NCBI RefSeq assembly: GCF_018614655.1
Contig: NZ_JAGGOG010000003.1
Location: 248,001 to 312,000 of the forward strand
DNA: 64,000 nucleotides
Origin: Pseudomonas fluorescens
Lineage (GTDB): Bacteria; Pseudomonadota; Gammaproteobacteria; Pseudomonadales; Pseudomonadaceae
Direction of reading: 5' to 3'
Shown here: positions 1 through 64,000 of the stretch, one piece after another
How the letters are laid out: each line of letters begins with the position of its first letter
Position numbering within the stretch: the stretch's first letter is position 1
Notes under the pieces: generated by a model
Told to the model about the DNA's origin: nothing
Database searches by the model: none
The model's input: only the letters and a program-made list of their open reading frames with translations
Made by a program: the position numbers and the translations under genes

Positions 1-530
1 AATTTATGGGCGTGCTCGGTCAAGTACTCACGCTCACCCAATGCACGGATGAGCGATTGATAGGCCAGTTCCCTGGCTTCCCGCGCGCTGTAGACCAGGA
101 TGATTCGTTCGAATTTTTCCCAGACCTCGAAGTCCTGCAGGATCGACAGAAAGGGGGCAACCCCGGTCCCCGTCCCCAGCATCCACAAGTCCCGCCCGTC
201 GACAAACCGATCCAGGGTCAGGAAACCGGTGGCCTGGCGTTCTACCAGTAAGGTATCGCCTTCGCGCAAGCGGCTCAGCTCACTGGTGAACTCCCCACCG
301 GGGACGACGATGGAGAAAAAATCCAGGTGCTCATCAAAAGGCGAGGACACCACCGAGTAGGCCCGCCACACAATGCTGCCATCGGACTTGGTCACCCCTA
401 GACGCACAAACTGGCCGGCCCGAAAGCGAAAGCCAGGATCGCGGGTAGTGCGCAGGGTAAATAGGCTGGGGGTCAGCGATTGCACATCGAGCAAGGTCTG
501 GCGTGTATATTTTTCAGCACTGGCCGTCAT
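1..530 (-). CDS. fpr: Ferredoxin--NADP+ reductase, N-terminal part (cut by window edge)
   Basis: This flavoenzyme exchanges electrons between NADPH and ferredoxin/flavodoxin in the cytoplasm and supports redox defence and Fe-S repair. Reading leftwards from the ATG at 530 gives 176 codons with no stop before the edge. The protein starts MTASAEKYTR and shows the FAD-binding signature RAYSVVSSP at about residues 57-65 and the nicotinamide-binding stretch GTGTGVAPF at about 119-127. The family is about 258 residues long, so roughly the last 80 are missing. A GGAG sits just upstream of the ATG. It diverges from the LuxR gene at 980 across 450 bp of non-coding DNA. In other pseudomonads fpr is controlled by the LysR regulator FinR; no such gene lies in this window. 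Confidence 0.93.
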   Translation of the reverse strand, partial: MTASAEKYTRQTLLDVQSLTPSLFTLRTTRDPGFRFRAGQFVRLGVTKSDGSIVWRAYSVVSSPFDEHLDFFSIVVPGGEFTSELSRLREGDTLLVERQATGFLTLDRFVDGRDLWMLGTGTGVAPFLSILQDFEVWEKFERIILVYSAREARELAYQSLIRALGEREYLTEHAHK

Positions 531-653
531 GGAGGACTCCGTTTTACAGATGCCTCTAGTGTCCCTCAAAGTGACGCCTGGAAACACCGGCGGTTTGTAG
601 TGACATCGCCTTGGGCGAAACCTGACCCGGATATCATTTCTCTCTGAGCGATT

Positions 654-757
654 AAATTTGTGGGAGTGGCAATTAAATTGCAGGCCCAACTATTTAGCTA
701 TTGAGTGGCCTGCAAATAAGTTATTAGGCGAGGCAGCCCCACCAGCCACTCAAATTT
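654..757. repeat. Nested, mutually exclusive inverted repeats
   Basis: Several perfect repeats overlap. AAATTTG (654-660) plus GAGTGGC (664-670) can pair with GCCACTCAAATTT (745-757). TTGCAGGCC (678-686) pairs with GGCCTGCAA (707-715). TTGAGTGGC (701-709) pairs with GCCACTCAA (745-753). GCAATT-A-AATTGC (669-681) is a separate small palindrome. Bases 707-709 belong to two competing stems, so only one can form at a time. It may be a decayed mobile repeat, a small RNA or a leader switch; the sequence does not decide. Confidence 0.5.
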
Positions 758-817
758 ATTAGTTAATACCAAGCAACTGAAAAGCAAATAGAAAATCACC
801 CAGCCTCGAGCATTACC

Positions 818-842
818 TGTACATCCCGGCCATAGATGTACA
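818..842. promoter_or_regulatory. Candidate operator upstream of luxR (8-bp palindrome pair)
   Basis: TGTACATC (818-825) and GATGTACA (835-842) form a perfect inverted repeat around a 9-bp spacer, 138 bp before the luxR start codon. The two-turn symmetry is typical of a dimeric regulator site. It does not match the usual lux-box pattern (CT-N12-AG within about 20 bp), so the bound protein is unknown. Confidence 0.4.
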
Positions 843-979
843 ACAAGACACACCGCATATCACTCAACATGGAGAATTTTTTTACTTTCGCCAAGCACCC
901 CATGTCCTACACTCTTTTCCGTATCGAATTGGGGTCCCGGACGTACCCAAGCTAGAGCAAGGCTCAAGGAGATTTACCG

Positions 980-1690
980 ATGGTCAACTGGCGAAATACC
1001 CGCCTACCCAAGCTGGAAGATGAAAGCGAAATAACCAGCACCTTTGAAGCTGCCCTTAACATCACTTATGAACTCGGCTTCCAATACTGTGCGTTTACGA
1101 TGAGCTCTCATTACCCTAAAAATCAAACAAAGCCTATTTACATCAACAACTATCCACATGAATGGAACATACTTTACAAACAAGAGCAGTACTTCGAACT
1201 GGACCCAGTAGTTGCTCATTGCAAGCGTTGTGTATTACCGATTGTCTGGGAAGAAAAAGCATTTTCTGCCGCTCCAGACTTATGGAACCATGCCCAATCC
1301 CACGGGTTGAATTTCGGTTGGACCCAGGCGGTCCATGATTTCCAGGGTGTGTTCAGCATGTTGACCCTGGGGCGTAAATCCGGGCCCGTCAGCCCCGAAG
1401 AACTTTACGAAAAAGCAGGTCAGGTCCTTTGATTATGCCACGCCATGCATGCAGTGGTGGCACAAAAGTTCGCAGAAAAGCCCCCTGCTCACCCAGCCAG
1501 CACACTGACACCGCGCGAGACCGAAGTCTTGCAATGGTCGGCGCTGGGCAAAACCGCAGCCGATATCGCCCAGATTCTTTGCCTGTCCGAACGCACAGTC
1601 GGCTTCCATATCAGTAGCTCGATGAAAAAATTAGGCGTCAATAACAAGATTGCTGCCGTGATGACGGCGGTAAAAGCCGGACTGTTTTAA
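980..1690 (+). pseudogene. LuxR-family quorum-sensing regulator interrupted by an in-frame TGA
   Basis: The 150-codon frame from ATG 980 (AAGGAG at 966-971) ends at TGA 1430-1432, and the same frame continues open to TAA 1690. Read through, the product would be 236 residues, the usual LuxR length. The first part is an acyl-homoserine-lactone-binding domain with the conserved W and Y (HEWNILYKQ), DP (ELDPVV), W (PIVWEE) and G residues. The second part is a helix-turn-helix domain (LTPRETEVLQW to HISSSMKKLGV). The stop falls in QVL-stop-LCHAMH, where LuxR homologues such as LasR carry Trp in an LW motif, so TGG to TGA is the simplest explanation. The 1445 ATG could start a free DNA-binding domain, but I see no good ribosome site. 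No luxI gene is visible, so the intact ancestor would have been a solo receptor. Confidence 0.8.
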
Positions 1691-1853
1691 GCCGGGTAAA
1701 AACACCGAATGTAATCCACCCGAAAAAAAAGTAACATTTACGACCCGTTCTGAGCGTTGACGCAAACCTCCACCACTCGCGCCGCAGTTCACTCAGATGG
1801 TTCCTCATGTCCCCCTGTGGAACACCCGTCGATTACCCAGAGCCTCCCCCGCC

Positions 1854-2978
1854 ATGCCCCTGCTCGACAGCCCTTTCGCCCAGCTGGATCTGATCCGCCA
1901 ACCAGAGCAACAAAATGAGCCGCTACAAGCCTTTGACGCGGCCGATGAGTACTTGCTCAACTACTTGGCGGAGCAACAGCCGCCCCTCGCAACCCGCGTG
2001 CTGGTGCTCAATGACAGTTTCGGCGCCCTGGCAGCCAGCCTCGAAGGGCGGGTACAGGTGACCTCCAGCGGCGATTCGTTCCTGGGTGCCCAGGCACTGG
2101 AGAAGAATCTGGTGCGCAATGGCAAGGCGTTTGACGCCGTGTCAACGGTGCCGGCCAGCCAGACACCCACCGGGCCCTTCGATCGCGTGCTGATCCGCGT
2201 ACCCAAAACCCTGGCCTTGCTGGAGGAGCAACTGATTCGCCTGCAAGGTCAACTGGCCCCAGGTGCGCAAGTGATCGCAGCAGCCATGGTCAAGCACCTG
2301 CCTCGGGCAGCCGGTGAGTTGCTGGAACGTTACATCGGGCCAATGCATGCCTCTCTGGCGGTGAAAAAGGCTCGCCTGCTGATCGCCACCCAGGCTGAGC
2401 GGCCGCAGGCAGTGTCGCCCTACCCCACCCGCTATCACCTGGAAACACCGGCCATCGAGCTACTCAACCACGCCAACGTGTTTTGCCGCGAAGGGCTGGA
2501 CATCGGCACCCGGGCCTTCTTGCCGCACTTGCCGCAAAACCTGGGCAGCGCCCGGGTTGCAGACCTGGGCTGTGGCAACGGTGTACTGGCGATTGCCAGC
2601 GCGCTGCAAAACCCTGACGCGCATTACACCCTGGTGGACGAGTCGTTCATGGCCGTGCAGTCTGCCGCCGAAAACTGGCGGGCGGCGCTGGGCGAGCGGG
2701 AGGTAGTGATTCGCCCCGGCGATGGCCTGGCCGATCAGGAGCCGCAATCGCTGGACGTGATCCTGTGCAACCCGCCCTTCCACCAACAGCAGGTAGTGGG
2801 GGATTTCCTGGCTTGGCGTATGTTCCAGCAGGCCCGCGAAGCCCTGGTGGTGGGCGGCGCGTTGTATATCGTGGGCAACCGTCACCTGGGTTATCACAGC
2901 AAATTGGCGAGGTTGTTCCGCGGCGTCGAACAGGTCGCCGCCACACCGAAGTTCGTGATTCTCAGGGCTCGAAAATAA
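1854..2978 (+). CDS. rlmG: 23S rRNA (guanine-1835-N2)-methyltransferase
   Basis: RlmG methylates G1835 of 23S rRNA using S-adenosylmethionine. I chose ATG 1854, which gives a 374-residue protein starting MPLLDSPFAQLDLIR, the length known for pseudomonad RlmG; an upstream ATG at 1797 would add 19 unlike residues. The N-terminal half is the degenerate methyltransferase-like domain of RlmG/RsmC proteins. The C-terminal half has the SAM-binding motif (VADLGCGNG) and the catalytic NPPFH motif typical of exocyclic-amine methyltransferases. RsmC has a similar layout but a shorter, different N-terminus. The gene stands alone, convergent with the cio operon. Confidence 0.82.
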   Translation: MPLLDSPFAQLDLIRQPEQQNEPLQAFDAADEYLLNYLAEQQPPLATRVLVLNDSFGALAASLEGRVQVTSSGDSFLGAQALEKNLVRNGKAFDAVSTVPASQTPTGPFDRVLIRVPKTLALLEEQLIRLQGQLAPGAQVIAAAMVKHLPRAAGELLERYIGPMHASLAVKKARLLIATQAERPQAVSPYPTRYHLETPAIELLNHANVFCREGLDIGTRAFLPHLPQNLGSARVADLGCGNGVLAIASALQNPDAHYTLVDESFMAVQSAAENWRAALGEREVVIRPGDGLADQEPQSLDVILCNPPFHQQQVVGDFLAWRMFQQAREALVVGGALYIVGNRHLGYHSKLARLFRGVEQVAATPKFVILRARK

Positions 2979-2990
2979 TCGAGCCAAAAA

Positions 2991-3008
2991 ACCCTCCGAG
3001 AGGAGGGT
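2991..3008 (-). terminator. Intrinsic terminator of the cio operon
   Basis: ACCCTCC (2991-2997) and GGAGGGT (3002-3008) form a 7-bp stem with a GAGA loop. On the minus strand the hairpin is followed by TTTTT, 30 bp beyond the last operon gene. Confidence 0.8.
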
Positions 3009-3037
3009 CATGAAGCCGTGCCGCAAGACGACGGACA

Positions 3038-3205
3038 TCAGTGAGTGGTCAGGCCTGCGGCATTCATGAACATGCGCATCAGGCTGGCCACCACGAACAG
3101 GGCCAGGACACTGCCGGTCCAGATCATCGCCAGCCAGCCCAGGCGCTGCCAGAGCGGTTTTTTCTCAGCCTGTTCAATGTCATGTAACGAAGGTTTGCCG
3201 GACAT
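3038..3205 (-). CDS. Small membrane protein, DUF2474 family, of the cio operon
   Basis: This 55-residue frame starts at ATG 3205 with a strong AGGAGG ribosome site. It encodes a soluble N-terminus (MSGKPSLHDIEQAEKK) and one hydrophobic helix at about residues 23-47, ending GLTTH. Single-helix proteins of the DUF2474 type commonly follow cioB in pseudomonads and may serve like CydX as a small accessory subunit; that function is inference. It begins 12 bp after cioB ends. Confidence 0.8.
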   Translation of the reverse strand: MSGKPSLHDIEQAEKKPLWQRLGWLAMIWTGSVLALFVVASLMRMFMNAAGLTTH

Positions 3206-3217
3206 GGATCAATCCTC

Positions 3218-4225
3218 CTAGTGATAACCGTCTTCGTGGGTGACCTTGCCGCGGAACACGTAGTAGCTCCAGAAGGTGTAACCCAGGATGAACGGGATGA
3301 TGAACAACGTCCCCACCAGCATAAAGCCCTGGCTTTGCGGTGGTGCGGCGGCGTCCCAGATCGAGATCGACGGTGGCACGATGTTCGGCCACAAGCTGAT
3401 ACCCAAGCCGCTGTAGCCGAGGAAGATCAACACCAGCGTCAGCAGGAACGGCGTGTAGTGAGCGTTGCGAGCCACGGCGCGCACCAGACCGTACATGGTC
3501 ACCAGTACCAGGATCGGCACCGGCAGGAACCAGAACAGGTTCGGCAGAGTGAACCAGCGCGAGGCAATTTCCGGGTGGGTCAACGGTGTCCAGATACTGA
3601 CGATGCCGATCACCGCCAGTACCACGAAGGCCAAGGGGCGAGCCAGGTTATGCATCTGCTCCTGCAATTTGCCTTCGGTTTTCATGATCAGCCAAGTACA
3701 ACCCAGCAACGCATACGCCACGACCAATGCCACGCCGCAGAACAGAGTGAACGGTGTGAGCCAGTCCAGAGAGCCACCGGCAAACTGGCGGTTGACCACT
3801 GGAAGACCATCAATGAAGGCCCCCAGTGCCACGCCCTGGAAGAACGTCGCTGCCAGTGAGCCGCCGATAAAGGCCTTGTCCCAAAGGTGGCGCTTGTCGT
3901 CCTTGGCCTTGAAACGGAACTCAAAGGCCACACCCCGGAAGATCAGTCCGATCAGCATCAGGATCAGCGGCAGGTACAGCGCCGAAAGCACGACCGAATA
4001 GGCCAGCGGGAAGGCGCCGAACAACGCCGCGCCCCCCAGTACCAGCCAGGTTTCGTTGCCATCCCAGACGGGAGCGACGGTGTTCATCATCACGTCGCGG
4101 TCGGTCTTGCCCGGAATAAAGGGAAAGAGAATCCCGATTCCCAAGTCAAAACCGTCCATGACCACGTACATCATGATGCCGAAGATGATGATCACGGCCC
4201 AGATCAGTGGAAGATCAATACCCAT
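3218..4225 (-). CDS. cioB: Cyanide-insensitive terminal oxidase, subunit II
   Basis: This is subunit II of a bd-type quinol oxidase in the inner membrane, which partners CioA in oxidising ubiquinol and reducing oxygen. The 335 residues match the family length. The N-terminus (MGIDLPLIWAVII, then VMDGFDLGIG) and about eight or nine hydrophobic helices are typical of CydB/CioB. It starts 3 bp after the cioA stop, so the two are translated together. In P. aeruginosa the equivalent oxidase resists cyanide. Confidence 0.93.
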   Translation of the reverse strand: MGIDLPLIWAVIIIFGIMMYVVMDGFDLGIGILFPFIPGKTDRDVMMNTVAPVWDGNETWLVLGGAALFGAFPLAYSVVLSALYLPLILMLIGLIFRGVAFEFRFKAKDDKRHLWDKAFIGGSLAATFFQGVALGAFIDGLPVVNRQFAGGSLDWLTPFTLFCGVALVVAYALLGCTWLIMKTEGKLQEQMHNLARPLAFVVLAVIGIVSIWTPLTHPEIASRWFTLPNLFWFLPVPILVLVTMYGLVRAVARNAHYTPFLLTLVLIFLGYSGLGISLWPNIVPPSISIWDAAAPPQSQGFMLVGTLFIIPFILGYTFWSYYVFRGKVTHEDGYH

Positions 4226-4228
4226 GAC

Positions 4229-5680
4229 TCAGTTCCCCTTCTTCTGACTATCAGCCAGGCTGTCGCCGTGATCGGCGTCGGTGCTGTCATCGGCCGCCGA
4301 CAACGGACGCGCCGGTGTGCGTTTCTGACCAGGACCACCGTGGGTCGGCTCGGTACTTTCATGGGTTACAGGACCTTTGCGCACCAGGCGCATCATGTAG
4401 CCCAAACCGGCACCGAACAGCGCGAAATACACCACCACAAACAGCACCAACGTAATGCTCATCTGCGCGAAGCTGTGGTTGGAAGACGCATCCGCCGTGC
4501 GCATCAGCCCGTAGACCACCCACGGCTGGCGACCGATTTCGGTGGTGAACCAACCGGCGAGAATCGCGATCAGGCCGGATGGGCCCATCCACAACGCCAG
4601 GTACAGGAACGGCCGCGAGGTGTACATCTTGTCGCCTTTGCGCAGCCAGAGGCTGAACAGGCCGGTGAAGATCATCAGGAAGCCCAGGCCAACCATGACC
4701 CGGAATGACCAGAACACGATGGTCGAGTTGGGACGATCCTCAGGCGCAAACTCCTTGAGGGCCGGCACCTGTTTGTCCAGGGAGTGGGTCAGGATCAAAC
4801 TGCCCAGGTACGGAATTTCCACGGCGAATCTGGTTTTTTCAGCTTTCATGTCCGGCCAGCCGAACAGGATCAGCGGCGTGGGCTCGTTACCGATATTTTC
4901 CCAGTGGCCTTCAATAGCGGCGATTTTCGCCGGCTGGTGCTTCAAGGTGTTGAGGCCGTGGAAGTCCCCGATGACCGCTTGGATCGGCGCCACGATCAAT
5001 GCCATCCACATCGCCATCGAGAGCATGGTGCGAATCGCTGGATTGTCCTTGCCCCGCAACAGGTGCCAGGCGGCCGAGGAGCCGACGAAGAACGCCGTGG
5101 CTACAAAGGCAGCAGTGGCCATGTGCATCAAACGGTAGGGGAACGACGGGTTGAAGATCACCGCCAACCAGTCCACCGGAATCACGCGGCCATCAATGAT
5201 TTCAAATCCCTGAGGCGTTTGCATCCAGCTGTTGGAGGCGAGGATCCAGAAGGTCGAAATCAGTGTGCCGACGGCCACCATCACCGTGGCAAAGAAGTGC
5301 AGCTTGCGTCCGACCTTGTTCCAGCCAAACAGCATCACCCCCAGGAAACCGGCTTCGAGGAAGAACGCCGTGAGTACTTCATAGGTCAGCAACGGGCCAG
5401 TAACGGCGCCGGCAAAGTCCGAGAAGCGGCTCCAGTTGGTGCCAAACTGATAAGCCATGACCAACCCGGACACCACACCCATGCCGAAGTTGACGGCAAA
5501 GATCTTCGACCAGAAATGGTAAAGGTCACGGTAGGTATCGTTGTGGGTCTTCAGCCACAAGCCTTCCAGCACCGCGAGGTAACTGGCCAGGCCGATGGTG
5601 ATGGCCGGGAACAGGATGTGGAACGAGATGGTGAATGCGAACTGAATTCGGGCGAGATCTAGCGCCTCCAAACCGAACAT
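4229..5680 (-). CDS. cioA: Cyanide-insensitive terminal oxidase, subunit I
   Basis: This is the haem-bearing subunit I of the bd-type quinol oxidase, 483 residues and nine or so membrane helices. The start MFGLEALDLARIQFAFTISFH carries the conserved haem-ligand histidine near residue 21. The signature GWFTTEIGRQPWVVYG lies near residues 386-401. The quinol (Q) loop appears short, as in CIO-type rather than E. coli-type CydA. The C-terminal tail is hydrophilic (QKRTPARPLSAADDS). It is the first gene of cioA-cioB-DUF2474, and an ANR/FNR-type site lies about 160 bp upstream. Confidence 0.93.
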   Translation of the reverse strand: MFGLEALDLARIQFAFTISFHILFPAITIGLASYLAVLEGLWLKTHNDTYRDLYHFWSKIFAVNFGMGVVSGLVMAYQFGTNWSRFSDFAGAVTGPLLTYEVLTAFFLEAGFLGVMLFGWNKVGRKLHFFATVMVAVGTLISTFWILASNSWMQTPQGFEIIDGRVIPVDWLAVIFNPSFPYRLMHMATAAFVATAFFVGSSAAWHLLRGKDNPAIRTMLSMAMWMALIVAPIQAVIGDFHGLNTLKHQPAKIAAIEGHWENIGNEPTPLILFGWPDMKAEKTRFAVEIPYLGSLILTHSLDKQVPALKEFAPEDRPNSTIVFWSFRVMVGLGFLMIFTGLFSLWLRKGDKMYTSRPFLYLALWMGPSGLIAILAGWFTTEIGRQPWVVYGLMRTADASSNHSFAQMSITLVLFVVVYFALFGAGLGYMMRLVRKGPVTHESTEPTHGGPGQKRTPARPLSAADDSTDADHGDSLADSQKKGN

Positions 5681-5839
5681 AAGTCTTCCTCTGTCAGGTA
5701 ATACCGAATGCCGGCTACCGCCTCAGCATCCACTGGCCCCACGGATATGGAGTGTGGCGAATTCAAATTCGTTTCTTTTTTTAACCAGCCACGCAGGGAG
5801 TCTGGCCTTGCGGCCACCAGACCAATCCCCCTAAAGGTT

Positions 5840-5853
5840 TTGATCTGGATCAA
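5840..5853 (-). promoter_or_regulatory. ANR/FNR-type binding site upstream of cioA
   Basis: TTGAT-CTGG-ATCAA is a perfect match to the FNR/ANR consensus TTGAT-N4-ATCAA, 160 bp upstream of the cioA start codon. In P. aeruginosa ANR represses cioAB at low oxygen, which would fit here. The rest of the 5681-6009 gap shows no gene and presumably also holds the promoter of the divergent MFS gene. Confidence 0.8.
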
Positions 5854-6009
5854 GCATTGCTGAAAGAGTAGCCCCATTTTCGGCATTGGCCTGTGTGGTC
5901 TTTTGCCGCGTGACAGGCTGCCTCAGCCCGAGGCGTTGGGATTGCCGCAACTATTGGTTACAACTTGGTGATAACCTCGCTTTTCCCCGAGCCAGACCTG
6001 TCTCCCCTC

Positions 6010-7254
6010 ATGCCCAGTGAACCCGCGCTGCTATTACGCCACCACCGCCCCTTCATCGCGTTCTGGCTGGCGCGAATCTTTACCGCCAGCGGCTTCCAGA
6101 TGCTCACCGTGGCCATCGGCTGGAACCTCTACCAACTCACCGGCAACGTGCTCGACCTGGGATTGGTCGGCCTGGTCGAGTTCGCGCCTCGGGTTCTCTT
6201 CATGCTCCATACTGGTCACGTGGCCGATCGCTATGAACGGCGCAAGGTCGCGGCCATTTGCCAGACGGTGCAGGCGTTGATCGCCCTCGCCCTGGCCATC
6301 GGTGGCCTGACCGGTAACGTCACCCGCGAACTGATCTTTATCCTCGCCTTCCTGCTGGGCGCGGCCCGCTCCTTTGAAATGCCCACAACCCAGGCGCTGC
6401 TGCCCAGCATCGTACCCAAGGGGCTATTTCCGCGAGCCGTGGCCTCGTCACAAGCGGCCCAGCAATTAGCGACCATCGTCGCCCCCGCCTTGGGCGGCCT
6501 GCTCTATGCCTTCGGCAGCGTCTGGGTGTATGGCCCGACCGTGTTGCTATACCTGATCGCCTGCGTGCTGACCCTGAGCCTCCCCGCCCGGCAAACACCG
6601 TTGAACAAAGCCCCGGCGACCATGGACTCGCTGCTGGCCGGAATTCGCTTCATCCGCAGTCGACAGGACATTCTCGGGGCGATTTCCCTGGATCTGTTCG
6701 CGGTGCTGTTGGGCGGCGCTACGGCGCTACTGCCCGTGTTTGCCAAGGACATTCTGCTGACCGGTCCCTGGGGTCTGGGCTTGCTGCGTTCGGCGCCGGC
6801 GGTGGGCGCGTTGTTAATGTCGTTGTGGCTCGCGAAGTTTGCCGTGGAGCGCAAGGTCGGACGGATCATGTTCACCGCCGTCGGTGTGTTCGGCGTGGCG
6901 ACCATTGCCTTCGGCCTGTCCACCTCGTTCTGGTTTTCCCTGGCGGTACTGGTGGTGTTGGGCGCGGCGGACATGATCAGCATGGTGATCCGGGCGTCCT
7001 TCGTGCAGTTGGAAACACCCGATGAAATGCGTGGCCGAGTCAGCGCGGTCAATGGGCTGTTTATCGGTGCGTCGAATCAGTTGGGTGAGTTTGAATCCGG
7101 AATTACCGCCCATTGGTTCGGCACGGTGCCGGCGGTGGTGATGGGCGGGATCGGCACGCTGGTGGTGACCGGGGTCTGGATCAAACTGTTCCCGACCCTG
7201 GCCAATCGCGACCGTATGCATGAACCGGTGGAGGCTGAACGGTCGCGCTTATAA
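6010..7254 (+). CDS. MFS transporter of the EntS/MFS_3 type
   Basis: This inner-membrane exporter-like protein has 12 predicted hydrophobic helices and 414 residues from ATG 6010 (MPSEPALLLRHHRPF). An upstream in-frame start at 5965 would add 15 residues with no support. The cytoplasmic loop after helix 2 (GHVADRYERRKV) is the standard MFS motif A variant. The short soluble tail ends EAERSRL. The family includes the enterobactin exporter EntS, but no siderophore genes are nearby, so the substrate is unknown. It is transcribed away from cioA and converges on the gene at 7270. Confidence 0.8.
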   Translation: MPSEPALLLRHHRPFIAFWLARIFTASGFQMLTVAIGWNLYQLTGNVLDLGLVGLVEFAPRVLFMLHTGHVADRYERRKVAAICQTVQALIALALAIGGLTGNVTRELIFILAFLLGAARSFEMPTTQALLPSIVPKGLFPRAVASSQAAQQLATIVAPALGGLLYAFGSVWVYGPTVLLYLIACVLTLSLPARQTPLNKAPATMDSLLAGIRFIRSRQDILGAISLDLFAVLLGGATALLPVFAKDILLTGPWGLGLLRSAPAVGALLMSLWLAKFAVERKVGRIMFTAVGVFGVATIAFGLSTSFWFSLAVLVVLGAADMISMVIRASFVQLETPDEMRGRVSAVNGLFIGASNQLGEFESGITAHWFGTVPAVVMGGIGTLVVTGVWIKLFPTLANRDRMHEPVEAERSRL

Positions 7255-7269
7255 TCACAGTCGCAGCGC

Positions 7270-7716
7270 TCAGCGAATGCTAAGGGTGGCCACCAGAGTG
7301 TTCTGCGGCGGATTAATCGAACTGTTGCTGAACTGGAAGGTGCCACCGGCCTGCAGGTTCAGGTCGAAGCGGTAGATGTAACCCATCAGCACACCCGCGC
7401 CGTTGCAAGCCTCGCTAATCGAGCCCACTTGGCACACCGCCGTACGACTACCCGACAGTTCAGCACCATTGAGAGACGCGTGGGGATTGTTGCCCAGGCC
7501 CACCTCCATCACATAGACCTGGGTTGGACCGCGATGAGCGCACATCTGGGTGACGGTGGTACGTTCGGGAATCGCTTCGGTGCAGTTGGCCGACTCAACC
7601 TTGAACACCCGCACCTCGCTCAACGCCGGTGCGGCCGCGCTCCAGGCCGGTGCAGGCGCCAACCACACGCCCGCACAACCGAGCAGCCCCAGGCTCAAGG
7701 CAATGGTTTTTTTCAT
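7270..7716 (-). CDS. Secreted protein of unknown function
   Basis: The frame is open to 7851, but ATG 7716 has a GGGGAG site and starts a clear signal peptide (MKKTIALSLGLLGCAGVWLAP, cleavage near WSA-AA at about residue 25). The mature part is about 120 residues with four cysteines that could form two disulfides. It contains a predicted beta-rich stretch ending QNTLVATLSIR. I do not recognise the family; 4-kDa-type or DUF4360-type labels would be guesses. It stands alone between convergent and divergent neighbours. Confidence 0.75.
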   Translation of the reverse strand: MKKTIALSLGLLGCAGVWLAPAPAWSAAAPALSEVRVFKVESANCTEAIPERTTVTQMCAHRGPTQVYVMEVGLGNNPHASLNGAELSGSRTAVCQVGSISEACNGAGVLMGYIYRFDLNLQAGGTFQFSNSSINPPQNTLVATLSIR

Positions 7717-7925
7717 GCTGTTGATAGCTCCCCACAAAACGTCGGCAAAGTATGACTCAAGCCTTCGCCAACCAGAACTATACTCGACAGCCACTAAGCC
7801 CCGGCTGCTGGTATGATGCGCCGCTTTTTCCGAACCTCTGCGAAAATGCACGGCGCTTGGCGCAGTTTGTGCTTTGACTTAGAGGTCAACAATTCACGGC
7901 GCCGAATGCGCCACAGGGAGCAGAA

Positions 7926-9221
7926 ATGCTGGAAAAGCTGTTTCAACTCAAAGCACACAACACCAACGTGCGCACCGAGATTCTCGCTGGCATCACGACC
8001 TTCCTGGCCATGGCCTACATCCTGTTCGTCAACCCGAGCATTCTCGGTGAGACCGGCATGGACAAGGGCGCGGTGTTTGTCGCTACCTGTCTGGCGGCGG
8101 CCATCGGCTCCACCGTGATGGGCCTGATCGCCAACTACCCGATTGCCCTGGCACCGGGCATGGGCCTGAACGCGTTCTTTACCTACACCGTGGTCCTGCA
8201 CATGGGCCATACCTGGCAAGTGGCGCTGGGTGCGGTGTTCATCTCGGCGGTGCTGTTCTTCCTGCTGTCGATCTTCCGCATCCGCGAATGGATCATCAAC
8301 AGCATCCCGCTGCCCCTGCGCTCGGCAATTGCGGCCGGTATCGGCCTGTTCCTGGCGCTGATCGCCCTGCACAACGCCGGTATCGTGGTCAGCAACCCGG
8401 CCACCATGGTTGGCCTGGGCGATCTGAAACAACCGGCACCGATCCTCGCCACCCTCGGTTTCGCGCTGATTGTTGCGCTGGAAGCCCTGAAGGTACGCGG
8501 CGCGGTGTTGATCGGCATTCTGGTGGTGACCATCGCCTCCATCGCACTGGGCTTCACCCCGTTCGGCGGCGTGATGTCGATGCCACCCTCCCTGGCCCCG
8601 ACCTTCCTGCAACTGGACATCAAAGGCGCCCTGGACATCGGTCTGGTGAGCGTGATCTTCGCCTTCCTGTTCGTTGACCTGTTCGACAACTCCGGCACCC
8701 TGATCGGCGTCGCCAAGCGCGCCGGCTTGATGGGCAAGGACGGCCACATGCCGAAAATGGGCCGCGCCCTGATCGCCGACAGCACCGCCGCCATGGCCGG
8801 TTCGCTGCTGGGCACATCGACCACCACCAGCTACATCGAATCCGCAGCCGGCGTGAGTGCCGGTGGCCGTACCGGGTTGACCGCCGTAGTGGTGGCGATC
8901 CTGTTCCTGCTCGCGCTGTTCTTCTCGCCACTGGCTGCCAGCGTACCGGCCTTCGCCACCGCACCGGCGCTGCTGTTTGTTGCCGTGCTGATGACTTCGG
9001 GCCTGGCGGAAATCGACTGGGACGACATCACCGTCGCCGCCCCGGTGGTCATCACCGCCCTGGCCATGCCATTCACTTATTCCATCGCCAACGGCATTGC
9101 CTTCGGTTTCATCGCCTGGACCGCCATCAAGCTGCTCTCGGGCCGCTACCGCGAGCTGAACCCGGCGCTGGTGATTCTGTCGATTCTGTTTGTGATCAAG
9201 CTGGGCTGGTTCAACGCATGA
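7926..9221 (+). CDS. Purine (adenine/guanine/hypoxanthine) permease, AzgA-like NCS2 family
   Basis: This is an inner-membrane nucleobase transporter with 431 residues and a series of hydrophobic helices. The N-terminus ([20 protein letters not shown], then [17 protein letters not shown]) is diagnostic for the AzgA/GhxP/AdeP branch of the NCS2 family. Later motifs include [12 protein letters not shown] and the [20 protein letters not shown] stretch. The start has a GGGAG site at 7917-7921. Its stop overlaps the trmA start (ATGA), so the two are probably cotranscribed. The exact purine is not readable from sequence alone. Confidence 0.88.
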
Positions 9222-10297
9222 CTTTTGACGCCGCACACTACACCGTCCAACTGGAAGAAAAGGTCACGCGCTTGCGTGACCTGCTGGCACCTTTTGACGC
9301 GCCCGAGCCGCAAGTCTTCGATTCGCCACTGCAGAACTTCCGCCTGCGGGCCGAGTTCCGCCTGTGGCGCGAAGAGGGTCAGCGCCACTACGCGATGTTC
9401 TCCCAGGACGACAAGCGCACGCCGATCCTCATCGAGGAGTTCCCCATCGCCAGCCTGCGCATCAACCAGTTGATGCCGCAGCTCAAGGCCGCCTGGCAAG
9501 CCAGCACCGCCCTGAGCCACAAGCTGTTCCAGGTGGAGTTTCTGACCACCTTGGCGGGCGATGCAATGATCACCCTGTGCTATCACCGTCCGCTGGACGA
9601 ACATTGGCACACGGCAGCGAACAAGCTGGCAGCCGACCTGAACGTCAGCATCATCGGTCGCTCCAAGGGCAAACGTGACGTGATCGGCCGAGATTACGTG
9701 GTTGAAAAGCTCGACGTTGGCGGTCGCACCTTCAGCTATCGCCAGCCGGAAGGCGCGTTCACTCAGCCCAACGGCACGGTGAACCAGAAGATGCTCAACT
9801 GGGCGTATGAAGCCTTGGGTGATCGTACCGACGACTTGCTGGAACTGTATTGCGGCAACGGCAACTTCACCCTGCCCCTGGCGACCCGTGTGCGCAAAGT
9901 GCTGGCCACCGAGATCAGCAAGACCTCGGTCAATGCCGCCTTGAGCAACCTCGATGAAAACGCTGTGGGCAACGTCACCCTGGTGCGCCTCTCCGCTGAA
10001 GAGCTGACCGAAGCCCTGAACGAAGTGCGGCCGTTCCGTCGTCTGCACGGCATCGACCTCAAGAGCTACGAATTCGGCAGTGTTTTTGTCGACCCGCCGC
10101 GTGCAGGGATGGACCCGGACACCTGCGAGCTGACCCGGCGTTTCGACAACATCCTGTACATCTCCTGCAATCCGGAGACGTTGGCGGCCAACATTGCGCA
10201 GTTGCATGACACCCATCGCATTACTCGCAGTGCCTTGTTTGACCAGTTCCCGTGGACCCACCATATGGAGTCGGGTGTGTTGCTGACCCGGCGGTAA
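9218..10297 (+). CDS. trmA: tRNA (uracil-54-C5)-methyltransferase
   Basis: TrmA makes 5-methyluridine at position 54 in the T-loop of tRNAs, and also at U341 of tmRNA. The 359 residues match the family. Visible motifs are the SAM site ([11 protein letters not shown]), the [10 protein letters not shown] motif and the catalytic-cysteine motif [11 protein letters not shown]. The C-terminus ([17 protein letters not shown]) is typical. It overlaps the permease gene by 4 bp and is followed by a strong bidirectional terminator. Confidence 0.95.
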
Positions 10298-10310
10298 AAC
10301 GCTCAAGTGC

Positions 10311-10348
10311 CCCACAAAAAGCCGTCCTCGAGACGGCTTTTTTGTGGG
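10311..10348. terminator. Bidirectional intrinsic terminator after trmA
   Basis: GCCGTC (10321-10326) and GACGGC (10332-10337) form the core stem around CTCGA. The flanking A-run and T-run (10316-10320, 10338-10343) and the outer CCCAC/GTGGG pair extend it. It works in either direction by symmetry. Confidence 0.9.
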
Positions 10349-10418
10349 TGCACACCTGACGAATTATTTTCAATTGATATCGGCCCTTGATGGGCACAAG
10401 GGTTGTTTTTTATTCCTT

Positions 10419-10433
10419 GTTCGATGATCGAAC
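10419..10433. promoter_or_regulatory. PcaR-like (IclR-family) box upstream of aroQ
   Basis: GTTCGAT-G-ATCGAAC is a perfect 7-bp palindrome. It matches 13 of 15 positions of the P. putida PcaR box GTTCGATAATCGCAC as I recall it. It lies 107 bp before the aroQ start. PcaR controls the beta-ketoadipate pathway, the route that consumes protocatechuate made from quinate, so the location is functionally coherent. Confidence 0.55.
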
Positions 10434-10459
10434 GGTTTACTCACACCCTGCCTCGCAAT

Positions 10460-10482
10460 AATTAACCATCTGGTACATTTTA
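10460..10482. promoter_or_regulatory. Shared quinate-cluster motif (candidate TetR operator), copy 1
   Basis: This 23-bp stretch matches the copy at 14710-14732 (opposite strand) at 18 positions: AAxTAAC, four variable bases, then TGGTACATTTTA. It contains ACCA-TC-TGGT dyad symmetry. It lies 57 bp upstream of aroQ, close to where the transcript should start. The local TetR protein is the natural candidate ligand. Confidence 0.5.
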
Positions 10483-10539
10483 TCTCCACAGGCTGACACC
10501 GCTCAGTCCAAGCCAAAAACAATACTGGAGACACCCCTT

Positions 10540-10980
10540 ATGCCCCCGATCGTGCTGGTGCTTAACGGCCCCAACCTGAACCTGCTCGGCACCCGCGAGC
10601 CCGCCACTTATGGCTATGAAACCCTGGCCGACATCGCCGCCCTGTGTGGCCGCAGCGCCGAACAGCTGGGCCTGAAAGTGGAGTTTCGCCAGACCAACCA
10701 TGAAGGCGAACTACTGGACTGGATCCACAGCGCCCGCGCCCGTTGCGCTGGCATCGTGATCAACCCGGCGGCCTGGACCCACACCTCGGTCGCGATCCGA
10801 GATGCACTGGTGGCCAGTGAAGTGCCGGTAATCGAAGTGCACCTGTCCAACGTGCATGCGCGGGAAGCATTTCGTCATCACTCCTTCGTCTCACCGATTG
10901 CCAAGGCCGTGCTTGCCGGTTTCGGCAGCCATGGCTATCACCTGGCCCTTGAGCATTTCAGCCAGACCTTGAAGAGATGA
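10540..10980 (+). CDS. aroQ: Type II 3-dehydroquinate dehydratase (catabolic copy)
   Basis: This enzyme interconverts 3-dehydroquinate and 3-dehydroshikimate in the cytoplasm. The 146 residues match small dodecameric type II enzymes. It shows [15 protein letters not shown] with catalytic Tyr in TYGYET, the [10 protein letters not shown] segment, [10 protein letters not shown] and [17 protein letters not shown]. Its position beside quiC, a shikimate dehydrogenase and a transporter makes a quinate-degrading role likely, separate from a biosynthetic copy expected elsewhere. The GGAG at 10528-10531 is close to ideal. The next gene overlaps by ATGA. Confidence 0.93.
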
Positions 10981-11843
10981 GCCTTATGTCCCAACGCCGA
11001 ATTCTGGCCGGCCTGATCGGTGCCGGCATCCAGGCCTCGCGCACCCCCGCCCTGCACGAGCAGGAAGGTGACGCCCACGGCTTGCGCTACCTGTATCGCT
11101 TGATCGACCTGGATCAATTGCATCTGGACACCACTGCCCTGCCCGACCTGCTCAGTGCAGCCGAACAAATGAGCTTCACCGGCTTGAACATCACCTACCC
11201 GTGCAAGCAGGTGATCCTGACGCTGCTCGACGAGCTATCGCCCGAGGCGCGGGGAATTGGCGCGGTTAACACGGTCGTGTTTCAGGACGGCAAACGCATT
11301 GGCCATAACACCGACTGCCTGGGATTCGCCGAAGGGTTTCGCCGGGGCTTGAGTGACGCGGCACGCAAGCAGGTGGTGCAAATGGGCGCGGGTGGTGCAG
11401 GCGCGGCGGTGGCTCATGCGTTGCTCAGCGAAGGCGTCGAACAATTGAGCATTTTCGATGTGGACGAAGGCCGCGCCCGCAGCCTGGCCGAGAACCTCAA
11501 CCAGCATTTCGGCCAGGGTCGTGCCCAGGCCGGCAGCGACTTGCACCGCGCCATGGCCGAAGCTGACGGCCTGGTGAACACCACACCCATGGGCATGACC
11601 AAATTGCCGGGCATGCCCGTACCGCTGGCGACGTTGCGGCCTGAGTTATGGGTGGCGGAGATTGTCTATTTCCCGCTGGAAACCGAACTGCTGCGCAACG
11701 CCCGGGCGCTGGGTTGCCGCACATTGGATGGCGGCAACATGGCCGTGTTTCAGGCGGTGAAGGCGTTTGAGTTGTTCAGTGGAGAAGTGGCGGATGCCGG
11801 CCGAATGTTGGCGCACTTCCAGAGCATGAATAGCTCTGTGTAG
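10977..11843 (+). CDS. Shikimate/quinate dehydrogenase, AroE-like
   Basis: This NAD(P)-dependent oxidoreductase acts on shikimate or quinate. It has 288 residues from the ATG overlapping the aroQ stop; ATG 10986 ([12 protein letters not shown]) is an equally possible start. The substrate domain has [12 protein letters not shown] in place of the classic SxSPxxHN motif, then LNITYPCKQ with the catalytic lysine, GAVNTVV and HNTDCLGF. The nucleotide site is [13 protein letters not shown] at about residues 138-150. The altered substrate loop and the catabolic context suggest one of the AroE-like side branches described in P. putida, not the biosynthetic AroE. Cofactor preference cannot be read safely. 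Confidence 0.85.
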
Positions 11844-11855
11844 AAACCAGATCAC

Positions 11856-11975
11856 CTGTAGCCGCTGCCGAGGTACGAGGCTGCGATGCGTGTCCGCAGG
11901 ACCGCCGGCGGGGGTCGCTTCGTCGGAATGCCGCACCAAACCCATCGCAGCCTCGTACCTCGGCAGCAGCTACAG
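11856..11975. repeat. 120-bp inverted repeat, copy A
   Basis: The ends CTGTAGC and GCTACAG and about 33 bp of each arm (GCTGCCGAGGTACGAGGCTG on the left) are near-perfect inverse copies around a 50-bp centre containing GTCCGCAGGACCGCC. The same element, centre included, recurs at 62382-62500, and a degenerate copy is at 24302-24411. It fills the space between two convergent genes. It can fold into a long hairpin and may act as a transcriptional barrier. Confidence 0.8.
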
Positions 11976-11985
11976 CGGGTTGTGT

Positions 11986-12660
11986 TCAGGCCTGCAGGTA
12001 GCGCAACACCGACTCGCAAATCATCGCCCGATGCCGTTGCTTGACCGTCTCGTCTGACAATTCGATCTGAAAGATCTCGCTGAAGGTGTGGCGGTTGGAC
12101 ACGCGATAAAAGCTGAACGAGTTGATCAGCAGGTGTACATCCAGCGGTTCCAGGCCTTCACGAAACACTCCCAGTTCCGCCCCTCGGCGCAGGGTCGCAC
12201 CGAGCGCTTCAAGAATGTTGCTGTTCATCGCCTTGATCGCGTCGGACTGCTTCACGTACTCGGCGTTGTGGATATTTTCGATGCTGACGATCCGCACGAA
12301 ATCCACATTCTGGTCGTGATGATCAAAGGTGAATTCCACCAGACGCCGGATGGCTTCCCGAGGCTCCAGCGCCGTCAGGTTCATCCGCGCTTCGGTGTTG
12401 CGAATATCGCCGTAGAGTTTCTCCAGCACCTCGACGTACAGCTGCTCTTTGCTGCCGAAGTAGTAATAGATCATGCGCTTGGAGGTGTGGATGCGCTCGG
12501 CGATGGCGTCCACGCGGGCACCGGAAAGGCCCTGCTGGACAAATTCGACAATGGCCTCCTGGAGAATGTTCTCGCGGGTCTTCTCCGGATTGTTCTTGCG
12601 TCCCTTGCGCGGCGCTTCCACTTCAGGAGGCGCTGCGGAGAGTTCGGAAGTCGAGTTCAT
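11986..12660 (-). CDS. TetR-family regulator of the quinate cluster
   Basis: This one-component repressor has 224 residues. A basic, disordered N-terminus (PRKGRKNNPEKTRENIL) leads into the TetR helix-turn-helix at about residues 28-75 (GARVDAIAERIHTSKRMIYYYFGSKEQLY). The rest is an all-helical ligand domain ending VLRYLQA. It lies between the dehydrogenase gene and quiC, on the quiC strand, with 71 bp separating it from quiC. Regulation of quinate or shikimate uptake and breakdown is inferred from position and from a 23-bp motif shared by the two promoter regions. Confidence 0.85.
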   Translation of the reverse strand: MNSTSELSAAPPEVEAPRKGRKNNPEKTRENILQEAIVEFVQQGLSGARVDAIAERIHTSKRMIYYYFGSKEQLYVEVLEKLYGDIRNTEARMNLTALEPREAIRRLVEFTFDHHDQNVDFVRIVSIENIHNAEYVKQSDAIKAMNSNILEALGATLRRGAELGVFREGLEPLDVHLLINSFSFYRVSNRHTFSEIFQIELSDETVKQRHRAMICESVLRYLQA

Positions 12661-12731
12661 GGTGCGCTCACGGCCATTTGTGCAGGCCGTGATTATGGGC
12701 CGCTGCGCCCGGCGAAGGAAGCGCCAAAACC

Positions 12732-14636
12732 TTACAACTTGGCCTGGCGCACGGCACCACTGCGGGACTTGGCCATGGCCGCCAGGCGTACTGCCACGTT
12801 GGCTGCGCCGTAACCGGCATAGCCGTTTTTGCGCTGGATGATCTCGAAGAAAAACCGCCCTTCGAACGGCTCGGTGTACACATGAAACAACTCGCCACCC
12901 TGGGCGTCACGGTCGTAGAGCACGTTGTAGTAGGCCAGTTCGCTGAGGAACTGATCATCGAAATCAAAGCGTGCGGCCAGGTCATCGTAGTAGTTGAGCG
13001 GGATATCCAGCAGCGGCACGCCGGCCTCTTTGGCCCGGCTGACCTCGGCGAAAATGTCTGCGCAGTCGAAGGCAATGTGATGCACGCCAGAGCCACGATA
13101 GCTGGACAGGGCGTGCGAAATCGCCGTGTTGCGGTTCTCGGAGATATTCAGCGGCAGGCGAATCGAACTGCAGCGGCTGCGCAGCGCACGGCTTTTCACC
13201 AGACCATAGGGATCGGGCAGCACCACTTCATCGTCGGCTTCGAAATCCAGCAGGCTTTTGTAGAACAGCACCCAGCTGTCGAGGCTGTCGGCAGGCAAAG
13301 CCATCGCCATGTGATCGATACGCAGCAAACCACCGCCATTGGATGCCGAGGTTTGCAGGTTAAAATCCGTGTCGTAGATCCCGCCTTGATCCTGGTCTAC
13401 CAGATAAATCAGGCTGCCATCGGGTGCGCGCACCGCCGCCAGCTCCAACTCGTTGGGACCGACCAGGCCGCGATAAGGCTGCCCCTTGTAGGCCACCGCC
13501 CGCTCCAGGGCCTTGGCGCTGTCCTTGACCCGAATCGCCGTGGCACACAACGATGGCCCGTGGGCTTCGAAAAAGTTGTGGGCAAAGGAATAGGGTTCGC
13601 AATTGAGGATCAGGTTGATATCGCCCTGACGCAGCAGGCTGACATGCTTGGAGCGATGCTCACCGGCCTTGACGAAGCCCAGGCGTTGCAACCATTGCGT
13701 GAGCTTGGCGCCGAGGTTTTCATCCACCGCAAACTCCAGAAATTCGATGCCGTCATACTCACTGGCGGCCGGTGTTTCAAACAGTGTTTCAAGCTGAGCG
13801 GCCGGCGCGGCTTCCTGCGCCAGGCGCTGGCGGGTCTTCTCTTCCAGGTACAGCAGCGAGCGCAAACCATCGGCGGCATTGGCTCGGGTTGGCGCGGCGC
13901 GAAAGCCGTCGTTGAAAATTTCCAGGGACAAGGGTCCGGTGTAGCCGCTCTTGATGATGGGCGCGAGAAAGCCCGGCAGATCGAACTCACCCTGGCCGGG
14001 GAAGCAGCGGAAATGCCGGCTCCACTCCAGCACATCCATCGCCAGGACCGGCGCATCGGCCATTTGCACGAAGAAGATCTTGTCCCCGGGAATCTCGGCG
14101 ATAGCACTGGGATCGCCCTTGAGAGACAGGGTGTGAAAACTGTCCAGCAACACACCAAGGCTGGGGTGATCAACCTGCCGCACCAGGTTCCAGACCTGTT
14201 GCCAGGTGTTGACGTGCCGGCCCCAGGCCAGGGCTTCATAGCCAATGCGCAAGCCACGACGGCCGGCGTGTTCGGCCAGCAGGCTCAAGTCGTCCAGCAG
14301 AATGCGTTCATCGCCGAGCGAATCGGCCGACGCATTGCTGCACACCAGCACCAGGTCGGTGCCCAGCTCCTGCATCAAGTCGAACTTGCGCTCAGCGCGC
14401 TCCAGGTTGCGCGCCAGGCGCTCGCGGCGGCAGCCTTCAAAATCACGGAACGGCTGAAACAGGGTGATGGCGATACCCAGGTCGGCGCACATCTGCCTGA
14501 CTTCCCGCGGGCTGCCATCGTAATACAGCAAGTCATTCTCGAAGATTTCCACGCCATCGAACCCGGCAGCGGCAATGGCTTCGAGCTTTTCCGGTAGGGT
14601 TCCACTCAGGGAAACGGTGGCAATGGAACGTTGCAT
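12732..14636 (-). CDS. quiC: 3-Dehydroshikimate dehydratase fused to an HPPD-like dioxygenase domain
   Basis: QuiC turns 3-dehydroshikimate into protocatechuate. From ATG 14636 (GGGAG upstream) it has 634 residues; the frame extends 14 codons further without support. Residues 1-290 are a xylose-isomerase-like TIM barrel with metal-ligand candidates in IGYEAL, LLDSFH, FVQMADA and SLEIFND. Residues 310-620 are a vicinal-oxygen-chelate 4-hydroxyphenylpyruvate-dioxygenase-like domain that keeps all three iron ligands (H in RIDHMA, H in GVHHIAF, E in FFEIIQR). Such fusions are known in pseudomonads. The substrate of the second domain is not clear, and the intact iron site suggests it is not merely structural. 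Confidence 0.93.
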   Translation of the reverse strand: MQRSIATVSLSGTLPEKLEAIAAAGFDGVEIFENDLLYYDGSPREVRQMCADLGIAITLFQPFRDFEGCRRERLARNLERAERKFDLMQELGTDLVLVCSNASADSLGDERILLDDLSLLAEHAGRRGLRIGYEALAWGRHVNTWQQVWNLVRQVDHPSLGVLLDSFHTLSLKGDPSAIAEIPGDKIFFVQMADAPVLAMDVLEWSRHFRCFPGQGEFDLPGFLAPIIKSGYTGPLSLEIFNDGFRAAPTRANAADGLRSLLYLEEKTRQRLAQEAAPAAQLETLFETPAASEYDGIEFLEFAVDENLGAKLTQWLQRLGFVKAGEHRSKHVSLLRQGDINLILNCEPYSFAHNFFEAHGPSLCATAIRVKDSAKALERAVAYKGQPYRGLVGPNELELAAVRAPDGSLIYLVDQDQGGIYDTDFNLQTSASNGGGLLRIDHMAMALPADSLDSWVLFYKSLLDFEADDEVVLPDPYGLVKSRALRSRCSSIRLPLNISENRNTAISHALSSYRGSGVHHIAFDCADIFAEVSRAKEAGVPLLDIPLNYYDDLAARFDFDDQFLSELAYYNVLYDRDAQGGELFHVYTEPFEGRFFFEIIQRKNGYAGYGAANVAVRLAAMAKSRSGAVRQAKL

Positions 14637-14709
14637 GGGGTAACTCCCGGCAATAAAGGCAGGTCTTGTTTGTCGCAAATTATTGGCTTCGACGTTCCTC
14701 GGCGTAAAT

Positions 14710-14732
14710 TAAAATGTACCAACCAGTTAGTT
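14710..14732. promoter_or_regulatory. Shared quinate-cluster motif (candidate TetR operator), copy 2
   Basis: On the minus strand this reads AACTAACTGG then TTGGTACATTTTA, matching the copy upstream of aroQ at 18 of 23 positions. It lies in the divergent region between quiC and the transporter gene, 74 bp from the quiC start codon, so one site could control both directions. Confidence 0.5.
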
Positions 14733-14736
14733 TTAT

Positions 14737-14751
14737 GGGCGATTATCGAAC
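14737..14751. promoter_or_regulatory. PcaR-like box between quiC and the transporter gene
   Basis: The minus strand reads GTTCGATAATCGCCC, one mismatch from the PcaR consensus GTTCGATAATCGCAC as I recall it. It abuts the shared 23-bp motif with 4 bp between them. A related palindrome accompanies the other copy of the motif upstream of aroQ. Confidence 0.6.
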
Positions 14752-14889
14752 ACAATGGCCATTGGCGAATTGACGATTTTTTAGCCGCTGCGCACCATCG
14801 ACTGCACCTGAGCAGCGCTTTCATTGAGCGACTCAAGGGATCAAGACCCAGAACACACCATAAAAATTTCAAAAAACGGGTACCTCCTC

Positions 14890-16224
14890 ATGCCTTCGCA
14901 AAACTCCGTCGTGGCCCCGCGCCCTGGCATCTCCCAAAGTGGCATCGGCGACAAGATTCGTGGTGCCCTGGCCGTCGGCAAGACTCGCTGGGGCATGCTG
15001 GCCCTGGTGTTCTTCGCCACTACCCTGAACTACATCGACCGCGCCGCCCTCGGGGTGATGCAACCGATCCTGGCCAAGGAAATGAGCTGGACGGCGATGG
15101 ATTACGCCAACATCAACTTCTGGTTTCAGGTCGGCTACGCTATCGGCTTTGTGCTGCAGGGCCGGTTGATCGACCGGGTCGGCGTCAAGCGTGTGTTCTT
15201 CTGCGCGGTGCTGTTGTGGAGCATCGCCACCGGCGCCCACGGCCTGGCCACCTCAGCCGTCGGTTTTATGGTGTGTCGCTTTATCCTCGGGCTGACCGAG
15301 GCCGCCAACTACCCGGCGTGCGTCAAGACCACCCGCCTGTGGTTCCCTGCCGGCGAGCGAGCAGTGGCCACCGGGATCTTCAACGCCGGCACCAACGTCG
15401 GCGCCATGCTCACACCCATGCTGTTACCGCTGATCCTCCACGTATGGGGCTGGCAGGCGGCATTCCTGTGCATGTCGGCGCTCGGGGCGATCTGGCTGAT
15501 TTTCTGGGGTTTGAAGTACTACAACCCGGAAGAGCATCCGAGCGTTAAGCAATCAGAACTGGACTACGTGCAACAGGACGTCGAGCCGGAACAGCCCCGC
15601 GTACCGTTCAGCCGCATCCTGCGCATGCGCGGCACCTGGGCCTTCGCCCTGGCTTACGCGATGACCGCGCCGGTGTTCTGGTTCTACCTGTATTGGCTAC
15701 CGCCGTTTCTCAACCAGCAATACAGCCTGGGGATCAACGTGACCCAGATGGGCATCCCGCTGATCATTATTTACCTGACGGCGGACTTCGGCAGCATTGG
15801 CGGCGGGATTCTGTCTTCGTTCCTGATCGGTCGCGGGATGAATGCGATCAAGGCACGGCTTGTGTCAATGCTGCTGTTCGCCTGCTGCATCGTCGGGGTG
15901 ATCATGGCCGCTGGCTCCAGCCAGCTGTGGGTCGCGGTATTTGCCATCTCCCTGGCCATCGGCGCACACCAGGCCTGGACCGCCAACATCTGGAGCCTGG
16001 TGATGGACTACACGCCCAAGCACATGATGAGCACGGTGTTTGGTTTTGGCGGCATGTGCGCGGCCATCGGCGGGATGTTCATGACCCAGATCGTCGGGCA
16101 TATCCTCACGGTCACGAATAACAACTACACGGTGCTGTTCACCCTGATTCCGGCGATGTACTTCATCGCCCTGATCTGGATGTACTTCATGGCCCCGCGC
16201 AAGATTCCTACCGTCGACGCCTGA
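14890..16224 (+). CDS. MFS transporter, probable quinate/shikimate-type organic acid uptake
   Basis: This is a 12-helix inner-membrane symporter of the anion:cation symporter branch of the MFS, 444 residues from ATG 14890. The frame opens earlier with TTG 14824, which I reject for lack of a ribosome site. The start of helix 1 (LNYIDRAALGV), the loop RLIDRVGVKRVF and the family motif LGLTEAANYPA at about residues 135-145 are characteristic. It diverges from quiC across a region with two candidate operator types. Uptake of quinate, shikimate or a related aromatic precursor is inferred from position. Confidence 0.85.
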   Translation: MPSQNSVVAPRPGISQSGIGDKIRGALAVGKTRWGMLALVFFATTLNYIDRAALGVMQPILAKEMSWTAMDYANINFWFQVGYAIGFVLQGRLIDRVGVKRVFFCAVLLWSIATGAHGLATSAVGFMVCRFILGLTEAANYPACVKTTRLWFPAGERAVATGIFNAGTNVGAMLTPMLLPLILHVWGWQAAFLCMSALGAIWLIFWGLKYYNPEEHPSVKQSELDYVQQDVEPEQPRVPFSRILRMRGTWAFALAYAMTAPVFWFYLYWLPPFLNQQYSLGINVTQMGIPLIIIYLTADFGSIGGGILSSFLIGRGMNAIKARLVSMLLFACCIVGVIMAAGSSQLWVAVFAISLAIGAHQAWTANIWSLVMDYTPKHMMSTVFGFGGMCAAIGGMFMTQIVGHILTVTNNNYTVLFTLIPAMYFIALIWMYFMAPRKIPTVDA

Positions 16225-16230
16225 TTCGAC

Positions 16231-17109
16231 TCAACTGCGCCGCTGCTGCCAGGCAGCGGCCAGGCCGCTCAGGCAAATAACCCCGATCCCGACCACAGTG
16301 GTCAGGTTCGGGGTATGCGCGAACACCAGCCAGCCCAACAACCCCGCGAACACGATCTGACAATAGCCAAACGGCGCCAGCAAGGCCGGTGCTGCAAAGC
16401 GGAACGCCTTGGTCAACAGCAAGTGCGCGGTCATCCCGCAGGTGCCCAGCGCCAGCATCAACACGCCATTCCACAGGCTCGGCACCTGCCAGAAGAACGG
16501 CACAAGCGCACTCATCACCAGGGTGTTGCACAGCCCGGCGAAGAAGTTGCTGGTGGTCGGGCTGTCGTACTGGCTGAGGATGCGGGTGAGCAATTGATAG
16601 AAGCAGAAAAACAGCGCAGAACACAACGGCAGCAATACCGCCGGCGTGAACAATTCACCGCCCGGGTGAACGATGATCAAGACACCGACAAAACCACAAA
16701 TCACCGCCAGCCATTGGCCACGGGTCACGTGCTCACCCAGCAGCGGCACCGACAATGCCGTCACCAGGATCGGCGCCAGGAAGTTGACCGCCGTGGCTTC
16801 GGCCAACGGAATGAATTGCAGGGCCGTGGTGAAGAACAGGCTGGTGCCCAGCAGGCACAAGGCCCGTACCACTTGCAGTCCGGGCCGTTTACTGCGCAGC
16901 ACACGCAGCCCGGATTGCGGCAGGAAGATCCCGGCCATCAACAGCGTATGCACCATGTAGCGGGCCCACACCACCATCACGATCGGATAGAACCCGGCCA
17001 GGTATTTGGACAAGGCGTCGTGGCTGGAAAACAGAAAGGTCGCCACCACAATCAGCAGAATGCCTTTGAAAGGGTGGTTGACGCCGGAAAGTGGAGTACT
17101 GAGGGTCAT
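16231..17109 (-). CDS. EamA/DMT-family transporter
   Basis: This inner-membrane protein has ten hydrophobic helices arranged as two EamA repeats and 292 residues from ATG 17109 (AAGAGAA upstream). It begins MTLSTPLSGVNHPFKG, and the first repeat has the typical FSSHDALSKYL segment. It ends in a short basic tail (AAWQQRRS). The gene converges on the quinate-cluster transporter with 6 bp between the stops. The family moves metabolites or drugs, and the substrate is unknown. Confidence 0.83.
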   Translation of the reverse strand: MTLSTPLSGVNHPFKGILLIVVATFLFSSHDALSKYLAGFYPIVMVVWARYMVHTLLMAGIFLPQSGLRVLRSKRPGLQVVRALCLLGTSLFFTTALQFIPLAEATAVNFLAPILVTALSVPLLGEHVTRGQWLAVICGFVGVLIIVHPGGELFTPAVLLPLCSALFFCFYQLLTRILSQYDSPTTSNFFAGLCNTLVMSALVPFFWQVPSLWNGVLMLALGTCGMTAHLLLTKAFRFAAPALLAPFGYCQIVFAGLLGWLVFAHTPNLTTVVGIGVICLSGLAAAWQQRRS

Positions 17110-17293
17110 TGTGTTCTCTTGAGTGGCAGGCTGAAATGACCGCCGCAAACGGGGCACAATCTAGAGCCGTGCGTACGTCTATCTCAAGAGCATAACCAAA
17201 CACTGTTCGAACAGCGCACTAAATCGCGGGAATCGAGTCGAACGCTCCACTCAGCCCTGTCATTGCGCGTTTTTTAACCAAGGCTTTTTCATC

Positions 17294-17719
17294 ATGAAAA
17301 AAACACTGTTGATTCTGTCCACACTTGCCCTGCTCAGCGCCTGTAACAAAGAGGCCCAGGACAATAAAGCCGCCCCAAAACCGCCTCCGGTCTCCGTTCA
17401 GGCCACCCTGGTCCCCGAAAACCCGCCGACCGACAAATGGGTTGGCAAGTGGATCGGCGTCGAAGGCCTGAATCTGACCATCAGCAAAGATGACACTATC
17501 GGTCGCGGCCACTACGTACTGACCATGCAATACGGCCTCGATGCCGATGACTCCGGAACCTTCAAAGGGGTGGCCACCGAAGACGGCATCAGCTTTACCC
17601 GCCCCGACGGCCCGCAAATCCTGCGTGCCGGCGACGGTGAAGCCACCGGTTTGAAGTGGCTGGCCGATAAAAAGGACTGCCTGGTGGTCAATAGCGGCGA
17701 AGGCTATTGCCGTCCGTAA
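17294..17719 (+). CDS. Small lipoprotein of unknown function
   Basis: The 141-residue precursor has a textbook lipoprotein signal (MKKTLLILSTLALLSAC, Cys at 17). A proline-rich linker follows (KAAPKPPPVSVQ). The globular part starts near DKWVGKWIGVEG and looks like a small beta-barrel ending GEGYCRP. Residue +2 is Asn, so outer-membrane sorting is likely. No close relative is recognised beyond conserved pseudomonad lipoproteins. Confidence 0.8.
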   Translation: MKKTLLILSTLALLSACNKEAQDNKAAPKPPPVSVQATLVPENPPTDKWVGKWIGVEGLNLTISKDDTIGRGHYVLTMQYGLDADDSGTFKGVATEDGISFTRPDGPQILRAGDGEATGLKWLADKKDCLVVNSGEGYCRP

Positions 17720-17813
17720 CATCCCTGGGATTAGATAGCGTCAGACAGCCGGACTGGCGCCAACCCGACTCACCAACAACACTGATCTGCACGTTTATCA
17801 AGAGGATTGCCAC

Positions 17814-18704
17814 ATGCTATGGAAAAAAGGCCGACGCAGCGACAACGTAGTCGATGCCCGCGATGACAGCGGCGGCGGTGGTGGCGGCATGCGCTTTGGG
17901 GGTGGCAAAGGCCTGAGCCTGACGGCCATTGTGCTGATCGTCGGGGTCGGCTGGCTCACCGGCCAGGACCCGATGCAGATCCTCGGGCAACTGAGTGGCC
18001 AGATGACCGAGCAGGCGCCTTCGGTCAGCCCGCAGACGCGCCAGGCACCGCCGGCCAATGATGAACAGGCCGACTTCGTCCGCGCCGTACTCGGAGATAA
18101 CGAAGACACCTGGGCCCAGGTATTCCAGGAAAACGGCCTGACCTACAAGAACCCCAAGTTGATCCTGTTCCGTGGCCGGGTGAACTCCGCCTGCGGTGGT
18201 GCTACGTCCGCCAGTGGCCCGTTCTATTGCCCGGCTGACCAGCAGGTCTACCTGGACCTGGACTTCTTCCGGGAAATGTCCCAGCGCTTCAAGGCGGCCG
18301 GCGATTTCGCCCAGGCCTACGTGATCGCTCACGAAGTCGGACACCATGTGCAGACCTTGCTCGGGATTTCGTCGAAGATTCAGGCGGCGCGGCAGCAAGG
18401 CCGTCCGATGGAAGGCGACGGCGGCCTGCTGGTGCGCCAGGAACTGCAAGCCGACTGCTTCGCCGGGGTCTGGGCCAATCGAGCGCAGAAGCGCCTGAAC
18501 TGGCTGGAGCCGGGCGACATTGAGGAAGCGCTGAATGCGGCCAATGCCATCGGCGACGACCGTCTGCAGCAGCAAGGCCAGGGTCGTGTCGTGCCTGATT
18601 CGTTCACCCATGGTACTTCTGCACAGCGGGTGCGCTGGTTCAAGACCGGCGTTGCCAATGGCCAAATCAACCAATGCGACACCTTCACCGCCAAGAGCCT
18701 CTGA
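17814..18704 (+). CDS. Putative neutral zinc metallopeptidase, YpfJ family
   Basis: The 296 residues match the YpfJ (zinc_peptidase-like) family. The N-terminus MLWKKGRRSDNVVDARDDSG with a glycine run leads to one membrane helix (LSLTAIVLIVGVGWLTG at about residues 36-52). The periplasm-facing domain has the zinc-binding HEVGHH motif at about residue 170. Conserved ELQADCFAG follows and supplies the likely third ligand. The physiological substrate is unknown for the family. The next gene begins at the base after the stop, so the pair is cotranslated. Confidence 0.88.
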   Translation: MLWKKGRRSDNVVDARDDSGGGGGGMRFGGGKGLSLTAIVLIVGVGWLTGQDPMQILGQLSGQMTEQAPSVSPQTRQAPPANDEQADFVRAVLGDNEDTWAQVFQENGLTYKNPKLILFRGRVNSACGGATSASGPFYCPADQQVYLDLDFFREMSQRFKAAGDFAQAYVIAHEVGHHVQTLLGISSKIQAARQQGRPMEGDGGLLVRQELQADCFAGVWANRAQKRLNWLEPGDIEEALNAANAIGDDRLQQQGQGRVVPDSFTHGTSAQRVRWFKTGVANGQINQCDTFTAKSL

Positions 18705-19679
18705 ATGAATAAACGATCGGGATGGCTGCTGGGCGTGTTGATTACCTGCTCCTCCACCTGGGCCGCCGAGCATGGGGTCAAGGTGGTCAGTCCCGATCGG
18801 TTTCACCTGGAGGCCGGTGACCTGAGCGTTGGCCTGAGCCAGGACTGGCGCCAGCCACTGCCTCAGGTGACCCGTGCACTGATCATCGTCCATGGCCGGC
18901 TGCGCAATGCCCAGACTTACCTGAAGAGCGGCGAAGTGGCAGCCAGGAGCGCAGGACAAAGCACCAATACCTTGGTGATTGCACCGCAGTTTCTCAACGA
19001 ATCCGATGTCAAACGCAACCCGCTGAACCCGCAGGTTTTGCGCTGGCATGGCAATGACTGGATGGCCGGTGAGCCATCAATCGGGCCTGGCCACGTCAGT
19101 TCCTACGGGGCGCTGGACCAGATCATCAAGCACTTGGGCAATCGCAAGCTGTTCCCGGCCTTGAAGGAAATTGTCGTCGCCGGCCACTCAGGCGGTGCTC
19201 AGGTCGTGCAGCGCTTTGCCCTGACCGGTCACGATCACCCGACCTTGAAAACTGAAGGTGTCAGCCTGCGCTATGTGGTCGCCAACCCATCGTCCTACGC
19301 GTATTTCAGCCCGCAACGCCCGGTGAAATTCGAGGTAGCCAGTTGCCCTGGGTTCAATGACTGGAAGTACGGTATGCAGAAACTGCCGGCCTACACCAAG
19401 GGACAAAGTGCCGAGGTGCTTGAGCAAACGTATGTGGCGCGCGACATCACCTACCTGTTGGGCCAGAAGGACACCGACCCCAATCACCCGGCGCTGGACA
19501 AGCGCTGCGAGGCTGAAACCCAGGGCGCGTACCGGCTGGTTCGCGGGCACAACTATTTCGATTACCTCAAGCAGCGACATCCGCAGTTGAGTCATAAGCT
19601 GGTTGAGGTGCCGGGGGTTGGGCATGACGGGGATAAGATGTTTACCTCGCCTGAGGGACAGAAGGTACTGTTCCCATAA
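18705..19679 (+). CDS. Secreted alpha/beta-hydrolase-like protein
   Basis: The 324-residue precursor begins at ATG 18705, directly after the peptidase stop. It has a signal peptide (MNKRSGWLLGVLITCSSTWAA). The core has an early strand with LIIVHGRLRN, a nucleophile elbow GHSGGAQ at about residues 163-169 and a C-terminal VPGVGHDGDKMF that can supply the catalytic His. These fit an alpha/beta hydrolase with Ser-His catalysis; the acid is not identified. It probably works in the periplasm. The substrate is unknown. Confidence 0.75.
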   Translation: MNKRSGWLLGVLITCSSTWAAEHGVKVVSPDRFHLEAGDLSVGLSQDWRQPLPQVTRALIIVHGRLRNAQTYLKSGEVAARSAGQSTNTLVIAPQFLNESDVKRNPLNPQVLRWHGNDWMAGEPSIGPGHVSSYGALDQIIKHLGNRKLFPALKEIVVAGHSGGAQVVQRFALTGHDHPTLKTEGVSLRYVVANPSSYAYFSPQRPVKFEVASCPGFNDWKYGMQKLPAYTKGQSAEVLEQTYVARDITYLLGQKDTDPNHPALDKRCEAETQGAYRLVRGHNYFDYLKQRHPQLSHKLVEVPGVGHDGDKMFTSPEGQKVLFP

Positions 19680-19702
19680 CCCCTGACAAAACCGAATAAA
19701 AA

Positions 19703-19793
19703 TGTGGGAGCGGGCTTGCTCGCGAAGGCGGTGTATCAGTCACCCGATATATTGACTGACACACCGCCTTCGCGAGCAAGCCCGCTCCCACAC
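19703..19793. repeat. REP-type palindrome pair
   Basis: TGTGGGAGCGGGCTTGCTCG opens the left arm, and its inverse copy ends at CTCCCACA. The loop is about 25 bp. A decayed extra half-site (GCCCGCCCCCACA) follows. It lies between convergent genes. Confidence 0.85.
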
Positions 19794-19828
19794 AAGCCCG
19801 CCCCCACATTGGACTTTCATTGTCTGGT

Positions 19829-20416
19829 CTAGATCATCCCGCGCAACGCCGCACAATCCTCGGCATGCCAATCGGCCAACTCCGGCCATGGGTTATCCGG
19901 CAGATTGACCAGCACGGTTTTCGTCCCCGCCGCCCGACCGCAATCCAGGTCAAAGCGGTAGTCACCCACCATCACCATCTCAGCGGGCGTTACGTCCCAG
20001 GCCTCTGCCAGTTTCAGCAGGCCACCCGGATCAGGCTTGGGCGGAGCATCGTCACGACCCAGCACATCCTCGACAGCAAAGCAGTCCGCCAAGCCGATGG
20101 CTTGCAGCGTTACATGAGCCAGTTCCCGGGCATTGCGGGTCAGGATGCCCAGGCGATAACCACGCTGCGCCAATTCCCGCACCAATTCCACGGCGCCGGT
20201 CGCGGCAACGGAACCCACCGCCAGCTCCCGTTCATGCTCCAGCAACCAGGCATGCTTGGCCGCCGCTTCAGCAGCAGGCAATGCCGCCAGGTGCGTCAGG
20301 ATGTCATCGGTTGCCGGAATATCCAGGGCTACGCGAATCGCTGCAAAGTCATGCACGGCGACCGTAAGCGTGCCGTCCATGTCAAACACCCAATATTTAA
20401 CGTCGCTCAGGCTCAT
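19829..20416 (-). CDS. HAD-superfamily hydrolase
   Basis: This cytoplasmic phosphatase-like protein has 195 residues. It shows HAD motif I DMDGTLT at about residues 12-18, motif II in GILTRN, motif III lysine in PPKPDPGG and motif IV GDYRFDLDCG. The helical cap sits between motifs I and II, as in phosphoglycolate-phosphatase relatives. It overlaps the thioesterase gene by 4 bp (ATGA), so the two form an operon. The substrate is not readable from sequence. Confidence 0.85.
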   Translation of the reverse strand: MSLSDVKYWVFDMDGTLTVAVHDFAAIRVALDIPATDDILTHLAALPAAEAAAKHAWLLEHERELAVGSVAATGAVELVRELAQRGYRLGILTRNARELAHVTLQAIGLADCFAVEDVLGRDDAPPKPDPGGLLKLAEAWDVTPAEMVMVGDYRFDLDCGRAAGTKTVLVNLPDNPWPELADWHAEDCAALRGMI

Positions 20417-21282
20417 GCCCAGTCCTTGCGGTGGCGAATCAAGCCCTCCTGAGTCACCGATGCCACCAGTTGCCCGGCACGGTTGTACACACTGCCCCGG
20501 GAGAAACCGCGGGAGTTACCGGCCCATGGGCTGTCCATGGCGTAGAGCAACCAGTCATCGGCGCGCAGGTCGGCGTGGAACCATAACGCGTGGTCGAGGC
20601 TGGCGACTTGCATGTCTTTCTGCCACACGGTCTTGCCATGGGGCAGCAGTGAAGTGGTCAGCAAACCGAAGTCCGACGCATAGGCCAGCAGGTATTTATG
20701 CAACGCCGGCGAATCGGCCAAGGCGCCATCGGCGCGAAACCACACGTACTTCACCGGGTCAGACGGCTGCGGGTTGAACGGATCTTTCTCGGTCACCGGC
20801 CGCACTTCGATGGGCTTGGGGCACAGCAACTTTTCGCGCATGTGCTCCGGAATCAGGTGCGCCCGCTGCTGAGTCAGCTCCAACTCCGAGGGCAGGTTTT
20901 CCGGGCCGACCACCTGAGGCATGGTCGTCTGATGCTCGAAGCCCTCTTCGTCATATTGGAACGAAGCACTGCAAGTAAAGATCGGGTTGCCCTTCTGGAT
21001 CGCCGTCACCCGGCGCGTGCTGAAGCTGCCGCCATCGCGCACGCGGTCAACCTGATAAACCACCGGCAACGCCGCGTCCCCGGGCCGCAGGAAATAACCG
21101 TGCAGCGAATGCACATGCCGCGCTTCTTCAACGGTCTGGCTCGCCGCCGACAGAGACTGGCCCAATACCTGGCCGCCGAACAGCTGGCGAAAGCCCAGGT
21201 CCTGGCTGCGGCCGCGAAAGAGGTTTTCCTCGATCGGCTCCAGGGTCAGCAGGTCCACCAGATCTTCCAACACTTGGCTCAT
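20413..21282 (-). CDS. tesB: Acyl-CoA thioesterase II
   Basis: TesB hydrolyses medium- and long-chain acyl-CoA to free acid and CoA. The 289 residues match the double-hotdog family. The N-terminal half includes FGGQVLGQSLSAA and LHGYFLRPGD. The C-terminal half has the catalytic Asp in SLDHALWFH, and Gln with Thr in SVTQEGLIR near the end. It is the upstream gene of a pair with the HAD hydrolase. Confidence 0.93.
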   Translation of the reverse strand: MSQVLEDLVDLLTLEPIEENLFRGRSQDLGFRQLFGGQVLGQSLSAASQTVEEARHVHSLHGYFLRPGDAALPVVYQVDRVRDGGSFSTRRVTAIQKGNPIFTCSASFQYDEEGFEHQTTMPQVVGPENLPSELELTQQRAHLIPEHMREKLLCPKPIEVRPVTEKDPFNPQPSDPVKYVWFRADGALADSPALHKYLLAYASDFGLLTTSLLPHGKTVWQKDMQVASLDHALWFHADLRADDWLLYAMDSPWAGNSRGFSRGSVYNRAGQLVASVTQEGLIRHRKDWA

Positions 21283-21325
21283 AAAGCAATGCTCCTACAA
21301 CAATCTATTGGGCATTCCGGGATGC

Positions 21326-21895
21326 TTATCCGTGCAGCGTATCCAACCATTGGGCGCGGGTGATGCGGTACAAAACATGATGGCGCAACGGATCATCCGC
21401 TGCGACCTTGGGGTGTTCAAAATCTGCCGATGGATCGTACTGCATGCCGATGGCCTGCATGACTTTCTGTGACGGCAGATTGGTTTGGGTGGTGAACGCG
21501 ACGACCTCATCCAGCTTCAGCCGGTCGAAGCCACAACGCAACGCGGTCCAGGCCGCCTCGCTGGCATAACCCAGGCCCCAATGCTCCTTGGCCAGGCGCC
21601 AGCCAATCTCCACCGACGGGGTGAAGTGCGCATCGAAGCTGACATTCAACAACCCGGTCAGGCCGATAAATTCGCCGCTGTCCTTGCGCTGCAAGGCCCA
21701 CAGACCAAAACCGTACTCGGCGAAATGGCCCCGAATCCGTCCGATCAGCGCCGCACTTTCCAGGCGACTCAGGGTGGCCGGAAAATAACGCATCACCTGC
21801 GGGTCGGCGCACATCCGGGCAAACTCCGGCAGATCGGTATCACTCCATTGGCGCAACACCAAGCGTGCGCTTTCCAATTCCTGTATTGGCTCCAT
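21326..21895 (-). CDS. GNAT-family N-acetyltransferase (RimJ/RimL-like)
   Basis: From ATG 21895, with a GGGGAGGGG site, the protein has 189 residues; upstream codons to 21973 are not supported and would overlap the divergent gene. It opens with LESARLVLRQWSDTDLPEF and has the acetyl-CoA-proximal EIGWRLAKEHWGLGYASEA segment and late NLPSQKVMQAIGM, all hallmarks of the Acetyltransf_3 group. Targets may be ribosomal-protein N-termini, small amines or antibiotics; none is indicated. Confidence 0.87.
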   Translation of the reverse strand: MEPIQELESARLVLRQWSDTDLPEFARMCADPQVMRYFPATLSRLESAALIGRIRGHFAEYGFGLWALQRKDSGEFIGLTGLLNVSFDAHFTPSVEIGWRLAKEHWGLGYASEAAWTALRCGFDRLKLDEVVAFTTQTNLPSQKVMQAIGMQYDPSADFEHPKVAADDPLRHHVLYRITRAQWLDTLHG

Positions 21896-21971
21896 TGATC
21901 CCCCTCCCCTGCCATGTGCGTAAGTGTACCGCGCTGTTAAGATCCGTCGCTGGTCCCCGTCAGAAATTGCC

Positions 21972-22892
21972 ATGCCATTGCCACTGATCTACCACGACGA
22001 CTACAGCCCCGAGTTCCCGGCGGACCACCGTTTCCCCATGGATAAATTCCGCCTGTTGCGCGATCACTTGGTGGACAGCGGCTTGACCCAGGACAGCCAA
22101 CTGCTGCGCCCGGAACTGTGCCCGGCAGAGATTCTGGCCCTCGCCCATGAACCTGGGTATATCGAACGCTACATGAGTGGCGAGTTATCCCGCGAAGACC
22201 AACGGCGCCTGGGCCTGCCCTGGAGCGAAGCCCTGGCCCGACGCACCGTGCGCGCCGTCGGCGGCTCCTTGCTGGCAGCCGAACAAGCGCTGGAACACGG
22301 CCTGGCCTGCCATCTGGCGGGCGGCACCCATCATGCTCATTACGATTACCCGGCGGGCTTCTGCATCTTCAATGACCTGGCAGTGATCAGCCATTACCTG
22401 CTGGAAAGCGGTCGGGTCGACCGGGTGTTGATCTTCGACTGTGACGTGCACCAGGGCGACGGCACCGCGCGTATCCTTGAACACACTCCGGACGCCATCA
22501 CCGTGTCCCTGCACTGCGAAAAGAATTTCCCGGCACGCAAGGCCCGCAGCGACTGGGATATCCCGTTGCCCATGGGCATGGGCGACACCGATTACCTCAA
22601 GGTGGTGGACGATGCCCTCAACTACCTGCTGCCGCTGTATCAGCCCGACCTGGTGCTGTACGACGCCGGTGTCGATGTGCACAAGAACGACGCCCTCGGC
22701 TATCTCAAGCTGACTGACCAAGGCGTCGCCGCCCGCGACGAAAGCGTGATGCGCCATTGCCTGGGCCGCGACATCCCGGTGATGGGCGTGATCGGCGGCG
22801 GCTACAGCAAAGACCGCCCTGCCCTTGCCCGCCGTCACGGCATCCTGCATCACAGTGCGCAACGGGTATGGACGTCATCAGGTTGTCACTGA
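21972..22892 (+). CDS. HDAC-family deacetylase (acetylpolyamine/histone-deacetylase-like)
   Basis: This zinc amidohydrolase has 306 residues from ATG 21972. The active site is complete: GGTHHAHYDYPAGFCIFND with the paired histidines, FDCDVHQGDGTA with Asp and His ligands, and YDAGVDVHKND with the second Asp. Bacterial members remove acetyl groups from polyamines, lysines or acetoin-related substrates. The start FRLLRDHLVDSG resembles AcuC/HDAC-type proteins of pseudomonads. The GNAT gene diverges by 76 bp, which may be coincidence. Confidence 0.9.
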   Translation: MPLPLIYHDDYSPEFPADHRFPMDKFRLLRDHLVDSGLTQDSQLLRPELCPAEILALAHEPGYIERYMSGELSREDQRRLGLPWSEALARRTVRAVGGSLLAAEQALEHGLACHLAGGTHHAHYDYPAGFCIFNDLAVISHYLLESGRVDRVLIFDCDVHQGDGTARILEHTPDAITVSLHCEKNFPARKARSDWDIPLPMGMGDTDYLKVVDDALNYLLPLYQPDLVLYDAGVDVHKNDALGYLKLTDQGVAARDESVMRHCLGRDIPVMGVIGGGYSKDRPALARRHGILHHSAQRVWTSSGCH

Positions 22893-22903
22893 CGTGTGAG
22901 TGC

Positions 22904-22938
22904 TTACCCACAATCGCTGTGGAACTGCCTGTGGATAA
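22904..22938. promoter_or_regulatory. DnaA-box cluster
   Basis: TTACCCACA (22904-22912, one mismatch), TGTGGAACT (22918-22926, two mismatches) and TGTGGATAA (22930-22938, perfect inverse of TTATCCACA) are packed into 35 bp. Two further perfect TTATCCACA boxes lie in the next gene at 23460-23468 and 23511-23519. Binding by DnaA is inferred from the consensus only. Confidence 0.5.
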
Positions 22939-23065
22939 CCTGAGTGAAACTCTCTGTAAGCGAGCAGCCGTATAGCCTGCAGCAAGCTGTATGTTTTTTG
23001 ATCAGGCAGTAACGACATCCTCGGGTAGAATGCTCGGCCTACTTTGCCGAACCGCAGTCACTCCC

Positions 23066-24307
23066 ATGCCTCAGACCCACGCCCAGTCTCATCACGTCAT
23101 CATCATCGGCGGCGGCCCTGCCGGGCTGATGGCCGCCGAAGTGCTGAGCCAGGCGGGGATCAAGGTCGACCTGTATGACGGCATGCCCTCGGTGGGCCGC
23201 AAGTTCCTGCTGGCGGGCGTGGGCGGGATGAACATCACCCACTCCGAAGCGTACCCCGCGTTTCTCTCGCGCTATGCCGAGCGTGCGCCACAAATCGCGC
23301 CGTTGCTGCGTCAGTTCGGCGCCGAAGCGTTGTGCGAATGGATTCACGGGCTGGGGATTCAAACCTTTGTCGGCAGCTCCGGCCGGGTCTTTCCTACCGA
23401 CATGAAAGCCGCCCCGCTCCTGCGCGCCTGGCTCAAGCGCCTGCGGGACCAGGGCGTAGTTATCCACACCCGTCATCGCTGGTTGGGTTGGAATGACGAC
23501 GGTAGCCTGCTTATCCACAGCCCCGAGGGTGATAGAAGCTTGCGCGGCGACGCGGTGCTGCTGGCCTTGGGTGGCGGCAGTTGGTCGCGCCTGGGTTCCG
23601 ATGGCGCCTGGCTCAAGCTGCTGGAAGATAAAGGCGTCCCTTATGCGCCACTGCAACCGAGTAACTGCGGCTTCGAGGTGTCAGCCTGGAGCGAGTTGAT
23701 GGTCAGCAAATTTGCTGGCGCGCCGTTGAAAAACGTCGCCATCGGTTTGGCGGACGATAAACCCCGGCTCGGGGAATGCGTGATCACCGCCACCGGGATT
23801 GAAGGTAGCCTGATCTACGCGCTGTCGGCGCCGATACGCGAGGCGATCAATCGGAAGGGAGCGGCCACGGTGCATATCGATTTGCTACCGGGCAAACCGT
23901 TGAACAAAGTCCTGGCGGCACTGAGCAAACCACGCGGCTCGCGCTCGATGAGCAAGCACCTGCACAGTCAGTTGGGGTTGGATGGCGTGAAAGCCGCGTT
24001 ACTGCGGGAATTGGCACCTGCCGAGCGTTTCAATGATCCGACACAGTTGGCTGTGGATATCAAGGCACTGCCTCTGACCTTGGTGAAAACCAGGCCTATG
24101 GACGAAGCCATCAGCACGGCGGGCGGCGTGCCGTTTGAAGCGCTGGATGAGCGGTTGATGCTCAAGCAATTGCCGGGGGTGTTCTGCGCGGGCGAGATGC
24201 TGGACTGGGAGGCACCGACGGGCGGGTATCTACTGACGGGGTGTTTTGCCAGTGGGCGAGCCGCCGGGCGGGGTGTGCTGGAGTGGCTAAAGCACCGCCC
24301 TCTGTAA
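23066..24307 (+). CDS. NAD(P)/FAD-dependent flavoprotein, HI0933/PP4765 family
   Basis: This is a cytoplasmic flavoprotein of 413 residues from ATG 23066 (MPQTHAQSHHVIIIGGG). The Rossmann GGGPAGLMAAE motif is at about residues 14-24. GRKFLLAGVGGMNITHSE and the C-terminal GEMLDWEAPTGGYLLTGCFASG, the second FAD contact, are diagnostic for the HI0933/YhiN group. The TIGR flavo_PP4765 subgroup fits best. The reaction is unknown. Two perfect DnaA boxes lie in the coding sequence, and the stop codon falls inside a repeat arm. Confidence 0.87.
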   Translation: MPQTHAQSHHVIIIGGGPAGLMAAEVLSQAGIKVDLYDGMPSVGRKFLLAGVGGMNITHSEAYPAFLSRYAERAPQIAPLLRQFGAEALCEWIHGLGIQTFVGSSGRVFPTDMKAAPLLRAWLKRLRDQGVVIHTRHRWLGWNDDGSLLIHSPEGDRSLRGDAVLLALGGGSWSRLGSDGAWLKLLEDKGVPYAPLQPSNCGFEVSAWSELMVSKFAGAPLKNVAIGLADDKPRLGECVITATGIEGSLIYALSAPIREAINRKGAATVHIDLLPGKPLNKVLAALSKPRGSRSMSKHLHSQLGLDGVKAALLRELAPAERFNDPTQLAVDIKALPLTLVKTRPMDEAISTAGGVPFEALDERLMLKQLPGVFCAGEMLDWEAPTGGYLLTGCFASGRAAGRGVLEWLKHRPL

Positions 24308-24411
24308 CCGCTGGCGCAGCCTGCGATCGGCTGCGCAGCAGTCGTCAGTCTCTTGAACCGCTGAAGGTCCTTCGGCCCTTATGCAGCCTCGTACCTCGAC
24401 AGCGGCTACAG
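24302..24411. repeat. 120-bp inverted repeat, degenerate copy C
   Basis: The termini CTGTAACCGCTG and CAGCGGCTACAG, and the right arm ATGCAGCCTCGTACCTCGAC, match copies A and B; the centre is diverged. The left end contributes the TAA stop of the flavoprotein gene at 24305-24307. Confidence 0.65.
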
Positions 24412-24436
24412 GGCGGCCATCGCAGGCACCGAAAAC

Positions 24437-25768
24437 TTACTTCTTCTTACGCGGCCCGGTATTAAACACTGGCACCTTGCGCACGGGCTTGAGCGAAGGC
24501 TCCGCCACCGACACTTCACCACTCTCCACCCACTTGCCCAAGTTGCGCTTGCCGCCACCTGTGGTCTTGGGTTTCTTCGGCTTCTTGGGCTTTTTCACCA
24601 CCTGACCGCTGGAATCAGTGTCCGGCACCCGATGTTCCGGCTCGAAGTCCTGCTCCATATGCCGGGTCAACGTCTGACGGGTCAGCATCTCGATCGCCGA
24701 CAACATGTTCACTTCATCGGCACACACCAGGGAAATCGCCTCACCGGTGTTGCCCGCACGACCGGTACGGCCGATACGGTGGATGTAGTCTTCGGCGACG
24801 ATCGGCAGGTCAAAGTTGACCACCAGCGGCAAGTCTTCGATGTCCAGGCCACGGGCCGCCACGTCGGTGGCCACGAGAATCTGCACTTCGCTGGCCTTGA
24901 AACGATCAAGGGCACGCTGGCGGGTCGCTTGTGGCTTGTCGCCATGAATACCGTCGGCATTGATGCCCAGGCCCTGTAGTTTTTCTACCAACGCGTCCAC
25001 GCCGTTGCGGGTCTTGGCGAACACCAGTACCTGCTTCCAGCGGCCCTTGCGCATCAGGTGCACAAACAGCTCCGCCTTGCGCTTCTTGTCCACCGGCACC
25101 ACCCATTGCTTGACGGTGTTGGCGGCGACGTTGCGCGGGCTGACTTCGACGATCAGCGGGTCAATGAGCATCTGCCCGGCCAGCAGGCGGATTTCGTCGG
25201 AGAAGGTCGCGGAGAACAGCAGGGTCTGGCGCTTTTTCGGCAGCATGCGGTAAATGTTCGCCAGTTCTTCGGAGAAGCCCAGGTCGAGCATGCGATCGGC
25301 TTCATCCAGCACCAGGGTTTGCAGCTGATTGAGTTTCAGCGCGTTCTGACGGAACAGGTCGATCAGGCGGCCAGGCGTGGCGACCAGCACATCGACGCCT
25401 TTGCGCAGCTTCATCATCTGCGGGTTGATGCTCACGCCGCCATACACGGCGTACGTGGTCAGCGGCAGGTGTTGGGCGTACTCAGCGACGCTGGCGTGGA
25501 CCTGCTCGGCCAGCTCGCGGGTCGGGCACAAGATCAGCGCGCGCACCGAGTTGGCGGTGACTTTCGGCCCTTCCATCGTCAGCAGTTGCAGCAGCGGCAC
25601 CGCAAAACCGGCGGTCTTGCCAGTACCGGTCTGGGCAGCGGCCATCAGGTCGCGACCGGCCAGCACCGCCGGAATGGCTTGCGCCTGCACCGGCGTCGGG
25701 GTCTGGTAGCCGAGCGTCTCAAGGGCGCGCAGCAAGGGGTCGATCAGGCCAAGGGTGGCGAAAGTCAT
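24437..25768 (-). CDS. rhlE: DEAD-box ATP-dependent RNA helicase
   Basis: RhlE unwinds RNA in ribosome assembly and RNA decay. The 443 residues include the Q motif (YQTPTPVQAQAIP), Walker A AQTGTGKT at about residues 42-49, PTRELAEQ, DEAD, SAT, and motif VI HRIGRTGRAG. The C-terminal 75 residues are basic and lysine-rich (KKPKKPKKPK), as expected for an RNA-binding tail of RhlE. It is monocistronic, with a degenerate repeat behind it. Confidence 0.92.
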   Translation of the reverse strand: MTFATLGLIDPLLRALETLGYQTPTPVQAQAIPAVLAGRDLMAAAQTGTGKTAGFAVPLLQLLTMEGPKVTANSVRALILCPTRELAEQVHASVAEYAQHLPLTTYAVYGGVSINPQMMKLRKGVDVLVATPGRLIDLFRQNALKLNQLQTLVLDEADRMLDLGFSEELANIYRMLPKKRQTLLFSATFSDEIRLLAGQMLIDPLIVEVSPRNVAANTVKQWVVPVDKKRKAELFVHLMRKGRWKQVLVFAKTRNGVDALVEKLQGLGINADGIHGDKPQATRQRALDRFKASEVQILVATDVAARGLDIEDLPLVVNFDLPIVAEDYIHRIGRTGRAGNTGEAISLVCADEVNMLSAIEMLTRQTLTRHMEQDFEPEHRVPDTDSSGQVVKKPKKPKKPKTTGGGKRNLGKWVESGEVSVAEPSLKPVRKVPVFNTGPRKKK

Positions 25769-25816
25769 GGAAGTACCGTAGGAAAAAGTCAGCGCAAGGT
25801 CGCAATGCGCCGCAGT

Positions 25817-26713
25817 TTACCCTAAATCCGGTTTGGGCTTGCGCCACTGTGGCAGGCTGATCAGCAGCACTGCACTGATGATCACCAGCATCGCCAACGC
25901 CTCTTCCATGCCAATGGTCTCGCCGACAAACACAATCCCCAACAGCACCGCCACCGCCGGGTTGACGTAGGCATAGCTGGTGGCCGCCGCCGGACGCACG
26001 TGCTTGAGCAGGTACATATAGGCGTTGAAGGCGATGATTGAGCCGAACACGGTCAAGTACGCCAGGGCCAACCACCCTTCAACTGGCGGTATGGCGTTCA
26101 GATGTTCACCACTGACGGCACTGAGGACCAGCAGCACGGCGCCTGCAATCAGCATTTCCGCCGCACTGGCCATGGCGCCCTGTGGCAGCGGCAAATGCTT
26201 GCTCCACACTGAACCAAAAGCCCAGGACGCCGCCGCGAAGATCAGCAGTGCTGCGCCCGTCGGGCTTGATTGCAAGTTGGAGCCCATATTGAGCATGGCA
26301 ATGCCGATAATCCCCAGCGCCACCCCGGCCCATTCCAGACGGGTATTACGCGCGCCCCAGAAATAACCACAAAGCAAGGTAAACAGCGGCACCGTCGCCA
26401 CGGCCAACGCGGCAACGCCGGAAGCCACCCCCGTATGCTCGGCCACAGTGACCGCACCGTTACCGAAGGTCAGCAGCAAAATGCCAATCTTGCCGGCAGC
26501 CTTCCACTGCACCCAGGTCGGTGCGGGCGCGCCACGCCAGCGCAGGAAGCCATACATCAATGCGCCCGCCGTCATAAATCGAATACCCGCCAGCAGCAAC
26601 GGCGGCCAGTATTCAACACCAATGCGAATCACCAGGTAGGTTGACCCCCAAATCACGTACAGCGCAAAAAAAGCGGCGATCAACGGTAAGGGAAAGCGAC
26701 GTGGGCCAGGCAT
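25817..26713 (-). CDS. EamA/DMT-family transporter, YedA-like
   Basis: The 298-residue protein has ten hydrophobic helices in two EamA repeats. The beginning LPLIAAFFALYVIWGSTYLVIR is the hallmark of the YedA/RhaT-like branch. Helix 10 ends in a short basic tail (KPKPDLG). The substrate is unknown; relatives export amino acids or metabolites. It diverges from the AsnC regulator at 26874, a common arrangement for amino-acid exporters, so that regulator may control it. Confidence 0.85.
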   Translation of the reverse strand: MPGPRRFPLPLIAAFFALYVIWGSTYLVIRIGVEYWPPLLLAGIRFMTAGALMYGFLRWRGAPAPTWVQWKAAGKIGILLLTFGNGAVTVAEHTGVASGVAALAVATVPLFTLLCGYFWGARNTRLEWAGVALGIIGIAMLNMGSNLQSSPTGAALLIFAAASWAFGSVWSKHLPLPQGAMASAAEMLIAGAVLLVLSAVSGEHLNAIPPVEGWLALAYLTVFGSIIAFNAYMYLLKHVRPAAATSYAYVNPAVAVLLGIVFVGETIGMEEALAMLVIISAVLLISLPQWRKPKPDLG

Positions 26714-26873
26714 GGGGTAGCTCTACGGCAGGACAAGGGAGGCTTATTCTAGAAAGCCAGCCCGGTAAACATAAGTTACAAAACCTGTTTAAAGCGCCGG
26801 TACACTTTTCAAAGCATGGTTATCAAGGCTATAACCCGTGCTTTCGAAAGCTACGCGTTCCTGGAGCCTTACC

Positions 26874-27335
26874 ATGGACAGATACGACCGCATGCTCCTC
26901 AATGCACTGCTGGAAGATGGCCGTGCGTCCTACGCACAACTGGCCCGCACGGTGAACCTGTCCGCCCCGGCCGTGGCCGAACGGGTCGCCAAACTGGAAG
27001 CCAGCGGCGTGATCACCGGCTACCAGGCCAAGGTCGACCTGTCCAAAATCGGCCTGCCGATTCAATGCGTGATCGAACTGCGTCTGACCAACCACGGCAA
27101 TCAGAAAGTCTACGACGCCCTGAGCGAAATCCCGGAGCTGACCGAGTGTCACCGGGTCACAGGCGACCCGTGCGTGATCATGCAAGCGGCCGTAGGCTCG
27201 ATGCCGGAACTGGAAAACCTGATTAATCGCGTGGCGAAGTTTGGCTTCAGCAAGACGTCAATCATTCTGTCGAGTGCGATAGAGCGGCGAGTGCCGTTGG
27301 GGCAGTTGGAGGGGAATGGCAAAAATGGTGGGTAA
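26874..27335 (+). CDS. Lrp/AsnC-family transcriptional regulator
   Basis: From ATG 26874 the protein has 153 residues. The first 60 form the AsnC winged helix (MDRYDRMLLNALLEDGR to VAERVAKLEASGVITGY). The rest is the RAM ligand domain (CHRVTGDPCVIMQAAV). It diverges from the EamA exporter and overlaps the cyclase-family gene at its 3' end. It probably regulates one or both in response to an amino acid or related compound; the ligand is unknown. Confidence 0.88.
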   Translation: MDRYDRMLLNALLEDGRASYAQLARTVNLSAPAVAERVAKLEASGVITGYQAKVDLSKIGLPIQCVIELRLTNHGNQKVYDALSEIPELTECHRVTGDPCVIMQAAVGSMPELENLINRVAKFGFSKTSIILSSAIERRVPLGQLEGNGKNGG

Positions 27336-28035
27336 TCACAGTATCCAGTTTCAAAAGATCATCAGCCTCAGCCATCCAATCACGCGGGCAGTCCCCCTAT
27401 GGCCCGGCGATCCACCGGTAGAGTTCGAAGAAGTCGCCTCGATAGAAAAAGATGGCTATTACCTGCGACGCTTCAGCATGGGGGAGCACAGTGCCACCCA
27501 CATGAATGCGCCCAATAGCTTCTACGCCGATGGCATCGGGATAGACGGTTACCTACCCGAAGACTTAGTGCGACCTGCGGTGGTTATCGATGTACGGAGC
27601 AAGACCCGAAATAACTCCGACTATGTGATCAGCGTGCAAGATATTGAAGACTGGGAGCGCGAGCACGGCCTTATCGAGCCAGACTCGGTGGTATTGATGT
27701 ACACCGAATGGCAAAACCTGTGGAACGATCCGGCAGCCTTTTTCGGCGAAGATGAACAGGGCATGCACTTCCCTGGCATCGGTGAGTCAACAACCCTGCT
27801 GCTGCTTGAACAACGCGGGGTCGCGGGGGTAGGCATTGATACTCATGGCGTCGATCCCGGCCAAAGCAGCACGTTCGCCACCAACCATCTGGTGCTGGCC
27901 AGGAATGGAATTGTTCTGGAGTGCTTGACCAACCTGGACCAATTACCGGCCAAGGGCACAACACTGGTGATCGGTATTTTGGGATTGCAGGACGGGGCGG
28001 GATCTCCGGCGTCAGTCATGGCATTTATTCCCTGA
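27316..28035 (+). CDS. Cyclase-family protein (kynurenine-formamidase-like)
   Basis: The 239-residue frame overlaps the regulator by 20 bp; ATG 27325 is a second candidate start. The protein has the opening SHPITRAVPLWPGDPPVEF and the metal-binding motif HSATHMNAPNSF, where classic members have HxGTHxDxP, plus GVAGVGIDTHGVDPGQS later. The fold belongs to the Mn/Zn-dependent hydrolases that include KynB. Replacement of the Asp by Asn in the motif could alter metal binding or substrate. No other kynurenine-pathway gene is nearby. Confidence 0.8.
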   Translation: MAKMVGNHSIQFQKIISLSHPITRAVPLWPGDPPVEFEEVASIEKDGYYLRRFSMGEHSATHMNAPNSFYADGIGIDGYLPEDLVRPAVVIDVRSKTRNNSDYVISVQDIEDWEREHGLIEPDSVVLMYTEWQNLWNDPAAFFGEDEQGMHFPGIGESTTLLLLEQRGVAGVGIDTHGVDPGQSSTFATNHLVLARNGIVLECLTNLDQLPAKGTTLVIGILGLQDGAGSPASVMAFIP

Positions 28036-28071
28036 CTGTATGAGAGACGGGGGTGGCAGTCACTCTTCTAC

Positions 28072-28329
28072 CTAATTGGAACGTTGAACAATCAGGTCGA
28101 TGATTTGTTTGATCGTGGTGATGCTGTTCCAGTCTTCCTGAGTAGCGCGCAGATTGAATTGCCACTTGATCTGCATGACGAAGCAGGTCAGGTCGTCATC
28201 AATGATTTTGAAGTCATGAATAAAGTCTGTTTGCTCTGTCACTTGGCTACGGTCGATAAACCCAATGATATCGATGAAAAGCTGAATGACCTTGTCGCTG
28301 ACCTCTGCTCTCGCTAGGTTACTTTCCAT
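28072..28329 (-). CDS. Acyl-carrier-protein-like protein (DUF1493-like) lacking the modifiable serine
   Basis: From ATG 28329 there are 85 residues. The C-terminal half aligns without gaps to E. coli AcpP over 38 positions: DFIHDF matches FVEDL and SITTIKQIIDLI matches KITTVQAAIDYI. At the place of the phosphopantetheine serine (DSL) the sequence is IDD, so it cannot be charged in the normal way. DUF1493 proteins of enterobacteria have an ACP-like fold; I assign this from memory of the fold and the neighbour, not by a search. The gene overlaps the upstream membrane-protein gene by 11 bp, so the two are translated together. The DNA is AT-richer than the flanks. Confidence 0.6.
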   Translation of the reverse strand: MESNLARAEVSDKVIQLFIDIIGFIDRSQVTEQTDFIHDFKIIDDDLTCFVMQIKWQFNLRATQEDWNSITTIKQIIDLIVQRSN

Positions 28330-28885
28330 TTCTTGCCTCATAAGCGCACTTGCCAATACTGACTAGATCAAAGACAGCCAAGCCTGCAGCGACAAAGGGA
28401 ATACCTCGTCCAATAATGCCAAATACTCGAACCGTACCAAAGGTTGCCTTGGCCATTTTGGCCAATGTCGGTTGCCTGATCAGCGTCCGAGGGAAGAATC
28501 GCATACCGATATAGCTTGTCAGGTTGGTCGTTTTGCTGGAGCCGACGTGAACCCAGGCGCCCACTGATATTTTACTTATCGGTATTCCAGCAGCCCCAGT
28601 GATAAGGGTTGCTGCCGTCAGACCATAGTGCTCTTGTGTGCATTTCCAAAGGTCCTCGATAGTCGTGTTGGGAATACGAGGATCAGCGTGAATTGCCCTC
28701 AGCATCTGGTAATTCGGAATGTTGATGGTGCCCATCTGGGTAGGTAACAACATGACAGCCGGGCAACTAGTAATCGTGTTATTCATATCAAACGCGATGC
28801 GTGAAGGGGAGCCCAAATTGATCTTGTGACGCCTGAGTTCAGACTCACTCTGCATAATCGCCCGGTGAAGATCACTTTCCTGCAT
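28319..28885 (-). CDS. Membrane protein of an accessory two-gene cassette (STM2901-like)
   Basis: From ATG 28885 (AAGGA site) the protein has 188 residues; upstream in-frame starts lack a ribosome site. The first 90 residues are polar. Then come two hydrophobic stretches, AATLITGAAGIPIS and a C-terminal GIIGRGIPFVAAGLAVFDL, the latter with a GRxIPxV pattern that I associate with STM2901-type proteins and other phage or toxin-like membrane proteins. It overlaps the ACP-like gene. No function can be assigned. The pairing with an ACP-fold protein and the AT-rich composition point to recent acquisition. Confidence 0.55.
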   Translation of the reverse strand: MQESDLHRAIMQSESELRRHKINLGSPSRIAFDMNNTITSCPAVMLLPTQMGTINIPNYQMLRAIHADPRIPNTTIEDLWKCTQEHYGLTAATLITGAAGIPISKISVGAWVHVGSSKTTNLTSYIGMRFFPRTLIRQPTLAKMAKATFGTVRVFGIIGRGIPFVAAGLAVFDLVSIGKCAYEARNGK

Positions 28886-29229
28886 GAAGACATCCTTACG
28901 TATGAACGACATGCGGGATGTTAAGAGACTGAGAGGGCGATAATTTGAAAGCAATGGAAAATCAGACACGACCTACAATTTCTGCGGAATAGACTTACAT
29001 AACATTCTTAATGCCGGCAGAAGCCTCTGTGGTGAGCGCATTTTTTAAGGGCCAGCAAGACTGGTCCCTTTCATTTGCAGGACCTTTCCTAGAGAATTTC
29101 AACGCCTTGTTTCCGTCGGATCAGGTAGTTAGTCTCGCTCAGTCATCGAACAATCGGTGACCGGACGTGCAAGTCCGACGGCAATAAGACTCATAAATCA
29201 ACCTACAGCTTAACACCCAGCTTTTTATG
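28886..29229. other. Non-coding segment of the accessory region
   Basis: No gene is supported in this stretch. It is AT-rich. At 29046-29076 an imperfect stem AAGGGCCAG/CTGGTCCCTT is followed on the plus strand by TTTCATTT, which could terminate a rightward transcript. GTCATCGA-ACAA-TCGGTGAC (29140-29159) and CGGAC-GTGCAA-GTCCG (29162-29177) form two further short stems. I found no tRNA fragment, integrase or direct repeat that would mark an attachment site. Confidence 0.4.
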
Positions 29230-29254
29230 CTTTGCGTTGCCCGTTATGGCAGCT

Positions 29255-29385
29255 GTGCGTGGGAGACCTTCGGGTCTGCTGGGTTTTGCTTCTTGCCCCG
29301 GTCTTGCACACCTACGTACAGTTGCCACCCTCATTCGCGTGCAAGCGGACGGTGGTAGCTTCTTCCTTAGCAAGAGGTGTTCACC
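29255..29385 (+). promoter_or_regulatory. Structured 5' leader of the DUF6124-type gene
   Basis: Two hairpins precede the small gene. AGACC-TTCG-GGTCT (29264-29277) has a stable UUCG tetraloop. GTTGCCACC (29321-29329) pairs with GGTGGTAGC (29351-29359) with two G-U pairs, and a smaller stem lies inside the loop. Very similar leaders precede other members of this small-protein family in pseudomonads, from memory. Whether it is a regulator or an sRNA is unknown. Confidence 0.5.
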
Positions 29386-29691
29386 ATGGTCAAAGTCACT
29401 CCCGATCCACCCCATTCCCACGAAGACTTCCTCAGCGACAGCGCCCTCACCCGCCGAGCCATTAATTACTACCTCAAAGCTTCCGCCCCGAATGGAATTC
29501 CCTTCGTTCTCAATGACAACCTCAGTTTCGAAGATGCCTTGGCCCGCGCAGCGGACTTGCTGCATTGCGCAGTAGCAACGGCTCAAATCGCCAGCGAGCC
29601 GATGAACGGCCAGCAGCGGGCGGTGTTGCATTTGATAGAGATGGCGAAGGTGGTGGTGGAACAGTCGCTGGATTGTTTGCAGCCTCGATAG
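29386..29691 (+). CDS. Small DUF6124/DUF3077-type protein
   Basis: The 101-residue product begins MVKVTPDPPHSHEDFLSDS at ATG 29386 with an AAGAGG site 8 bp upstream; GTG 29377 is in frame but not favoured. It fits the pseudomonad family with a KVTPxPP start, a weakly conserved middle (FEDALARAADLLHCA) and a helical end (VVEQSLDCLQPR). No membrane segment or signal is present. The family is abundant and multicopy in fluorescent pseudomonads and has no known role. Confidence 0.75.
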   Translation: MVKVTPDPPHSHEDFLSDSALTRRAINYYLKASAPNGIPFVLNDNLSFEDALARAADLLHCAVATAQIASEPMNGQQRAVLHLIEMAKVVVEQSLDCLQPR

Positions 29692-29706
29692 GCGCTGAAA
29701 ACCAGA

Positions 29707-29793
29707 GTGGGAGCGGGCTTGCTCGCGAAGGCGGTGTATCAGAAACACACTTCGTGACTGACACATCGCCTTCGCGAGCAAGCCCGCTCCCAC
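29707..29793. repeat. REP-type palindrome pair
   Basis: GTGGGAGCGGGCTTGCTCGC starts the left arm, and the inverse copy ends in CTCCCAC. The arms are near-perfect around a 20-bp loop. It lies between convergent genes. Confidence 0.85.
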
Positions 29794-29837
29794 ATTTTGA
29801 GCTTCATCAGATTGAAGATGGCGCACGGCGCAGCTGA

Positions 29838-30449
29838 TTAGAACCCGCGATGCTTCTTCAAATGATCATTGATCTTCGCCGCCGGCACTTTCTGCAAACT
29901 GCACAGCAAATCGTGTGACAGTTCCCGCAAGCCGTGGTTACGGCGCAGTTCCTGGGCCAGGTGGGCTGTCAGGTTGGCCGCCATTTCCGCATCGGCCATG
30001 GCCCGGTGAGCCTTGCCGGTGTGGGGCAGTTGGGCGAAGGCGGTCAAGGTGCCGAGCTTGTGGTTTGGCGCCGCCGGCATCAGGCGCCGCGCCAGCAGCA
30101 GCGAACAGGCAAATTTTTGCAGGCGTGTACGGCGGATCAAGCCCAACTCGAAGTCCCAGAACTTCTGGTCGAATGCCGCGTTGTGGGCCAGTAGCGGCGT
30201 GGTCCCGACAAACTCATTGACCTCATTCATCACCCGCTCCGCCGGCGGTGCAGTGCGCAGCATGGCGTTGCTGATGCCGGTCAGTTGCTCGATAAACCCC
30301 GGCACCCGCACGCCTGCATTCATCAGGCTCTGGTAACGGTCCACGATCTGGCCCTGTTCCAGGATGACCACGGCGATTTCCGTAGCCCGGCAGCTGCTGC
30401 TCGGCGAGATGCCGGTGGTTTCAAAGTCGATGACCGCTATACGTTCCAA
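29838..30449 (-). CDS. 3'-5' exonuclease, DnaQ-like (DEDDh)
   Basis: The family start is at an ERIAVIDFETTG segment. Here that codon context gives TTG 30449 as the likeliest start (203 residues), with GGAG 11 bp upstream; no ATG or GTG is available. Motif ExoI (DFETTG) has the two acidic residues, ExoII is AHNAAFDQKF, and ExoIII with H is HRAMADAEM, all four catalytic acids plus His present. Such proteins trim nucleic-acid 3' ends in the cytoplasm. The start overlaps none of the next gene, unlike the longest frame (TTG 30500). Confidence 0.85.
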   Translation of the reverse strand: MERIAVIDFETTGISPSSSCRATEIAVVILEQGQIVDRYQSLMNAGVRVPGFIEQLTGISNAMLRTAPPAERVMNEVNEFVGTTPLLAHNAAFDQKFWDFELGLIRRTRLQKFACSLLLARRLMPAAPNHKLGTLTAFAQLPHTGKAHRAMADAEMAANLTAHLAQELRRNHGLRELSHDLLCSLQKVPAAKINDHLKKHRGF

Positions 30450-30474
30450 ACCTGTTCCAACTCCGTCTAAAAAT

Positions 30475-30951
30475 CTATTTGAGCAACAACGCGCCTTCAA
30501 TCGGCACGTAGCGGCTGGCGGCGCGAATCAATGAGTTGGCCGTCAGCCCCGGCACGCCGTAGGCCACGGCTTCGACACCGTGCTTATTGATGATGCGGTC
30601 CAGCAGCATGTCGAAATCACCGTCGCCGGAGGCCAGCACCACTTCGTCGACATGGGCGGCAGCGTCCATGATATCGATGGTGATGCCCACGTCCCAGTCA
30701 CCCTTGGCCGAGCCATCACTGCGCTGGATGTAGGGCTTGAGCTTCACGGTAAAACCGAGGTTGCGCAGGATCTGCTGGAATTGCTGCTGCTTGCTGTCGC
30801 CACGGTCGATGGCATAAGCGTACGCCTCGACAATCTGCCCGCGCTGGCTGATGTCAGCCCACAGGGCGGCGTAGTTGAAGTGGCAGCCATAAGCCTGGCG
30901 CACGGTGTAATAGAGGTTTTGGACATCGGCGAACACTGCAATTTTTTTCAC
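30475..30951 (-). CDS. NYN-domain (LabA/DUF88-like) putative RNase
   Basis: The frame is open to 30990, but the family start MKKIAVFADVQNLYYTVR corresponds to a GTG codon at 30951, preceded by GAGG; this gives 158 residues. The PIN-like fold has acidic positions in FADVQN, YAIDRGD and GDGDFDMLLD that could bind a metal, as in NYN ribonucleases. It lies 25 bp upstream of the exonuclease gene on the same strand, so the two may be cotranscribed. Confidence 0.83.
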   Translation of the reverse strand: MKKIAVFADVQNLYYTVRQAYGCHFNYAALWADISQRGQIVEAYAYAIDRGDSKQQQFQQILRNLGFTVKLKPYIQRSDGSAKGDWDVGITIDIMDAAAHVDEVVLASGDGDFDMLLDRIINKHGVEAVAYGVPGLTANSLIRAASRYVPIEGALLLK

Positions 30952-31080
30952 CGTAAATCCTCGTGGCACAGGCTGGGACCCCGGACTCAAGGGCCCGGAA
31001 AGGTTGCCAGTATGCCAGTCACGAGGACGTTTCCGAGAAAAATCAGCCCGGGGCGACGAAGCGCCCCGGATGAATGTGCA

Positions 31081-31833
31081 TCAGACGAAGGAATCGTCAT
31101 CGCCAAAGGAAGAGGAATCGTCGGAATAATCGTTGTCGGCGAAACTATCCGAGTTGCCGCCGGAGCTGTCATTGCCGGTGAAACGCTGATCGTCGTTGTT
31201 GCCCCAACCACTGTTGTCGCTTGCCGGGGCCGGCTCTTCGCGGATGATTTCTTCCACCACCTGCGGTTGCTGCTGGTTATGGCCGAACAGGCTGCTGATG
31301 CCCTCTGCCAGCATCACACCACCGGCCACACCTGCGGCGGTTTTCAGCGCACCACCCAAAAAGCCGCTGCCGATGGGGGCTGCCGCCGGCTGTTGCGGCT
31401 GCTGGTAATTCTGCTGTGGTGTACCGAAGTTCTGCTGCGGCGCCGGTTGGCTGTTGAAGCCGGGACGGACCGGTTCACGCCAGCCACTGCCGGAAGCCGC
31501 GGGCTGCGGGTCACGGGAGCCGCCGCCAAAGATGCTCGACAGAAAACCACCACTGCTGGGTGCGGGCTGCGCGGTCTGAGCCTTGGCTTGTTGCAGTTCG
31601 TCCTGCAATTGCTGGATCTGTTGCGCCTGTTGCTTGTTCTGCGCATCAAGGCTCTTGATCGCTGCCTCTTGCACCAGAATCGCCTGGGTCATGAAATACC
31701 CGGCGGCCGGCTGGCGAGTAATGTGCTCCTTGATCCGCGCTTCGGCTTGGGCGTCGCGGGGGGCTGAGTCCGTTTCGGCTTGCTGCAACCGTGAAAACAG
31801 TCCATCGATCAGGGTTTGCTCTTCGCTGTTCAT
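31081..31833 (-). CDS. DUF2076 family protein
   Basis: From ATG 31833 it has 250 residues; upstream codons to 31926 are not supported. The first 110 residues form a coiled-coil-rich domain (MNSEEQTLIDGLFSRLQQAE and QAQQIQQLQDELQQAK). A Gly/Gln/Pro-rich linker follows, then a hydrophobic FLGGALKTAAGVAGGVMLAEG segment and an acidic tail full of Asp, Ser and Asn (FADNDYSDDSSSFGDDDSF). The family is known as a possible periplasmic ligand-binding sensor, with no established function. Confidence 0.8.
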   Translation of the reverse strand: MNSEEQTLIDGLFSRLQQAETDSAPRDAQAEARIKEHITRQPAAGYFMTQAILVQEAAIKSLDAQNKQQAQQIQQLQDELQQAKAQTAQPAPSSGGFLSSIFGGGSRDPQPAASGSGWREPVRPGFNSQPAPQQNFGTPQQNYQQPQQPAAAPIGSGFLGGALKTAAGVAGGVMLAEGISSLFGHNQQQPQVVEEIIREEPAPASDNSGWGNNDDQRFTGNDSSGGNSDSFADNDYSDDSSSFGDDDSFV

Positions 31834-31994
31834 GGCGACCTCGTTAGATTGCCGGTAAAAATCTTCGCCCTGTCCAAAATAGGCAGGGTACGTACCCAGT
31901 AATGGGGCTGCCTTCCAAGGTTTCAATGGTCTTTACGCAAGGTTTACGTTTGCCAGTGATCGGTTAAAGTGTGCCCCTGCTTTTTCGGCCTGTG

Positions 31995-32663
31995 ATGACC
32001 TTGATGAATCCGTTAAACGTACTGCGCGACTCCTTCTATTTTTTCCAGCGCAACCTGGGCGCCATCGTTCAACTGTGCCTGCCGCTGGTGATCCTGGAGG
32101 CACTGCTGCAACAGGTGCTCGATCATTCGTTGGGGCCTGATGCGTTCCCCGGTTATAGCGTGGTGGTGGGGTTGCTGGTGTATCCGCTGTACACCGGGGC
32201 GCTGATCCTGTTCCTCGACGCCCGTACCCGTGGCGAATCGCCGCGCCCCCTGGACGTGCTGGCCATGGCGGTGACTCTGTGGCCACGTTTTGCCCTGCTG
32301 ACGGCCATCAGCACACTGCTGATCCTGCTGGGGTTGTCGCTGTATTTCCTGCCGGGCTTGTGGCTGATGGTCACCCTGGCCTTCGCCGAGTACCTGCTGG
32401 TGCTGCGGGGCATGTCGGCGCTGTCGGCCATGAAGGAAAGTTTTCGCCTGACCCGTGGGCATTTCTGGCGAATCCTGGTGTGCCTGCTGTGTGTGATGAC
32501 ACCACTATGGCTGCTCAAGGACGCCACAGTGGCCGTCTATCCTGACCCGAATCCAGTGCTGGGCGTGCTGATCGACAGTGCGCAAAGCTTCCTGCAGTTG
32601 TTTACCAGCGTGGTGCTGTTTCGCCTGTTCATGCTGATCGGTGGTGATGCGGACGCGCGGTGA
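31995..32663 (+). CDS. YciC-like integral membrane protein
   Basis: Six hydrophobic helices fill the 222 residues. ATG 31995 and ATG 32004 (MNPLNVLRDSFYFFQRNLG) are both possible starts. The polar end of the first segment, YPLYTGALILFLDARTRG and MKESFRLTRGHFWRIL are typical of the UPF0259/YciC group of inner-membrane proteins of unknown role. It is followed after 40 bp by the EEP gene on the same strand. Confidence 0.78.
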   Translation: MTLMNPLNVLRDSFYFFQRNLGAIVQLCLPLVILEALLQQVLDHSLGPDAFPGYSVVVGLLVYPLYTGALILFLDARTRGESPRPLDVLAMAVTLWPRFALLTAISTLLILLGLSLYFLPGLWLMVTLAFAEYLLVLRGMSALSAMKESFRLTRGHFWRILVCLLCVMTPLWLLKDATVAVYPDPNPVLGVLIDSAQSFLQLFTSVVLFRLFMLIGGDADAR

Positions 32664-32703
32664 TATGCTCCATCCCTATTCTGGAATGCCATAAGCCGAG
32701 CCG

Positions 32704-33792
32704 ATGACCCGTTTATTGCGCATCACCCTGGTGGGCCTGCTGATTCTCGCAGGCCTGCTGGCCGCACTGACCTACAGCCTGACCTGGCGCCCTGCTGACA
32801 AGGAAACGCTGCCCATCCGCTGCGTCGCCCCCCGGGCACCGACCCTGCTGCCGGGCCAGGCACTCAAGGTGATGACGTGGAACGTGCAGTACCTGGCCGG
32901 CAAGAACTATGTGTTCTGGTATGACACCTCGGACGGCAGCGGCCCGGACGATCGCCCCACCGTCGAAGACATGGCCTTCAGCCTTGATGAAGTGGCGCGC
33001 GTGATTCGCGACGAGCAACCCGACATCCTGCTGCTGCAAGAGTTGGACGAGGGTGCCAAGCGCTCCCACTATCAGGACCAGTTGGCATTGCTCCAGGAGC
33101 GCGTGGCCGATCTTTACCCCTGCAGCACCCAAGCCTTCGACTGGAAGGCCGACTTCGTCCCGGACCTGCATATCTTCGGCAGTGTCGGCCGCAAGCTGGT
33201 GACGATGAGCCGCTACCAGATCGAACACGCCGAGCGCCTGCAATTGCCGGTAGCTTCGGCCAACCTGATCAGTCGCCAGTTCCAGGCGAAACCGGCGCTG
33301 CTGCTGACCTACCTGCCGTTGAGTGATGGCGGTCAACTGGCAGTCCTCAACACCCGACTGGACGGCTCAGCTCCCGGCAGCAGCGCCGTACTGGAACAGG
33401 TGCAGATGACCGGCAAGCTACTGGATAAATTCGAAAGCCGTGGCACGCCATGGCTGATTGGCGGGAATTTCAATTTGCTGGCGCTGGGGCAATTCCTGCG
33501 CCTGGATGCGGGCAAGCGCGGACAATACTCCCCCGACAGCGAGTTGCATCTGCTGTGGGACAAATACCCGATGATCCCGAGCAACAGCGAGTCCAGTGGG
33601 GTGGACCGGGCCCAATGGCTGACGTACTTCCCCAATGACCCGACTGTCGACGAGCCGGATCGTACGCTGGACTATCTGTTCTACAGCCCGCGGATCAAGC
33701 GGGTCGAAGCCCAGGTGCGGCAAGCCGACACCTTACGCACCTCCAATCACTTGCCGGTGATTGCACGGTTTCTGTTGCCGGCGGCGCAGTAG
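32704..33792 (+). CDS. Endonuclease/exonuclease/phosphatase-family protein
   Basis: The 362-residue protein has an N-terminal membrane anchor or signal (LLRITLVGLLILAGLLAAL). The EEP domain follows: MTWNVQYLAG with the first Asn, LLLQELDEG with the catalytic Glu, GGNFNLLALG in place of the usual GDFN, and the final SNHLPV with the catalytic His. The Asp normally found in GDFN is replaced by Asn, so activity may be changed or lost. Related proteins act on lipids or nucleotides at the membrane; the substrate is unknown. Confidence 0.85.
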   Translation: MTRLLRITLVGLLILAGLLAALTYSLTWRPADKETLPIRCVAPRAPTLLPGQALKVMTWNVQYLAGKNYVFWYDTSDGSGPDDRPTVEDMAFSLDEVARVIRDEQPDILLLQELDEGAKRSHYQDQLALLQERVADLYPCSTQAFDWKADFVPDLHIFGSVGRKLVTMSRYQIEHAERLQLPVASANLISRQFQAKPALLLTYLPLSDGGQLAVLNTRLDGSAPGSSAVLEQVQMTGKLLDKFESRGTPWLIGGNFNLLALGQFLRLDAGKRGQYSPDSELHLLWDKYPMIPSNSESSGVDRAQWLTYFPNDPTVDEPDRTLDYLFYSPRIKRVEAQVRQADTLRTSNHLPVIARFLLPAAQ

Positions 33793-33804
33793 CGCCACCC
33801 AAAA

Positions 33805-36312
33805 TTACTTCCGGGGCTTGATCCGTGCCGTGGCCTCAGCCACCAACGGATCATCCGGCCAGTAGTGCTTGGGATAGCGACCTTTCAAATCCTTCTTCAC
33901 CTCGGCGTAGGTACTGCGCCAGAAATTCGCCAGGTCCTGGGTCACCTGCACTGGCCGCCGCGCCGGCGACAACAGGTGCAACTTGACCACTTGCCGCCCG
34001 CCGGCAATACGCGGCGTGTCCGCGAGCCCGAACAACTCCTGCAAGCGCACCGCCAGGATCGGCGGCTGCTCGCTGTAATCCAGGCGCACCGATGAACCCG
34101 ACGGCACCTTCAGGTGATGGGGCGCCAGTTCGTCCAGGCGTTGCGGCAACGGCCAGGGCAGCAGGTTATGCAGGAAACTGGACAGGTCCAGGTTGGCGAA
34201 ATGACTCAGGCGCGAGACCTTGCCCAGGTACGGCATCAACCAATGTTCAAGGTTGGCGAGCAACGCGCTGTCGCTGACGTCCGGCCACGGGCTGTCTTTA
34301 CCGGCGTCCAGTTGGCGCAACAACATCACCCGCGCCTGCCACTGACGCAACTCCGGGGTCCAGGGCAGCAGTTCCAACCCCTTGCGGCGTACCAGGTTGA
34401 CCAGCGCCTGGTTGCGAGCGGCTTCGTCGAGGCCGGCCAGCGGCTCTCGGCCAAGTACCAACTCGCCCACCTTGCGCTGGCGTTCAGCGCGCAATACACC
34501 TTCGCGCTCGTCCCAGTCCAGTTGATCGACCACCCGTACTTGTTCGGCCAACACTGAGTCAAACAGTGCCGGATCAAAGTCCGCCGCCAGGTAGATCCGC
34601 TCCTCCCGCTGACCCTGACGACTGCCCAGATCGGCGATCACCAGCCACGGCTGTTTCATCAAGCTGTCAGCCTCGGCAAACAGCGCCGCGCGGCCATTGG
34701 CCAAGCGATACTCGGCGCCACCGGCGCGACGTTGTTGCGCCACACGGTCGGGGTAAGCAAGGGCCAGCAAAGCACCGAGCCAGCGCGGATGATCAGGGTC
34801 GGCAACCGCCTGCTCGGCTTTGCCCCGCAGATAACTCCGGTATTGCCGAGCCAGTTGCTTGGCCCGCTGCACACCACCTTGAGTGCCACGTGCGCGCTCT
34901 TCGCCCGACAACAACGCCAGGCGACTGTGCAAATCCGCGCCGCCACCGCGCAAGATATCGCGCTCGCCCAACAGGGCTGCCACGTCACAGGCCATGCTCG
35001 CCAACCCCAGGTCCTGACCGCGCAGCAACAAATGAGCGATACGCGGATGGGCCGGCAGCTCGGCCATTTTCTGACCATGTTTGGTTAACGCACCTTCATC
35101 CAACGCCCCCAGGCGCACCAGCAAATCCTGGGCCTGGGCATAAACGGCCGTCGGCGGGACATCGAGCCACACCAGTTGGCCAGGCGTCACACCCCAGCGC
35201 GCCAGCTGCAAGGCCAGTCCGGCCAGATCGGCCGCCAGGATTTCCGCACTGGCATAGGCCGCCAACGCTTCATGCTGATCCTCGGACCACAACCGATAAC
35301 ACACGCCCGGCTCCAGCCGCCCTGCCCGCCCCGCACGCTGAGTGGCGCTGGCGCGGGAAATACGTTGGGTGTCGAGGCGGGTCATCCCGCTGCCGGGGTC
35401 GAAACGCGGCACCCGCGCCAGCCCGGCGTCGATCACCACCCGCACGCCATCGATGGTCAAGCTGGTCTCGGCGATATTGGTCGCCAGCACCACTTTGCGC
35501 TTGCCGGCGGGTGCCGGATCGATTGCCGCTCGTTGCGCCGCCAGGTCCAATTCGCCATGCAGCGGACACAGCAGTACATCGCCGCGATCACCCAGAGCGT
35601 CAGCCAATTGCTGATTGACCCGACGAATCTCCGCCTGGCCCGGCAGGAAGACCAACACACTGCCGGACTCGTCGTGCAAGGCTTCAAGAATGGTCTGCAC
35701 TAACCGTGGTTCGATAAATTCTCCGGGCTGGAATGGCCGGCCCCAGCGCATCTGCACCGGGTACATACGGCCTTCGCTGCGCAGGATCGGCGCGTCGCCC
35801 AGCAGGCTGGCCAGGCGTTCGCCTTCAAGCGTGGCCGACATCAGCAGGATCTTCAGCGGCTGCTCGTCGCGAAACAGGTCTCGGCCGTTAAGGCTCAGGG
35901 CCAGGGCCAGGTCGGCATCCAGGCTGCGTTCGTGAAACTCGTCGAAGATCAACAAACCCACGCCGTCCAGCGCCGGGTCATCCTGCAAACGCCGGGTGAG
36001 GATGCCTTCGGTGACCACTTCGATGCGGGTGTTGGGGCCGACCTTGCTGTCCAACCGAATCCGGTAGCCGACGGTTTCACCCACCTTCTCACCCAACTCA
36101 CTGGCCAGGCGCTCGGCAGCCGCACGCGCCGCCAGACGCCGGGGCTCAAGCATCAGAATGGTCTGCCCGGCGAGCCAGGTTTCATTCAACAGCGCCAACG
36201 GCACCCGCGTGGTTTTACCGGCACCGGGCGGTGCTTCGAGCACCGCTTCATGGCGCGTCGCCAAGGCTTCACGCAGGGCGGGTAAAACATCATCGATTGG
36301 CAACGAATTCAT
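33805..36312 (-). CDS. hrpB: ATP-dependent RNA helicase, DEAH-type
   Basis: The family start MNSLPIDDVLPALREAL corresponds to ATG 36312, giving 835 residues; the longer frame to 36477 would add 55 unconserved residues. Walker A is APPGAGKTT near residue 29, DEFHER is the DExH motif, SATLEG is motif III, and QRAGRAGR motif VI follows. The HrpB-specific C-terminal domain ends RYPKHYWPDDPLVAEATARIK. HrpB is a widespread DEAH helicase whose precise RNA target is not settled. Confidence 0.93.
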   Translation of the reverse strand: MNSLPIDDVLPALREALATRHEAVLEAPPGAGKTTRVPLALLNETWLAGQTILMLEPRRLAARAAAERLASELGEKVGETVGYRIRLDSKVGPNTRIEVVTEGILTRRLQDDPALDGVGLLIFDEFHERSLDADLALALSLNGRDLFRDEQPLKILLMSATLEGERLASLLGDAPILRSEGRMYPVQMRWGRPFQPGEFIEPRLVQTILEALHDESGSVLVFLPGQAEIRRVNQQLADALGDRGDVLLCPLHGELDLAAQRAAIDPAPAGKRKVVLATNIAETSLTIDGVRVVIDAGLARVPRFDPGSGMTRLDTQRISRASATQRAGRAGRLEPGVCYRLWSEDQHEALAAYASAEILAADLAGLALQLARWGVTPGQLVWLDVPPTAVYAQAQDLLVRLGALDEGALTKHGQKMAELPAHPRIAHLLLRGQDLGLASMACDVAALLGERDILRGGGADLHSRLALLSGEERARGTQGGVQRAKQLARQYRSYLRGKAEQAVADPDHPRWLGALLALAYPDRVAQQRRAGGAEYRLANGRAALFAEADSLMKQPWLVIADLGSRQGQREERIYLAADFDPALFDSVLAEQVRVVDQLDWDEREGVLRAERQRKVGELVLGREPLAGLDEAARNQALVNLVRRKGLELLPWTPELRQWQARVMLLRQLDAGKDSPWPDVSDSALLANLEHWLMPYLGKVSRLSHFANLDLSSFLHNLLPWPLPQRLDELAPHHLKVPSGSSVRLDYSEQPPILAVRLQELFGLADTPRIAGGRQVVKLHLLSPARRPVQVTQDLANFWRSTYAEVKKDLKGRYPKHYWPDDPLVAEATARIKPRK

Positions 36313-36496
36313 ACTGGCTCCAAAGCAGAGCGGCGAGTATAACGGCGAACTGCCGGGCGTCGGTGGTGGTCTGAAAAACACATCGGGATCTGATGGTGAA
36401 CGCGATCTAATGTGAGAACTGGCGTGCCCCATTAGATCGGCTTCGCCTGGCAGATCTGGCTTATAGTTACCCTTCAAGCGTGTTCAGGAGAGTTCC

Positions 36497-36916
36497 ATGC
36501 GTATTGCTTCCCGTGTCATTGGCGGTGTTCTGGCCGTCACCCTGCTGAGCCAGTTGACGGCTTGCGGTTCGATCTTCTACCCCGACCGCCGTGGCCAGAT
36601 CGACGGCAAGATCGACCCGGCGATTGCCGTGCTCGATGCGCTTGGCCTGTTGTTCTATGTGATTCCCGGCCTGATCGCCTTCGGTGTCGACTTCGCTACC
36701 GGCGCCATTTATTTCGAGCCTGGCAAGACCGCCCAGGTGGCCCCGGAGAAACTGCAACAAGCCATCGGTGCCGACGGCAAAGTCGACAACGCCAAGCTGC
36801 AAACCATCATCCAGCAGGAAACCGGCCACAACCTGCCGCTGGACGATCCACGCATGATTCAGTTCAAGGGCAGCGTTCAACAGCTTGCCACTCTGGGTTT
36901 GCAACCCGCCGCTTGA
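36497..36916 (+). CDS. Small lipoprotein of unknown function
   Basis: The 139-residue precursor has a lipoprotein signal (MRIASRVIGGVLAVTLLSQ then LTAC, Cys at 23). A hydrophobic segment LLFYVIPGLIAFGVDFATG and the end FKGSVQQLATLGLQPAA follow. Relatives are widely mislabelled as polyribonucleotide nucleotidyltransferase in databases; there is no such enzyme domain here. An AGGAG site at 36486-36490 supports the start. Confidence 0.82.
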   Translation: MRIASRVIGGVLAVTLLSQLTACGSIFYPDRRGQIDGKIDPAIAVLDALGLLFYVIPGLIAFGVDFATGAIYFEPGKTAQVAPEKLQQAIGADGKVDNAKLQTIIQQETGHNLPLDDPRMIQFKGSVQQLATLGLQPAA

Positions 36917-36932
36917 AGGATCTGAACACCTG

Positions 36933-37826
36933 ATGACCAGCACTCCCGAACACGCCCGGCTGTTGCGCCTGGCCACCCGCGCTTCAGTCGGCGTGGCCTG
37001 CGTGCTGATTGTGACCAAGGCCGTCGCCTGGTGGCTCAGTGGCTCGGTGAGCATGCTCGCCGGGCTCACCGACTCGCTGCTCGATGGTGTGACCTCGCTG
37101 CTCAATTTGCTGGCGGTGCATTACGCCCTGCGCCCGGCCGATGACGATCACCGTTATGGCCATGGTAAGGCGGAGTCGCTGTCGGGCATGGCGCAAGCGC
37201 TGTTCATCGCCGGCAGTGCGGTGTTGATCGCATTCCAGGCGTTCCAGCGTTTGCAGCATCCGGAACCGGTGGGGGCGCCATGGCTCAGCATCGCCGTTAT
37301 CCTGCTGTCCCTGGCCCTGACCGTGGCGTTGCTGATCCTGCAACATCGGGTCATTCGTGAAACCGGGTCGAATGCGGTGCGCGCCGACTCACTGCACTAC
37401 CGCTCGGACCTGATGCTCAACGGCAGTATTTTGATAGCGCTGGTGCTGGCCGGGTTTGGCTTTCATCAGGTAGACGCCTGGTTCGGCCTGGGGATCGCCG
37501 CCTACATCCTGTGGAGCGCGGTCCAGATCGCTCGGGAAAGCTTTGCGGTGCTGATGGACGAGGAACTGCCACCCAATGTCAGCCAACATATGCTGGAGCT
37601 GGCTTGCAGCGTGCCCGGCGTGCTCGGTGCCCATGACTTGCGCACACGCATCTCCGGCAGCCACTGGTTTGTGCAACTGCACCTGGAGTTGCCGGGGGAG
37701 TTGAGCCTGTCGGTAGCCCACGGCATCAGCGACCAAGCCGCCGATGCCATCCATCAAGCCTACCCGCGAGCCGAAGTGCTGGTGCACGCCGACCCACAGG
37801 AAGTGGTCAAGGGCGCCAAGGCCTAG
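36933..37826 (+). CDS. Cation-diffusion-facilitator (CDF) metal-ion transporter
   Basis: From ATG 36933 there are 297 residues. Six membrane helices include the metal-site motif GLTDSLLDG in helix 2 and the later helix-5-type segment ADSLHYRSD. The cytoplasmic C-terminal domain contains HDLRTRISGSHWFVQLHLEL. The DDHRYGHGK segment, between helices 2 and 3, is a CDF hallmark. The layout fits the FieF/YiiP branch, which exports Zn2+, Fe2+ or Cd2+; the actual ion is not readable. Its stop overlaps the convergent next gene by 4 bp. Confidence 0.9.
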   Translation: MTSTPEHARLLRLATRASVGVACVLIVTKAVAWWLSGSVSMLAGLTDSLLDGVTSLLNLLAVHYALRPADDDHRYGHGKAESLSGMAQALFIAGSAVLIAFQAFQRLQHPEPVGAPWLSIAVILLSLALTVALLILQHRVIRETGSNAVRADSLHYRSDLMLNGSILIALVLAGFGFHQVDAWFGLGIAAYILWSAVQIARESFAVLMDEELPPNVSQHMLELACSVPGVLGAHDLRTRISGSHWFVQLHLELPGELSLSVAHGISDQAADAIHQAYPRAEVLVHADPQEVVKGAKA

Positions 37827-38905
37827 TACTGCACCTGATACCCGCGACTGCTCAGGCAGTTGCCCTGAGCCTGGCGGTAGGTTTGCACCACCGCAGGGTC
37901 AGGGGCGTAAGTGACCGTCCGTGGGTCAAAACCACTTTGCTGCACAGCCCAACGGTAGCAGTCGTACCCGTCTTGCTGCACTTGCGCCGGTGATTGACCG
38001 TTGGCGGGATAGGCCACCACGTCATAACCATTGCCTTGGGGCGCAGGTTGCGGTGCGGGGGCTGCGGTCGGCGGCTCAACCACCACGTACTGTTGGGAGG
38101 TGGCCTCGTAGGTGTAATAGGCACCGGCGGCGAGGAAAAACAGCGCACTGCCCACCCACACTTCCCGTGCGTAGTCCGGCAAGTAATGCACCCGGATTCC
38201 GTAAGGCGGCGCTACCACAATGTAGCGTGGGCCTTGGGGACGGTACCAATAGCCGCCCGAAAAGAAATAATCCTGGCCACGATAGGGCACACGGTAGTTG
38301 CGGTCGGGGAAGCGGTCGACGATATAACCCGGACGATGTTGCGGGCCTGGGCCCCAGCCATTGCCATGCCCGTCGGGGCGGCCTGGCCAGCGGTTGTCAT
38401 TGGGGTGCCCACCGTTGTAACCGGGCCGCTGGCCTGGTGCATTGCCGGCCTGCCAATGCTGATTGCCATCGTTGCGACGCGGGATGTCCTGATAGTTGCC
38501 GGGACGCGGCTCCTGGGTCTGGCGAACGGCGTCGGGGCGGCCCTGGATCGGCAAGTTGCTAGCCGGCCGGGGCTGTTCGCTACCCTGGGGGCGCCCTTGC
38601 CACTGACCGCCGCCATTCTGGTCACCGCGATCAACATGCTGATTCTGTGGGCGCGGCTGATTGTTTTCGAAATGCTGATTCTGTGGACGAGGCTGGTTGT
38701 TCTCGGGGCGAGGAGCCTGCGGGCGCGGTTGGTTATTTTGTGGCCGTGGCTGATTGTTGCCACCTGGCCGCCCGCCTTCCGGTCCCCGCTCATGTTGGCC
38801 ACCGCCCTCAGAGCGTTGCCCGTTATCTCGTTCGTCGGCCATGACCTGCGTGCCAACGGTCACCATCAGCAAACCAACACCTGCCAAACGCCAGATGCGC
38901 TTCAT
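37823..38905 (-). CDS. Secreted Pro/Gln/Asn-rich protein with DUF6515-like C-terminus
   Basis: From ATG 38905 (GAGG site) there are 360 residues. A signal peptide (MKRIWRLAGVGLLMVTVGTQV) leads to about 180 residues of low-complexity Asn-Gln-Pro-Arg repeats (NNQPRPQNQH repeated), then a folded part starting near PGYIVDRFPDRNYR. The end has RVHYLPDYAREVWVGSALFF, one hydrophobic segment (ALFFLAAGAYYTYEA) and a final region with two cysteines (YDCYRWAVQQSGF). DUF6515 fits from memory. Function is unknown; surface or envelope location is inferred. Confidence 0.75.
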   Translation of the reverse strand: MKRIWRLAGVGLLMVTVGTQVMADERDNGQRSEGGGQHERGPEGGRPGGNNQPRPQNNQPRPQAPRPENNQPRPQNQHFENNQPRPQNQHVDRGDQNGGGQWQGRPQGSEQPRPASNLPIQGRPDAVRQTQEPRPGNYQDIPRRNDGNQHWQAGNAPGQRPGYNGGHPNDNRWPGRPDGHGNGWGPGPQHRPGYIVDRFPDRNYRVPYRGQDYFFSGGYWYRPQGPRYIVVAPPYGIRVHYLPDYAREVWVGSALFFLAAGAYYTYEATSQQYVVVEPPTAAPAPQPAPQGNGYDVVAYPANGQSPAQVQQDGYDCYRWAVQQSGFDPRTVTYAPDPAVVQTYRQAQGNCLSSRGYQVQY

Positions 38906-39320
38906 GCTCTTCCTCACTGCGGATTAGGGCTTATACATGAGACTGGAAAACAGGGGCCCGGTTCTGCAACAGGTTATCAGTCACGAGAACAATTTTCGCA
39001 CCCAATAAAAAGGGGCGACCCGTCGGCCGCCCCTTGAGAATTTCGTCCTGGCTCAACGCTTTTGACGTTGGCTCACCTCACGCCGTCTTGTGGACAGTGT
39101 GCAGCCCGGGGGCCGGCGCAACCCGGTGGGGTTGGCGGGCCGCAGCCGGCCTGTTGGGCGGGCTGCAGTGGACTCTATGTCCGGGCAGTGATTCTGTTGG
39201 TAATCATAGGCGTGAGGTGCCGACAGATGATTGCGAAGATTGCGTCAATAAACAGTGCTTGCGCAATTTTTAACCCTGGATAGATAATTCGCAGCAATAG
39301 TTACGACAAAGGCCAGCCCC
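38906..39320. other. Non-coding region between the DUF6515-like gene and the Lrp gene
   Basis: I see no credible protein gene in these 415 bp. The stretch 39060-39180 is very GC-rich; 39190-39320 is AT-rich and must hold the promoter of the Lrp gene. A good intrinsic terminator for a leftward transcript sits at 39010-39035. Confidence 0.5.
39010..39035 (-). terminator. Intrinsic terminator for a leftward transcript with no annotated gene
   Basis: AAGGGGCG (39010-39017) and CGCCCCTT (39028-39035) pair with a 10-bp loop, followed on the minus strand by TTTTTATT. The only DNA to its right before the plus-strand Lrp gene is non-coding, so it would end an unannotated minus-strand RNA, or protect the DUF6515-like gene. 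Confidence 0.6.
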
Positions 39321-39800
39321 ATGAGCAAACTTGACCGATACGACCTGAGTATTTTGGCGGAATTACAGCGCGACGCGAGGATCTCCAACCAGGAGTTGGC
39401 CGAGCGGATCGGCCTGTCGCCGTCACCCTGCTCGCGCCGGGTCAAGCAACTGGAAGACGACGGCTACATCGCGCGCCAGGTGGCGTTGCTGGACCGCAAG
39501 ATGCTCGGCCTGAGCCTGACGGCCTACGTGCTGATCGGCATGGACCGACACACGCCCGAGCGCTTCGAGAACTTCGAAGCCGCCATTCGTACCTTGCCGC
39601 AAGTGCTGGAGTGCAGCCTGGTAACCGGGATGGACGCTGACTATCAGTTGAAAGTGGTGGTGCCGGATATGGATCACTACCAGAAACTGCTGCTGGGGCA
39701 TTTGACCCGCATCGAAGGTGTCACCAGCGTGCGCTCCAGCTTTGTGCTGAACCAGGTGCTGAACAGTACCGAGTTGCCGCTGACGCACCTGCGCACCTGA
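39321..39800 (+). CDS. Lrp/AsnC-family transcriptional regulator
   Basis: The 159 residues start at ATG 39321. The winged helix (DRYDLSILAELQRDAR to RVKQLEDDGYIARQ) has the variant recognition helix SPSPCSRRVKQL. The RAM domain (ECSLVTGMDADYQLKVVVPD) follows. The neighbours do not indicate a target. It is separate from the Lrp/AsnC gene at 26874. Confidence 0.87.
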   Translation: MSKLDRYDLSILAELQRDARISNQELAERIGLSPSPCSRRVKQLEDDGYIARQVALLDRKMLGLSLTAYVLIGMDRHTPERFENFEAAIRTLPQVLECSLVTGMDADYQLKVVVPDMDHYQKLLLGHLTRIEGVTSVRSSFVLNQVLNSTELPLTHLRT

Positions 39801-39817
39801 GGCCGCCGCCGAACAGA

Positions 39818-39937
39818 TGTAGGAGCGGCGGTGCGACGATTCGACTTGCTCGCGAATGCGGTATGTCAGCCAATACATTTGGTGACTGACACTCAGCTTT
39901 CGCGAGCAAGTCGAATCGTCGCACCGCCGCTCCCACA
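39818..39937. repeat. REP-type palindrome pair, variant with GCGGCGG arm
   Basis: TGTAGGAGCGGCGGTGCGAC starts the left arm, and the inverse arm ends GCCGCTCCCACA. This is a longer, divergent version of the REP seen elsewhere. It lies between two plus-strand genes. Confidence 0.8.
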
Positions 39938-40047
39938 TTTTGACCGTATTTCAACAATAGGCTCGCATGCGACTGACCGACGCAGGTCAATATCGAGCTG
40001 ATTGCCCTGACGTATACTTTGCGTCCCGCCCCTGCCGGAACTGCCCA

Positions 40048-40266
40048 ATGAACTCCATTGATCCCGCCGTATTTGAAGAATGGATGATGACTGGCCTAGT
40101 CACGATCCTGATCATTTTCATGGGCTTTATCGTCTGGGACCTGGCGAAAAAATCCAAGGCCGGGCGCTTTGGTTCCTTCATCCTGTTCTTCGTGTTGGGC
40201 CTGGGTATAGCCGCGTTCATCATCAAAAGCGTGGTGATCGGCCTTATCGAGTCCGGCGCTTTATAA
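40048..40266 (+). CDS. Small membrane protein, DUF2788 family
   Basis: From ATG 40048 there are 72 residues ([14 protein letters not shown]). Two hydrophobic helices, [19 protein letters not shown] and the C-terminal [19 protein letters not shown], flank a short basic loop (KKSKAGRFG). The frame opens earlier but lacks support. DUF2788 has no known function. The gene end overlaps the convergent rluE by 6 bp. Confidence 0.83.
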
Positions 40267-40902
40267 GCGCGCCGGCACCTCTTTCCAATGGCCCTGATCC
40301 AGGCCATCGATCGACCAGTCACCAATACGCACTCGCACCAGGCGCAAGGTCGGCAAACCGACAGCGGCGGTCATGCGTCGTACCTGCCGGTTGCGCCCCT
40401 CACGGATCACCAGCTCCAGCCAATGAGTCGGCACGCTTTTGCGAAAACGCACCGGTGGATTGCGCGGCCACAGTTGCGGTTCATCCAACTGCCGGGCTTC
40501 GGCGGGCAGGGTCATGCCGTCGTTGAGCTCAACCCCATCGCGCAGGCGTTGCAGTTGTTCCTCGGTCGGTTCGCCTTCTACCTGCACCCAATAGGTTTTC
40601 GCCAGCTTGTGCCTGGGGTCGGCAATCCGCGCCTGCAACTGGCCATCATTGGTCAGCAACAACAGGCCTTCACTGTCACGGTCTAGCCGGCCGGCGGGAT
40701 AGATGCCGGGGATGTCGATGAAGTCCTTGAGGGTGGCCCGCCCTTCGCCGTCACTGAACTGCGTGAGCACATCGAACGGTTTATTGAACAGAATCAACTT
40801 CGGCTCAGCCGGTGGCGCCTTGGCAACACGGCGCGGGGCTGACGAGGTTTGCGGATTTTTCACACCGGGGCGGCGGGAAACGGGACGAGCAGGACGGGAC
40901 AT
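40261..40902 (-). CDS. rluE: 23S rRNA pseudouridine synthase (RluE-type, RsuA family)
   Basis: The RsuA-type synthase has 213 residues. A basic N-terminal extension ([15 protein letters not shown]) replaces the S4 domain. The core starts [16 protein letters not shown] and has the catalytic Asp in [17 protein letters not shown]. The GRNRQVRRM motif near the C-terminus is diagnostic. RluE modifies U2457 of 23S rRNA in E. coli. The absence of an S4 domain argues for RluE over RluB or RsuA. Confidence 0.88.
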
Positions 40903-40917
40903 GGCAAAAGGAATATC

Positions 40918-40956
40918 TAACGGTCAGGACCGACAATGCTAGTGGCCTGACCGTTA
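40918..40956 (-). terminator. 11-bp perfect inverted repeat between amn and rluE
   Basis: TAACGGTCAGG (40918-40928) and CCTGACCGTTA (40946-40956) pair perfectly around 17 bp. On the minus strand it follows amn by about 20 bp and is trailed by a modest T-rich stretch (GATATTCCTTTT). It is probably the amn terminator; an operator for rluE is the alternative. Confidence 0.5.
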
Positions 40957-40974
40957 AATAACCATCCCAACCGC

Positions 40975-42447
40975 TTAGCGGAACGGCGGCTCGTCAAAGC
41001 TGCGCAATTTGCGCGAGTGCAGCGAGTTGAGTTCAGTGCGCAACAAATCCACCGCCTCAATGCCGATCTTCAAGTGCTGGCTGACCGCACGCTCATAAAA
41101 AGCGTTGGCTGAACCCGGCAACTTGATCTCACTGTGCAACGGCTTATCGGAGACACACAGCAAGGTGCCGTAAGGCACGCGCAAACGATAGCCTTGGGCT
41201 GCAATGGTGCCGCTTTCCATGTCCACCGCCACAGCGCGGGACAGGTTGATCAGCGGACGCTCCTGGGCCCAGCGCAGCTCCCAGTTGCGATCGTCGTAGG
41301 TCAGCACGGTGCCGGTGCGCAGACGCTTCTTGAGCTCTTCACCCTTCTCGCCGGTGACGTTGGCCGCCGCTTGCTGCAAGGCCATCTGCACTTCGGCCAG
41401 GGCCGGGATCGGAATATTCGGCGGCACTACCCGGTCAAGAATCCCGTCGCGGCGCATGTAGGCGTGGGCCAGTACATAGTCGCCGATCGTCTGGGATTGG
41501 CGCAGGCCGCCGCAGTGGCCAATCATCAGCCAGCAATGTGGGCGCAGTACGGCCAGGTGGTCGGTGATGTTCTTGGCGTTGGACGGGCCGACCCCAATAT
41601 TCACCAGGGTTACGCCGTGACCATCGCTGGCTTGCAAGTGGTAGGCCGGCATCTGGTAACGGTGCCAGACCACGCCCGCCGCAATGGCAGACGCTTCGCC
41701 ATGGTCCATGCTTTTGTCGATGATCACGTTGCCCGGCAACACCATGCGGATGAAGCGCGGGTCGCTGCGCAACTGCTCCAAGCCATGGACGATGAACTGG
41801 TCGACATAACGGTGGTAGTTGGTCAGCAGGATCCACGGCTGCACATGGCGCCAGTCGCTGCCGGTGTAGTGCACCAAGCGGCGCAGGGAGAAATCCACAC
41901 GGGCGGCATCGAACAACGCCAGCGGCAGCGGATCGGTGTTTTCCCAGTCATACAGGCCATCGGCGATGCCATCGGTAGCGGCCGACAGGTCGGTACTCGG
42001 GAAGACACGCGCCAGGGTCGCGGCGGTGACGCCGGAACCGGCCAATTCATCGCCCTGCTCTACCACGTACGGGTACGGAATATTCTGCTGGCTGACGCCC
42101 ACTTCCACCGTCACGGTGAAGTCGTGCATCAGCGGCACCAACTGCTCCAGCAAGTATTTGCGAAAGGCTGACGGATGGGTGACGGTGACACTGTAGGTGC
42201 CCGGCAACTGGACCTTGGCATAGGCCCGGGTGGTCTGTGGGACTTCGCCCTGGACTAGGTAGGTCAGGCGCAGTTCAGGGTAGCGAAACAACGCGCGCTG
42301 TTCGGCATCGGGCTCGACGCGGTCTTTGAGGTAACGCTTGAGGGCCTGATTGAGCGCGCCAGTGGCACGCTCATGCAGCGCCGCCAGCCGATCCACGGCC
42401 TCTTCAGCGGTTTGAACAACAACAAAAGCTTCGGTCACGGTAAGCAT
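40975..42447 (-). CDS. amn: AMP nucleosidase
   Basis: Amn cleaves AMP to adenine and ribose 5-phosphate and buffers purine pools. From ATG 42447 (MLTVTEAFVVVQTAEEAVDRL) it has 490 residues; ATG 42474 would add 9. The N-terminal domain is AMP-nucleosidase-specific. The C-terminal phosphorylase fold includes VNIGVGPSNAKNITDHLAVLRP and AVDMESGTIAAQGYR, the ribose/base-binding loop. The end LHSRKLRSFDEPPFR is typical of the proteobacterial enzyme. Confidence 0.9.
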   Translation of the reverse strand: MLTVTEAFVVVQTAEEAVDRLAALHERATGALNQALKRYLKDRVEPDAEQRALFRYPELRLTYLVQGEVPQTTRAYAKVQLPGTYSVTVTHPSAFRKYLLEQLVPLMHDFTVTVEVGVSQQNIPYPYVVEQGDELAGSGVTAATLARVFPSTDLSAATDGIADGLYDWENTDPLPLALFDAARVDFSLRRLVHYTGSDWRHVQPWILLTNYHRYVDQFIVHGLEQLRSDPRFIRMVLPGNVIIDKSMDHGEASAIAAGVVWHRYQMPAYHLQASDGHGVTLVNIGVGPSNAKNITDHLAVLRPHCWLMIGHCGGLRQSQTIGDYVLAHAYMRRDGILDRVVPPNIPIPALAEVQMALQQAAANVTGEKGEELKKRLRTGTVLTYDDRNWELRWAQERPLINLSRAVAVDMESGTIAAQGYRLRVPYGTLLCVSDKPLHSEIKLPGSANAFYERAVSQHLKIGIEAVDLLRTELNSLHSRKLRSFDEPPFR

Positions 42448-42520
42448 CCTGTGTTCTGACTTGCAGGCCTTCATCTTGCCTGTATCCCAGCCTCACCGAA
42501 ACAGTGGGATTAGAATGCGA

Positions 42521-44179
42521 TCAATAATGTGGGAGCGGCGGTGTAGACCGCGCGACAATACCTTCCACGTCCACACCACGAGGCAAGGTGCCATACGCCC
42601 GCCCCGACGACTCACTCAACCGACTGGCAATAAACCCATCACTGACACTGCTATTGCCCGCCTCCAGCAGCAACTTGGCCTGCAACGCCAAGGCGATATC
42701 TTCGGTGAGTTGCCGGGCGCGGTACTGAATATCCTGGGTGTCCATGAACGCTGACTTGAGCTGTTCAATATGTCGAGCCAGGTGCTTGTCACCATGACCG
42801 TCCCCCAGCTCGACAAACAACGCCTCCAGTACGCCAGGCTCTTTCGACAGCGCCCGCAGCACATCCAGGCACTGCACGTTGCCGGAACCCTCCCACGTCG
42901 AATTGACCGGCGCCTCACGGTACAGCCGCGGCAGGATACTGTCCTCGACATACCCGGCACCGCCCATGCACTCAGCGGCCTCGTTGATCATCGCCGGCGC
43001 GCGCTTGCAGATCCAATATTTGCCCACCGCCGTCACCAGCCGGGCGAATTTGGCCTCCTGTTCATTATCGAGATGGTCCAGCGCCCGGCCCATGCGCATG
43101 CTCAAGGCCAGCGCCGCTTCGCTTTCCAGCGCCAGGTCGGCCAGTACGTTTTGCATCAGCGGCTGCTCGCTGAGTACCCGACCGCCCACCAAACGATGAG
43201 CACAGTGATGGCTGGCCTGGGTCAATGCCTGGCGCATCAACGAACTGGAACCCACCATGCAATCGAAGCGGGTCATGGCGACCATTTCAATAATGGTCGG
43301 TACGCCGCGTCCTTCTTCGCCGATCATCCAGGCCAGGGCTCCGCGGAACTCCACTTCGCTGGATGCGTTGGAGCAGTTGCCGAGTTTGTTTTTCAGACGC
43401 TGGATATAGAACTGGTTGCGGGTGTCATCCGGACGGTGCCGGGGCAGCAGGAAACAGGTCAGGCCCTTGTCGGTCTGGGCCAGGGTCAGGAAGGCGTCAC
43501 ACATGGGCGCCGAGCAGAACCACTTGTGGCCCACCAGTTCATAGGGCTGGCCCGGTCCGCCGGCGCCCACCGGGTAGGCGCGGGTGGTGTTGGCACGCAC
43601 ATCGGTGCCGCCCTGTTTCTCGGTCATGGCCATGCCGATGGTGGCACCGGTCTTGTGGGCAATGCCGACGTTACGCGGGTCGTATTCGGTGTTGAGGATT
43701 TTCGGCAACCAGGTTTCAGCCAGGTCCGGCTGCAAACGCAGGGCCGGGACACACGCGAAGGTCATGGTCAGCGGGCAGCCGGTGCCGGCTTCGGCCTGGC
43801 TGTGCAAGTAGGTCATGGCTGCGCGAGCAACATGCGCGCCAGGTTGCGGATGAGCCCAGGGCAGCGACGGTAAGCCATGTTCGATGGCCGTACGCATCAG
43901 CTCATGATAAGCAGGATGAAACGCCACCTGGTCAATACGATGGCCATAGCGGTCATGGCTGTTGAACACCGGCTTGTTCTCGTTGGCCAGGAACCCGGCC
44001 GCCATCAACGGCCCACCCGCCAGCGCGCCATAGGCGTCGATCCGCTCCTGGGCCCAACCGGCACCGAAGCGACGGGACCAGTCTTGCAGGGGCAAATCGA
44101 TGCGGTACAGGTTGGTACCGTCCAGGGACGGCGGCTGGTTGGTGACGTCGTGGGTTTCGGCGAACTGGTGCAGATTCAT
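42521..44179 (-). CDS. aidB: Acyl-CoA dehydrogenase-family AidB-like protein
   Basis: AidB is a flavoprotein of the alkylation response that binds DNA and flavin. The 552 residues begin at ATG 44179 (MNLHQFAETHDVTNQPP, the AidB-specific N-terminal domain). The flavin-binding MTEKQGGTDVRANTTRA motif lies at about residues 208-224. The AidB-specific C-terminal domain follows (TWEGSGNVQCLDVLRAL). Whether it is Ada-regulated is unknown; no ada box is seen. The last codons and the stop are contributed by a REP half-site (42521-42550). Confidence 0.9.
   Translation of the reverse strand: MNLHQFAETHDVTNQPPSLDGTNLYRIDLPLQDWSRRFGAGWAQERIDAYGALAGGPLMAAGFLANENKPVFNSHDRYGHRIDQVAFHPAYHELMRTAIEHGLPSLPWAHPQPGAHVARAAMTYLHSQAEAGTGCPLTMTFACVPALRLQPDLAETWLPKILNTEYDPRNVGIAHKTGATIGMAMTEKQGGTDVRANTTRAYPVGAGGPGQPYELVGHKWFCSAPMCDAFLTLAQTDKGLTCFLLPRHRPDDTRNQFYIQRLKNKLGNCSNASSEVEFRGALAWMIGEEGRGVPTIIEMVAMTRFDCMVGSSSLMRQALTQASHHCAHRLVGGRVLSEQPLMQNVLADLALESEAALALSMRMGRALDHLDNEQEAKFARLVTAVGKYWICKRAPAMINEAAECMGGAGYVEDSILPRLYREAPVNSTWEGSGNVQCLDVLRALSKEPGVLEALFVELGDGHGDKHLARHIEQLKSAFMDTQDIQYRARQLTEDIALALQAKLLLEAGNSSVSDGFIASRLSESSGRAYGTLPRGVDVEGIVARSTPPLPHY
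42523..42550. repeat. REP half-site inside the end of aidB
   Basis: TGTGGGAGCGGCGGTGTAGA matches the left arm of REP elements elsewhere (compare 39818 and 56516). On the minus strand it encodes the final aidB residues STPPLPHY, and the stop follows immediately. Confidence 0.65.
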
Positions 44180-44268
44180 GACGGGCCTCCTGAAAAAGTG
44201 GCCTCGTTGTCTGAAGCCTGAATTTCAGTTAAGCACCGTCACCTGCGTTAAAAAAGTGGCATAAGCGC

Positions 44269-46647
44269 CTAACTGTCGGCGCTTTCGCCCTCAACTGTCG
44301 ACAACAGCCGGCGCTCCAATACTGCCTGCAAGGCTTCAAACCGTATCGGCTTGACCAGCCGGTCGGTGAGGCCAACACCATGGCAGTGTTCACGCTCGGG
44401 GCTTTGCAGCGAGGTGCTCAAGGTAATCACCGGCAGTCCACCGCACCCCGGCAACGCACGGATCTGGCAACACAGGGAAAAGCTCCCTTCCGGTAAATCC
44501 AGCAGCACGGCATCGAAGGTGTCGTCCTGCAACAACGTCATCGCCGCCGGTCCGCTATCGACCGTCTTCACCCGGTAACCGAGCTTGAGCAACATGCCAC
44601 GCACCACCCACTGCGCCACGCTGTTGTCGTCCACCAGCAACACCACGCAGTCCTGAGGCACACGCGGAGTATCGGACACACGACAAGGCACTGAAGGCTC
44701 AGCAGGGACGGGGTTAACCTCAAGCTCCACCTGAAAGCGGCTGCCCCGGCGAGGTTCGGAGTGATGGGTCAAGCGCCCACCCAACAACTCGATCAGTTGC
44801 CGGCAAATCGCCAGGCCTATACCCAGGCCGCCGTATTCGCGAGTCATGGAGCCATCGAGCTGGAAAAAGCGCTGATACAGAGTCGCTTCGTCCAGGTAGG
44901 CGAAGCCGATACCGGTGTCGGTGACAATAAAAGTCAGGCGCAGGTGGCCGTCCGCGGTGGTCAGCCCGACCACCCGTACCCGCACAGTCCCTTCGTGGGT
45001 GAACTTGAAGGCATTGTCCAGCAAGCATTCCAGGCATTGCGTCAACTTGTCCGCATCAGCCTCCACGCGATCGGGCAATTCGTCGGCGACATCAATGGAA
45101 AACTCCAGCCCCTTGCTTTGAGCATTGGCCAGAAACCGCTGGCGCAAGGTGTCGAGCAAGCCCCGCAAGCTGAAAACCTGGGGCTGAGCATGAAGGCGAC
45201 CGGCCTGCAGCTCGGTCAAGGTGAGGATGCCGTTGACCATGCGCATCATGTCTCGCGCCGAACCTGCGGCGGTTTGCTGGTACCGCGCCAGCTCGCCATC
45301 CAGCGGCTCGGTCTGCATCAGTTCCAGCGAGCCGATCACACCGTTCATCGGTGTGCGCAGTTCGTGGGTCAAGGTGGCGAGAAATTCGTCCTTCAATTGG
45401 TTGCTGCGGGCCAGTTGTTGGTTGAGCGCTTCGAGCTTCTGGCTGGCATCGAGCAGGATTTGCGCTTGCTGCTCGCGCATCGAGTTGATGCGGTCTGCCA
45501 GGGCCAGGGACAGCAACGCAACTTCCAGTGCAGAGCCGATCTGGCTGGCGTACATGGTCAGGAATACGTTAGGCAGGTAGCCCAGCACCATCAGCGTATT
45601 GACCACCCCGCCAATCAGGAACGCCGACCAGGCAATGATGAAGTAACGCGCCATTCGTTGGCCGCAGTACCAGGCCTTGATGGCGGCAACGAAGATCGTC
45701 ACGGTAAAGATCAGCGCCAGGCCGGTGGCCAGCCGCAACGCCAGGGCGTAGCTGGTCAGCAACGCCAGTACCATCACCCCTGCGCCACACGCCGCCAGCC
45801 CTACCAGTAGCCGGTTGAGCCAGCGACTGTAAAGCGCGGTATGCAGAAAGCTGCGGGCGAACAGACTGCCAAAGAGCGCCGCCGAACCAATCAGGAAAGG
45901 AACGGCAGCATTGGCCCACCATGGACTATTGGGCCAGAAATATTGCACGGCGACGCCGTTTACCGACAGTTGATACAAGCCGAACGAGGCGATGTAGAGG
46001 ATGTAATAGAGGTAACTGGTATCACGCACGCTGAGGTAAATAAACAGGTTGTAGATCAGCATCCCCAGCAATACGCCGTAGATCACGCCCAACACATACA
46101 AGCGCAACGGCTGCTGCTCCAGGTACGCGGTGCTCGACCAGAGGGTCAACGGCGCCTGGATCGAACCCTGGCTTTGCAGGCGCAGGTACAGGGTTTCCTG
46201 CTGATCGGGGGCAAACTCCAACTTGAACAGATAGCTGCTCTGGCGAATCTCACGGCTGGAAAAAGGCAACACGCTGCCCGTGCGAGCTGCCAGGCGATAA
46301 CCACCCGCGCCATCGGTTTGATACAGATCCAGATGATTCAGCGGCGGATAGGCCAACTCCAGCAGCCAGGTGCTTGGCGGGTGAGGATTCTTGGGGAGGT
46401 AATGCAGGTCGACCTTGAGCCAGAACACCGAGCGCGAATAGCCCGCATTGAGGGTGGCTTTGTCATGGGGTTTAAACCGATCGGCGTTGCCTTGGGAACT
46501 GACATCCTTGATGTCGAGGGTACCGCTCGGATCTTCGAGCACTTGCATCACCTGGCCCAGCGGCAGGCTTCGGGTGGTGTCCGTAAACTCGACTGCGCCG
46601 GCCAGCATCGGCAACCCGCACCACAGTAACATCAGCAAATAGCGCAT
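44269..46647 (-). CDS. 7TMR-DISM hybrid sensor histidine kinase
   Basis: The 792-residue protein has a signal peptide, a periplasmic 7TMR-DISM extracellular domain (about residues 25-160), seven membrane helices (about 180-390) and a coiled-coil linker. HisKA follows with the phospho-His in TLTHELRTPMNGVIG, near residue 418. The ATPase has N in LLDNAFKFTHEG, G1 DTGIGF and G2 GGLGIGLAICRQL. A C-terminal receiver domain has paired Asp (LLVDDN), phospho-Asp in AVLLDLPEG and Lys in LVKPI. No response regulator gene is adjacent. The signal is unknown; relatives sense carbohydrates or surface cues. Confidence 0.92.
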   Translation of the reverse strand: MRYLLMLLWCGLPMLAGAVEFTDTTRSLPLGQVMQVLEDPSGTLDIKDVSSQGNADRFKPHDKATLNAGYSRSVFWLKVDLHYLPKNPHPPSTWLLELAYPPLNHLDLYQTDGAGGYRLAARTGSVLPFSSREIRQSSYLFKLEFAPDQQETLYLRLQSQGSIQAPLTLWSSTAYLEQQPLRLYVLGVIYGVLLGMLIYNLFIYLSVRDTSYLYYILYIASFGLYQLSVNGVAVQYFWPNSPWWANAAVPFLIGSAALFGSLFARSFLHTALYSRWLNRLLVGLAACGAGVMVLALLTSYALALRLATGLALIFTVTIFVAAIKAWYCGQRMARYFIIAWSAFLIGGVVNTLMVLGYLPNVFLTMYASQIGSALEVALLSLALADRINSMREQQAQILLDASQKLEALNQQLARSNQLKDEFLATLTHELRTPMNGVIGSLELMQTEPLDGELARYQQTAAGSARDMMRMVNGILTLTELQAGRLHAQPQVFSLRGLLDTLRQRFLANAQSKGLEFSIDVADELPDRVEADADKLTQCLECLLDNAFKFTHEGTVRVRVVGLTTADGHLRLTFIVTDTGIGFAYLDEATLYQRFFQLDGSMTREYGGLGIGLAICRQLIELLGGRLTHHSEPRRGSRFQVELEVNPVPAEPSVPCRVSDTPRVPQDCVVLLVDDNSVAQWVVRGMLLKLGYRVKTVDSGPAAMTLLQDDTFDAVLLDLPEGSFSLCCQIRALPGCGGLPVITLSTSLQSPEREHCHGVGLTDRLVKPIRFEALQAVLERRLLSTVEGESADS

Positions 46648-46932
46648 AGAGCCCCAGCGTGGCCTGTCCGGTTATGTCAAAAGCCCCCATTCCTTTTGAG
46701 AAGACGTATACCGGCATTACAGTTATTGTTTGAAACCACTCTAGCATAGCCGGTAAAGGCCAATGGACACCATTGAAATTAAAATCTGAAAGGCTCTAGT
46801 ACGGGCGTTCCAGAACGTTTCCCGAGAGCAGATTGATGACTGATCAGGACCGCCCACACGCATTTTCAGTCGTGAAATTCAACCCGCGCCCAACAGCCAC
46901 GCAAAAAGCGTTTGGTGGTAAGCTCGCGCACC

Positions 46933-47730
46933 ATGAATATCTACAGCTCCCGCCCCGTTGTCCTCTGTCTCTCCGGCCATGATCCCAGTGGTGGCGCCGG
47001 CTTGCAGGCAGATATCGAAGCCCTGCTCGCCCAGGGTTGTCATGCGGCTCCGGCCATCACCGCGTTGACCGTGCAGAACACCGTCAATGTCAGTGATTTC
47101 CGCGTGCTTGACCGTGAGTGGGTGTTGGCCCAGGCCAACGCCGTGCTCGGCGACTCCCAAGTGGCCGCGGTCAAGCTGGGTATGCTCGGCTCCACGGCCA
47201 TGGTCGACACCGTCGTCGAGTTGCTCAAGGAGCACCCGCACCTGCCGGTGGTCTGCGACCCGGTGCTGCGGGCCGGCGGCGGCGGCAGCCTGGGCAAGGA
47301 CGAAGTCGGCTACGCCATGCGCGAACGGCTGTTGCCACTGTCGCTGATTGCCACCCCCAATCTGCCGGAAGCGCGCATCCTGGCGGAACTGCCCGAAGGC
47401 AGCGCCGACGAGTGCGCCGAGAAACTGCTGCCGTTCATCAAGCACCTGTTGATCACCGGCGGTCATGGCGACGAGCATGAAGTGCACAATCGCCTGTACA
47501 GCCGCGATGGCAGCCATCGGACCTTTACCTGCCAGCGTTTGCCCGGCAGCTATCACGGTTCCGGCTGCACTCTGGCCAGCGCCCTTGCCGGCCGCCTGGC
47601 CCAGGGCGAAGGCCTGGTCAGCGCGGTAGAGTCAGCGCTCAATTATACTTGGCGCACCCTGCGTGACGCCGAACAACTCGGCCAGGGGCAGTTTGTTCCC
47701 CGTCGCCTGCCGTTGGATTTCTGCTCGTAA
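46933..47730 (+). CDS. thiD: Hydroxymethylpyrimidine/phosphomethylpyrimidine kinase
   Basis: ThiD phosphorylates HMP and HMP-phosphate to give HMP-PP for thiamine synthesis. From ATG 46933 there are 265 residues. The ribokinase-fold motifs are GHDPSGGAGLQADI near residue 16, VCDPVLRAGGGG, TPNLPEARIL and the anion-hole/catalytic GSGCTLASALAG. It is the first gene of thiD-thiE-hemL, spaced by 18 and 21 bp. I see no TPP riboswitch in the 285-bp region upstream. Confidence 0.93.
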   Translation: MNIYSSRPVVLCLSGHDPSGGAGLQADIEALLAQGCHAAPAITALTVQNTVNVSDFRVLDREWVLAQANAVLGDSQVAAVKLGMLGSTAMVDTVVELLKEHPHLPVVCDPVLRAGGGGSLGKDEVGYAMRERLLPLSLIATPNLPEARILAELPEGSADECAEKLLPFIKHLLITGGHGDEHEVHNRLYSRDGSHRTFTCQRLPGSYHGSGCTLASALAGRLAQGEGLVSAVESALNYTWRTLRDAEQLGQGQFVPRRLPLDFCS

Positions 47731-47748
47731 CATCAAGAGGCCTGCCCG

Positions 47749-48375
47749 ATGAAACTACGTGGCCTTTATGCCATTACCGACAGCCAACTGTTGGCCGGCA
47801 AGTTCCTGGCCTACGTCGAAGCGGCGTTGGACGGTGGCGTGACCCTGCTGCAATACCGAGACAAAAGCAGCGATGAGGCGCGCCGCCTGCGGGAGGCCGA
47901 GAAATTGCGTGAGTTGTGTTCACGCTACAAGACTCAGTTGATCATCAACGACGACGCCGAATTGGCTGCACGCCTGGGTGTCGGCGTACACCTGGGCCAG
48001 ACCGACGGCCCGCTGACGCCGGCCCGGGCATTGCTGGGGCGTGATGCGATCATCGGTTCCACCTGCCACAGCCAGATCGAACTGGCCGAACAAGCGGCCA
48101 AGGAAGGCGCCAGTTACGTCGCCTTCGGCCGCTTCTTCAATTCCAACACCAAGCCCGGTGCCCCGGCGGCCGACATTGAACTGCTGACCCAGGCCCGCGC
48201 CCGGTTGCACCTGCCGATCTGCGTGATCGGCGGCATCACCCTGGAAAACGCCGAGCCCCTGGTGGCCCACGGTGCCGACCTGCTGGCGGTGGTCCATGGC
48301 CTGTTTGGTGCCGACAGCCCTGCAGAAGTGACGCGCCGTGCCCGCGCCTTCAACGAACTGCTCAAGATTCAATAA
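47749..48375 (+). CDS. thiE: Thiamine-phosphate synthase
   Basis: ThiE joins HMP-PP and thiazole phosphate to form thiamine phosphate. The 208-residue TIM barrel has the early [13 protein letters not shown], the pyrophosphate-contact [26 protein letters not shown] and [14 protein letters not shown], the phosphate-binding residues. It lies between thiD and hemL on the same strand. Confidence 0.95.
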
Positions 48376-48396
48376 TCGATTTCAGAGAGCCCGATC

Positions 48397-49680
48397 ATGT
48401 CCCGTTCCGAAACCCTGTTTGCCAATGCCCAGAAACACATCCCCGGTGGCGTGAACTCGCCCGTGCGCGCCTTCAAAAGCGTTGGCGGCACGCCGCTGTT
48501 CTTCAAGCACGCCGAAGGCGCCTACGTCACTGATGAAGACGACAAGCGCTATGTCGACTACGTCGGCTCCTGGGGCCCGATGATCCTCGGCCACAGCCAC
48601 CCGGACGTGCTGGACGCGGTACGCAAACAGCTGGAACACGGCCTGTCCTATGGCGCCCCGACCGCCATGGAAACCGAGATGGCTGACCTGGTCTGCTCCA
48701 TCGTGCCCTCCATGGAGATGGTGCGGATGGTCAGCTCCGGCACCGAAGCCACCATGAGCGCCATTCGCCTTGCCCGGGGTTTCACCGGCCGCGACAGCAT
48801 CATCAAGTTCGAAGGCTGCTACCACGGCCACTCCGACAGCCTGCTGGTCAAGGCCGGCTCCGGCTTGCTGACCCAGGGTGTACCAAGCTCCGCCGGTGTG
48901 CCTGCCGCATTTGCCAAACACACCCTGACCCTGCCATTCAACGACATCGCTGCAGTCGAGCAGATGCTCAGCGAAGTCGGCCAGGAAGTGGCGTGCATCA
49001 TCGTCGAGCCCGTGGCCGGCAACATGAACTGCGTTCCACCGGCCCCGGGTTTTCTCGAAGGCCTGCGGACCCTGTGCGACAAGCACGGCGTGGTGTTGAT
49101 TTTCGATGAAGTGATGACCGGTTTCCGCGTCGCCCTCGGCGGTGCCCAGGCGCACTACGGCGTGACCCCGGACCTGAGCACGTTCGGCAAGATCATCGGT
49201 GGCGGTATGCCGGTGGGCTGCTTTGGCGGCAAGCGTGAAATCATGCAGCACATCGCCCCGTTGGGCCCGGTTTATCAGGCTGGCACCCTGTCCGGTAACC
49301 CGCTGGCCATGGCCGCCGGCCTGACCACCCTGCGCCTGATCAGCCGCCCGGGCTTCCACGCCGAACTGACCGACTACACCGCCCGACTGCTGGACGGCCT
49401 GCAACAGCGTGCCGATGCGGCCGGTATTCCATTCGTCACCACACAAGCGGGTGGCATGTTCGGCCTGTACTTCAGCGGCGCCGATGACATCGTCACCTTC
49501 GATGACGTGATGAGCAGCGATGCCGAACTGTTCAAGCGCTTCTTCCACCTGATGCTGGAAGGCGGTGTGTACCTGGCCCCGAGCGCCTTTGAAGCCGGTT
49601 TCACCTCGATCGCCCACGGTGACGCCGAGCTGAAACTGACCCTCGACGCAGCCGAACGTGCCTTCGCCGCCCTGAAATAA
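48397..49680 (+). CDS. hemL: Glutamate-1-semialdehyde 2,1-aminomutase
   Basis: HemL makes 5-aminolevulinate, the first committed haem precursor. The 427 residues include the start [38 protein letters not shown] and [16 protein letters not shown]. The PLP-lysine is in [14 protein letters not shown] at about residue 267. It is the last gene of the thiD-thiE-hemL unit and is followed by a good terminator. Confidence 0.96.
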
Positions 49681-49693
49681 GCAGGCTTTAAAC

Positions 49694-49718
49694 CTGACGT
49701 CGCCCATGGCGGCGTCAG
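49694..49718 (+). terminator. Terminator of thiD-thiE-hemL
   Basis: CTGACGTCGCC (49694-49704) and GGCGGCGTCAG (49708-49718) form an 11-bp stem with one T-G pair and a 3-base loop, followed by a T-rich stretch (ATTTGCTACTTT). Confidence 0.75.
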
Positions 49719-49817
49719 ATTTGCTACTTTGCTTACAGAACTTTCCTTCTTTTTCCGAGAAATTACCTGCAAACCGGCAGATAACTTGCCCACGCAGCAG
49801 AAAAACGAGTAAAGACT

Positions 49818-49847
49818 TTGTAAGCAGGGGCCTGCTTATTTCATAAT
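49818..49847 (+). promoter_or_regulatory. Sigma-70-like promoter containing an 18-bp palindrome
   Basis: TTGTAA (49818-49823) and CATAAT (49842-49847) are separated by 18 bp. Between them lies TAAGCAGG-GG-CCTGCTTA (49821-49838), a perfect 8-bp inverted repeat. A dimeric regulator bound there would block or remodel polymerase binding. The promoter faces the Sel1-repeat gene 60 bp downstream. Confidence 0.5.
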
Positions 49848-49906
49848 GCGCGCTTATTGGATCCCCCTGTGGGTCCGCGCGCCCCGTCAGAGGTAAGTCG
49901 ATTCCC

Positions 49907-50461
49907 ATGAAACGCACCGGCCGCACCCTGGTTCTGGGCTGCCTGTTGCTCCTTCAGCCCCTGCTCGCGCATGCACAAGCAGGCGGCAACTCGTTGTTAA
50001 TCCCAGCGATGGGTCGTTGCACCCTCAATACCCAGCCAGAAAGCCAGGCCGAAGCCCTGAGCGCGTGCCAGCAACTGGCCGACGGCGGGGATGCGCAGGC
50101 GCAATACGAGTTGGGCGAATTCTTCCACGACAGTAAAAACCCCTCCCTCGACCTCAACAAAGCCTTGAGTTATTTCGAGAAGGCCTCGTTGCAAGGCCAC
50201 GCCCAGGCGCAATTCCAGCTGGGCAGCATGTTCTTCAAAGGCGAAGGCGTGCCGGCCAATAACGTTCAGGCGTATATCGTGCTGAAAATGGCCGCGGTCA
50301 ACGGGGCCGAAGAGGCGCTGGATACCGCCGACGAAGTCGCCGAGCATATGCAGCGTGATGAGCTGGAAGTGGCGACCCAGGTGCTGGGGCAGATTTTCCG
50401 TAACTACCTGCAGGAACTGCAGAGCGCGGATGGGCGGTCGCCTTTCTCACCACTGCCCTGA
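49907..50461 (+). CDS. Secreted Sel1-repeat (TPR-like) protein
   Basis: The precursor has 184 residues and a signal peptide (MKRTGRTLVLGCLLLLQPLLA). At least two Sel1 repeats follow, DGGDAQAQYELGEFFHD at about residue 63 and LQGHAQAQFQLGSMFFKG at about residue 96. Two cysteines (GRCTLN and LSACQQL) may form a disulfide. It likely scaffolds periplasmic interactions. A promoter with an embedded palindrome precedes it. Confidence 0.82.
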   Translation: MKRTGRTLVLGCLLLLQPLLAHAQAGGNSLLIPAMGRCTLNTQPESQAEALSACQQLADGGDAQAQYELGEFFHDSKNPSLDLNKALSYFEKASLQGHAQAQFQLGSMFFKGEGVPANNVQAYIVLKMAAVNGAEEALDTADEVAEHMQRDELEVATQVLGQIFRNYLQELQSADGRSPFSPLP

Positions 50462-50483
50462 ATTCTGTAGCGCCTTCACTGAC

Positions 50484-50571
50484 GCCTTCGCGAGCAAGCC
50501 CGCTCCCACATTCGACCGCGTTTCCACAGCTGGAATGCGGTCGAATGTGGGAGCGGGCTTGCTCGCGAAGG
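50484..50571. repeat. REP-type palindrome pair, head-to-head orientation
   Basis: GCCTTCGCGAGCAAGCCCGC starts the left copy and ends in CTCCCACA; the right copy runs TGTGGGAGCGGGCTTGCTCG. An inner inverted repeat (TTCGACCGC and GCGGTCGAA) links them. The orientation is opposite to the other pairs. Confidence 0.85.
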
Positions 50572-50591
50572 GGCCGACTCGATCTAAAGCC

Positions 50592-50918
50592 TTACTTCTC
50601 AGGCATTGGCATCGGAAACGGCATGACATTGCTCATGCCCCGGGCTTCGCTGATTTTCGGCGTGCCCAGACGCTCGACTTCATCGATGCGCACAATCGAA
50701 TGCATTGGCACAAAACTACGCACCACGCCTTCGAACTGGGCCTTGAGTTTTTCCTCGCCGGGGTCGACGACCAGCTGTGTACGCTCGCCAAAGACGAACT
50801 CTTCCACTTCCAGGAAGCCCCACAGATCACTTTGATAGATCTGCTTGGCGTACATTTCGAACACCTGGCCCTGGTTAAGGAAAATCACCTTGTAGATTGG
50901 AGCTTCACGTTTGGTCAT
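50592..50918 (-). CDS. DUF1820 family protein
   Basis: From ATG 50918 there are 108 residues; upstream codons to 50936 are unsupported. The start MTKREAPIYKVIFLNQGQVF and QIYQSDLWGFLEVEEFVF match the DUF1820 family, small cytoplasmic proteins of unknown function in gamma-proteobacteria. The tail is Pro/Met-rich (SNVMPFPMPMPEK). Confidence 0.85.
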   Translation of the reverse strand: MTKREAPIYKVIFLNQGQVFEMYAKQIYQSDLWGFLEVEEFVFGERTQLVVDPGEEKLKAQFEGVVRSFVPMHSIVRIDEVERLGTPKISEARGMSNVMPFPMPMPEK

Positions 50919-51049
50919 GGTGGGCGGGTAACACATCGGGGATATAAAAGAGGGCGCGAACTATAGCATGGCACCCGATGCACAGTGCTAGGAACCTATC
51001 GGCATGCCCCCTATAATGCGCGGTTCTTTACCACCAGTTGACGATCCCC

Positions 51050-52378
51050 ATGGCCAAGAAGCTTTACATCGAAACCCACGGTTGCCAGATGAACGAGTAC
51101 GACAGCTCGCGCATGGTCGATCTGCTGGGTGAACATCAGGCCCTGGAAGTCACCGCCCGCGCTGAAGATGCCGACGTGATCCTGCTCAATACCTGCTCGA
51201 TCCGCGAGCGAGCCCAGGACCGTGTGTACTCGCAGCTGGGTCGCTGGCGCGAATTGAAACTGGCCAACCCGGACATGGTGATCGCCGTCGGCGGTTGCGT
51301 GGCCAGCCAGGAAGGTGCCGCCATTCGCGACCGCGCGCCCTATGTGGACGTGGTCTTTGGCCCGCAGACCCTGCACCGTCTGCCGGAAATGATCGACGCC
51401 GCCCGTATCACCAAGCTGCCCCAGGTTGACGTCTCGTTTCCGGAAATCGAAAAATTCGACCATTTGCCCGAGCCACGTATCGACGGCCCGAGCGCTTATG
51501 TGTCGGTGATGGAAGGTTGCAGCAAGTACTGCACCTTCTGCGTCGTGCCTTATACCCGCGGAGAAGAAGTCAGCCGACCGTTCGACGACGTACTGGCCGA
51601 AATCATCCACCTGGCCGAGAACGGCGTGCGCGAAGTGACCCTGTTGGGCCAGAACGTCAACGGCTATCGCGGCCAGACCCACGACGGACGCATGGCGGAC
51701 CTGGCGGAACTGATCCGCGTGGTCGCCGCCGTCGACGGTATCGAGCGTATTCGCTACACCACCTCGCACCCGCTGGAGTTCTCCGACAGCCTGATCCAGG
51801 CCCACGCCGAAGTACCGGAGCTGGTCAAACACCTGCATTTGCCGGTGCAATCGGGCTCGGACCGCATCCTCTCGGCCATGAAGCGCAACCACACCGCCCT
51901 GGAATACAAATCCAAACTGCGCAAACTGCGCGCAGCGGTACCGGGCATCTGCATCAGCTCGGATTTCATCGTCGGCTTTCCTGGCGAGACCGAGAAGGAT
52001 TTCCAGCAGACCATGAAGCTGATTGAAGACGTCGGTTTCGACTTTTCCTACTCGTTCGTCTACAGCCAGCGCCCAGGCACCCCGGCCGCCGACCTCGCGG
52101 ACGAAACCCCGGAAGCGCTGAAAAAGGAGCGCCTGAACGCCCTGCAACATCGACTCAACCAGCAAGGCTTCGAGATCAGCCGCCAGATGGTGGGATCGAC
52201 CCAGCGCATTCTGGTCACCGACTACTCGAAGAAAGACCCGGGCGAGCTGCAAGGTCGGACCGAGAACAACCGAATCGTCAACTTCCGTTGCGATAACCCG
52301 ACCCTGATCGGGCAGTTCGCGGACGTGCATATTGATGCGGCCCAACCGCACTCGCTGCGCGGCTCGTTGATCAACTGA
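51050..52378 (+). CDS. miaB: tRNA-2-methylthio-N6-dimethylallyladenosine synthase
   Basis: MiaB adds the 2-methylthio group to i6A37 of tRNAs. From ATG 51050 there are 442 residues. The N-terminal UPF0004 domain has the first cluster's three cysteines in [15 protein letters not shown] and GGCVAS. The radical-SAM motif is CSKYCTFC (CxxxCxxC). The C-terminal TRAM domain contains [13 protein letters not shown]. It stands at the head of the miaB-phoH-ybeY-corC-lnt block, separated from phoH by a REP. Confidence 0.96.
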
Positions 52379-52409
52379 CAACCCGACCTCAAGACAAATG
52401 AAGATCAAA

Positions 52410-52497
52410 TGTGGGAGCTGGCTTGCCTGCGATAGCATCACCTCGGTGCACCTGATACACCGAGGTGCCTGCATCGCGGGCAAGCCCGGCTCCCACA
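52410..52497. repeat. REP-type palindrome pair, CTGGCTTG variant
   Basis: TGTGGGAGCTGGCTTGCCTG starts the left arm, and the inverse copy ends GGCTCCCACA. An inner perfect repeat (CACCTCGGTG and CACCGAGGTG) extends the stem. It lies between miaB and phoH. Confidence 0.8.
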
Positions 52498-52614
52498 CAA
52501 GCCCGTCCACAGTAGAACTGCGCCGCACTCCGGCTATATAAGTGCTTTCGCACACCGGCTGCTGGCGTTATCCTTGATTTCATCCTAATTGCCCCAGGGC
52601 GGCTTAAAACGACC

Positions 52615-53616
52615 TTGAACGCACCCATAGAACCACATCGTTTCCTCCTCGAGCCCTTTGAGGCTCGCCGTTTCGCCAACCTGTGCGGACAGTTCGACGA
52701 GCATCTGCGCTTGATCGAACAGCGCCTGAGCATCGAGATCCGCAACCGCGGCAATCAGTTCGAGCTCATTGGTGAACCCCAACACACCACCTCTGCGGAA
52801 AACCTCCTGCGTCGCCTCTACCGGGAAACCAAAGGTAGTGAGCTGTCGCCGGAAACGGTACACCTGTACTTGCAGGAATCCGCCGTGGAAGACCTGGCCA
52901 ACAACCCGGTGGCCGAAGCCAGCGTCGCGCTGCGTACCAAAAAAGGCATGATTCGCCCGCGCGGCTTGAATCAACAGCGCTACGTCAAAGAAATCCTCGG
53001 TAATGACATCAACTTCGGCATCGGTCCTGCCGGTACCGGCAAGACCTACCTGGCGGTGGCCTGCGCGGTCGACGCCCTGGAGCGCGAGCAGGTGCGACGC
53101 ATCTTGCTGGTGCGCCCGGCGGTGGAAGCCGGCGAAAAACTGGGGTTCCTGCCCGGCGATCTGGCACAGAAGATCGACCCGTATCTGCGCCCGCTGTATG
53201 ACGCCCTCTACGAAATGCTCGGCTTCGAATACGTGGCCAAGCTGATCGAGCGCCAAGTGATCGAAATCGCTCCGCTGGCCTATATGCGCGGCCGCACCCT
53301 GAACAACAGCTTCATCATTCTCGACGAAAGCCAGAACACTACCGTCGAGCAGATGAAAATGTTCCTGACCCGTATTGGCTTCGGCTCGACGGCCGTGATC
53401 ACCGGCGACATCACCCAGGTCGACCTGCCCAAGGGCACCAAGTCGGGCCTGGGCCAGGTGATCGAAGTGCTCAAGGACGTGCCGGGCATCAGCTTCACTC
53501 ACTTCATGCCCAAGGACGTGGTGCGTCACCCGTTAGTCCAGCGCATTGTCGAGGCTTACGAGCGCTTCGAACATCGCGACGACGGGCTGTCCAAGGACAA
53601 CCGCCGCGATGCTTGA
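52615..53616 (+). CDS. ybeZ: PhoH-like ATPase (YbeZ)
   Basis: This cytoplasmic P-loop protein takes part in RNA metabolism with YbeY. The start is TTG 52615, giving the family N-terminus [16 protein letters not shown] and 333 residues; no ATG is available. Walker A is [14 protein letters not shown] near residue 143, and Walker B is FIILDESQN. YbeY overlaps the end by 8 bp. The conserved gene order in proteobacteria and the coupling argue for a joint role in ribosome maturation. Confidence 0.94.
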
Positions 53617-54067
53617 GCTTGATCTGCAGTTGGCCACCGAAGCGCCCGCCCCCAGCGAAGCACAATTCCGTCAATGGTGCACACTGGCCCTGCGCCAGCG
53701 CACCGCCGACTCGGAACTGACCATCCGCCTGGTGGACGAGCCCGAAGGCCGAGAACTGAACCACACCTGGCGCCAGAAAGACTACGCCACCAATGTGCTG
53801 TCGTTTCCCGCTGATGTCCCCGACGAGTTGCTGGATATCCCGCTGCTGGGCGATCTGGTGATTTGCGTCGAAGTGGTGGAGCGCGAGGCCAAGGAACAAG
53901 GCAAGGAACTTGAGGCCCACTGGGCCCATCTAGTCATCCACGGCTGCTTGCATCTCTTGGGTTACGACCATATAGACGATGAGGAAGCCGAGGAAATGGA
54001 AGCACTGGAACGAACGTTGCTTGCAGAACTGGGTCATCGTGATCCCTATGCAGACGACGAAAACTGA
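53609..54067 (+). CDS. ybeY: Endoribonuclease YbeY (rRNA maturation)
   Basis: YbeY is a zinc-dependent RNase needed for 16S 3'-end maturation and 70S quality control. From ATG 53609 there are 152 residues. The metal site [11 protein letters not shown] near residue 113 has all three histidines. [28 protein letters not shown] precedes it in two conserved blocks. The start codon lies inside phoH. Confidence 0.95.
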
Positions 54068-54125
54068 TCGACACACACCTGAAACAACACTTAACTGAAA
54101 CACATAAGGATTTAGAGTAATCGCT

Positions 54126-54965
54126 ATGAGCGAAGACCGATCGAGCAACGGGCAAAAGTCATGGCTGGGGAAACTCACCCAGGCCTTTGCCCACGAGCCG
54201 AAAAACCGCCAGGAGCTGCTGGAGCTGCTGCGCGAGGCCCATCAGAACAAGTTGCTGGACAGCGAAGCGCTGGCCATCGTCGAAGGCGCCATCCAGGTGG
54301 CTGACCTGCAAGTACGGGACATCATGGTCCCGCGCTCGCAGATGATCAGCATCAAGGCGACCCAGACCCCTCGGGAGTTCCTCCCGGCCGTCATCGACTC
54401 GGCGCACTCGCGCTACCCGGTGATCGGCGAAAGCCATGACGACGTCATGGGCGTCCTGTTGGCCAAGGACCTGCTGCCGCTGATCCTCAAGGAGAACGGC
54501 GACAGCTTCAACATCAAGGACCTGCTGCGTCCGGCCACCTTTGTTCCCGAATCCAAGCGTCTGAATGTGCTGTTGCGCGAGTTTCGCGCCAACCACAATC
54601 ACATGGCCATCGTCATTGACGAATACGGCGGCGTGGCGGGTCTGGTGACCATCGAAGACGTGCTGGAACAAATCGTCGGCGACATCGAAGACGAACACGA
54701 CGTTGAAGAAGACAGCTACATCAAGCCGCTGCCCAGCGGTGATTTCCTGGTCAAGGCCCTCACGCCGATCGAGAACTTCAACGAGTTCTTCGATAGCGAA
54801 TTCTCCGACGATGAGTTCGACACCGTCGGCGGCCTGGTGATGAGCGCGTTCGGGCATCTGCCCAAGCGTAACGAAACCACGGAAATCGGCGCCTATCGCT
54901 TTCGCATCCTGAATGCCGACAGCCGCCGGATCCATCTGATTCGCCTGACACCTATTGCCCGCTAA
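54126..54965 (+). CDS. corC: CorC/HlyC-family CBS-domain protein
   Basis: The 279-residue cytoplasmic protein was linked to magnesium and cobalt efflux (CorC/YbeX). An N-terminal EPKNRQELLELLREAHQNK region leads to two CBS domains (VRDIMVPRSQMISI, FVPESKRLNVLLREF), then the CorC_HlyC transporter-associated domain (VEEDSYIKPLPSGDFLV). Recent work connects YbeX to ribosome biogenesis, consistent with its operon partners. Confidence 0.94.
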   Translation: MSEDRSSNGQKSWLGKLTQAFAHEPKNRQELLELLREAHQNKLLDSEALAIVEGAIQVADLQVRDIMVPRSQMISIKATQTPREFLPAVIDSAHSRYPVIGESHDDVMGVLLAKDLLPLILKENGDSFNIKDLLRPATFVPESKRLNVLLREFRANHNHMAIVIDEYGGVAGLVTIEDVLEQIVGDIEDEHDVEEDSYIKPLPSGDFLVKALTPIENFNEFFDSEFSDDEFDTVGGLVMSAFGHLPKRNETTEIGAYRFRILNADSRRIHLIRLTPIAR

Positions 54966-54973
54966 GGACTGAC

Positions 54974-56497
54974 ATGCGCCGTCTCACCGCACCCGGCTGG
55001 CCCGGTAACTTGCTGGCCGTGGTGGCCGGCGCCATCACCACCCTGGCGCTGGCGCCGTTCGATATCTGGCCGCTGGCGCTGGTGGCGGTCGGATTCTTCT
55101 ATGCAGGACTTCGTGAGCTGATGCCACGCCAGGCCCTGGGCCGTGGCTGGTGTTTCGGTTTCGGCCTGTTTGGCGCCGGCACCAGTTGGATTTACTACAG
55201 CATTCACCACTTCGGCGGCGCCTCAGTGCTATTGGCCGGGTTGTTGATGCTGGCGTTTACCGCTGCGATCGCCTGGTTCTTTGCCCTGCCCGCCTGGCTG
55301 TGGGCACGCTGGTTGCGCCGTAACGAAGCGCCCCTGGCGGACGCCTTGGCGTTTGCCGCTTTGTGGGTCGGTCAGGAAGCGTTTCGCGGCTGGTTCCTCA
55401 CCGGTTTCCCTTGGCTGTATTCCGGTTACAGCCAGCTCGACGGCCCTCTCACTGGCCTCGCGCCGCTGGGCGGCATATGGCTGATCTCCTTTGCACTGGC
55501 GCTGACAGCGGCATTGATCTGCAACCTGCCGCGTTTGCTGGCGGCCAAACGTAATATGTTTGTAGGGGCTGGCCTGGTGTTGCTGGTGGCTCCGTGGGCG
55601 ATTGGCCTGGCGCTCAAGCATCACGCCTGGACCACACCCGCCGGCCCGGCACTGACGGTGGCGGCACTTCAAGGCAATGTGGCACAAAGCATGAAGTGGG
55701 ACCCCGACCAGCTCAACGCACAGTTGGCGCTGTACCGTGACATGAGCTTTAGCTCCAAGCGTGTTGACCTGCTGATCTGGCCGGAAACCGCGATCCCGGT
55801 TCTCAAGGAGTCCGCCGAAGGCTACCTGGCCATGATGAGCAAGTTCGCCGCTGACCGGAACACCGCGCTGATCACCGGCGTGCCAATCCGCCAGGAAGTG
55901 CATCACCAGAAGCGCTACTTCAACGGCATCACCGTGGTGGGCGAAGGCGATGGCACCTATCTGAAACAAAAGCTGGTGCCGTTTGGTGAGTACGTGCCGC
56001 TGCAAGATCTGCTGCGCGGCCTGATCGCCTTCTTCGACCTGCCGATGTCGGACTTCGCCCGAGGGCCGGCCGATCAAGCCCTGCTGCAGGCCAAGGGCTA
56101 TCAGATTGCGCCGTTCATTTGCTATGAAGTGGTCTATCCGGAATTCGCCGCCAGCCTGTCGGCTCGTAGCGACTTACTGCTGACCATCAGCAATGACACC
56201 TGGTTCGGCACCTCCATCGGCCCCTTGCAGCACTTGCAAATGGCCCAGATGCGCGCCCTGGAAGCCGGCCGCTGGATGATTCGCGCCACCAACAATGGCG
56301 TCACCGGCCTGATCGACCCGTTTGGCCAGATCACCGAGCAGATCCCGCAGTTTGAGCAGGGCGTCCTCTATGGCGAAGTGGTACCGATGCACAACCTGAC
56401 GCCCTACCTGCAATGGCGGTCGTGGCCGCTGATCATTGTGTGCCTGGTGCTGTTTGGCTGGGCATTGCTGGCGGGCCGGATGTCGAAGACGGTCTGA
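54974..56497 (+). CDS. lnt: Apolipoprotein N-acyltransferase
   Basis: Lnt adds the third acyl chain to lipoproteins in the inner membrane. The 507 residues have six N-terminal helices, then the nitrilase-like periplasmic domain. The catalytic triad appears as Glu in LIWPETAIP, Lys in KQKLVPFGEYVP and Cys in FICYEVVYPE. The final helix is WPLIIVCLVLFGWALLAGR. It starts 8 bp after corC. Confidence 0.96.
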   Translation: MRRLTAPGWPGNLLAVVAGAITTLALAPFDIWPLALVAVGFFYAGLRELMPRQALGRGWCFGFGLFGAGTSWIYYSIHHFGGASVLLAGLLMLAFTAAIAWFFALPAWLWARWLRRNEAPLADALAFAALWVGQEAFRGWFLTGFPWLYSGYSQLDGPLTGLAPLGGIWLISFALALTAALICNLPRLLAAKRNMFVGAGLVLLVAPWAIGLALKHHAWTTPAGPALTVAALQGNVAQSMKWDPDQLNAQLALYRDMSFSSKRVDLLIWPETAIPVLKESAEGYLAMMSKFAADRNTALITGVPIRQEVHHQKRYFNGITVVGEGDGTYLKQKLVPFGEYVPLQDLLRGLIAFFDLPMSDFARGPADQALLQAKGYQIAPFICYEVVYPEFAASLSARSDLLLTISNDTWFGTSIGPLQHLQMAQMRALEAGRWMIRATNNGVTGLIDPFGQITEQIPQFEQGVLYGEVVPMHNLTPYLQWRSWPLIIVCLVLFGWALLAGRMSKTV

Positions 56498-56515
56498 AAA
56501 ATTCACCCTGGACAA

Positions 56516-56533
56516 TGTGGGAGCGGCGGTGTG
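56516..56533. repeat. REP half-site after lnt
   Basis: TGTGGGAGCGGCGGTGTGG matches the left arm of the REP family and lies between the convergent lnt and ydcF stops. No inverse partner follows. Confidence 0.6.
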
Positions 56534-56539
56534 GCTAAA

Positions 56540-57301
56540 TTATCGGTAAAACATCCGATACCCCACCTGCCCCACCGCCTCATTCAATAACTGCCCGCTC
56601 TGCCATATCGACTTGAACTCCGGCATCCAGCCACCCAGTGGCCGGGCATTGTCCTCGCCCAGAAACCCGACGGGCGCCGGGACCACGGTGAACCCGGCCT
56701 TCTCAAAGCTCCAGCGGGAACGTGGCATGTGCCAGGCCTGAGTCACGACCACCACTCGCTTGATTCCTTGAGGCAATAGAATCTGCGCGCTCAGTTGGGC
56801 GTTTTCCCACGTGGTGCGACTGCTCTCCTCCTTCCAGCGAACGGTGACACCAAAGTCATCCTGCATCGACACCGCCATCAACTCTGCCTCGCTGGGCGGC
56901 GTGCCATAGTGCAAACCTCCACTGGTCAACACCGGCAACCCCGAAGCCTTGGCCAACCGAGCCGCGTAGCGTTGGCGCTCAAGGCCTATGCCGGTCGGCT
57001 GATCAGTACCCCAGGCCAAATCGCCGCGCTCACGACCAGAGCCCAGCACCACAATGGCATCGGCTCGCTGCGCCAGGGTTGACCATTCGTCGCGGGCCAA
57101 CGGCGGTTCGGTCTCCAGGGCCTTCGAGCCCCATTGCACCACCACCGGCAAGCTCATCAACCACATCCCGCCAAAACCCAAGGCAAAGCATGCCCCAGCC
57201 AGACGCGGACGGCTGCGACGAAACCACCAGGCAAGAGCCAACAACAGCAAAAGAATGCCGGGCGGCAACAACAATTGTTTTATGAAATAACGAAAAGGCA
57301 T
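56540..57301 (-). CDS. YdcF-family membrane protein (DUF218)
   Basis: This inner-membrane protein has 253 residues. Two N-terminal helices (LLLPPGILLLLLALAWWF, LAGACFALGFGGMWLMSLPV) precede a DUF218 domain starting ADAIVVLGSGRERG, with QRYAARLAKASGLPVLTSGG and SRTTWENA conserved. The layout matches E. coli ElyC/YcbC or YdcF, which act in envelope metabolism. Its ribosome site lies in a strong hairpin. Confidence 0.87.
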   Translation of the reverse strand: MPFRYFIKQLLLPPGILLLLLALAWWFRRSRPRLAGACFALGFGGMWLMSLPVVVQWGSKALETEPPLARDEWSTLAQRADAIVVLGSGRERGDLAWGTDQPTGIGLERQRYAARLAKASGLPVLTSGGLHYGTPPSEAELMAVSMQDDFGVTVRWKEESSRTTWENAQLSAQILLPQGIKRVVVVTQAWHMPRSRWSFEKAGFTVVPAPVGFLGEDNARPLGGWMPEFKSIWQSGQLLNEAVGQVGYRMFYR

Positions 57302-57324
57302 CGGGCATCTCCAAAGATGCCCGA
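57301..57324 (-). promoter_or_regulatory. 10-bp hairpin over the YdcF ribosome-binding region
   Basis: TCGGGCATCT and AGATGCCCGA (57301-57310, 57315-57324) pair perfectly around CCAA, immediately upstream of and touching the ATG. In the mRNA the GGAG of the ribosome site lies half in the loop and half in the stem. It could be a translational control element or the terminator of the upstream gene. Confidence 0.45.
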
Positions 57325-57421
57325 AGCCTAAGGTGTAACGGTGTTCAACGACAATCTTTACAAGAACGAAGCAGCTTCAGCTGCCAGGTGTTGCCGAGAA
57401 GGCAACAGATAACGCCATGCT

Positions 57422-57739
57422 TTACTTGAACCGCACGGACCGAAGCTTTTCCGGGCTTCGGCCGGTCGACAAGTCTTTCAGCCATACGACCTTGGCTGAG
57501 CGCAAAGACTCCGGGGCGGGCGGGGAAGCCACCCTATGAGCCCCATCGCGCTCGTTCAACTCCAGATAAACCTTGATCAATTCAAGCTCTGCCTGGCTCA
57601 AGCCACGCAGTTCCAGCTCCACAGGCCGCTCGTCACGCAAGCGACCTGCCGTTTTTGCTGCATCCAGTGCCCGACCCAAACGGTCGATGAGTCCTTCGTA
57701 CAACTGCGGTTTCGTTAAAGTTCGCTGCAAATCAACCAT
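57422..57739 (-). CDS. Conserved hypothetical protein
   Basis: The 105-residue cytoplasmic protein starts at ATG 57739 (MVDLQRTLTKPQLYEGLIDR). It is mostly helical and charged (AKTAGRLRDERPVELEL, then QAELELIKVYLELNERDG) with a basic end (LKDLSTGRSPEKLRSVRFK). No domain or membrane segment is recognised. It lies between ydcF and leuS, divergent from leuS. Confidence 0.65.
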   Translation of the reverse strand: MVDLQRTLTKPQLYEGLIDRLGRALDAAKTAGRLRDERPVELELRGLSQAELELIKVYLELNERDGAHRVASPPAPESLRSAKVVWLKDLSTGRSPEKLRSVRFK

Positions 57740-57892
57740 CCCCTCACCTCATTGAAGATAAGTCTCACTCCCCAATAAACAGCGTAGCTGCGCAGGCGAC
57801 ACCCGCCCGGCGCCGCGACCAACGGCCTTAGGCGCGCAATCAGGGTTTCCCTCGATAGAGTGGGGTCATGTATGCTACGGCGCTTCCTGTAA

Positions 57893-60607
<2,715 letters not shown>

Positions 60608-60696
60608 TCGGATCGGGCGTCAGGGCATAACCCTGGCGCCGAACAAAACCTCCAGGGCCTCGATAAGGCCCACATGGTTTCAAGGGGAGCATCAAA

Positions 60697-61302
60697 ATGA
60701 TCAAACGCAACCTGCTGGTTATGGGCCTTGCCGTGCTGTTGAGCGCTTGCGGCTTCCAGCTACGTGGTACTGGCACCACCGAACTGACGATCAAGGAACT
60801 GGACGTCAGCGCCCGCAACGCCTACGGCGAGACCGTGACCCAACTGCGCACCACGCTGGAAGGCAGTGGCGTGAAGGTCTACACCGGCGCGCCGTACAAA
60901 CTGGTCCTGGTCAACGAACAGGAAACCCAGCGTAACCTCAGCTACGCCAGCGCGGGCCGTGCCTCGGACATCGAACTGAACACCACGCTCATCTACGAGA
61001 TCCAGGGTCATGACAGCTTGCCACTGACCGGTGGCAAGCTGGAAGTACAGAAAGTCGTGAGCCACGACGGCAACAACCTGGTGGGTTCGGACTCGGAAGC
61101 GATTCAGGTACGCAAGGAAATGCGTCGTGACCTGGTCCAACGCATGGTTCTGCGCCTGCAACAGCTGAGCCCGACACAACTGGATGCCCTGCAGCAAACT
61201 GCGGACGCCAAGGCCAAGGCAGATGCCGATGCGCTGAAAGCCGCGCAAGAGTATGAAAACAACACGCCGAAGCAGTCCCCAGTAGAAGTCCCTGCCGAGT
61301 AA
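60697..61302 (+). CDS. lptE: LPS-assembly lipoprotein LptE
   Basis: LptE is the outer-membrane lipoprotein that plugs LptD for LPS insertion. The 201-residue precursor has a lipoprotein signal with lipobox LLSACGFQLRGTG (Cys at 19). The fold starts TELTIKELDVSARNAYGE and includes the conserved RNLSYASAGRASDIEL. The alanine-rich tail (DAKAKADADALKAAQEYEN) is common in pseudomonads. It lies between leuS and holA. Confidence 0.95.
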   Translation: MIKRNLLVMGLAVLLSACGFQLRGTGTTELTIKELDVSARNAYGETVTQLRTTLEGSGVKVYTGAPYKLVLVNEQETQRNLSYASAGRASDIELNTTLIYEIQGHDSLPLTGGKLEVQKVVSHDGNNLVGSDSEAIQVRKEMRRDLVQRMVLRLQQLSPTQLDALQQTADAKAKADADALKAAQEYENNTPKQSPVEVPAE

Positions 61303-61341
61303 GCTGAACGGGGCGCGTCATGCGCCCCGTCCGCACCGACT

Positions 61342-62379
61342 ATGAAACTCGCCCCCGCCCAACTCGCCAAGCACCTGCAAGGCAATCTCGCGCCCGTCTA
61401 TATCGTCAGTGGTGATGACCCGCTGCTGTGTCAGGAAGCCGCCGACGCTATTCGTGCCGCCGCGCGCCAACAAGGCTTCGACGAACGCCAGGTATTCAGT
61501 GCCGACGCCAGTTTCGACTGGGGTACGTTGCTGCAAGCTGGCGCGAGCATGTCGCTGTTTGCTGAAAAACGCCTGCTGGAACTGCGCCTGCCCTCAGGTA
61601 AACCCGGGGACAAAGGTGCAGCGGCGTTGATGGAATATTGCTCGCGCCCCGCCGAGGACACGCTGCTGCTGATCAGCTTGCCCAAGCTCGATGGCAGCGC
61701 GCAGAAAACCAAGTGGGGCAAGGCGTTGGTGGAGGGTCCGCAGACCCAGTTCATCCAGATCTGGCCAGTGGAAGGCAGTCAGCTGCCTCAGTGGATTCGC
61801 CAGCGCCTGTCCCAGTCCGGGCTGTCCGCCAGCCAGGATGCCGTGGAACTGATTGCCGCACGCGTCGAAGGCAACCTGTTGGCAGCCGCGCAGGAAATCG
61901 AGAAGCTCAAGTTGATGGCCGAAGGTGGGCAGATCACCGTCGAAACCGTACAAGGGGCCGTGGCCGACAGCGCGCGCTTTGACGTGTTCGGCCTGGTGGA
62001 TGCAATCCTCAATGGCGAATCCGCCCACGCCCTGCGCATGCTCGAAGGCCTGCGCGGTGAAGGCGTGGAACCACCGGTGATTCTCTGGGCCCTGGCTCGG
62101 GAGCTGCGGTTGCTGGCCAATATCGCCCTGCAATACAGCCAGGGCACGCCGTTGGACAAGGCCTTCAGCCAGGCTCGACCGCCGGTGTGGGACAAGCGCA
62201 AACCCTTGATCAGCAAAGCCCTGCAGCGGCACTCAGCGCAACGCTGGGCGCAACTGTTACTCGAGGCCCAGCGCATTGATGCGCAGATCAAGGGACAAGC
62301 GGCGGGATCGCCGTGGATGAGCCTCAGTCGTTTGTCACTGCTTATGTCAGGACAGCGCCTGACATTACCAGCCGAATAA
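61342..62379 (+). CDS. holA: DNA polymerase III delta subunit
   Basis: HolA opens the sliding clamp as part of the clamp loader. The 345 residues match the family. It begins MKLAPAQLAKHLQGNLAPVY, with YIVSGDDPLLCQEAADAIR replacing the Walker A region of gamma, as expected. Further hallmarks are LLLISLPKLDGSAQKTKW and the C-terminal LARELRLLANIA and MSLSRLSLLMSGQ. It is the last gene of leuS-lptE-holA and is followed by a 119-bp repeat. Confidence 0.96.
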   Translation: MKLAPAQLAKHLQGNLAPVYIVSGDDPLLCQEAADAIRAAARQQGFDERQVFSADASFDWGTLLQAGASMSLFAEKRLLELRLPSGKPGDKGAAALMEYCSRPAEDTLLLISLPKLDGSAQKTKWGKALVEGPQTQFIQIWPVEGSQLPQWIRQRLSQSGLSASQDAVELIAARVEGNLLAAAQEIEKLKLMAEGGQITVETVQGAVADSARFDVFGLVDAILNGESAHALRMLEGLRGEGVEPPVILWALARELRLLANIALQYSQGTPLDKAFSQARPPVWDKRKPLISKALQRHSAQRWAQLLLEAQRIDAQIKGQAAGSPWMSLSRLSLLMSGQRLTLPAE

Positions 62380-62381
62380 CA

Positions 62382-62500
62382 CTGTAGCCGCTGCCTAGGC
62401 ACGAGGCTGCGATGCGTGTCCGCAGGACCGCCCTAGGGGGTCACTTCGTCGGAATGCCGCCCAAACCCATCGCAGCCTCGTGCCTCGGCAGCGGCTACAG
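62382..62500. repeat. 120-bp inverted repeat, copy B
   Basis: CTGTAGCCGCTGCCTAGGCA starts the left arm, and CAGCGGCTACAG is the right end. The arms and the centre (GTCCGCAGGACCGCC) match copy A at 11856-11975 with few changes. It starts 2 bp after the holA stop. Confidence 0.8.
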
Positions 62501-62566
62501 GGCTGGACAGAATCGACGATTGGGCAGATGATTTGCGCCGCATCACCCACCCGGAGAGTACCCGTC

Positions 62567-62731
62567 ATGAGCAAAAAGCCATCCAAGCATGGCCCCAACA
62601 AGGCCAAGTCCATCATCGCCCAACCCCTGTTCCGCAGTCGCCAGGAACGCGCAGGCAAGGGCAAAGGCAGCTACCGCCGCGAAGCCTTCCAGTCTAATAG
62701 CTGGGAGGCTTCTTACTTTCTGGCTGCCTGA
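62567..62731 (+). CDS. arfA: Alternative ribosome-rescue factor A
   Basis: ArfA, with RF2, frees ribosomes stalled on non-stop mRNA when trans-translation fails. From ATG 62567 it has 54 residues (MSKKPSKHGPNKAKSIIA). The conserved core is QPLFRSRQERAGKGKGSYRR. A strong hairpin and T-rich tract lie within the last 16 codons, so most transcripts probably end inside the gene and give a truncated active form when tmRNA is absent. This is the known autoregulatory logic of ArfA in other proteobacteria. Confidence 0.93.
   Translation: MSKKPSKHGPNKAKSIIAQPLFRSRQERAGKGKGSYRREAFQSNSWEASYFLAA
62681..62720 (+). terminator. Intrinsic-terminator-like hairpin within arfA
   Basis: GAAGCCTTCCAG (62681-62692) and CTGGGAGGCTTC (62701-62712) form a 12-bp stem with one T-G pair and an 8-base loop, followed by TTACTTTC. 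It begins at codon 39, before the stop codon. Confidence 0.8.
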
Positions 62732-62791
62732 AGGCAAGTGCCCCTCTGGCATGATAAGGTCTGCACCTGATTCGTATTTCCTGGACCTGTG

Positions 62792-64000
62792 CATGCCCTC
62801 TAGTCTTTCTCGTCGTTGGCACCTTCGCCAACTGATCGCTGCCTCCAGCCTCATTCTGTTAGTCGCCTGTGCGGAAAAACCCACCGCCGCAGACGCTCAA
62901 CCCCTGCCTACCATGCAGACCGCTCCAGTAACCGCCCCTGCCGTGGTTGCGCCGTTGGCGGTGGACAATCTCGATATCCAGCCCACCCAGACCTTCGCCG
63001 AATGGCAAGCAGGCTTTCGTATTGAAGCCTTGAAGGCCGGTATCACACCCCAAGTGTTTGACACCGCGTTTGCCAACGTCACCCCTGACATGGCGGTCAT
63101 CCGCGCCGACCGCAGCCAACCAGAGTTTTCTCGCCCGGTGTGGGAATACCTCGATGGCGCCCTGTCGCCATTGCGGGTGCGTAATGGCCAATCGCTGCTG
63201 ATCAAGTACGCCGACACGCTGCAAAGCATCGAGCAACGCTATGGCGTCGATCGTCAGGCGCTGGTATCGGTGTGGGGCATGGAGAGCAACTTCGGCCAGT
63301 TCCAGGGCAACAATCTGGTGATCCGCTCACTGGCCACCCTGGCCTATGAGGGCCGCCGCCCGGCGTTTGCCCTGGCGCAACTGCTGGCGGCGCTGCAAAT
63401 CATTCAGCACGGTGACATCCAGGCCGACCAGATGCGCGGTTCCTGGGCCGGGGCCATGGGCCAGACCCAGTTCATCCCCACCACCTACAACACCCACGCC
63501 GTGGACTTCGACGGCGATGGCCGCCGTGATATCTGGAACAGCCCGGCCGACGCCCTCGCCTCCACCGCGCACTACCTGCAGAGCTCCGGCTGGCAGAAAG
63601 GCCAGCCTTGGGGCTTTGAGGTACAGCAACTGCCGTTGAACTTTGATTACGCCCTGGCCGACGGCGCGGTGCGAAAAACGGTCGGTGAATGGCTGAAACT
63701 GGGGATCCAGGTGCCGGCCGGCGCCAGCGTGCCGCCCAACGTGGAACACCTCTCTGCCGCCCTGCTACTGCCTGCCGGCTATCGTGGCCCAGCGTTCCTG
63801 GTGCTGGATAATTTCCGCGCGATCCTCAAGTACAACAATTCATCGTCTTACGCACTGGCGGTTGGCTTGCTGTCGGAGCGGTTCGGCGGTGGTGGGTTGA
63901 TTCGTGGGGCTTGGCCGAAAGACGAGCTGCCGTTGACCCGCTCGCAGCGCATTGAGCTGCAGACGGTACTCAGCGCTCAGGGTTACGATGCGGGGAACCC
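62792..64000 (+). CDS. Lytic murein transglycosylase B-like lipoprotein (cut by window edge)
   Basis: From ATG 62792 the frame stays open for 403 codons to the edge. A lipoprotein signal (LRQLIAASSLILLVAC, Cys at 26) leads to a linker rich in Ala, Pro and Thr. The SLT_2 domain starts near TFAEWQAGFRIEALKAG and has the catalytic Glu in VSVWGMESNFGQF at about residue 168. The motifs GSWAGAMGQTQFIPTTY and VDFDGDGRRDIWNS follow. A peptidoglycan-binding domain probably begins near the edge (LTRSQRIELQTVL). It cleaves glycan strands of murein at the outer membrane. Confidence 0.93.

What the first reader, a model, noticed from the sequence alone, without database searches (positions are those of the whole stretch)
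22904..23519. Cluster of DnaA boxes around the flavoprotein gene
Three perfect TTATCCACA sequences (22930-22938 inverted; 23460-23468; 23511-23519) and two imperfect ones lie in about 600 bp. One perfect 9-mer is expected by chance about every 130 kb on both strands in random sequence, less in GC-rich DNA. The chromosomal origin should be near dnaA/rpmH, which is not here. This could be a DnaA-titrating or DnaA-responsive locus, comparable in logic to datA or DARS of E. coli.
Basis: partly seen in the sequence, partly recalled or inferred. Interest (0 to 1): 0.55.

Follow-up and report, generated by a model that had tools for sequence, protein, structure and literature searches.

The report
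DARS-like DnaA-box triplet in Pseudomonas
Beside an ordinary flavoprotein gene, this Pseudomonas chromosome carries a conserved three-site docking pattern for the replication starter protein DnaA that has exactly the layout of the E. coli sites that recharge DnaA, but with the strong and weak sites swapped, and it is one of several such patterns in the genome.

Summary
The cluster is real: the window's only three perfect TTATCCACA lie at 22930(-), 23460(+) and 23511(+). The key part is the intergenic triplet 22904(+)/22918(-)/22930(-). Its orientations and offsets (0/+14/+26) equal those of the E. coli DARS1 and DARS2 cores. It is kept in 47 of 80 named loci. An open-gap scan finds this exact geometry in 4 of 4 rows in this genome and 27 of 41 in ten others. 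The 25 genus genomes searched carry 5-11 pattern hits each; 156 of 184 gammaproteobacterial genomes have at least one. Most Pseudomonas copies are inverted in strength: box III perfect in 52 of 56, box II in 0 of 56 (canonical class F loci left out), against 7 and 49 of 53 outside the genus. Best reading: a DARS-type DnaA-control site, a new variant; whether it recharges, inactivates or titrates DnaA is untested. In two genomes perfect boxes are almost absent from a 2-2.7 Mb stretch opposite dnaA. Similar sequences are already reported in many proteobacteria; I found no Pseudomonas report.

The parts
22904..22912 (+). Core box I, TTACCCACA (1 mismatch)
   Evidence: position equals E. coli DARS box I; T1, T2, C6 and C8 the same in 48 of 48 sequences
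22918..22926 (-). Core box II, AGTTCCACA on the minus strand (2 mismatches), head-to-head with box I, 5-bp spacer
   Evidence: box II perfect in 0 of 56 distinct genus cores examined, class F loci left out
22930..22938 (-). Core box III, perfect TTATCCACA on the minus strand, tandem with box II, 3-bp spacer
   Evidence: identical in 48 of 48 sequences of this site
22939..22949 (.). Conserved extension CCTGAGTGAAA; 22941-22949 read on the minus strand (TTTCACTCA, 2 mismatches) could be a fourth weak box
   Evidence: mean information 1.47 bits at +35..+44; the box reading is inference
23460..23468 (+). Accessory perfect DnaA box inside the flavoprotein CDS (codons V-I-H-T)
   Evidence: 42 of 70 CDS, 48 permissive, 2.3 expected by codon usage; rank 11 of 785 9-mers; entropy rank 53 of 375
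23511..23519 (+). Second perfect DnaA box inside the flavoprotein CDS (codons L-I-H-S)
   Evidence: 8 of 70 CDS, all 8 whose amino acids permit it; 8 have a box at alignment position 23518
21972..22892 (+). Histone-deacetylase-family gene (start codon chosen by me); the core follows its stop codon
   Evidence: PF00850; upstream of the core in 47 of 47 loci
23066..24307 (+). HI0933-like flavoprotein gene (start codon chosen by me) carrying the accessory boxes
   Evidence: PF03486

Best explanation
The locus is a DARS-type DnaA regulatory site. Shown: three DnaA boxes with the exact orientation and spacing of the E. coli DARS cores, conserved as a unit at this place in a large part of Pseudomonas, with accessory perfect boxes in the next gene. 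Inferred: DnaA binds firmly at box III (22930), fills weak box II in tandem, and meets a DnaA bound head-on at box I (22904). As proposed for E. coli DARS, the head-to-head contact between AAA+ domains loosens bound ADP, and the released DnaA reloads with ATP. In this form the strong and weak boxes are swapped, so assembly probably depends more on cooperativity from box III and the accessory boxes than in E. coli. It is one of several such sites at similar relative distances from oriC in the genomes compared, so its dosage should rise soon after initiation. That it is a selected DnaA-binding control site I put at about 0.9; that it specifically raises ATP-DnaA at about 0.5.
For: Geometry identical to DARS1 and DARS2. 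In the window, 192 offset combinations give one hit at 3 or fewer mismatches in all, and that is (14,26). Open-gap scans: 31 of 45 rows have the exact gaps out of 441 possible gap pairs. Reversed-pattern control 0 in all 25 genus genomes searched, while the pattern gives 5-11 hits each. Core present in 47 of 80 named loci, bimodal; boxes 1.77 bits, spacers 1.37, 60 upstream bases 0.35. Coding box beyond codon usage. Geometry absent from this genome's oriC region and from E. coli oriC, dnaA region and datA. DnaA residues that the review ties to DARS or to inter-DnaA contacts (D269, R281, R285, L290) are identical; 15 of 16 residues checked are, and 264 of 333 in domains III-IV. Hda, the inactivator that makes ADP-DnaA, is encoded. 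Published: head-to-head I/II is the hallmark of DARS and functionally essential (PMC10380432 and PMC5742627, passages).
Against: Boxes 1 and 2 are crucial in E. coli DARS2 (PMC4585315, passage), yet box II here has 2 mismatches and is perfect in 0 of 56 genus cores. No IHF-like site near the core (none at 2 or fewer mismatches within -60..+200; 1 of 47 relatives against 2.0 by shuffles). One IHF-like word with 1 mismatch lies at 23357-23369 (1 found, 0.1 by shuffles) but 69 of 70 CDS do not keep it. So a DARS2-type module is not shown. Distance from oriC (0.23-0.32 of the replichore) is nearer to E. coli datA (0.20) than to DARS2 (0.41) or DARS1 (0.66). No synteny with E. coli DARS. DnaA residue 21 (domain I) is Q, not E. 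The core was gained or lost at least 6 times on a weakly supported tree, 3 on starred branches. No binding or nucleotide-exchange data exist here.
Confidence: 0.5

Rival explanations
1. ATP-DnaA-specific switch of opposite sign: the strong box III anchors DnaA and the weak boxes I and II fill only with ATP-DnaA, so the site senses, titrates or inactivates ATP-DnaA early after initiation, a datA-like job in a DARS-like layout.
For: At oriC, low-affinity boxes are filled cooperatively by ATP-DnaA beside high-affinity ones (PMC8682772, passages). Strength is inverted against cores outside the genus. Sites of classes A-E lie 0.12-0.34 of the replichore from oriC, apart from one at 0.48, while class F with canonical strengths lies at 0.47-0.61; E. 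coli datA is at 0.20, DARS2 0.41, DARS1 0.66.
Against: datA boxes face one way and need an IHF site; neither holds here. The head-to-head pair is kept at exact spacing.
Confidence: 0.25
2. Plain titration: the locus only sequesters DnaA as one dense part of an origin-biased field of boxes; the layout has no enzymatic role.
For: Perfect boxes are 7.7 times as common as the reversed word and nearly absent opposite dnaA in two genomes.
Against: Titration needs no fixed spacing, yet one of 441 gap pairs takes 31 of 45 rows, and weak box II is conserved as weak at this site.
Confidence: 0.15
3. DnaA-controlled promoter of the flavoprotein gene.
For: The core lies upstream of the gene on the coding side.
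Against: Distance to the start of the flavoprotein match varies 153-576 bp, while the core starts 9-12 bp after the upstream gene, or 13 bp before its end, in 40 of 47. In G017 about 3.4 kb separate core and flavoprotein match. No sigma-70-like site in 22700-23700.
Confidence: 0.05
4. RNA hairpin or terminator after the deacetylase-family gene; head-to-head boxes are inverted repeats by nature.
For: The core follows the stop codon closely.
Against: Folding is no better than shuffles (z 0.37); the only terminator-like site found in 22700-23700 is at 23370, not at the core; the box I position-4 C, opposite an A in box III, is kept in 37 of 48 with no compensating change.
Confidence: 0.03

Closest known systems
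E. coli DARS1 (bioD-uvrB intergenic)
   Same: Three boxes, orientation + - -, offsets 0/+14/+26, intergenic; IHF/Fis dependence is described for DARS2 only in the passages seen
   Different: Mismatches of I/II/III 1/0/1 in DARS1, here 1/2/0; other genes beside it; one copy against several pattern hits in Pseudomonas
E. coli DARS2 (rppH-mutH side)
   Same: Same core geometry; further perfect boxes outside the core
   Different: DARS2 needs IHF and Fis sites; no conserved IHF-like site here, Fis not tested; accessory boxes here lie in a coding region about 520-580 bp from box III
E. coli datA
   Same: DnaA boxes at a comparable fraction of the replichore from oriC (0.20)
   Different: datA boxes face one way with an IHF site between; no DARS geometry in datA

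Membership tests
DARS (DnaA-reactivating sequence) | Three DnaA boxes, box I opposite to II and III | tested here: met
DARS (DnaA-reactivating sequence) | Same spacing as DARS1 and DARS2 (0/+14/+26) | tested here: met
   open-gap scans
DARS (DnaA-reactivating sequence) | Boxes I and II able to bind ADP-DnaA strongly enough for head-to-head contact | tested here: inconclusive
   sequence only: focal mismatches 1/2/0 against 1/0/1 and 1/1/1 in E. coli; binding not measurable here
DARS (DnaA-reactivating sequence) | Location outside oriC | tested here: met
DARS (DnaA-reactivating sequence) | DnaA residues needed for DARS action (L290, D269) present | tested here: met
   residues named
DARS (DnaA-reactivating sequence) | Promotes ADP release and regeneration of ATP-DnaA | not testable with these tools
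   needs purified protein
DARS2 subtype | IHF site in the regulatory region | tested here: not met
   (one unconserved IHF-like word at 23357)
DARS2 subtype | Fis sites | not tested
   consensus too loose to decide
datA | Essential boxes in one direction with an IHF site | tested here: not met
   definition from PMC5742627 passages
oriC | Next to dnaA/rpmH or mnmG | tested here: not met
   oriC region of this genome is at C40:124 kb

The most novel reading that the evidence does not exclude
Pseudomonas controls DnaA with an origin-proximal set of strength-inverted, DARS-shaped triplets that act as ATP-DnaA-sensing switches (opposite in sign to E. coli DARS), together with a chromosome-wide field of DnaA boxes that is dense near oriC and empty near the terminus, so that replication-driven dosage of sites, with one canonical DARS or none, sets initiation timing.
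Probability: 0.22. Interest if true: 0.82.

Novelty: new variant of a known kind. Interest (0 to 1): 0.62.

Why it matters
DARS sites are worked out in E. coli. A 2023 review says that similar sequences occur in many proteobacterial species (PMC10380432, passage); a 2021 paper's figure legend lists eight species from E. coli to Vibrio cholerae and Shewanella denitrificans (PMC8682772, passage). A repeated, strength-inverted form at similar relative distances from oriC in Pseudomonas gives a direct test of which part of the DARS layout does the work (spacing or box strength), and the box desert opposite dnaA gives a natural test of titration models of initiation.

Tried and rejected
datA-like layout: rejected on geometry. 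oriC-like second origin: rejected. Promoter of the flavoprotein gene: position and scan do not fit. Terminator or RNA hairpin: fold no better than shuffles. IHF-dependent DARS2-type module: no IHF-like site near the core; the one IHF-like word at 23357 is kept in 1 of 70 CDS, the focal one. Dispersed mobile repeat: by eye, copies share the boxes and a few neighbouring bases while flanks differ. Blastn of the intergenic stretch against E. coli genomes found nothing.

The entropy scan of 4-codon windows was not striking for the coding boxes (VIHT rank 53 of 375, second box rank 185); the test conditioned on amino acids was (its ranking covers only the 785 focal 9-mers with 25 or more permissive sequences, so the second box is not ranked). 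The association of core and coding box (40 of 48 against 2 of 22) is not corrected for kinship; only 3 independent pairs on starred branches exist, too few for a test.

A canonical-strength core (class F) was sought in this genome and not found at 3 or fewer mismatches. In one search the class F loci L163-L165 were left out of the genus set; with them it is 58 distinct cores, 2 with perfect I and II. Class E has a poor box II and is the weakest member. Class labels B-F were given by me from sequence and spacing; gene context was looked at only in some, and G014 in class B not at all. Positions were typed; the list was cut off, so not every genome is in each class. My tblastn set held RnpA, not RpmH, and part of DnaN. 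The list for G010 was cut at 1.65 Mb and is not used.

Full report
Observation. The three perfect boxes exist and are the only ones in the window; 0 of 100 shuffles give three. At one mismatch the window as a whole is not enriched (8 against 7.1). The genome holds 138 perfect boxes against 18 for the word read backwards.

What it is. Between a histone-deacetylase-family gene (PF00850) and an HI0933-like flavoprotein gene (PF03486) lie TTACCCACA(+) - 5 bp - TGTGGAACT - 3 bp - TGTGGATAA. I fetched the E. coli K-12 DARS1 and DARS2 regions, whose places I recalled, and scanned them: DARS1 is TTATCCACT-5-TGTGGATAA-3-TGTGTATTA and DARS2 is TTATTCACC-5-TGTGGATAG-3-TGTGAAGAA. Orientation and offsets are the same in all three. 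Published text describes the core as three boxes with equal spacing in both DARS and box I opposite to II and III (PMC5742627, passages), with head-to-head I and II as the functionally essential hallmark and III stimulatory (PMC10380432, passages).

Is the geometry special? Scanning the window with 192 offset pairs gives one hit at 3 or fewer mismatches, this one. An open scan CACA-N{0,20}-TGTG-N{2,22}-TGTGGATAA gives 4 hits in this genome and 41 rows in ten other genus genomes (one of the ten, G012, has none); 4 of 4 and 27 of 41 have exactly gaps 5 and 8 (31 of 45 by script). Two pairs among the 41 rows overlap. The scan needs a perfect box III, so it is blind to cores with a weak one. With up to 3 mismatches the core pattern hits 38 of 38 genomes (own included): 5-11 times in each of the 25 genus genomes with no reversed-pattern hit in any, and 1-6 times in 13 other genomes of the order, three of which have one reversed hit. 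In a sample of the class, 156 of 184 genomes have it; by my reading of the table 5 of 184 have one reversed hit each. Many copies are not unique to Pseudomonas: G182 (same family) and G201 have 8 and G074 has 7.

Not oriC. The dnaA region of this genome with its upstream boxes has no such geometry, nor have E. coli oriC and the dnaA region or datA. I examined 51 loci outside the genus: 40 that I picked from the rows shown (about 5 kb each, a few shorter) and 11 of about 3 kb. 50 of the 51 show the geometry at 4 or fewer mismatches. By tblastn none of the 51 encodes DnaA, DnaN (part), MnmG, RsmG, MioC or RnpA; one lies near uvrB and one near thyA, genes close to E. coli DARS1 and DARS2. A core further than about 1.5-2.5 kb from an origin gene would be missed.

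Conservation at the focal site. 47 of 80 named loci carry the core with 5 or fewer mismatches in the 700 bases before the flavoprotein match, 33 have 9 or more, with nothing between. All 47 have the deacetylase-family gene upstream; 19 more keep both genes without the core, including P. karstica, the nearest named relative; 14 have neither. Of the 25 genus genomes, 18 show the element at 6 or fewer mismatches to the focal 37-mer (17 beside the flavoprotein, and G017, where about 3.4 kb separate the two), 7 do not. Over 48 sequences (47 and the focal one) the boxes carry 1.77 bits per column, spacers 1.37, the 60 upstream bases 0.35 (mostly the end of the upstream gene), the next 10 downstream 1.47 and the 55 after those 0.88. 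The tree needs at least 6 changes of state, 3 forced by starred branches. The core starts 9-12 bp after, or 13 bp before the end of, the upstream gene in 40 of 47; in the other 7 it is 78-784 bp away.

Accessory boxes. At 23460 the box is in 42 of 70 CDS, where 48 could have it by amino acids and 2.3 are expected from codon usage; rank 11 of 785 focal 9-mers, seven of the ten above it overlapping it. At 23511 it is in 8 of 70 (8 permissive). A box at 23899(-) is in 24 of 70 (33 permissive, 0.7 expected) but not in the focal gene. Kinship inflates these counts; the rank is the fairer figure. An entropy test was unremarkable. CDS with the core have a mean of 1.67 perfect boxes, those without 0.14, again uncorrected for kinship; the pairwise test on the tree has too few pairs to decide.

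A variant, not a copy. In 56 distinct cores from 40 genus loci (class F loci left out) mean mismatches of I/II/III are 1.70/2.80/0.07, perfect in 0/0/52; in 53 distinct cores outside the genus 0.40/0.13/1.17, perfect in 35/49/7 (same search pattern for both). The genus set is not even: it holds the best hit of 19 genomes and further loci that I picked. Canonical-strength cores do occur in the genus: class F (I and II perfect, III weak), just upstream of a DUF1232 gene in L164, is in 13 of the 16 genus genomes whose rows one search shows in full, by my reading; this genome is one of the three without it.

Place on the chromosome. In complete genomes, as fraction of the replichore from dnaA: A (this site) 0.23-0.32 (7 genomes), B 0.22-0.34 plus one at 0.48 (8), C 0.19-0.22 (5), D 0.12-0.18 (5), E 0.14-0.22 (5), F 0.47-0.61 (6) (positions typed). 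E. coli datA, DARS2 and DARS1 are at 0.20, 0.41 and 0.66. Perfect boxes in general are origin-biased in two genomes, so the places of A-E are in part those of boxes at large. Conserved relative distance is also reported for E. coli DARS and datA (PMC4585315, abstract and passages).

Mechanism. DnaA keeps the residues tied to DARS and to inter-DnaA contacts, though residue 21 differs, and Hda is present, so ADP-DnaA should be made and need recharging. I favour reactivation at about 0.5, and an ATP-DnaA-specific switch at 0.25, because of the inverted strengths and origin-proximal places. None of this is shown.

Literature. Eight searches of the held library gave no paper on DARS in Pseudomonas that I could recognise from the listings and the passages read. 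A review says that similar sequences occur in many proteobacterial species (its reference 91, which I take to be Fujimitsu 2009; not seen); another speaks of E. coli-proximal beta- and gammaproteobacteria. The wide spread is therefore not claimed as new, and a Pseudomonas entry there cannot be excluded.

Noticed in passing
Genomes G018 and G015 (dnaA at base 4): Perfect TTATCCACA boxes are nearly absent opposite dnaA: 1 of 133 between 1.33 and 4.00 Mb in G018 and 0 of 133 between 2.06 and 4.11 Mb in G015, while the reversed word has 7 of 20 and 7 of 19 there. Interval chosen after looking; 100 of 133 places listed, in order of position, the rest lying beyond the last one listed.
   Followed up: partly
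G000 C30:138069-138584 (L031): Five perfect boxes in about 520 bp downstream of an ETF-domain gene (PF01012), with DARS-geometry triplets; denser than the focal cluster, with similar clusters in other genus genomes such as G015 and G018.
   Followed up: partly
G000 C18:168942 and 169144 (L033): Two core-geometry triplets 202 bp apart, the same distance (201-203) in several genus genomes; in G025 of another family a core lies beside an ABC-transporter gene 60% identical to the one beside this site in G019.
   Followed up: partly
L163, L164, L165 (class F): Canonical-strength core TTATCCACA-5-TGTGGATAA-3-TGTGAACAG, in L164 just upstream of a DUF1232 gene, about half a replichore from oriC.
   Followed up: partly
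G000 C29:17710-24648 (L044): Nine perfect boxes at multiples of 630 bp, probably a tandem-repeat gene that carries the word by chance.
   Followed up: no
G000 C33:390912/390948 and C22:282916/282951; G018 5130933/5130969: Pairs of perfect boxes, minus then plus, starting 35-36 bp apart, seen in two genomes.
   Followed up: no
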